Source: Candidatus Fonsibacter lacus
GTDB taxonomy: Bacteria; Actinomycetota; Actinomycetes; Nanopelagicales; Nanopelagicaceae
Assembly: GCA_009921625.1 (NCBI GenBank)
Contig: RFXN01000004.1
Location: 1-34,129, forward strand
Direction: 5' to 3'
DNA: 34,129 nucleotides
Positions 1 to 34,129 of this stretch are shown one piece after another (within the stretch, counting starts at the first letter, position 1; every line of letters starts with the position of its first letter). The position numbers were made by a program, and so were the translations under genes. The notes beneath the pieces were generated by a model. It was not told the DNA's origin, searched no databases, and saw nothing but the letters and a program-made list of their open reading frames with translations.

Positions 1-1
1 T

Positions 2-694
2 GTATCAACGCCTTTAGGACTCCAAGTCTTTTATCGCGATGAGAGCCAAGGAATCCTTCTCGGCGCCACTCTCACTGGAAAGAAGTGGCAGTACGAAATT
101 GTAGATGGTGATTCACTAATTGGCGGACGCTCCGAAGGAGACGTGGCTTTTCATCTCTCCGCAGTTTCAGTAGGTAAGAAAGTTCATCTTCTTTACGATT
201 CGGTAATCGCGGCGCCGAATAGAGTTCTCGCCCAAGGTGATGTCCGTTATGCGACAAGGAGCTCTATTTCGCCGATAGATTGGCAATACACGACGGTTGA
301 TCCAGGTAGAAGTGACTCACCAATTGCAGGGTTTGATGTTTCACTGAATGCAACTGGAGATAAGTTGATGGCCGCATGGTTAGCAACATCTACTGCATCA
401 CCAAAATTACCTGATCGAATTAGATGGATGAATCTAAATGATCCAACCTCGCTAGTCGAAGAAAAGTTGAATGTTGCCCCAAAAGCTCCAATAGCGATAT
501 CCGAAAACTCGGTGATTTATGGATGCGAAGATCGCCTCTGTAACTTTGATTTAGCCACAAGGAAGAGCAAGCTCGTGAGCGAAGAGTCGACCGTAAAGAC
601 TTCAAAGATTGCCTGGATTAATCTCAAACAAGTGATTTATGCGGTAGCAAATACTTCTGGACGTTTGTCGCTGCTGAAGCGACCAGAGTTCTAG
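2..694 (+). CDS. hypothetical protein, 5'-truncated by the window edge
   Basis: Frame 2 is open from the window start (VSTPLGLQVFYRDESQGILLGATLTGKKWQYEIVDGDS...) through the 143..694 ORF to a stop; repeat-like segments resemble a beta-propeller style protein. No family assigned. Confidence 0.65.
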   Translation, partial: VSTPLGLQVFYRDESQGILLGATLTGKKWQYEIVDGDSLIGGRSEGDVAFHLSAVSVGKKVHLLYDSVIAAPNRVLAQGDVRYATRSSISPIDWQYTTVDPGRSDSPIAGFDVSLNATGDKLMAAWLATSTASPKLPDRIRWMNLNDPTSLVEEKLNVAPKAPIAISENSVIYGCEDRLCNFDLATRKSKLVSEESTVKTSKIAWINLKQVIYAVANTSGRLSLLKRPEF

Positions 695-704
695 GAGTTA
701 GTGC

Positions 705-803
705 TTACTTCGCGTTACGACGTTGAATTCGAGTCTTCTTTAGAAGTTTCTTATGTTTCTTCTTCGCCATACGCTTGCGGCGCTTTTTTACTACTGAACC
801 CAC
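705..803 (-). CDS. small basic ribosomal protein, bS22-like (AURKAIP1/COX24 domain type)
   Basis: Manual translation from GTG gives (M)[31 protein letters not shown], matching the actinobacterial bS22 pattern (GSVxKKRRKRMxKKKHxKLLxxTRxQRR). AGGGAG Shine-Dalgarno about 6 nt upstream. Below the 60-aa cut-off of the supplied ORF track. Confidence 0.88.
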
Positions 804-858
804 GTCACGCTCCCTAAAAATGTTGGTTGGTGCAGGGTGAAGGTTACCTCAAATTTGG

Positions 859-2193
859 CTACAGGTATGACACCCGTACGCCGGTCTCAGGCGAATAAGT
901 CAGAGCAGCACACCCCTTATTAGAAGTGGGTGCTAAGGCGATTATCTCCTCCTTGGCTACTCGAACTCCCTTGAGCACTTTCCCGCTTCCATCAATAGTC
1001 GCGATAAATATCTCGGGTCCAGTTGGCGTAAATGGCAGATTCTTGGTGGGCCCTAATAACGAAAGTGCGATGCAATTACCCGCTATGACAGCGTGATTGC
1101 TATTTTGATATCTAGTAGTCCACTTAACCTTTCCCGTTGGGGAAAATTGTGTTATCACGCTCTCCTGCAATTTATTCTGTTGTGAAGTTCCCGCCACTAC
1201 TAAATTACCACTTCCTGAATCCCATGAACGAGTTGCTTCCGTACCACTACTTCTTAGAATTTTTTCAATTTTTCTGGAGGTTGTCGAGATAGTAAGTATC
1301 ACCGCATCAACTTTGCCTACTACTTTCTTATCTGCGATTGGGTCTGCGCTACTTCCGATAATTTTTAGACTCTTATTGGCTTGAATAAAAACTCGATTGA
1401 ATCGCGTTGATGCCACTCCATATGTGTAGGATGCAACAAAGTTTTGATTGGTAAACACATATAACGCGCCACGGGTAGAGTTATCTGATGGATATTCATT
1501 TCCAACGAGATATATATCGTCTTTATTCATAGCAATTGATGTTGGAAGTAAGAGTTTTGAGTTACTGGTATTTATGACTGAAATGACCTTTCCGGTGAAA
1601 TCAATCTCCGCCACAAAAATGTTATTTAAATCTTCGCGAGATTTGATCTCATTTCCTGAAACTACATTATCCGGATTCACAAGTGGAACTTTTTTAATCG
1701 GTGCAACGGGAGATGTTGGTGAGGGCATGGGTATTGGAGCTGGAGTTACAGCTGTTGAAGAGGATGGCGTAGGCGAAGGAGTAAGCGAAGGGGTAGGCGA
1801 AGGAGTGGGCTCAGGCGTAGCGCTGATGCTTGACAAATTTTGAAAAGCTCCTTGGGATATTCCTGAAATAAAAATTCTGTTACCAGTAATTGAGAGAGCA
1901 GTAACAAAACCTTCTTGATTATCTAATGGATTTATCTGCCAAATTTGTGAACCTTTTTCATCAACGAATGCTAATACGCTTTTATCGTTCATATCAGTTC
2001 CAGCAAAGATATAACCTTGTTGTAGGCGTGCGAAATCAAAAACTTCGGAAAAGTCAGGGATGGAAATGCTTGATGAAATTTTTATCAAAGGAATTTTTGG
2101 TGCTGCTGTTGCAGAATTAGCGAAAAAGAGGGCGCTGAAAAATGAAGCGATTAATGCGAGGATTGCCGTCACGTTTGTTATTTTAGGTTTCAT
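859..2193 (-). CDS. secreted hypothetical protein with signal peptide and Pro/Ser/Thr-rich linker
   Basis: 444 aa; hydrophobic N-terminus (ILALIASFFSALFFANSATAA) and linker TPEPTPSPTPSLTPSPTPSSSTAVTPAP; start overlaps the proC stop by 4 nt (ATGA). Confidence 0.7.
   Translation of the reverse strand: MKPKITNVTAILALIASFFSALFFANSATAAPKIPLIKISSSISIPDFSEVFDFARLQQGYIFAGTDMNDKSVLAFVDEKGSQIWQINPLDNQEGFVTALSITGNRIFISGISQGAFQNLSSISATPEPTPSPTPSLTPSPTPSSSTAVTPAPIPMPSPTSPVAPIKKVPLVNPDNVVSGNEIKSREDLNNIFVAEIDFTGKVISVINTSNSKLLLPTSIAMNKDDIYLVGNEYPSDNSTRGALYVFTNQNFVASYTYGVASTRFNRVFIQANKSLKIIGSSADPIADKKVVGKVDAVILTISTTSRKIEKILRSSGTEATRSWDSGSGNLVVAGTSQQNKLQESVITQFSPTGKVKWTTRYQNSNHAVIAGNCIALSLLGPTKNLPFTPTGPEIFIATIDGSGKVLKGVRVAKEEIIALAPTSNKGCAALTYSPETGVRVSYL
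1764..1822. repeat. short degenerate tandem repeat encoding the PTPSPT linker
   Basis: + strand ggcgtaggcgaaggagtaagcgaaggggtaggcgaaggagtgggctcaggcgta, approximate 12-bp unit. Confidence 0.6.
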
Positions 2194-2975
2194 CCTGAAG
2201 CAAGATCACGCGATCTATCTCGAGCAGCCTTTATTGCGTCAGCAAATACTTCGACAATATCCCTTTCTTGCAAGACTTTTACCGCTGCTTCCGTTGTGCC
2301 ATTTGGACTTGTGACGTTTGCTCGGAGAGTTGCGGGGTCTTCGCCACTCTCAAGGAGCATCTTCCCTGCACCAACTAGTGTTTGAATTGTGAGCTCTCGC
2401 GCAATCTGCTCACTTAGACCAAGTTTGACTCCCGCGGCAATCATCGCTTCAACAATGAGAAAGAAATATGCAGGGCCAGAGCCGCTAACGGCAGTTACGC
2501 CATCTTGCAACGACTCTTCCACTTGAATTACTTTCCCAGTCCCCGATAACAATTTTTCGACATCAGCTAAATCTGAATTAGAGGTACGACTTCCCCCGGA
2601 AATCGCGGCCATGCCTTCACCAACGAGAGCTGGTGTGTTGGGCATCACTCGCACTACTCGATGCGGAATCAAACTTTCAATTAAGGATGTTGGCTTACCT
2701 GCAATAATCGAAATTACTAACGCACCCTCTGGTAGCCCTGGCGCATACGTTGCCAACGTGCTCTGCAGATCATTTGGTTTTACAACAAGAAAACAGTGGG
2801 AAACGCCCTCTAAACCGCTGAGCTCTCGCACGCCATACTTGGAGGCGAGCTCACGGCTCCGTTCAGCTCTTTTCTCAATAATCCCAATCTCATCAGCCGA
2901 GATTCCCGCCTTGATAAGGCCAGCGAGGATTGCCTCGCCCATTGCACCTGCGCCAACGATTGCCAAAGCACCCAT
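2190..2975 (-). CDS. proC: pyrroline-5-carboxylate reductase
   Basis: GAGAMGEAIL N-terminal Rossmann motif, RVMPNTPALVGEGMAAIS, TAVSGSGPAYFFLIVEAM, SPNGTTEAA signature. Confidence 0.93.
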   Translation of the reverse strand: MGALAIVGAGAMGEAILAGLIKAGISADEIGIIEKRAERSRELASKYGVRELSGLEGVSHCFLVVKPNDLQSTLATYAPGLPEGALVISIIAGKPTSLIESLIPHRVVRVMPNTPALVGEGMAAISGGSRTSNSDLADVEKLLSGTGKVIQVEESLQDGVTAVSGSGPAYFFLIVEAMIAAGVKLGLSEQIARELTIQTLVGAGKMLLESGEDPATLRANVTSPNGTTEAAVKVLQERDIVEVFADAIKAARDRSRDLASG

Positions 2976-3004
2976 GTGTTAAAGCCTAGCGTCAGATACC
3001 TCTA

Positions 3005-3841
3005 TTGTTCAGTCTTATGCCTGAGGTAAAGCCTGATTTCCCCCGCGAGTGGGTTGAGTTTGTCGACCCTGCAGATCCTGATGGTGACATGTTCCGTTGC
3101 GACATCACTTGGCTCACATCAAGTTGGAATTGCATCTACGGAAATGGCTGTCAAGGTATCTACGCACAAACGCCAAATGATGGGTGCTGTTCTGAAGGCG
3201 CGATGTACTCCGATAAAGATGATGAAAAGCGCGTTCTTAAATATGCAGCGAAACTTAAAAGAAGTGAATGGCAATTCTTTGACGAAGCGCGACCTAAGCG
3301 CAAAGGTGGAAAATTAAATATCAGCGAAGTTGACGAAGATAACGAACGAAAGACTCGCAACGTTAAAGGTGGTTGCATCTTTTTAAATCGTAAAGGGCAT
3401 GAAGCTCCTGGTTTCACCGGTGAAATGGGATGCGTTCTACATCACTTGGCTATTAGAGAAGGTGTACATTTTGTTGAAACTAAACCTGATGTCTGTTGGC
3501 AATTACCAATTCGTCGCTCCTTCGAAAAATTAGATCTTGGTGACGATGAAGTAAAGCAAGTAACGGTCATCGGTGAGTACGAACGGCGAGGTTGGGGGCC
3601 GGGAGGTGTCGAGTTTGATTGGTACTGCACGAGCAACTCAGAGGCGCACAACGGAAAAGAGCCGGTTTATATTTCTAATGCTTATGAATTAATTAAGTTG
3701 ATGGGAACCAAGGCATACGCAGTACTCAAAGAGATCTGCGATACGCGGATGGAAGCGCGGCGCCAAGCTGCTCCCAAGCTACTACCGCTACTGCAGGTCC
3801 ACCCCGCCACGCTCCTGGCTCAACAGAGCAAGAGTCGGTAG
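3005..3841 (+). CDS. conserved Cys-rich protein, possible metal/Fe-S binding (YkgJ/DUF3109-like cysteine pattern)
   Basis: 278 aa with WNCIYGNGCQGI, DGCCSEGA, GGCIFL, GCVLHHLAIREGVHFVETKPDVCWQLPIR. Cys spacing resembles YkgJ-type proteins; by-eye assignment. Confidence 0.6.
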   Translation: MFSLMPEVKPDFPREWVEFVDPADPDGDMFRCDITWLTSSWNCIYGNGCQGIYAQTPNDGCCSEGAMYSDKDDEKRVLKYAAKLKRSEWQFFDEARPKRKGGKLNISEVDEDNERKTRNVKGGCIFLNRKGHEAPGFTGEMGCVLHHLAIREGVHFVETKPDVCWQLPIRRSFEKLDLGDDEVKQVTVIGEYERRGWGPGGVEFDWYCTSNSEAHNGKEPVYISNAYELIKLMGTKAYAVLKEICDTRMEARRQAAPKLLPLLQVHPATLLAQQSKSR

Positions 3842-3860
3842 TTCGCTCTAGGCTGTTGGT

Positions 3861-5246
3861 ATGGCCAAAGCTCCCGCTCGCGATTCTTTTCGCTGTTCCG
3901 AGTGTGGTTGGAGCACCACGAAATGGGTCGGCAGATGTGGTGAGTGTCAGGCGTGGGGAAGCGTCGAAGAGAGCGCTGGATTAACGCCACGAAAAATTAC
4001 CTTGCTGCCCGGAGCTGTTGCTGCACCGGCAACTCCGATTGGTGAAATTAATCTTGGAGCAGCGCAATCGCGCTCAAGTGGCGTTCCCGAACTCGATCGA
4101 ACTCTTGGCGGTGGATTAGTTCCCGGTGGCGTGCTACTTCTCGCCGGCGAACCAGGAGTTGGTAAATCTACCTTGCTTTTAACAGTCGCTGCAGAGAGCG
4201 CTAGAAATGGATTAACCAGCCTTTATCTCACTGGCGAAGAGTCGGCGGCGCAAGTTCGATTACGAGCTGAACGACTCAAAGCAATTGATCCTTCTCTTTG
4301 GCTTGCAGCAGAGACTGATTTAGCAGCACTTATCTCTCATGTTGATCGAGTTCAACCCGATTTATTGATTATCGATTCGATTCAAACAATTGCAAGTAGC
4401 GCTCTAGATAGCTCACCGGGAAGTATCACTCAAGTTCGCGAAGTTGCCAACACTGCTATTCGAATAGCAAAGGAACGTGGCATCACAGTCATTCTCGTTG
4501 GCCATGTGACCAAAGATGGCTCTATCGCCGGTCCACGATTACTGGAACACCTGGTCGATGTGGTACTTAATTTTGAAGGAGATCGTCACTCCAGACTTCG
4601 TTTGATTCGCGCGGTAAAGAATCGTTTTGGCGCGACCGATGAAGTGGGTTGTTTTGATTTACACGATGGCGGTATCACAGGAGTTGCAGACCCAACTGGT
4701 CTCTTTACAACTCGCCATGCGCAACCAGTTCCAGGTACATGTCTTACCGTTGCGCTTGAAGGTCGACGTGCGCTTGTTGCAGAGATACAAGCTCTGGTTG
4801 GCGCCGAGAAAGATCGGGATTATGGAAATGCTCGCCGAGTTACTAGCGGTCTTGATTCTTCACGATGCGCAATGACCTTAGCGGTACTCGAACTTCGCGC
4901 CGGAGTGAACCTCGCTGGTCGAGATATATATGTGGCAACTGTTGGTGGAATGAAACTTGTCGAACCATCTGTCGATTTGGCTTTAGCGCTAGCGGTTGCA
5001 TCCGCTGCAGTTAACCTTGCGCTCCCCCCAGATCTCATCGCAATTGGAGAGGTTGGGTTAGCGGGAGAGATTCGCAGAGTTAATGGGTTGCAACAACGAG
5101 CGCAAGAGGCATATCGCCTCGGTTTTAAGAAGGCAATTCTTCCGGCAGGGAGTGAAGTAAAAGTCGCTGGCATGGAGATTGTTGAAGTTCATCGCCTTGC
5201 CCAAGCCCTTGAAAAGGTCAAACTTCTCCCGCAAAATCAGAGATAA
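3861..5246 (+). CDS. radA: DNA repair protein RadA/Sms
   Basis: N-terminal zinc finger CSECGWSTTKWVGRCGEC, Walker A GEPGVGKST, KNRFG motif, Lon-like C-terminal domain. Confidence 0.95.
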   Translation: MAKAPARDSFRCSECGWSTTKWVGRCGECQAWGSVEESAGLTPRKITLLPGAVAAPATPIGEINLGAAQSRSSGVPELDRTLGGGLVPGGVLLLAGEPGVGKSTLLLTVAAESARNGLTSLYLTGEESAAQVRLRAERLKAIDPSLWLAAETDLAALISHVDRVQPDLLIIDSIQTIASSALDSSPGSITQVREVANTAIRIAKERGITVILVGHVTKDGSIAGPRLLEHLVDVVLNFEGDRHSRLRLIRAVKNRFGATDEVGCFDLHDGGITGVADPTGLFTTRHAQPVPGTCLTVALEGRRALVAEIQALVGAEKDRDYGNARRVTSGLDSSRCAMTLAVLELRAGVNLAGRDIYVATVGGMKLVEPSVDLALALAVASAAVNLALPPDLIAIGEVGLAGEIRRVNGLQQRAQEAYRLGFKKAILPAGSEVKVAGMEIVEVHRLAQALEKVKLLPQNQR

Positions 5247-5251
5247 CTTTT

Positions 5252-6088
5252 ATGGATCTCCTTCTTGAGTGGTATCAACAAAATAAGCGAGATCTACCTT
5301 GGCGTAAAACCACTCCATGGGGAGTCCTCATGAGTGAATTTATGTTGCAGCAAACCCCAGTTCATCGGGTACTGCCGCAATGGCAACGGTGGATCGAGCT
5401 CTGGCCCACGCCAGCAGATCTTGCAAAGGCGCCGCTAAGCGATGCGCTCCGCGAGTGGGGTCGACTTGGTTACCCGCGTCGCGCCAAACGATTACACCAA
5501 TCTGCTGAAATCATAGTTCGCGATTACCACGGCGAAGTTCCGCAATCAGTCTCTGAACTTCGAAATCTTCCAGGAATTGGCGAATATACCGCCGCTGCAA
5601 TCGCAGCCTTTGCTTTCGGAAAATCAGAACTTGTTCTCGATATAAATATCAGAAGACTTTATGCCCGCTGTTGGGCGGGAAAGAGCGCGCTAACTAGTTC
5701 TCCAAATAATTCCGAACGAGAGCTCGCTCGCGGGCTTATCCCACCGGGTGATGATGGAACGTGGGCTGCAGCAACGATGGAGTTAGGCGCGCTCATTTGT
5801 AAAGCTCGAGCGCCACTCTGTGAAGAGTGCCCGCTGCAGAGCCAATGTCTATGGCGTTCCATCGGATATCCAGACGTTGCAGAAGTGAAAAAGAGCGGAG
5901 CTTGGCACGGTAGTGATCGCCAATGTCGTGGCGTAATAATGCAGGCGCTTCGCGAAAAGAGCGAGATTCACGAGAGTGACTTGATTGCGCTATGGAGCAA
6001 TCAATCACAATATGAAAAAGCGCTTGCCTCTCTTATTGACGATGGGCTCGTCGAGAAGAGTGGTAGGCGCTTTAGCCTTGCCAATTAG
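5252..6088 (+). CDS. mutY: A/G-specific adenine glycosylase
   Basis: LPWR, MLQQTPV, LPGIGEYTAAAIAAFAFG (HhH-GPD), Fe-S cluster Cys pattern CKARAPLCEECPLQSQC. Confidence 0.92.
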   Translation: MDLLLEWYQQNKRDLPWRKTTPWGVLMSEFMLQQTPVHRVLPQWQRWIELWPTPADLAKAPLSDALREWGRLGYPRRAKRLHQSAEIIVRDYHGEVPQSVSELRNLPGIGEYTAAAIAAFAFGKSELVLDINIRRLYARCWAGKSALTSSPNNSERELARGLIPPGDDGTWAAATMELGALICKARAPLCEECPLQSQCLWRSIGYPDVAEVKKSGAWHGSDRQCRGVIMQALREKSEIHESDLIALWSNQSQYEKALASLIDDGLVEKSGRRFSLAN

Positions 6089-6091
6089 TTA

Positions 6092-8590
6092 TTAACTTGC
6101 GGGGGTTTCCTGCAAATCCCCTGGAGAATCTGGCGTTGACGCGATTGGTGTTGATTTAAAGGTGAAGTGAGCATCACTTCCTTCGCCTTCTGCATCGACC
6201 AATACGAGTTCACCTGCTCCCATTTCGCCAAAGAGAATCTTCTCCGAGAGGACATCTTCAATCTCTCGTTGAATGGTGCGACGTAGTGGTCGCGCTCCCA
6301 TTGCTGCGTCGTAACCCTTGGTGGCTAAGAGATTCTTAGCAGCTGGAGTGAGCTCAATACCCATGTCCTTTTCCTTGAGGCGAGAGTCAACGCCGCTAAT
6401 CATCAGATCAACGATTTGAACAATCTCGTTCTGGCTCAACTGATGGAAGACGATGATGTCATCAATTCGGTTGAGGAACTCAGGACGGAAGTGTGACTTC
6501 AATTCGTCAGTCACCTTTGCCCGCATTCGATCATAGGAAGTAAGTGCATCACCACTGTTAGCAAAACCAAGATTTACTGGCTTAGAGGCATCTCGAGTTC
6601 CCAAGTTCGTGGTCATGATGATGACAGTGTTTTTGAAATCAACAACACGTCCTTGGGCATCGGTGAGGCGACCATCTTCAAGCACCTGTAAAAGTGAATT
6701 GAAGATATCTGGGTGCGCTTTTTCGATTTCATCGAAGAGCACAACAGAGAATGGTCGTCGTCGAACTTTCTCAGTCAATTGACCGCCCTCGTCATAACCG
6801 ACATATCCTGGAGGAGAGCCGAAGAGACGTGAAACAGTATGGCGCTCTGAATATTCGCTCATATCGAGCTGAATCAACGCGCTCTCATCACCAAATAAGA
6901 ATTGTGCAAGCGTTCTGGAGAGTTCAGTCTTACCAACGCCCGAAGGGCCAGCAAAGATAAATGAGCCCCCAGGGCGTTTTGGATCCTTAAGACCAGCACG
7001 AGAGCGGCGGATAGCTTGAGATAGCGCTTTAATTGCTTGCTCTTGCCCAATCACGCGCTTATGTAACTCATCTTCCATCTTAAGAAGGCGAGCAGTCTCT
7101 TCTTCAGTCAACTTAACAACTGGAATTCCAGTTGAAAATGCAAGCACTTCTGCAATTAACTCTTCATCAACAACGGAAACCTGATCGAGATCGCCAGCCT
7201 TCCATGATTTCTCGCGCTCAACTTTCTCAAGAATAAGAGTCTTCTCTTTATCTCGGAGAGCTGCTGCTTTCTCGAAATCTTGGCCATCGATAGCCGATTC
7301 CTTTTCTCGGCGAACTGCAGCAATTCGATCATCAAATTCACGGAGATCTGGTGGCGCGGTCATTCGGCGGATTCGAAGGCGAGATCCAGCCTCATCAATA
7401 AGGTCAATCGCCTTATCCGGCAAGAACCGATCTGCAACGTATCGATCGGCAAGGTTTGCCGCCGCGGCGAGCGCACCATCAGAGATTGAGACATGGTGAT
7501 GAGTTTCGTAGCGATCGCGAAGACCTTTAAGAATTTCAATCGTCTGTGAAACTGTTGGTTCAGCGACTTGGATTGGTTGGAAGCGACGCTCAAGAGCAGC
7601 ATCTTTCTCTAAGTGTTTACGGTATTCATCAAGAGTGGTTGCGCCAATAGTTTGGAGTTCACCACGAGCCAACATCGGTTTCAAGATGCTCGCTGCATCA
7701 ATGGCACCTTCTGCCGCTCCGGCGCCTACAAGAGTATGTATCTCGTCAATAAATAGAATGATGTCGCCACGAGTGCGAATCTCTTTCAAAACTTTCTTCA
7801 AGCGCTCTTCGAAATCACCGCGGTAACGGCTACCCGCAACGAGAGCACCTAAATCAAGTGAGTAGAGCTGCTTATCTTTGAGGGTCTCTGGTACATGGCC
7901 CTTAACGATTGCTTGAGCTAACCCTTCAACAACTGCAGTCTTTCCAACTCCAGGTTCACCAATAAGGACTGGGTTATTTTTTGTGCGACGCGAGAGAACT
8001 TGCATTACCCGCTCTATCTCACGTTCCCGACCAATTACTGGATCTAGCTTTCCTTCACGTGCAGCTGCTGTGAGATTACGACCAAATTGATCTAGCACTA
8101 GCGATGTGGATTGTGTTCCTTCCGCAGGACCACTAGCAACTGCTTCTTTTCCTTGATATCCAGAGAGAAGTTGAATTACTTGTTGGCGTACCCGATTGAG
8201 ATCGGCACCCAACTTAACGAGTACTTGTGCGGCAACGCCTTCGCCTTCACGGATAAGGCCAAGCAAGATGTGCTCGGTGCCAATGTAATTGTGGCCGAGT
8301 TGGAGCGCCTCTCGTAGCGAGAGCTCTAAAACTTTCTTTGCGCGCGGAGTAAATGGAATGTGGCCGCTTGGCGCTTGTTGCCCCTGACCAATAATCTCTT
8401 CAACTTGAGCGCGAACAGCCTCGAGCGAAATGCCAAGTGACTCCATGGCTTTGGCGGCAACGCCTTCGCCTTCGTGAATTAGTCCAAGGAGAATGTGCTC
8501 GGTACCAATGTAATTGTGATTGAGCATTCGAGCTTCCTCTTGCGCCAAAACGACAACGCGGCGGGCCCGATCTGTAAAGCGCTCAAACAT
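6092..8590 (-). CDS. clpC: ATP-dependent Clp protease ATP-binding subunit ClpC
   Basis: 832 aa; two Clp-N repeats ([15 protein letters not shown]), [16 protein letters not shown] and [15 protein letters not shown] Walker A motifs, UVR region between the ATPase domains, ClpB_D2 C-terminus. Confidence 0.97.
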
Positions 8591-8613
8591 GGTGCTCCCT
8601 TTTTTTGCTGCTC

Positions 8614-8636
8614 TAACGGTTCTAGATTTCCCGTTA
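8614..8636. promoter_or_regulatory. inverted repeat in clpC 5' leader
   Basis: TAACGG-ttctagatttc-CCGTTA, perfect 6-bp arms with an 11-nt spacer, about 24 nt upstream of the clpC start. Confidence 0.35.
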
Positions 8637-8723
8637 CCCCCTTAGCCTAGGGCTGGAGCGGGTAAGGCTACATCTCGATTTTTTTCTCGATACTTGACCG
8701 GTATAACGCCATGTAATGGGAAG

Positions 8724-9284
8724 TTATGCCCGAATCTGAACGCCACTAGATTTGGCAAGGATTTCGCCAGTTCTCGCTACTGCTAGACCACCGCACTCTG
8801 GAAGGCCATATAAAAGCCCTGGACGAGCGGGGAGCTCGCCAGCAAAGTGAACTAGGGCCTCAAACTCGCCAAAGGCAAGTCCGGGGTGCCATGCCCCAGC
8901 CATCGTAAATCCACGCCCTAAAACCATGGCTCCTGCGCTTGCTCCGTAAATCACGCCACGATCTAAAAACTCATTAAGTGCGTCGCGGTGAGGCAGTGAT
9001 TTTTCTAGTAAGTGGAGCGGCGACCCGCCAGGAAGTATAAGGGCATCTATCTGTGCCAACTCTGTTGCAGATAAATCGTTGAGTTCTACTAATTCAATTC
9101 CGTAGAGCGAAAAATATCCTGAGGCAAATGCAACAGTTGCAACGCGATCTCGTTCGCTAACGCTTGCGCCAGGGAAGATGCCAACCCTCGCCCCTGAAAT
9201 CACATTAACGAAGCGCTGATCGAACTCTGCAGAGTCAGTGTGAAACTCATTACCGCCATGGAGAAAGAGCGTTCCACTTAACAA
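8724..9284 (-). CDS. peptidase S51 (cyanophycinase/dipeptidase E-like) family protein
   Basis: ILPGGSPLHLLE and nucleophile elbow GASAGAMVLG. Confidence 0.75.
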   Translation of the reverse strand: MLSGTLFLHGGNEFHTDSAEFDQRFVNVISGARVGIFPGASVSERDRVATVAFASGYFSLYGIELVELNDLSATELAQIDALILPGGSPLHLLEKSLPHRDALNEFLDRGVIYGASAGAMVLGRGFTMAGAWHPGLAFGEFEALVHFAGELPARPGLLYGLPECGGLAVARTGEILAKSSGVQIRA

Positions 9285-9291
9285 GTTGGTC

Positions 9292-11040
9292 TCAAATAAC
9301 TTTTAGCATCCTGGTATTACCCAGGGTATTTGGTTTAACTGATTCTAAATCCAGGAATTCAGCAATACCTTCATCGTAAGAGCGAAGAAGTTGCTGATAA
9401 ACATCTGGTGCAACTGGCGCTCCCTCAATTTCGACAAAGCCGTGCTTTGCGAAGAAATCAGTTTCAAAAGTAAGGCAGAACAATCTCTTAACACCAATTT
9501 CGATAGCGCGAGTCACGATACGATCTAAAATCATATGACCTATTCCTTGTTTTCGTAAATTTTCACGAACCGCCATCGTGCGAACTTCGGCAAGGTCCTC
9601 CCAAAGAATATGAAGTGCACCGCAACCAACCACTTCGCCATTGAGCTCCGCGACCGTAAATTCTTGAACATCTTCGTAGAGCGTTACCGTCTCTTTTGAA
9701 AGCAACCTTCGCTGCAACGCATACTCATCAATCATGGCTCTGATAGTTTTAATATCATTAGTCTTCGCCGGTCTTATAATTGGAGTCATTCTGGTTTTAC
9801 CAACGGGACCCATACCCATTCCAGCAGTTGGCGGCATGCCTACCTCTAGAGCGCTCAAGAAATCCTCATCAAGAGCCATCGCCTCTAAATCACCCTTTGC
9901 GCCAAGTAGAGCTTGGGCGACAAGGCGCTCGCGTTGAATCACTGGATCCACAAGTTCCGAATAGCCGGTCGCTAACTCAAAACCATCGACATAAAGATCC
10001 CATTTTTCTACCACACCAGGAATCTCGCGATGGCTACGCACCAGTGGTGAAGTATCAGAAATTTCATCCCATTGACCACCTAAGTCGCTCTCTCGGCCAT
10101 CAAAATGCTTGACAACGGTGCTACCAAAGATGGAGTTTGCAGCTTCCTGCACCAATCCGCGGGTGAGATTTATTCCATCTCGCCAGTCACCATAAGCTTG
10201 GTATGACTCAATCATGGCAAATTCTGGTGAGTGACTTGAATCTGCCCCTTCGTTTCTAAAGTTTCTATTAATTTCAAAGACTCGCTCAATACCACCAACA
10301 ATACAACGTTTGAGATAAAGCTCAGGTGCAATACGTAAAAATAGCTCCATGTCATATGCATTGATATGTGTTTTGAAAGGACGCGCTGCTGCACCGCCGT
10401 GGAGAACTTGCAACATTGGCGTTTCAACTTCAATAAATTCTCGCGCTGCGAACGATGAACGCAGTGAACTCATAACCGCTGGACGAAGACGAGCAATGGT
10501 TCGAGCCTCAGGACGAACAATGAGATCAACGTAGCGTTGTCGCACGCGAGTCTCTTCCGAGAGCGGTTTATGTTCCACGGGTAATGGACGAAGCGCTTTA
10601 GCAGCCATGTGCCAACTTGTTGCTAAAACAGAAAGTTCACCACGTTTTGATGTGATGATTTCCCCGGTCACGCTCACCAGATCACCCAAGTCAACGAAAG
10701 ATTTCCATTGCTCTAAAGTTTCGGCGCCAACTTGATCTAGAGAGAACATCGCTTGTAACTCGGTGCCATCCCCTTCACGTAAAGTCGCAAAGGCTAATTT
10801 TCCAGTATCTCTTTTAAAGATCACCCGACCAGTTACGCTCTCAGTAATACCGCTTTTTACATCGATTTCTAAGTGGCCAAACTTCTCACGAATCGCTTTT
10901 AGTGAAGAGGTGCGCGGGACGGAAACGGGATAAGCCTCATGTCCGCTTTCCACGAGAGAATCGCGCTTTTGTCGACGAACCTGCATCTGTTCAGGAAGAT
11001 CATCGATCTCCGATGCGATATTACCCTCTGATTCCGCCAT
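9292..11040 (-). CDS. fusion ORF: truncated lysyl-tRNA synthetase (about 417 aa) + complete ArgA-type N-acetylglutamate synthase/GNAT (165 aa)
   Basis: LysRS: RQRYVDLIVRPEARTIARLR, FRNEGADSSHSPEFAMIESYQAYGDW, KWDLYVDGFELATGYSEL, GMPPTAGMGMG. From the internal ATG at 9787-9789: MTPIIRPAKTNDIKTIRAMIDEYALQRRLLSKETVTLYEDVQEF...VVGCGALHILWEDLAEVRTMAV...DFFAKHGFVEI...LLRSYDEGIAEFLDLESVKPNTLGNTRML (actinobacterial ArgA family). Confidence 0.88.
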   Translation of the reverse strand: MAESEGNIASEIDDLPEQMQVRRQKRDSLVESGHEAYPVSVPRTSSLKAIREKFGHLEIDVKSGITESVTGRVIFKRDTGKLAFATLREGDGTELQAMFSLDQVGAETLEQWKSFVDLGDLVSVTGEIITSKRGELSVLATSWHMAAKALRPLPVEHKPLSEETRVRQRYVDLIVRPEARTIARLRPAVMSSLRSSFAAREFIEVETPMLQVLHGGAAARPFKTHINAYDMELFLRIAPELYLKRCIVGGIERVFEINRNFRNEGADSSHSPEFAMIESYQAYGDWRDGINLTRGLVQEAANSIFGSTVVKHFDGRESDLGGQWDEISDTSPLVRSHREIPGVVEKWDLYVDGFELATGYSELVDPVIQRERLVAQALLGAKGDLEAMALDEDFLSALEVGMPPTAGMGMGPVGKTRMTPIIRPAKTNDIKTIRAMIDEYALQRRLLSKETVTLYEDVQEFTVAELNGEVVGCGALHILWEDLAEVRTMAVRENLRKQGIGHMILDRIVTRAIEIGVKRLFCLTFETDFFAKHGFVEIEGAPVAPDVYQQLLRSYDEGIAEFLDLESVKPNTLGNTRMLKVI

Positions 11041-11057
11041 GAGTAGAGAGTACCGGC

Positions 11058-11828
11058 TTAGTGGTTCCGCTCGTGTACAAGTCGCAAGCCGATAAGAGTG
11101 AGGTCTGGCTCATGGAAATCAATAGTTTCGCATTCGCCAATTACCAGGCTTGCTAAACCACCGGTGGCAACAACTGTGATTTTCCCATTGCTCGTTTCGG
11201 CCAATTCATCGCTGATGCGACGGACTAAGCCATCTACTTGCCCTGCAAAACCATAGATAGTTCCTGACTGTAGGGCCTCCACCGTGTTTTTACCGATAGG
11301 TGAACGAGGTTTAATCAACTCCACCTTTCGCAACTGAGCAGCTCGCGAGGCGAGCGCATCCACTGAAATTTCAATTCCTGGTGCGAGCGCACCGCCAAGG
11401 AATTCCCCTTTGACAGAAACTACGTCGAGATTGGTTGAGGTACCAAAATCGACAACAATGACGGCACCGCCATCGCCAAAGAGAGCATGCGCTGCCAGGG
11501 TATTTGCGATTCGATCAGAACCGATTTCTTTTGGATTATCGACCAGGAGGGGCACGCCGGTCTTTATTCCTGGCTCCAAAATTGTAGAGGGAATATTTGA
11601 ATAGTGACGTGTGAGCATCGTCCGTAATTCACGTAATACCGCTGGAACTGTTGAGCAGAGCGAGATGCCATCAATCTCGTAACCTTCAACAAGCGAACGA
11701 TACTTAATCCAAAGCTCATCTGCCGTGTCTCGGGTGTCAGTCTTCACTCGCCAGGAATGTAGTATTTCTTCAGCATTGAAAATTCCAAGAACTGTATTTG
11801 TATTTCCAACATCGATAGTTAGCAACAT
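11058..11828 (-). CDS. coaX: type III pantothenate kinase
   Basis: DVGNTNTVLGIF, GSDRIANTLAAHALF, VVDFGTSTNLDVV, GFLGGALAPGI-like motif, TGGLA. Confidence 0.93.
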   Translation of the reverse strand: MLLTIDVGNTNTVLGIFNAEEILHSWRVKTDTRDTADELWIKYRSLVEGYEIDGISLCSTVPAVLRELRTMLTRHYSNIPSTILEPGIKTGVPLLVDNPKEIGSDRIANTLAAHALFGDGGAVIVVDFGTSTNLDVVSVKGEFLGGALAPGIEISVDALASRAAQLRKVELIKPRSPIGKNTVEALQSGTIYGFAGQVDGLVRRISDELAETSNGKITVVATGGLASLVIGECETIDFHEPDLTLIGLRLVHERNH

Positions 11829-12688
11829 TAGTTAACCTCACTTATATCAAGTCCGATATCTAGAATAGGTGCTGAGTGTGTGATGGCACCTACCGCGATG
11901 TAATCCACACCTGTCTCTGCATACTTACGAACGCTCTCTAATGTGATTCCACCGGAGGCTTCCAATTTCACGCGCCCCGCTGTGAGCCGAACAGCTTCGC
12001 TACATTGTTCAGGGGTCATGTTGTCGAGAAGAACTTCATCAACGCCAGCGCTAATTGCCTCCGATAATTGATCCAACCGATCAATCTCAACTTCAATTCG
12101 AATCCCAGGAAATTGCGACTTAATCGCTCTCACTGCCGGTTCAATTCCGCCGACGGCTGCGATGTGGTTATCTTTCAGTAGCGCACTCTCCGCAAGATTT
12201 AACCGATGATTTACTCCCCCACCCATTAATACCGCGTATTTCTCTAGGTCTCGCCAACCTGGGGTTGTCTTACGGGTATCTCGAATTTTTGCATCTGTTC
12301 CTGAAATAGCCGCGACCCAATTGCTTGCTGAGGTCGAAATGCCAGAAAGCTTGGAGAGGAAATTAAGCGCGGTGCGCTCAGCAATCAATATCTCTCGTGT
12401 TAACGCAGCAACTTTGAGAACCGTGACATTTGCTCCCACATGATTACCATCAGAGATTCGACTGATAACTTCATATCCACTTTTGCATACTCGATCTAAA
12501 ACTACAATAGCGATATCTATTCCAGAAATAACCCCAGATTTGCGAGTTCGAAACTCTGCAATACAGCGCTGCGATAATGGAATGGTTGGCCCCGTTGTGA
12601 CATCAACGTTCCCCACATAATCTTCAGCAATAGCAGCCTCGACTCGAGAAAGCAGTAACGCTCTATCAATCATTACGCACCCCTTCAA
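11828..12688 (-). CDS. nadC: nicotinate-nucleotide pyrophosphorylase (carboxylating)
   Basis: RDTRKTTPGWRDLEKYAVLMGGGVNHRLNL, LLKDNHI, VDEVLLDNMTPEQ, LEASGGITLESVRKYAETGVDYIAVGAITHS. Likely start is internal ATG at about 12673 (MIDRALLL). Confidence 0.95.
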   Translation of the reverse strand: MKGCVMIDRALLLSRVEAAIAEDYVGNVDVTTGPTIPLSQRCIAEFRTRKSGVISGIDIAIVVLDRVCKSGYEVISRISDGNHVGANVTVLKVAALTREILIAERTALNFLSKLSGISTSASNWVAAISGTDAKIRDTRKTTPGWRDLEKYAVLMGGGVNHRLNLAESALLKDNHIAAVGGIEPAVRAIKSQFPGIRIEVEIDRLDQLSEAISAGVDEVLLDNMTPEQCSEAVRLTAGRVKLEASGGITLESVRKYAETGVDYIAVGAITHSAPILDIGLDISEVN

Positions 12689-14285
12689 ATCGATGGGATA
12701 AATTTCCTGAAGGATCCATTTTCTGCAGTATTCGTTTCATCCAAAGCTCTGATTCTCGAGGAAAATCTTCACGCCAGTGAGATCCGCGGGTTTCTTCTCG
12801 GATGAGCGCCGAGGAGACAATTACGTTGGCCAAAGTAAGAAGGTTAGTTGTCTCCCATGCCTCAACGCATGGTTTATCGCTCTGCAGCTTGCCAATCTTT
12901 CCAAGCACCTCGGATGTGTTTTCAAGTGAGCCTCGAGTTCGGATTACACCTGCGCCTGCACTCATGGCATGTGCAACCTCATAACGCGCCTCTGGTGAAA
13001 TCAATGATTCCGAGCTCGACGACATCACTGGTTCTTCTCTTGTGAATTTTCGGAGCGTGAGATGAATGTCATCAGCGATGCGAGCAGCAAAAACCAGCCC
13101 CTCAAGTAGTGAATTTGATGCCAACCTATTTGCTCCGTGAACACCGGTACATGCAGTCTCTCCGCAAGCGTAAAGACCTGGAACTGTAGAACGGCCAAAT
13201 AAATCAACGCGCACGCCACCAGATGCATAGTGAGCTGCGGGAGCTACTGGAATTAAATCTTTCTCTGGATTAATTCCATGATCTACACATGATTGATAAA
13301 TATTTGGAAATCGCTCCGAAAAATTTGGCACCTTACTCACGTCAAGCCAGACATGTTGAGCGTTATTTTTTAACATCTGACTCATAATTGCTTTTGCGAC
13401 AATATCGCGAGGAGCTAGATCGGCGAGCGGATGCAAACCTTTCATAAATTGCTCTTTCGCATCGTTGAGCAAAATTGCACCCTCGCCGCGAACTGCTTCA
13501 CTAATTAGAGGTTGCTGTCCGGAACTCTTTTCTCCTAGGAAGAGAACGGTGGGATGAAATTGAATGAATTCGACATCTGCAACCTCAGCTCCAGCGCGAA
13601 GAGCGAGGGCAACGCCATCACCGGTAGAAACTGATGGATTTGTTGTTTGCGCAAAGACTTGACCTAAACCACCCGTCCCTAAGATGACAGCTTTTCCTAG
13701 GGCAAGCCCCACACCATCGCGCGTACCTTCGCCAATGACATGCAAGGTCACTCCGCAAACTCTTCCTGATTCACTCTTGAGCGCATCAAGAACAAGAGCA
13801 TGCTCAATCACTTCGATACCAGGATCTTCGGTGACTGCGGCAAGTAGCGCTCGTGAAATTTCAGCACCAGTCGCGTCGCCACCGGCATGCAAAATTCGAT
13901 TCTTTAAATGGCCGCCTTCGCGCGTTAATGCAATTTCTCCACCTGCGCCACGATCAAAAACTGCGCCGCGCGCAATAAGTCGAGCTACCGCCTCTGGACC
14001 TTCGGTTACTAACGCATGTACCGCTTTTCGATCACAGAGCCCGGCGCCGGCTTTCAATGTATCTATCTCATGTTCAGCAGGCGAATCGCCAGGTCCAAGT
14101 GCGGCAGCAATTCCTCCTTGCGCCCACTTGGTGGAGCCTTCATCAACTCGCGCTTTTGTTACCAAAAGTACTGAGTAACCATAGGCCCGAATCTGTAGCG
14201 CTGTCGTTAGACCAGCAATTCCAGAACCAACAATGATGACATCAGAGGTGATGGTCCAACCTGGGTGAGGAGCAAGTAGTTTCAT
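12666..14285 (-). CDS. nadB: L-aspartate oxidase
   Basis: VIVGSGIAGLTTALQ FAD motif, GSTKWAQGGIAAAL, EFIQFHPTVL, GLYACGETACTGVHGANRLASNSLLEGLVF. Confidence 0.95.
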   Translation of the reverse strand: MKLLAPHPGWTITSDVIIVGSGIAGLTTALQIRAYGYSVLLVTKARVDEGSTKWAQGGIAAALGPGDSPAEHEIDTLKAGAGLCDRKAVHALVTEGPEAVARLIARGAVFDRGAGGEIALTREGGHLKNRILHAGGDATGAEISRALLAAVTEDPGIEVIEHALVLDALKSESGRVCGVTLHVIGEGTRDGVGLALGKAVILGTGGLGQVFAQTTNPSVSTGDGVALALRAGAEVADVEFIQFHPTVLFLGEKSSGQQPLISEAVRGEGAILLNDAKEQFMKGLHPLADLAPRDIVAKAIMSQMLKNNAQHVWLDVSKVPNFSERFPNIYQSCVDHGINPEKDLIPVAPAAHYASGGVRVDLFGRSTVPGLYACGETACTGVHGANRLASNSLLEGLVFAARIADDIHLTLRKFTREEPVMSSSSESLISPEARYEVAHAMSAGAGVIRTRGSLENTSEVLGKIGKLQSDKPCVEAWETTNLLTLANVIVSSALIREETRGSHWREDFPRESELWMKRILQKMDPSGNLSHRFEGVRND

Positions 14286-15103
14286 GAGCTCCCCTTTATG
14301 TCGTGCGAAAAATTATCAATTAACCGAACTGATCCTATCCATCCTGCTAACAGAACTTGAACCCTCCCAGTGAAATTAGTCTTGACGGGAAGAAGGGTTT
14401 CCGGATCAACAATCTCTGCATAATCAAGGATAAATCCACTCTGCCTCGCAAAAGTCTGAGTAAGCGCTACTTTGATTTCAGTTAAGTCGTTGGTTTTTTT
14501 AACGCCCTCCTGAGCTCTGGGAAGTACTCGTGCGATTTCGAGTTCCTCAGTACTAAGCCTGCTATTTCGAGAAGAGAGCGCAATTCCATTTCTGTCACGA
14601 ATATTTTCTCCAGGAACTACAAAAATATTGGGAAATCTCTCCGCCGCAAATTTTCGAATCAAAAATAGCTGTTGGAAATCTTTCATGCCAAAGAGCGCAA
14701 ATCTCGGTTGCGTCAATGTGAATAATCGGTTGATTACAGTAAGAACTCCGGAAAAATGATTAGGGCGCGAGGCGCCTTCATAAATATCGCCCAACGGACC
14801 AGCAGGTATTAACTCTACCTTCGCTAAACCCTCTGGATAGATTTCATTAACCGATGGGGTCCATAAAAAATCTGCCCCAGCTTCTTCAGCAAGCACAAGA
14901 TCGCGCTCGAGAGTTTTTGGATATTTTGCTAAATCATCTTTTGAGTCGAACTGAGTTGGATTGACATACACACTTACTAAAACGCTCGCGCCCAACTTTT
15001 TTGCGCTCTTTATTAATGCCAGATGTCCTTCATGTAGCGCGCCCATGGTGGGAACTAATGCGAGCCCATTAATGGGCTCCGATATCGCTTCTAGATGCTT
15101 CAT
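14282..15103 (-). CDS. panC: pantothenate synthetase
   Basis: LVPTMGALHEGHLALI, VYVNPTQF, RPNHFSGVLTVINRLF, ALSSRNSRLS. Confidence 0.95.
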   Translation of the reverse strand: MKHLEAISEPINGLALVPTMGALHEGHLALIKSAKKLGASVLVSVYVNPTQFDSKDDLAKYPKTLERDLVLAEEAGADFLWTPSVNEIYPEGLAKVELIPAGPLGDIYEGASRPNHFSGVLTVINRLFTLTQPRFALFGMKDFQQLFLIRKFAAERFPNIFVVPGENIRDRNGIALSSRNSRLSTEELEIARVLPRAQEGVKKTNDLTEIKVALTQTFARQSGFILDYAEIVDPETLLPVKTNFTGRVQVLLAGWIGSVRLIDNFSHDIKGSS

Positions 15104-15136
15104 ATTCGGCTCCAGTCCGCTTGGGGTACCAGGCAG

Positions 15137-15607
15137 TTAAAGAGTATCGCGCCCCGCTAACTTCGCCAAAAGTTCAACGACTGGTCCGGCGCCAGGCAGA
15201 TAAGCAGCGCCATCTATCTCCAACCATGGAGCTAAAACAAAGGTTCGCTCTGCAGCTCGCGGATGAGGCAACGTCAATGATTCACTTTTGTAACTAACTC
15301 CATCGCAGGAAATCAGATCTATATCCAGGGTTCGTGGTCCCCATCTCTCTGATTGCACATCTCGATTTCTACCAAAAACACCCTCGATTGCCTGACATAC
15401 TCTAAGCAATTCCTCTGGCTCCAATTGAGTCTCCAAAATCAATACCGCATTAAGGAAATTTGGTTGCGGTGGGCCACCGACTGGTCGGTTATCCAAGAAA
15501 TTGGAGAGTGCGACCACTTCACCAATTTCATTCAAGGCTTCAGCAGCCGAACTTAAAATACTTTCGCGTTCTCCAAAGTTTGAGCCAAGTGCAAGAACAG
15601 CTCTCAT
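15137..15607 (-). CDS. folK: 2-amino-4-hydroxy-6-hydroxymethyldihydropteridine pyrophosphokinase
   Basis: ALGSNFGERESIL, QPNFLNAVL, ERWGPRTLDIDLI, LPHPRAAERTFVLAPW. Confidence 0.95.
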   Translation of the reverse strand: MRAVLALGSNFGERESILSSAAEALNEIGEVVALSNFLDNRPVGGPPQPNFLNAVLILETQLEPEELLRVCQAIEGVFGRNRDVQSERWGPRTLDIDLISCDGVSYKSESLTLPHPRAAERTFVLAPWLEIDGAAYLPGAGPVVELLAKLAGRDTL

Positions 15608-15963
15608 CGCTTCCGCTCAACCACAACGGAGACATCGAGAAATTCCACTGGTACAGGAGCTTCAGGTTTATGCACTGTGACCAATACATGCTGAACTCGA
15701 CGAAACTTTTTTAAAATTTCATCTCCAATTTTTCCCGCCAAAGCTTCAATTAAATTTAATGGCGCGCCTTCCACCTTTTCTTTAACAATTTCCGCAACTT
15801 CCGCGTAATTAACACTTTTTGATAAATCATCAGATTTGATTGCAGAATTTAAATTTAGTTTTAGTTCAATATCCACTACAAAATCTTGTCCTTTCTTTCG
15901 CTCCTCAGCGAGCACGCCATGAAAACCAAAAGCTCTTATTCCTGTAATGATAATTTTATCCAT
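15604..15963 (-). CDS. folB: dihydroneopterin aldolase
   Basis: MDKIIITGIRAFGFHGVLAEERKKGQDFVVDIEL; overlaps folK and folP by a few nt. Confidence 0.93.
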   Translation of the reverse strand: MDKIIITGIRAFGFHGVLAEERKKGQDFVVDIELKLNLNSAIKSDDLSKSVNYAEVAEIVKEKVEGAPLNLIEALAGKIGDEILKKFRRVQHVLVTVHKPEAPVPVEFLDVSVVVERKR

Positions 15964-16753
15964 TGAGTAAAACCTTCACTTTCTCAACTTGCGCAATCGC
16001 GTCCTTGTGAGGTCTAACGGAATGAGTGCGAACCGCCCACACTCCCTGTGAAGCGCAGAAAGAGGTTACTGCCACGCTCGCCTCTTCTCTTTCTTCGGGC
16101 TTTAAGTTCTCACCAAGGAACCTTTTTCGGGAAACTCCTATAAGTATTGGCAGCCCTAGCTCTGATAATTCATCTATTCCGCGAAGCAACTCCCAATTTT
16201 GCTTGGGCAATTTTGAAAAACCAATGCCTGGATCGATGATGATGCGCTCACGGCCAATGCCCGCTTCAACAAGAGCATCTACCCGAGCGCTCAATTCATC
16301 TTTTACCTCAGTAACAACTTCCCGATAATTACTCTTTTCCATCATATTTGCGGAATGGCCGCGCCAATGCATCGCTACATACTTAACTTTGCTCTCTGCG
16401 ATGACTGAAGCCATATTTATATCTGCTAGGCCGCCACTTACATCATTAATAAAGTGAGCTCCGAGCGAGATCGCTGCCTTCGCTACGTTCGCACGCATGG
16501 TGTCGACGCTTACAGTCGCGCCCAATGCCAGTGCTTCTTTTATGACTGGCAGCACGCGCGCCAACTCTTCATCCTCTGAAACTCGCTCAGCTCCAGGCCG
16601 GGTAGATTCACCGCCGATATCGATGATATCTACCTGTTCGGCGAGCATCTCTTCTACTCTTATCAAGGCATCGCGAGTTGAAAGATATTTTCCGCCATCT
16701 GCAAAAGAGTCAGGCGTGATGTTAAGAATCCCCATGACAAGAGTTTTCGCCAC
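15956..16753 (-). CDS. folP: dihydropteroate synthase
   Basis: MGILNITPDSFADGGKY, DIGGESTRPGAE, INDVSGG, IDPGIGFSK, GVSRKRFLG. Confidence 0.96.
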   Translation of the reverse strand: MAKTLVMGILNITPDSFADGGKYLSTRDALIRVEEMLAEQVDIIDIGGESTRPGAERVSEDEELARVLPVIKEALALGATVSVDTMRANVAKAAISLGAHFINDVSGGLADINMASVIAESKVKYVAMHWRGHSANMMEKSNYREVVTEVKDELSARVDALVEAGIGRERIIIDPGIGFSKLPKQNWELLRGIDELSELGLPILIGVSRKRFLGENLKPEEREEASVAVTSFCASQGVWAVRTHSVRPHKDAIAQVEKVKVLLNG

Positions 16754-16764
16754 GATAACTCCTA

Positions 16765-17385
16765 TTACCTACCGAGAATCAGACTTAGCGCCTCTGCACG
16801 CGTCGTCGGATCGCGAAGAATTCCACGAACTGCGCTGGTAGTTGTTCGCGTTCTTGGTTTCTTAGCTCCCCGCATGGACATACATAAATGCTCTGCATCA
16901 ATAATAACTATTGCTCCTGCAACTTCGAGTATTTCAACAAGTGCATCAGCGATCTGAGTCGTTAATCTCTCCTGCACCTGTGGTCTTCTTGCAAATAAAT
17001 CAACTACTCGTGCTAATTTTGATAATCCAGTTATTCGTCCCGACTCACCGGGGATGTATCCAATATGAGCAAGCCCGTGAAATGGGGTCAAGTGATGCTC
17101 GCAATGTGAGTAAAGCTCAATATCTCGCACGATAATTAATTCTCGATGGCCTGCATCAAAGGTGGTAGTGAGAACTTCCTCTGGGGATATCCACAAACCA
17201 GCAAAATTTTCTTGTAGTGCGCGAGCCACACGTGCTGGCGTATCTTTCAAACCATCTCGATTTGGATCTTCACCAAGAGCCAGAAGTAACTCTTTGACAG
17301 CCCGTTCTGCCCGATCTTTATCGAATGGCGCGCTTGCCTTACCCTCAAATGGTGAAGTGAACGAAATTGGAGTGATTTCATCCAT
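16765..17385 (-). CDS. folE: GTP cyclohydrolase I
   Basis: [59 protein letters not shown]. Start chosen at MDEITPIS inside the 16765..17409 ORF. Confidence 0.94.
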
Positions 17386-19309
17386 TCTGTGGCTTCTTAG
17401 ATTTCTCAAAAACTACCGGTGGTTGCTTGGAAGGCTTACGATCCTTTGAGCCAGTCCAAGGCTTTCGCGCTGGCCACTCTTTCACATTAGCGAAAATCCC
17501 AGCTACTTCTTCCTTCTCTAAAGTTTCTCGTTCCATTAACTCTAATACCAATTTATCGAGCGTCTCACGATTAACTTCGAGAATTTCGTAGGCTTCTTGA
17601 TGTGCATTATCAATTAAATTACGGACTTCTTCATCGACAATAGCTGCAATTTCTTCAGAATAGTCTCGCTGATGTCCATAGCTCATACCAACAAAAGGTT
17701 CGCCCGTTGCGGAGCCAAGTTTGATTGTTCCGATTCGTTCACTTAGACCGTATTCCATAACCATAGCCCGAGAGAGTGCAGTAGCTTTTTCAATATCATT
17801 TGCAGCGCCAGTTGTGGGATCATGGAAAATTAATTCTTCTGCTGCACGTCCACCTAACGTATAAGCCAATTCATCTAGCATTTGGTTGCGAGATTTCGAA
17901 TACTTATCTTCATCGGGTAGTACCATCGTATATCCGAGTGCACGGCCTCTTGGCATGATAGTAATTTTTTGAACGGGATCAGTATTTGGCAGAGCGTGCG
18001 CTACCAGTGCGTGCCCACCTTCATGATAGGCAGTAATCAATCGCTCTTTTTCATTCATCAAGCGGCTAACTTTTTGTGGTCCAGCCATAACGCGATCAAT
18101 TGATTCACCAAGAGCTTCATTTGTTACCTCGTCGCGATTCTTTCGTGCAGTCAGGAGCGCTGCTTCATTGATGACATTTGCCAAGTCAGCTCCAGTAAAA
18201 CCTGGCATTCGACGGGCAAGATTTAATAAGTCAACATCCGCGGCTAGTGGTTTATTGCGAGCGTGAATTTTAAGTATTGCTTCTCGACCCTTTAAATCTG
18301 GTCTATCGACCGGGATTTGTCGATCAAAGCGGCCTGGACGCAGTAACGCAGGATCAAGAATATCTGGTCTATTCGTCGCAGCAATCATGATCACTGAACC
18401 ATTTGCTTCGAAACCATCCATCTCTACAAGAAGTTGGTTGAGCGTTTGTTCCCGTTCATCATGTCCACCACCCATGCCGGCGCCACGGTGTCGGCCAACT
18501 GCATCAATCTCATCGACAAAAACAATTGCCGGTGAGTTCGCTTTAGCTTGAGCGAACATATCTCGTACTCGCGCAGCGCCAACACCAACAAACATTTCCA
18601 CAAAATCTGATCCAGATATCGAGAAAAACGGCACGTTAGCCTCTCCGGCAACAGCACGAGCTAACAGTGTTTTTCCGGTGCCCGGTGGACCATATAGCAA
18701 GACACCTTTGGGGATTTTTGCCCCCAATTTCTGATATTTAGTCGGATCGACGAGGAAATCTTTTATCTCCTGGAGTTCTTCAATCGCTTCATCTGCCCCT
18801 GCCACATCTGAAAACTTGGTTTGAGGCTTATCTTTTTCATTCAGCTTTGCCCGCGAGCGGCCAAACTGAAAAGCTCGCCCACCACCCTGTGACCGAGAAA
18901 TTAAATAGAAAAAGATAAATGCAATAAATACGAATGGAACAATTGTAATTAAGAGTGAAACTAAAAGTGATTGTCTAGCGACTTTTACATTCCACTTATT
19001 AGGGGGTGGATTCTCACTAAGAATTTTTACAAGGTCACTCTCTTGATTTGCTAAATATGAAGCTTGAAGCTTTGAAGCATCTGAAATCTTTATTCCACTT
19101 TTTAGCACAACACGAATTTGTTGTTCTTGCGCTAAAAGAAGAGCTGAATCAACTTGCCGTGCCGTTATTGCGCCAATAATTCTCTGGGTTTCTACTTCCT
19201 TGAAAGAATTTCCAATATTGGAAATTTGGGAGTAACCAAAGAAGGTGAGCATTGCAAGAAGAACCCATGTGATTGGATTCTTAAATGCCTTTGAAAAACG
19301 CTTTTTCAT
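17378..19309 (-). CDS. ftsH: ATP-dependent zinc metalloprotease FtsH
   Basis: [24 protein letters not shown] motifs, [12 protein letters not shown] zinc site, N-terminal transmembrane segments. Confidence 0.97.
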
Positions 19310-19315
19310 GATTAA

Positions 19316-19867
19316 CTATGAATACATTTTCGGCGCAAGAACTGCCACGCAATCGAGGTTTCTATACTTCTCTGAAAAATCCAAGCCATACCCAACAACA
19401 AAAGCTGGCGGGATATCAAATCCAACATATTTCACATCTACATGTACCTTTGCTGCCTCTGGTTTTCTAAATACGGCAAAGATTTCGACAGATTTTGCTC
19501 CGCGGGAGAGCAAATTTGTTTGGAGCCATGAAAGTGTTAACCCTGAATCAACAATATCTTCCACGATGATAACTTCTCGACCTGTTATATCTCGATCTAA
19601 ATCTTTCAAGATACGCACGACGCCACTCGATTTCGTTCCAGATCCGTAAGATGAAACCGCCATCCAATCCATCTCTACATGGCGCTGCATTGCGCGGGCA
19701 AGATCTGCCATCGCCATAACTGCCCCTTTCAGTACGCCAACTAATAACAAGTCTCGATTGCCATAATCTTTTGAAATCGCAGCAGCTATCTCAACAATTC
19801 GATCATGAATCTGTTCGCGCGTTGCAACAACTTCTGTGATGTCATCTTTGACTCGTTCTAGGTCCAC
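19316..19867 (-). CDS. hpt: hypoxanthine phosphoribosyltransferase
   Basis: LVGVLKGAVMAMADLAR, VIIVEDIVDSGLTLSWL PRPP loop. Confidence 0.94.
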   Translation of the reverse strand: MDLERVKDDITEVVATREQIHDRIVEIAAAISKDYGNRDLLLVGVLKGAVMAMADLARAMQRHVEMDWMAVSSYGSGTKSSGVVRILKDLDRDITGREVIIVEDIVDSGLTLSWLQTNLLSRGAKSVEIFAVFRKPEAAKVHVDVKYVGFDIPPAFVVGYGLDFSEKYRNLDCVAVLAPKMYS

Positions 19868-19891
19868 CGTGGCGCCACTCCCGTTCTCTAT

Positions 19892-20741
19892 CTACTCCCG
19901 TGAGAGCGCTAGTCTGCCCGACTCTCGCCGGGCTGTAACGCCGGCGGGCAGGGCAACCGCCCCTTGGCCGTGCCAGTCACTGATGAGGGCATCGACCCAA
20001 TCGAGCTGTTCGGCGGAGATTCGGTTGGCTCCTAACCGAGATATCGCGCGACGTATCACCCGCTTTCGGAGGGCAACAGGTAGTTTTTCCAGAAGCACCA
20101 CCTCAATCTTCGTTGGATCCGGGATGGTGGTGAAAATCTCTTCTGAGAGCAGATCCAGCGCATCCGAATCTTCTCGAAAAATTCGCGCTGATCGAGCGAG
20201 CGCTTCTTTGATACCCGGCCCAATTAAAGATTCCATTAGCGGCAATATCTGTGTGCGAATTTTTACTCGCGTGAAACGCTCATCCTCATTATGAGGATCG
20301 CTCCAATATTCAATTCCTACCTCAACACAGGCGTTGACCACCTCTTCACGAGTGATGGCGAGGAAGGGACGAATATAAAGGCCACTGTGTGTGGCCATAC
20401 CAGCAAGAGATTTAGTTCCTGAACCTTGTGTAAGCCCAAGTAGCACACTTTCTGCAAGATCGTCTTGGTTATGTCCAAGGAAAATCGCACGAGCATCTAA
20501 AGTCTGAGCACAGGAATTAAGTGCTGCATAGCGAGCGCTTCGCGCATCTGCCTCTAAACCATCTTTTTTCATAACTTGTACTGAGACCACGTCTACATTT
20601 GAAATTCCCATCGCCAATAATTTATTTTTAGTCGCGTTGGCAATATTGGACGGCACCACCAGAAACGGCAACAATCACATGATCACCAGGAGTTATTCCG
20701 TGCAGCGCCTGTCTGACCGCAAGGCGAGCTTTTGTGATCAT
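19892..20741 (-). pseudogene. tilS: tRNA(Ile)-lysidine synthase, frameshifted/deleted at the N-terminal P-loop
   Basis: Upstream frame from ATG at 20741: MITKARLAVRQALHGITPGDHVIVAVSGGA|VQYCQRD*. The other frame resumes SNIANATKNKLLAMGISNVDVVSVQVMKKDGLEADARSARYAAL...IFLGHNQDDLAESVLLGLTQGSGTKSLAGM. The D-S of SGGxDS and the following segment are absent. Confidence 0.82.
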
Positions 20742-20762
20742 GGCTATAGCCTAGACCTGAGG

Positions 20763-22052
20763 CTAGACCCGACCACCAAATGGAATAAGTCCAGGAATTG
20801 AATAGATCGAGCTATATAAAAGACCCATACGAGTGTTGTGTGCCTCCCACATCATGCCATTTCCAGCGTAAATTGTGATGTGGTGAATTGTGCTGATATC
20901 TGCTCTGTAGGAGTAGAAGATTAAATCTCCGGGTTGCAACTCGCTAATCGGTACCCGCTTAGTCCAGCTATAATAAATTCTGGAGTTGACGCGATCCCAA
21001 CCTGGATAACCCAAACCCGCAGAGCGATATGCGGCGAAAACTAGTCCGGAGCAATCAAAACTGTTAGGTCCTTGACTTCCCCAAACGTATGGTTTACGAG
21101 CAAGCACTTGCTTTCGAGCGAATTCAACGGCTTTGGCGCGAATATCTTCATTTGATCTGATGGTAGTCCGGCCATTACTAAAGCCGATTCCATTAACAGG
21201 CCAAATCTTCGCTTGGCCAGATGTTTGCTCCGCACGTTCTGCAAGAGCTTCTTCCAGAATTGCGAGTTGACGTTGTTGCTCTAACGTCACTCTCTTTTTG
21301 CGAGCGCTAAGAAGTTCAGCTAACAACTTCTCCTGCATTTTTTGAAGTTTCTTTACCTCTTCTTCTTGCGCAGTTCTAGCCTGATCTGCTTCCTTCTTTG
21401 CTTGAGCAACTCGCGCGGTGGCATCAGCTTGTTCCTTCCGCGCTGCTACGGCTGCGGCTCGTGCTTGTTCGGCTTCAATTTTTGATAACCGCGCCGTTTC
21501 TTCCGCAACTTTAAGTCGCAAGAGTATTGAGCTGTTATTTTCACCAACAGCATCGAGAGTTGATAGTCGGTCCATTAAATCTTGTGGCCCATCAGCATGA
21601 AGTATCGAATCAAAATCGGTAAATCCAGAGCCCATGATGTAGGCATTTGCAGCAACTCTGCCAATGTGATCCTTGGAAGTCATTACTGCTGCCTGAGCCA
21701 GATTAGATTTCTTAATTGCGGCGTCTTCCTTCTTCTGTGCTGCTTGTGCTTTTTTCGTTGCAATTTCTAATTTCTTCAACTCTTGCAAGTAACGATTTCG
21801 AGCTGCTACTGCTTTGGCAGTTAAGACTCTTAGTTGATTGGAAGCGGCCGCTAGTTCAGCTTTCGCTTTATCGGCAGCAACTTTCTTCGCTGCCTCTCTC
21901 GCTTTAGCCTCATTAATCTCCGCGATAGTTGGCTTCCGCGTTTTTGCATCAGCGCTTGTCAGCGGTGCGATGAGACCTATGGTCGTTAGCAGGGTGAGGG
22001 AGAGCAAACTGGATAATGCGCGCTTTCGTAACACGGGCACTCTCGCTCTCAT
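20763..22052 (-). CDS. secreted NlpC/P60 peptidoglycan endopeptidase with N-terminal coiled coil (RipA-like)
   Basis: Signal sequence, long Ala/Lys/Glu coiled coil, C-terminal YVWGSQGPNSFDCSGLVFAAYRSAG ... GDLIFYS...HITIYAGNGMMWEAHN. Confidence 0.92.
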   Translation of the reverse strand: MRARVPVLRKRALSSLLSLTLLTTIGLIAPLTSADAKTRKPTIAEINEAKAREAAKKVAADKAKAELAAASNQLRVLTAKAVAARNRYLQELKKLEIATKKAQAAQKKEDAAIKKSNLAQAAVMTSKDHIGRVAANAYIMGSGFTDFDSILHADGPQDLMDRLSTLDAVGENNSSILLRLKVAEETARLSKIEAEQARAAAVAARKEQADATARVAQAKKEADQARTAQEEEVKKLQKMQEKLLAELLSARKKRVTLEQQRQLAILEEALAERAEQTSGQAKIWPVNGIGFSNGRTTIRSNEDIRAKAVEFARKQVLARKPYVWGSQGPNSFDCSGLVFAAYRSAGLGYPGWDRVNSRIYYSWTKRVPISELQPGDLIFYSYRADISTIHHITIYAGNGMMWEAHNTRMGLLYSSIYSIPGLIPFGGRV

Positions 22053-22290
22053 AGCCGCAGGAAGGGGAATTATCGGCTCATCTAGCTACAAGGATAAAAC
22101 AAGGGAAGGCAAAATCGCTGGATTAACACCGGTGTGGGCATCAACGCTTCACATCGATAGTTGCGTGGTCGGTTACACATGAAGGCAGGCCAGACTAGCG
22201 CCAACTCAATTATTCGCGGATGCAACATCACTTTTATTTGGGGGTGCTTTTACTGAAGCAGGCGATATCTTTCACGGAAACACATACCAC

Positions 22291-23016
22291 TTATGCCATT
22301 GTTAGACAGGCTGCTGCCACAAGAGCTAGAACTACTCCGATATTTTGAACTAGTTTTAATTTCTCATGAAGCACGTATCGAGCTAACAGCGCTGTTGCTG
22401 CTGGATACAGTGATGCGAGAACCGCATTCAATCGAAGTAGGAAGAAAGCGAAGACAAAGAGAAATCCAAACCATCGAGCAATTGTTGAAGTCCAGATCCC
22501 TTGATTAGTAGGCGCCAATCCTAGGACCGTTAAATACGAACCGATTAAAAAACCACTTGATACACAAATAGCGAGCGTGCTAAGAGATATCCGCTGTGAA
22601 GTATCGCTCTTCTGTTCTTGACTTACGAGGATTACCGAAAGTGCAGCAAGCCCCATGCCGAAAAAACCAATTCCTGATACCTGATCGCCGCGAAGCAGGC
22701 CTGTGATAACTGGGACGAGACCGGCCATCAAAGCGGTGATAGGTGAGACTATTCCCATAGGTCCGCGACTAAGTGCGATATACAGCAATGCAATTGCGGG
22801 AACGCCGAAGAAGGCGGCGAAAAAACCGTAAATAAAAGAATCTTGATTAATCTCACCCGGAATGAGAAAAAAAGCGAAAATTGTGACCGCTATCGCTCCT
22901 GAAAGGTAGGAGATAGGCAAAACCCGAGCAATTTGAGTTTTCCGCGAAGCTAATCCACCTAAAAAATCCGCAACGCCCCATGTTGCACTTGAGATCAGCG
23001 CTAGAAGTGGTCCCAC
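22291..23016 (-). CDS. EamA/DMT-family transporter, apparently lacking an internal C-terminal-half segment
   Basis: VGPLLALISSATWGVADFLGGLASRKTQ ... LASLYPAATALLARYVLHEKLKLVQNIGVVLALVAA. ORF track start (23322) overruns the divergent methyltransferase; GTG at 23016 with AGGAG upstream preferred. FFLLRLN|AVLASLYP junction is abnormally short. Confidence 0.75.
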   Translation of the reverse strand: MGPLLALISSATWGVADFLGGLASRKTQIARVLPISYLSGAIAVTIFAFFLIPGEINQDSFIYGFFAAFFGVPAIALLYIALSRGPMGIVSPITALMAGLVPVITGLLRGDQVSGIGFFGMGLAALSVILVSQEQKSDTSQRISLSTLAICVSSGFLIGSYLTVLGLAPTNQGIWTSTIARWFGFLFVFAFFLLRLNAVLASLYPAATALLARYVLHEKLKLVQNIGVVLALVAAACLTMA

Positions 23017-23042
23017 TAGACTCCTCGTGTTCTCCTGTGTGA

Positions 23043-23059
23043 GCGCACAATACGTGCGC
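23043..23059. promoter_or_regulatory. inverted repeat between divergent EamA and SpoU genes
   Basis: GCGCAC-aatac-GTGCGC, perfect 6-bp arms. Confidence 0.4.
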
Positions 23060-23081
23060 ATGATGTGAAAGCGAAGGACAC

Positions 23082-23738
23082 ATGACAAACGAGCCAGGTG
23101 CGGGGGAATTCTATCCCTTTGTTGGCGTGGGTCCCCATCCAAAACCATGGCCTGTCGGTGAAAAATACGACCAAGAGCTCTTAGCAAATGGCGATCAACG
23201 TAATGTCCTTGATGAATACCGCTATTGGAGCGTTGATGCAATTGTCGCAGATTTAAATAGAAAACGTAATCCACTTCACATTGCTGTTGAAAACTGGAAG
23301 CACGATTTAAATATTGGATCACTGATTAGAACTGCGAATGCATTCAATGTGGCCGGGATTCACATAGTTGGAAAACGCGACTGGAATCGCCGCGGAGCAA
23401 TGGTCACCGATCGCTATATGACTGTGCATCATCACTCTACTGTCGCTGAGTTTGCGGAGTGGGCTAAAAAAGAGAAACTTCCGATAATCGGCATTGACAA
23501 TATTGAAGTAAGCAAACGATTAGAAAATCGGCCACTTCCTAAAAACTGTGTTTTATTTTTTGGTCAAGAAGGTTCTGGAATGTCAGAAGAAGCTGTTTCG
23601 ATTTGCGAAGTTGTGCTTGCCATTGAGCAATATGGTTCAACTCGCTCGATAAATGCCTCTGCCGCTGGCGCTATTGCCATGTATGCCTGGGGCCTACAGC
23701 ATCTCTCACCAAAAAACAGCGATAACGATATTCGTTAA
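23082..23738 (+). CDS. TrmH/SpoU-family RNA methyltransferase
   Basis: NIGSLIRTANAFNVAGIHIVG, FFGQEGSGMSEEAV, IEQYGSTRSINASAAGAIAMYAW. Confidence 0.9.
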   Translation: MTNEPGAGEFYPFVGVGPHPKPWPVGEKYDQELLANGDQRNVLDEYRYWSVDAIVADLNRKRNPLHIAVENWKHDLNIGSLIRTANAFNVAGIHIVGKRDWNRRGAMVTDRYMTVHHHSTVAEFAEWAKKEKLPIIGIDNIEVSKRLENRPLPKNCVLFFGQEGSGMSEEAVSICEVVLAIEQYGSTRSINASAAGAIAMYAWGLQHLSPKNSDNDIR

Positions 23739-24080
23739 GGTGAGTAGACCGACCGCCGCCCAAGCAGTAGCGTCTCCTTGACCTGAAGCCTTAACCTTCT
23801 TCCTGCTCGTATATCCAAGAATTAGAATGACTACCACGATTAGTAACTTCACTGCCATTTTTCCATTATTAAATAGTGGAAAGGCATTTGAATCTTGCTC
23901 ATTTAATGGGTAGCGAATTCCCACCATAGCAATTCCAGAAATTAGCGAGAGCAGAGCTCCATGCAGCATTCCACGGGTAATCTGCTTAGAAGCGGAAGTC
24001 ATTTGTGCGAGAAACCCACCAAATAAAGAGGCAAGACCAACAAAGTGCAGGACAAGAAAAATATTTCCTACTGCTTCCAT
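23706..24080 (-). CDS. small integral membrane protein (about 4 TM segments)
   Basis: 124 aa, alternating hydrophobic helices (VGNIFLVLHFVGLASLFGGFLA, LLSLISGIAMVGI, LLIVVVILILGY, VGLLTLTNIVIAVFW). Confidence 0.65.
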   Translation of the reverse strand: MEAVGNIFLVLHFVGLASLFGGFLAQMTSASKQITRGMLHGALLSLISGIAMVGIRYPLNEQDSNAFPLFNNGKMAVKLLIVVVILILGYTSRKKVKASGQGDATAWAAVGLLTLTNIVIAVFW

Positions 24081-24991
24081 TACCTTCTCCTTACCACTCT
24101 GACGCGACCCTGAGCAATCGCACTTCCGATAAGCACAATTAAACCGCCTAATGGCTCATTCCAAGTCAACGGCTCACCGAGCAATAGAAATCCAAGGATT
24201 ACTGCGACCAGCGGCGTTATATAAGTGACGGTGCTTGCTAATGAAGGCCCTGCAAGTTCTACATTTCTAAAATTCCAAATGTATGCAATACCAGTCCCCA
24301 GAACTCCAAGCGCAAGAATTGATAAGAGCGCCTCGAGAGAAATTTCATACGAATGAAATCCATTAAGCAGGAAAAATGGAAAGAGGGTTAAAGCAGAAAG
24401 AGATACTTGGGTGGTTGCTAAAATTTCCGGTGAGAGTTTCCTGGGAATGATGTATTTCGACGAGAAAGGGTAAGAGGCTCCGTAACATAAAACTGCCAAC
24501 AATAAGGCAATAATTGCACTAGCGGATGTTTGACCAATAGTTTGACCAACGACTAGTACGATCACAACACCAAAAAATCCAAGAATGATTCCAAAAACCT
24601 TCTCAAAACTTAATCGCTCACTTCGAAAAACGATCATAATCATCAAAATACTCATGATTGGAGTTAGCGCATTCATAATTCCGGCAAGAATTGAGGAAAC
24701 TTGCTCTTGTGCATAAGCAAAAAGAATCCCAGGAAATACATTTAGCAAAAGACCCATCACCCATAGTTGAAGAAATAATAAATAGTCCCTATTAATTCTC
24801 ATCTTTCTACGAAGAAGGACTACCCACAAGGCTAGCGCTCCTAGCGCACATCGAAAAAAAGCAACTCCCACCGGCGTTAGAAAAGTCAGCGACTTTTCAA
24901 TGAAAAGAAAGGAGGCTCCCCAAACAATTCCTAGCGCAAGATATGACGTAATCCAACCTTTACTCCCGCTGACTTCGTTCGCTTTACTCAT
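24080..24991 (-). CDS. EamA/DMT-family transporter
   Basis: 303 aa, ten hydrophobic segments, two EamA repeats (VWGASFLFIEKSL, LGEPLTWNEPLGGLIVLIGSAIAQ). Confidence 0.9.
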   Translation of the reverse strand: MSKANEVSGSKGWITSYLALGIVWGASFLFIEKSLTFLTPVGVAFFRCALGALALWVVLLRRKMRINRDYLLFLQLWVMGLLLNVFPGILFAYAQEQVSSILAGIMNALTPIMSILMIMIVFRSERLSFEKVFGIILGFFGVVIVLVVGQTIGQTSASAIIALLLAVLCYGASYPFSSKYIIPRKLSPEILATTQVSLSALTLFPFFLLNGFHSYEISLEALLSILALGVLGTGIAYIWNFRNVELAGPSLASTVTYITPLVAVILGFLLLGEPLTWNEPLGGLIVLIGSAIAQGRVRVVRRR

Positions 24992-25772
24992 TTTGAAATT
25001 CTTGCTCGTTGCGTGATTGCATTTCCTAAAATCACGATAACGCCTCCGATGGGTTCATTCCATGTTAAGGGTTCATTTAACACAATGACTCCCGCAACTA
25101 CCGCAACAATCGGTGAAACAAAATTTACTGTGGCTGCAACGGAACTGCCGACAAGAGCGACAATTCGGTAATTCCAAGCAAATGCAAAACCAGTTGAGAA
25201 AATACCGATAATTGAAATAGCAAAAATAGGAGCTACTGAGAAATCATACGAATTAAATCCATATAAAATAAATGTGGGCAGTAAAACAAGTGCGGCGATA
25301 GTTACCTGTATGGTGGCAAGAGCCACCGGTGGATATTTTTTAGGAGCAATGTATTTTGCGATGATTGGTGGAACTAAAAAGCTAAAAGTATTCCAAAAAT
25401 TTGCATCGGCTTTACTGGTTCATGTTTAAATAACAATATTGTAAAAAGCACTGCGAACATTGGCGACATGGCATTGATGATGCCGGTCAACGATGAGGTG
25501 ACTTGAGTCTGAGCAAAGGGGACGATGACTACTGGAATGATGTTGGAACAAAGTCCAATTAGAAAAATCCAGCCAAAGACTGAACGATCGCGTGGAATCG
25601 AAATCTTCTGGTAGAACAAGTAACCCCACAGCACCATGGCCCCTAGTAAGTTCCGCACAAACGCGATGCCAAAGGGACTGAAAACGGGGAGTGCAATCTC
25701 GATAAACATGAATGACAAGCCCCAGGTTAGGCTGAGCAAAAGGTAGGGCACCAACCATTTCCTGCTTTTCAA
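24988..25772 (-). pseudogene. EamA/DMT-family transporter, frameshifted by a central deletion
   Basis: N-terminal half ...MQIFGILLAF* (25374..25772); other frame resumes LVPPIIAKYIAPKKYPPVALATIQV... (24988..). The tandem paralogue at 24080..24991 has about 35 extra residues at this place (FGIILGFFGVVIVLVVGQTIGQTSASAIIALLLAVLCYGASYPFSSKYIIPRK). Confidence 0.85.
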
Positions 25773-25814
25773 CAGCGCTCCCTAGTTATCTTGGGTGTCA
25801 TTTTTTTCACTGCA

Positions 25815-25852
25815 CTCAAGTGCCGTAAGATGAAAATACTGGAATACTTGAG
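25815..25852. promoter_or_regulatory. widely spaced inverted repeat upstream of mmsA-like gene, candidate operator pair
   Basis: CTCAAGT ... 24 nt ... ACTTGAG, perfect 7-bp arms in the divergent EamA/mmsA intergenic region. Confidence 0.4.
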
Positions 25853-25897
25853 GGCGTAATCTTACTCGTGCAAAAAGCAGAAAAGGGAAGTGTTGCT

Positions 25898-27385
25898 GTG
25901 GAACAGCTTAAAAGTTGGATTAATGGGATTGAAGTTAGCGCCAAAAGTGGCCGCCATGGCGATGTATTTAATCCAGCCCTAGGAACTGTTTCCAAAAATG
26001 TTCAATTTGCCGACGTTGAAACTATTGATTCGGCCATTGCGAATTCGAAAAGCACTTTCGCTTCATGGAGCCAAACATCACTTACTAAGCGAACTCAAAT
26101 CCTTTTTGCCTTTCGACATTTACTAAATTCGAAGAAAGAGGATCTAGCGGCGATCATCACTTCAGAACATGGAAAAGTTCTATCTGATGCTCTTGGCGAA
26201 GTTACGCGCGGTTTGGAAGTAGTGGAATTCGCTTGTGGTATCCCACATCTATTAAAAGGTGGTTACTCGGAGGGTGTATCACAAGGCGTAGATGTTTATT
26301 CCATTCGTCAACCTCTTGGAGTATGCGCCATCATCTCACCATTCAATTTTCCTGCAATGGTTCCGATGTGGTTCTTCCCTGTTGCCATAGCTGCTGGGAA
26401 CACGGTAATCATCAAGCCAAGCGAGAAAGATCCATCTGCCGCTAATTTCATTGCAAAGCTTTGGAAAGAAGCAGGTCTGCCTGATGGAGTCTTTAACGTA
26501 GTTCATGGAGACAAAGTTGCAGTAGATCGATTGCTCGAGCACCCAGATATCGCATCAATATCTTTTGTCGGTTCTACTCAAATTGCGAAATACGTGTACG
26601 AGAATGGTACTAAACATGGTAAAAGAGTGCAGGCGCTTGGTGGCGCAAAGAATCACATGCTGGTACTCCCCGATGCAGATTTAGATTTAACCGCAGACTC
26701 TGCAATTAATGCTGGCTTTGGATCGGCTGGTGAGCGTTGCATGGCAATTTCCGCTGTGGTCGCAGTTGATCCGATAGGCGATGAGTTGGTTAAGAAAATT
26801 CAAGATCGAATGAAAAAACTTAAAACAGGGGATGGTACTAAAGGCACTGACATGGGACCGCTAGTCACCAAAGTCCATCGCGACAAAGTTGCTTCTTACG
26901 TCGAAGCGGGCATAAAAGAAGGCGCAATTCTTGTTGAAGATGGTAGAAATATTGAGATTGATGGTGTTAGCGGCGGATTTTGGTTAGGACCAACACTTTT
27001 TGATCATGTAACTTCATCAATGTCTATTTATAAAGATGAAATTTTTGGCCCAGTGCTCAGTGTGATTCGAGTGAAAAGTTATGAAGAGGGCTTGAACCTT
27101 ATAAATGCCCATCAATATGGGAATGGCACTGCGATCTTTACCAATGATGGTGGAGCTGCGCGGAAGTTCCAGAATGAAGTTCTGGTGGGAATGGTGGGAA
27201 TAAACGTGCCAATCCCAGTTCCCGTCGCTTACTACTCCTTTGGTGGCTGGAAAAATTCACTCTTTGGAGATTCTCACGCACATGGAACTGAAGGAGTTCA
27301 CTTCTTCACCCGCGGCAAAGTAGTCACTAGCCGTTGGCTTGACCCAAGCCACGGTGGAATAAATTTAGGTTTCCCACAAAATTAA
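25898..27385 (+). CDS. CoA-acylating methylmalonate-semialdehyde dehydrogenase family protein
   Basis: ISPFNFPAMVPMWFFPVAIAAGNTVIIKPSEKDP, SFVGSTQIAKYVYENGTKHGKRVQALGGAKNHM, GSAGERCMAIS, NVPIPVPVAYYSFGGWKNSLFGD. GTG start with AGGGAAG upstream preferred over 25868. Confidence 0.92.
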   Translation: MEQLKSWINGIEVSAKSGRHGDVFNPALGTVSKNVQFADVETIDSAIANSKSTFASWSQTSLTKRTQILFAFRHLLNSKKEDLAAIITSEHGKVLSDALGEVTRGLEVVEFACGIPHLLKGGYSEGVSQGVDVYSIRQPLGVCAIISPFNFPAMVPMWFFPVAIAAGNTVIIKPSEKDPSAANFIAKLWKEAGLPDGVFNVVHGDKVAVDRLLEHPDIASISFVGSTQIAKYVYENGTKHGKRVQALGGAKNHMLVLPDADLDLTADSAINAGFGSAGERCMAISAVVAVDPIGDELVKKIQDRMKKLKTGDGTKGTDMGPLVTKVHRDKVASYVEAGIKEGAILVEDGRNIEIDGVSGGFWLGPTLFDHVTSSMSIYKDEIFGPVLSVIRVKSYEEGLNLINAHQYGNGTAIFTNDGGAARKFQNEVLVGMVGINVPIPVPVAYYSFGGWKNSLFGDSHAHGTEGVHFFTRGKVVTSRWLDPSHGGINLGFPQN

Positions 27386-27397
27386 TTGCTATTCAAC

Positions 27398-28408
27398 CTA
27401 ACGAGTAGTGTCGACCACAATCTTGAAGGCATTCTTATCATTGAGTAGTCGGTCGAAACCTTTCGTCACGACTTCATTAAGCCCGATGACATCAGTTAAC
27501 AGCGGTTTGGTATCAATTGACTTGCCAGCAAGAAGAGCAATTGCTGCAGCAACATCGACATCCCACATATGCGCTGCAGTCCCTTGAATTCTCTTCTCAC
27601 TCAAAACAAAATTTAGTAAATGAAAACTCTCTTCTTCAGGCCTAAAGCCAACTAGAATCAAAGTGCCAGCATTTCTAATCTTCTCGAGAGATTTTGCTGT
27701 AGTGCCTTTAACTCCCGAACATTCAAGAAGCGAATCAAATTCATCATAATGCGCCCACTCTTTTTCAATCAGTGGATTTAGCGTTTCGAATCCGAGAGCA
27801 CGGCTAACTTCTTGACGCACTGGATTTGGTTCATACACAACAACTTGAGCAGCGCCAAAAGAGCGAGCAACTTGGGCAATTAATAAACCAACTGTGCCTC
27901 CACCAGTGACTGCAACTTTTGTCCCAGGAATAAAAGGAACCTTATTTAGCGCACGAACAGCAACTGACATCGGCTCTGCAAATACTGCAACATCTGCCGG
28001 TACATGCTTTGGCACTTCGACCCAACGAGTTGGATCAGTAGCCATGAACTCAGCCATGCCGCCATCACAAGTAAGCCCAATACACTCGTAACTCTTGCAG
28101 ATTCCCTCTTCATGTCTATTGCAGTAGTAGCAATTCCCGCAACCAACGATTCCATCGGGAATCACTAGCGTTCCTGGCTTCAATTTTCCAAATGGATCGT
28201 CGATAACCCGTCCAAGATATTCATGGCCGATGATCATCGGCATTCGATGTTTAGGAACAATTACTGGACCGATTAAGTACTCTTCTAAATCTGTTCCACA
28301 AATACCTACTCGTTCCATCGCAACAAGAGTGTGGCCATTAGGAACTTGAGGATTTGGTACCTCTTCAATTCTCAAGTCTTTTGGTCCATGGAATCTCGCT
28401 GCGCGCAT
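27398..28408 (-). CDS. zinc-dependent medium-chain alcohol dehydrogenase
   Basis: GICGTDLEEY, GHEYLGRV, structural zinc CGNCYYCNRHEEGIC, VTGGGTVGLLIAQVA. Confidence 0.9.
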   Translation of the reverse strand: MRAARFHGPKDLRIEEVPNPQVPNGHTLVAMERVGICGTDLEEYLIGPVIVPKHRMPMIIGHEYLGRVIDDPFGKLKPGTLVIPDGIVGCGNCYYCNRHEEGICKSYECIGLTCDGGMAEFMATDPTRWVEVPKHVPADVAVFAEPMSVAVRALNKVPFIPGTKVAVTGGGTVGLLIAQVARSFGAAQVVVYEPNPVRQEVSRALGFETLNPLIEKEWAHYDEFDSLLECSGVKGTTAKSLEKIRNAGTLILVGFRPEEESFHLLNFVLSEKRIQGTAAHMWDVDVAAAIALLAGKSIDTKPLLTDVIGLNEVVTKGFDRLLNDKNAFKIVVDTTR

Positions 28409-28971
28409 TATGCCCCTACCTTACTTTTGATAACTTGCAGAAGTCCCTCGACCGAATCTTTCACCATTTCTAAGACCTTTTCAAAGGCTCGCTCAGCTAA
28501 ACCATAAGGGTCCGGAACTTCTAGGCCCTTTGCCTGCTCAGACTTTGGATTGATATGGCAGAGAGTTGGATCGAATTGCCGCAAATAGAAGACCTTTCTC
28601 GCGAGGTCCAAGTTTGGCGCTAATTTCAAAACATCTCGGTAATTACTGGAATCCATTACCAATATTAAATCTCGTGAAGGAAAAAACTCTTCTGTGAACT
28701 GTTGCGCGATATGCTCATATTCATACCCTGCTTTTCGCCACGTTGCTTCAGATGAGAAATTGGGCCCTTCGCCAACATGCCATGAGCCCGTCCCTGCACT
28801 ATCAACTACAAGTTCAACAGGTTTAACTTCATGAGCGCGGTTATTTAACACAGCTGCAGCCATTGGTGATCGACATATATTCCCAAGGCAGACCATCGAA
28901 ACTCGCAATCGGCTCTTGCTTTCTAAATTCAAAGCTTCTAATTGCAGATGGACTGAATCATCAAAGTTCAT
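28408..28971 (-). CDS. low molecular weight protein-tyrosine phosphatase
   Basis: VCLGNICRSPMAAAVL active-site loop and EVPDPYG motif. Confidence 0.9.
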   Translation of the reverse strand: MNFDDSVHLQLEALNLESKSRLRVSMVCLGNICRSPMAAAVLNNRAHEVKPVELVVDSAGTGSWHVGEGPNFSSEATWRKAGYEYEHIAQQFTEEFFPSRDLILVMDSSNYRDVLKLAPNLDLARKVFYLRQFDPTLCHINPKSEQAKGLEVPDPYGLAERAFEKVLEMVKDSVEGLLQVIKSKVGA

Positions 28972-29007
28972 AGAACAAAAGATAACGTACGCTGATAGAT
29001 TTCAGTT

Positions 29008-29181
29008 ATGGAAACATGGCGTACATTCGGTGGTGGGATAGGTGTGCTCTTGGTTCTTATCTACGCAATTGGGTCAAGTTTCTGGGTTGGAAATAATTCA
29101 AATTGGTACTACTCACTCAATCGTCCGTTTTGGCGACCGCCGAGTTGGAGCAAGCCCATCTTTAATCGAGCAGGCGAATGA
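29008..29181 (+). pseudogene. TspO/MBR family N-terminal fragment
   Basis: METWRTFGGGIGVLLVLIYAIGSSFWVGNNSNWYYSLNRPFWRPPSW followed by unrelated SKPIFNRAGE*. Confidence 0.75.
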
Positions 29182-29287
29182 GCATAAAAAGGTGCTTGAC
29201 GCTATTTTGAGTAATGACGAGCGAGTATTAAATACGGTATTAGGAGAGCACATCGTCTTGAGCGTTTTAATTCGCTTGAATAAATAG
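29152..29287 (+). pseudogene. C-terminal fragment of a GntR/FCD-domain transcriptional regulator
   Basis: ASPSLIEQANEHKKVLDAILSNDERVLNTVLGEHIVLSVLIRLNK*, FCD C-terminal EHxxxLDAIxxxD...H pattern. Confidence 0.65.
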
Positions 29288-29317
29288 GGTAAGTGGGCTG
29301 CCTCCAGAGCAGCTTAA

Positions 29318-29455
29318 GTTCATGACATCACCACAAAGCCTTGGGTTTTAGATAAGAGAGAAATGCTGGTAATTCCATCTGGACCAGGTATCGGAATCGA
29401 ATTGGATGCTGAGAAGGTTGAGAAATATAGCGGCGTTACTAATTTAATTTCTTAA
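29318..29455 (+). pseudogene. C-terminal fragment of an enolase-superfamily (mandelate racemase/muconate lactonizing-like) enzyme
   Basis: VHDITTKPWVLDKREMLVIPSGPGIGIELDAEKVEKYSGVTNLIS*, typical dGxlxVPxxPGLGxexD C-terminus with no upstream body. Confidence 0.65.
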
Positions 29456-30991
29456 TTAACTTTCTCGACCCGCTACGTTAAATCTTTCTATATCCTGAAG
29501 GACACTTGCTGGTTTCGCAGTCGTCCCTACTTGAGCTTTCTGAACCAGTTTTATTCGGATAGTTGGGCTGGAAAATGTGAAGTTCTTGGCGCTCAGATAA
29601 AGCCATTGACCATTCGAATCCTGACGAAGTGATTCGGTTGCGACATCTTGGACGCCGCCCTCGCTCGAGACCACAGATATTGATGCAGATAGTGGCGCAT
29701 TGGAGAATCCATAGAGGCAACGTGCAAATTCAGAGCGAAGTGCTAAATCATACGATCCTTTAAAAAGCGTTTTCCCATCCGCAAGAAAATGCGCCCCGCC
29801 AACTCGGTAATTCAAGAACGCCCCATCAAATGCAGGTGGAGTAGGTTCGTATGTAGGTGCGTTTGTCGTCACTAATCCCAAGATTCTACTTTTATCTTTG
29901 TAACAATCACTCCCTGATCCGAGTCCCAGCCCTGAGCCAAATCGCCAAATCGAGGTGACTATTTCTCCTGATTGAACCAAATTATTAAACGCTAGAAAAT
30001 CATTCATTGCATATTGTGGCCAAGAACCAAGATCAATTGTTTCCGCACTCGCAATGTCGATAGCAGCCAAGTTTGCCCGCCGTTGATTCCAATACTTAAC
30101 TAAATCTGGGTATTTTGATAAGTCACTCTTGGGAACAAAAGCGTGAATGCTAGGCACATCGATTGGGCTAGCTTCGACCCGAAGAGCATTTAGTGTCTTT
30201 GATATTGGCGTCACTTCCATTGAAACATCTTGCATTCTTCCGAAGAGAAATCCAGTTAATGAATTATCCATTCTTACGGTGAGCGCTACTTTTGTACCAG
30301 GCAAGAAATCTGTAATTGCAGCACAACTACTGTTTTCTATCCAAAGACATTGATCTTCAGGATTGCCGGAACGTAATTTTACTGGAAAAACATTTGCTGA
30401 AAAATTTCCTAGTTCAAACGAGCATAATTTTGTATCTGTGAGGCAGGCTTTATTTCGCATATTTTGAAGATCTAAGTGAACTTGGACTGCAAATTGATTA
30501 ACACCAAGTGCATTTAGAGTACTTTTTGAATTCCAAAGGCTTATTCCGCCACCAAACGGAGTGCCACGACTCTTGCTTGCGGCAAATTTAGCCGAGGGCA
30601 CTTCGTAACTAAGTGTTGCAGGTTCCAGTTTGCCATCTGCATTAGATAACTGAAGAGAATCAACACATAGCTCCCCTTCATTTAACTCACACGGTGGGAG
30701 GATAAAATTTGCAGCGATGGAATCTGCGGAGGCACAGGCAGGATCATCTACTGAAGTACATGAGATGCTGCGGGTATAAAGACCTGAAGAAGCACCTTCT
30801 GCATAGGAATAACCTGAAACCCAAGACTTTTCTCGCACACCTGGCGTAAATGCTTCAGTTGAAGAGAATCCGAGTGACGGCACTTTCGGCCACCAGGATC
30901 GTTCTACTGGAAACGCGGCATGCGCCGGGAGGATTGTTGTAACCAGAAATACAAGAGCCACAAGTGATGCGTGGAATTTTCTTGTCTTCAT
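29456..30991 (-). CDS. secreted hypothetical protein
   Basis: 511 aa; signal peptide MKTRKFHASLVALVFLVTTILPAHAAFP; several Cys; no family recognised. Confidence 0.7.
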   Translation of the reverse strand: MKTRKFHASLVALVFLVTTILPAHAAFPVERSWWPKVPSLGFSSTEAFTPGVREKSWVSGYSYAEGASSGLYTRSISCTSVDDPACASADSIAANFILPPCELNEGELCVDSLQLSNADGKLEPATLSYEVPSAKFAASKSRGTPFGGGISLWNSKSTLNALGVNQFAVQVHLDLQNMRNKACLTDTKLCSFELGNFSANVFPVKLRSGNPEDQCLWIENSSCAAITDFLPGTKVALTVRMDNSLTGFLFGRMQDVSMEVTPISKTLNALRVEASPIDVPSIHAFVPKSDLSKYPDLVKYWNQRRANLAAIDIASAETIDLGSWPQYAMNDFLAFNNLVQSGEIVTSIWRFGSGLGLGSGSDCYKDKSRILGLVTTNAPTYEPTPPAFDGAFLNYRVGGAHFLADGKTLFKGSYDLALRSEFARCLYGFSNAPLSASISVVSSEGGVQDVATESLRQDSNGQWLYLSAKNFTFSSPTIRIKLVQKAQVGTTAKPASVLQDIERFNVAGRES

Positions 30992-31078
30992 AGCGAAAGA
31001 TTACATATTAATTTCATCTACGTACAAACTTAGGCAAAGTGAATATCGAGCCGGCCTACCGGATTCGAATTGCGCTGG

Positions 31079-31153
31079 TGGGGCCGCCTCCGGGATTTGA
31101 ACCCGGGACCTACGCATTACGAGTGCGTTGCTCTACCCCTGAGCTAAGGCGGC
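31079..31153 (-). tRNA. tRNA-Thr(CGU)
   Basis: GCCGCCTTAGCTCAGGGGTAGAGCAACGCACTCGTAATGCGTAGGTCCCGGGTTCAAATCCCGGAGGCGGCCCCA: 7-bp acceptor, anticodon stem ACGCA/TGCGT with loop CTCGTAA, T-arm CCGGGTTCAAATCCCGG, encoded CCA. Confidence 0.95.
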
Positions 31154-31720
31154 AGGTTTTAATTCAGATTTAATCAAGGCGAAAGCTGATTCGAAATCTT
31201 CGCCAATCCATTCTCGAACTCGCTCTGGATCGCCAGCAATCTCAAGTTTCTCAATCTTGGCAACAGCTTTAGCCTCTTTGGAAGGATGATCATCGGTAAG
31301 CCATTCGATAAAGAATGGTAATTGTCGGTCTTCTAACGTTCCTAAAACGCCAACTTGTTTCCAATTCAAATCGCTGCCATCTGGACGGCGACGATTGCCA
31401 TCGACGCTCTCACGACCAAGTCGTTTTTCAAATGTAGAAATATCATTTACCGAAAGAACCCAAGTTAACAATCCGCCACCATCTTGCGCACGCTGTGAGA
31501 CAACTTTCCCAAAGGCAGATGCATCTGCAGCAGGATGATCCAGTGGGCAAACAATCTCGAAGTAACGTCCGCCTTGAAGGGGAAGTGTGAAATTACGGGT
31601 ACCAAAACGAGGATGAATACCGCCATCCATGAAACCTGCGCCCAAGCGCGAACCGATTCGTTGAACCTCATCGATGAGATGGTCATGTGACGCGACATAA
31701 GAGATGTGGTCTAGATGCAC
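31133..31720 (-). CDS. glyoxalase-like (VOC superfamily) protein
   Basis: MHLDHISYVASHDHLIDEVQRIGSRLG...FGTRNFTLPLQGGRYFEIVCPLDHP; stop codon lies within the downstream tRNA gene. Confidence 0.8.
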   Translation of the reverse strand: MHLDHISYVASHDHLIDEVQRIGSRLGAGFMDGGIHPRFGTRNFTLPLQGGRYFEIVCPLDHPAADASAFGKVVSQRAQDGGGLLTWVLSVNDISTFEKRLGRESVDGNRRRPDGSDLNWKQVGVLGTLEDRQLPFFIEWLTDDHPSKEAKAVAKIEKLEIAGDPERVREWIGEDFESAFALIKSELKPAALAQG

Positions 31721-31785
31721 GAGGTAAATCCTGCCCTATCCGAAGGGGTGCTCTTGACCACCTCTTTTTCCCGCTCTTCCCGCAA

Positions 31786-33282
31786 CTAAAGGGAGCAGCG
31801 GAGCGGGCGGGCGGGCAACTTTCCCGTGAGCAAAAAGATATCGACCGCGCCATCAACGCAGGTAGAGCCACGACCATGGCCGGTATGGCCATCACCATCT
31901 GCAGTAATCAGATATGCAGAGGGGAATCTGGCGGTTACCTCAGTAGCCCAGCTATATGGCGTTGCGGGGTCTCGCGTTGTGCCAATCACGACAAAATCCG
32001 GAGCGCCTTTACCGTTAAGTGGGACAGGTGGGCGGACCGGTTCGTAAGGCCAGTAATGACAAGGCAAAGTTGACCATGCGATGTACGGTCCAAAATGCGG
32101 TGCAAAGCTCGCAAAACGCTCTGCATCTGCAGCCAAACGCTTCGGGCTCGCATCATCTGTTCGATCGAGACAATTGACGATATATGCAATCTCATTTTCG
32201 TTCGATGGGTAGCGACCCTTCGCATCTCGGACAACGTAGCTATTAACCAAATCAAATAGCTTTCCGCCTTTACCTTTATAAACATCTTTCAACGCCTTAT
32301 TGAGTTCAGACCAACCGGTTTCGGAATCATAGAGTGAGGCAACCATTGCTAGAACGAGAATAGATTCGGTAGCTATCCGACCATCTTTACCGCTCAACGG
32401 TTCTTTTGCCACTAAATCTTGTAAACGCGTGATTTCATCACGAGCTTGCTCTAACGTTCCTTGAAAGAAACAATCTTTTTTACCTATACAATCGGTTAAA
32501 AATGCATCAAGAGCAATTTCAAAGCCAAGGGCCTGAGCCTTATTTAATTCATTTGCATTAAGATTTGGATCGACCACTCCATCTAGAACGAAACGGCCGA
32601 CATTCTTTGGAAACATACTGGTATAGACAAGTCCTAAATATGTGCCATAACTCTTTCCAAGAAAATTAAGTTTCTCATCACCAAGTACTTTGCGCATCAG
32701 ATCCATATCGCGCACTACATCTACAGAGCCAAGATATTTAAGGCGTTCACCTAATTTCTCTTCGCATCGAGTGGCGAGAAGTTTTGATGCCTCCTCTAAA
32801 GTCGACAAACTGAGCCCAGCTACCGGCGGTCCATTTGCTTCGATCAATTTGTCAGTTTCACTATTGGTAAGACACCGCTCTGCTGAACTACCGCCAACTC
32901 CTCGAGGATCAAAACCCACTATGTCATATGCGCTAAGGATTTTCTTGCTCACAATATATTCGGCTGCGTAACCATATTGCACACCTGATGCTCCGGGGCC
33001 ACCGGGATTTACAAAAAGCGAGCCCAACCTCTTTTTCTTATCAGTAGCTGGATATTTCACCAATGCCAACTGCATTCTCTCTCCACCAGGATTAGAATAA
33101 TTAACTGGCACTGTTACATCGGTGCAGAGAAAAGGACCGCCACATTTAACCCATGTTAACTTTTGATTTTGATATTGAGAAAAGCTCCAGCCGCCACTAC
33201 TTTGGCTTCGATAGAAAAATAACGTTGCAGCCGTGACGAGAACTGCAGTAAATGCCGCTATTTTCCGCTTATTTATGACCAT
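31786..33282 (-). CDS. secreted alpha/beta hydrolase (TAP-like/tripeptidyl aminopeptidase family)
   Basis: LFVNPGGPGASGVQYG, IVGFDPRGVGGSS, FLGKSYGTYLGLVYTSMFPKNVGRFVLDGVVDP, C-terminal GDGHTGHGRGSTCVDGAV. Confidence 0.9.
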   Translation of the reverse strand: MVINKRKIAAFTAVLVTAATLFFYRSQSSGGWSFSQYQNQKLTWVKCGGPFLCTDVTVPVNYSNPGGERMQLALVKYPATDKKKRLGSLFVNPGGPGASGVQYGYAAEYIVSKKILSAYDIVGFDPRGVGGSSAERCLTNSETDKLIEANGPPVAGLSLSTLEEASKLLATRCEEKLGERLKYLGSVDVVRDMDLMRKVLGDEKLNFLGKSYGTYLGLVYTSMFPKNVGRFVLDGVVDPNLNANELNKAQALGFEIALDAFLTDCIGKKDCFFQGTLEQARDEITRLQDLVAKEPLSGKDGRIATESILVLAMVASLYDSETGWSELNKALKDVYKGKGGKLFDLVNSYVVRDAKGRYPSNENEIAYIVNCLDRTDDASPKRLAADAERFASFAPHFGPYIAWSTLPCHYWPYEPVRPPVPLNGKGAPDFVVIGTTRDPATPYSWATEVTARFPSAYLITADGDGHTGHGRGSTCVDGAVDIFLLTGKLPARPLRCSL

Positions 33283-34129
33283 TTAGAAACGGACTTTCAA
33301 AAATAGCGCTTCAAGAGCCAGCAATGGAGCGACGTTAAATTTAAGGGCCCGACGAGTAGCCATGATTTCTTCCCATCGCTTCATAACGCCTTCACTATCG
33401 CTAGAAGCAGCCCGTTTTTCAATATCAATGCGAAGATGTTCATTGATCAGTTCTAAAGAATCACTAGCGCCCATTTGAATACTGAGAACATCACGATATG
33501 CAGATGCAATATCTAGTAATGCGCGGTCAATAGAATCTCGGGTGGCGCGAGTCACTCGTGACTTCTGCTCTTTTTCTAAATCTTTTAGCGCTTTACTCGA
33601 GCCACTTGGCGCACCTTTCCCAGTACCACCTGCGCCAAGGGCAATAGCTAATTCCTCCCGCTCAATTTCATCTCGTTCACTCGCTTCACTTGCAGCCTCA
33701 AGAGCAGCTATCTCCATGAGTCGAGCGGCTCCTGACATAGCTCCCGCTACATCATGTAATTCCAATGCGAACTTAATAATTTCATCTCGACGAGCTCGTG
33801 ACTCAGGTTCTCGCACCAAAAATCGAGCTCGGCCGATATGCCCTTGACTTGCCCGAGCAGCAAATGCCGCAATCTCTTTCGTGACTTCTTCTTCACGAAC
33901 AAGTAATTGAGTTATTGCTGATGTACTGGGGGTAACAAGCGCTACTTGTCTACAACGCGATCTAATTGTGGGCAGGACATCTTCAACTGTTGGAGCGCAG
34001 AGAAGCCAGATTGTTCGCGCTCCTGGCTCTTCGATCGCTTTCAACAGCGCGTTGGCTGCACTTTCAGTTAAGCGTTCGGCATCTTCAATGATCACCACTC
34101 GAAATGCGCTCGAACTCGGCTCCCACGAT
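33283..34129 (-). CDS. holB: DNA polymerase III subunit delta' (partial, 5' end beyond window)
   Basis: Frame open to the window edge: SWEPSSSAFRVVIIEDAERLTESAANALLKAIEEPGARTIWLLCAPTVEDVLPTIRSRCRQVAL. Confidence 0.88.
   Translation of the reverse strand, partial: SWEPSSSAFRVVIIEDAERLTESAANALLKAIEEPGARTIWLLCAPTVEDVLPTIRSRCRQVALVTPSTSAITQLLVREEEVTKEIAAFAARASQGHIGRARFLVREPESRARRDEIIKFALELHDVAGAMSGAARLMEIAALEAASEASERDEIEREELAIALGAGGTGKGAPSGSSKALKDLEKEQKSRVTRATRDSIDRALLDIASAYRDVLSIQMGASDSLELINEHLRIDIEKRAASSDSEGVMKRWEEIMATRRALKFNVAPLLALEALFLKVRF

Follow-up and report, generated by a model that had tools for sequence, protein, structure and literature searches.

The tilS gene in the window, that is, the whole stretch of 34,129 nt analysed here, is broken by a hole of 98 nt, and from the sequence and its comparison with related genomes we conclude that this lesion is almost certainly an artefact of assembly in a fragmented draft genome of the metagenome type. 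The window is contig C190 of this genome, which consists of 266 contigs with a total of 1.35 Mb and is 85.1% complete. The relatives compared are two genomes of the same genus, G001 and G003, the latter a complete chromosome, and in addition a contig of G002. On the whole, lesions of this type recur through the assembly, also in genes that a cell cannot do without, and are found in none of the control comparisons. Between the two outcomes offered by the earlier note on this DNA, an assembly error or a surprising true null, the former is thus strongly favoured, as the holes recur genome-wide in essential genes, and the latter finds no support.

On the minus strand, direct reading of the sequence from the ATG at 20741 gives MITKARLAVRQALHGITPGDHVIVAVSGGA followed by VQYCQRD and a stop codon at 20630-20628, and the remainder of tilS continues in a different frame at ...SNIANATKNKLL. 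The frameshift previously noticed inside the SGGxDS P-loop is therefore real in the assembled sequence, where the motif runs from SGGA into the shifted frame and its DS is absent. Aligned at the DNA level with G001 and G003, the window lacks a single clean block of 98 nt at about 20651, in good agreement with the loss of about 100 nt proposed before. This block takes in the VIDHQLQ strand as well as the DS of SGGxDS; the earlier note had listed the PP-loop D-S and the VDHGLQ-like strand as gone. Across the missing segment, the TilS of G001, which is the closest TilS found (79% identical), reads SGGADSLLLAHCLNLEGAKDSLRISAVVIDHQLQERSG. A scan of GTDB contigs for a same-species genome spanning the site gave other species only, the best at 79% identity. 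The features of the locus are as follows.

20649..20741, minus strand: 5' part of tilS with codons 1-31, the last of them coding for SGGA of the PP-loop; 74% amino acid identity to TilS of the same genus across 31 residues, with pN 0.16 versus pS 0.73.
20628..20741, minus strand: cut-short frame of 37 aa ending in VQYCQRD and a stop, from direct reading of the sequence.
20648..20653, minus strand: tilS junction at which about 98 nt of the relatives are absent, its position ambiguous by a few bases, from the alignment with G001 and G003.
19892..20650, minus strand: 3' fragment of tilS, open and conserved, with the remaining PP-loop domain and the TilS substrate-binding domain (PF01171, PF09179, TIGR02432); 79% amino acid identity to G001, with dN 0.16 and dS 1.3.

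The downstream frame has 260 aa (20674-19892, minus strand) and is open from a TTG at 20674. It matches PF01171 at model positions 60-181 of 182, TIGR02432 (the TilS N-domain model) at 51-189 of 189 and PF09179 (the TilS substrate-binding domain) at 6-66 of 67; since the matches to PF01171 and TIGR02432 begin only at 60 and 51, the P-loop part of TilS is absent. Both fragments are clear and conserved TilS by these models, located in the conserved ftsH-hpt-tilS neighbourhood, and both bear the marks of purifying selection around the hole; the assembled gene differs from an intact TilS in the missing 98 nt with the DS and the strand. The protein is of the short kind, in which the extra C-terminal domain is lacking, and we take it to be type II from its length. 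The junction itself is clean sequence, with neither N nor obvious mis-overlap, and among repeats that might explain a slippage deletion there, only short chance repeats are seen.

The need of the organism for TilS can be judged from its tRNAs and its codons. TilS is conserved across about 98% of the genomes of bacteria and is regarded as essential; neither E. coli nor B. subtilis survives its deletion (PMC12514573). The genome of the window has three CAU tRNAs, namely an initiator, an elongator tRNA-Met adjoining a tRNA-Thr, and a third at C136:6737-6810, which is assigned to tRNA-Ile2(CAU) by reading of the three. The TilS substrate that the earlier note proposed to look for thus seems to be present, and this putative tRNA-Ile2(CAU) matches the corresponding tRNA of G003, in which tilS is intact, at 100% identity. 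A tRNA-Ile(UAU) is found neither among the 31 tRNA matches of the 85%-complete genome nor among 46 distinct tRNAs detected in the G003 sequence analysed. Likewise, a search of the draft genome, complete to 85%, finds no second tilS, no other PP-loop match and no missing piece of tilS elsewhere, so neither of the two rescues considered earlier, a second copy or the UAU tRNA, turns up. In the compared genes, 785 of 6391 Ile codons (12.3%) are AUA; 552 of the 785 stand opposite Ile in G003 and only 13 opposite Met. AUA is neither avoided nor unaligned with Ile, contrary to what is expected of a natural TilS loss. With tRNA-Ile2(CAU) kept, no tRNA-Ile(UAU) found and AUA making up 12% of Ile codons, the organism should therefore need TilS.

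The lesion in tilS is not alone. Alignment of G001 and G003 proteins to the window reveals five holes including that of tilS, ranging from 56 to 198 nt, all in genes that are intact in both relatives. The other four are listed below.

10056..10057, minus strand: lysS hole, 198 nt (66 aa) absent in frame, from comparison with G001 and G003.
9807..9808, minus strand: hole of about 56 nt at the 3' end of lysS, by which class II motif 3 (GMGxDR...) and the stop are lost and the gene is fused to the next one (GNAT), from comparison with G001 and G003.
25376..25377, minus strand: hole of about 94 nt in an EamA-family transporter gene, causing a frameshift, from comparison with relatives.
22418..22419, minus strand: hole of 126 nt (42 aa) in frame in a second EamA-type gene, relative to both relatives.

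The two lysS holes bear on a frame of 582 aa that looks like a fusion of lysS with a GNAT acetyltransferase gene (9292-11040, minus strand), whose parts are separate genes in G001 and G003; by the sequence comparison, this fusion is the product of the hole of 198 nt and that of about 56 nt, and no real fusion protein. The EamA-family gene at 24988-25772 (minus strand) lies in two frames owing to its hole of about 94 nt and is intact in the relatives, and the EamA-type gene at 22291-23322 (minus strand) has 42 aa fewer, in frame near 22418, than in both relatives.

Below we report the survey of such holes in the whole draft genome, covering about 390 kb of readable contigs with 21 short contigs masked. 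It yields approximately 24 holes of 50-198 nt in about 293 kb of aligned coding DNA, a number that may include some natural differences in length, namely a few of the holes that keep the frame in proteins of low conservation, and the rate is about one hole per 10-12 kb of coding DNA. Many of these holes shift the reading frame. The controls are all free of holes: G003 genes compared with 80 kb of G001 and the G002 contig give none where about 5.8 would be expected at the rate of the draft genome, and none is found for G001 genes against G003 or for the genes of the window against G001 and G003. Named after the intact proteins of the relative, the damaged genes include dnaA, eno (enolase), uppS, pcrA, lysS, ilvD, aroH (chorismate mutase) and the citramalate synthase gene. 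Among them, dnaA (L090, G000:C91) has a hole of about 53 nt near 2690, in its C-terminal part, with a frameshift. No second dnaA and no second close lysS is found in the draft genome, where contig C212 has only a distant lysS-like match of 29% identity. Inspection by eye of 24 junction contexts shows neither a common motif nor a k-mer-scale overlap, though an overlap of a few bases is possible with relatives this distant in DNA. In a truly decaying genome, nonsense point mutations would be expected as well, along with small frameshifts. The draft genome has 38 internal stops per 96,107 residues versus 8 per 23,057 in G001, which is no excess, and small frameshifts are rare in the survey alignments; together with the conservation of tilS, this argues that the genome is not decaying otherwise.

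A cell in which dnaA, enolase, lysS, uppS and tilS are all broken could not live, and we therefore conclude that the holes are gaps left unfilled in the assembly or errors of local assembly. The source is probably an actinobacterium of the plankton that is related to strain IMCC26077. In its assembly, short unassembled stretches may have been closed up, leaving a consensus without some 98 bases at the tilS junction and likewise at many other sites; the exact step would be either a joining of scaffold gaps that left their sequence out or local joins that lack support. The joins carry no N and the holes measure about 50-200 nt, which fits such a closing up. In metagenome-assembled genomes, scaffold gaps that were never filled and errors of local assembly are a known source of broken genes, and when unrepaired they put incomplete or incorrect genes in databases (Chen et al., PMC7111523). 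The present case resembles those errors in that short missing segments break genes in a draft genome, and differs in that the gaps here carry no N and the contigs read through them. The organism itself most likely has an intact and ordinary tilS, whose product would make lysidine on tRNA-Ile2(CAU).

Other explanations deserve to be weighed. If TilS were really lost, AUA might be read via another enzyme, by an altered identity of MetRS or IleRS, or by an unseen tRNA-Ile(UAU), and this would agree with the broken frame and with the absence of a second copy among the contigs searched; as the genome is 85% complete, the UAU tRNA could even sit in the missing part. Mycoplasma mobile decodes naturally without TilS by tRNA-Ile(UAU), and the assembled genome resembles it in having no intact tilS, but differs in having retained tRNA-Ile2(CAU), with no tRNA-Ile(UAU) among its 31 tRNA matches. 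Real loss is extremely improbable given that this tRNA is unchanged, that AUA is freely used as Ile, that the remnants of tilS are conserved, that the same lesions hit dnaA, eno, uppS, pcrA and lysS, and that TilS is carried by all same-genus relatives searched (in G004 split over two contigs). For the same matter, the chance is equally minute that a free-living actinobacterium with tRNA-Ile2(CAU) and ordinary AUA use truly lacks TilS, which would imply a novel route of charging or decoding.

A deletion carried by only some members of the population, as in a strain variant or a dying lineage, and taken up by the consensus is also very unlikely, albeit a little less so. The consensus of a draft metagenome can mix strains and a minority variant is conceivable at the tilS site. 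Nevertheless, this explanation requires that about two dozen genes, several of them essential, each suffered a deletion of similar size independently and that the consensus picked all of these deletions, and the usual point nonsense mutations are absent. The slightest chance of all is that programmed frameshifting or a split TilS in two pieces rescues the protein: the downstream frame, open from the TTG, could in principle be translated separately, but part of the ATP-binding PP-loop, together with the strand next to it, is coded by the missing bases, and to restore this is beyond any frameshift.

Assembly artefact being the preferred explanation, claims of gene loss, pseudogenes or gene fusion from this draft genome, such as the lysS-acetyltransferase fusion, are untrustworthy without the reads. 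If it were true, the loss of tilS would challenge the essentiality of lysidine synthesis in bacteria reading AUA with tRNA-Ile2(CAU). As for the location of the damage, the genes hit on L086 are eno, uppS and Ppx/GppA-like ones, while pcrA is hit on L155, and ilvD and the citramalate synthase gene on L187. The spread is uneven, with no hole in the 52-kb contig C1 (L083, L084 and L164; G000:C1) and five in the 18-kb contig C14 (L086).
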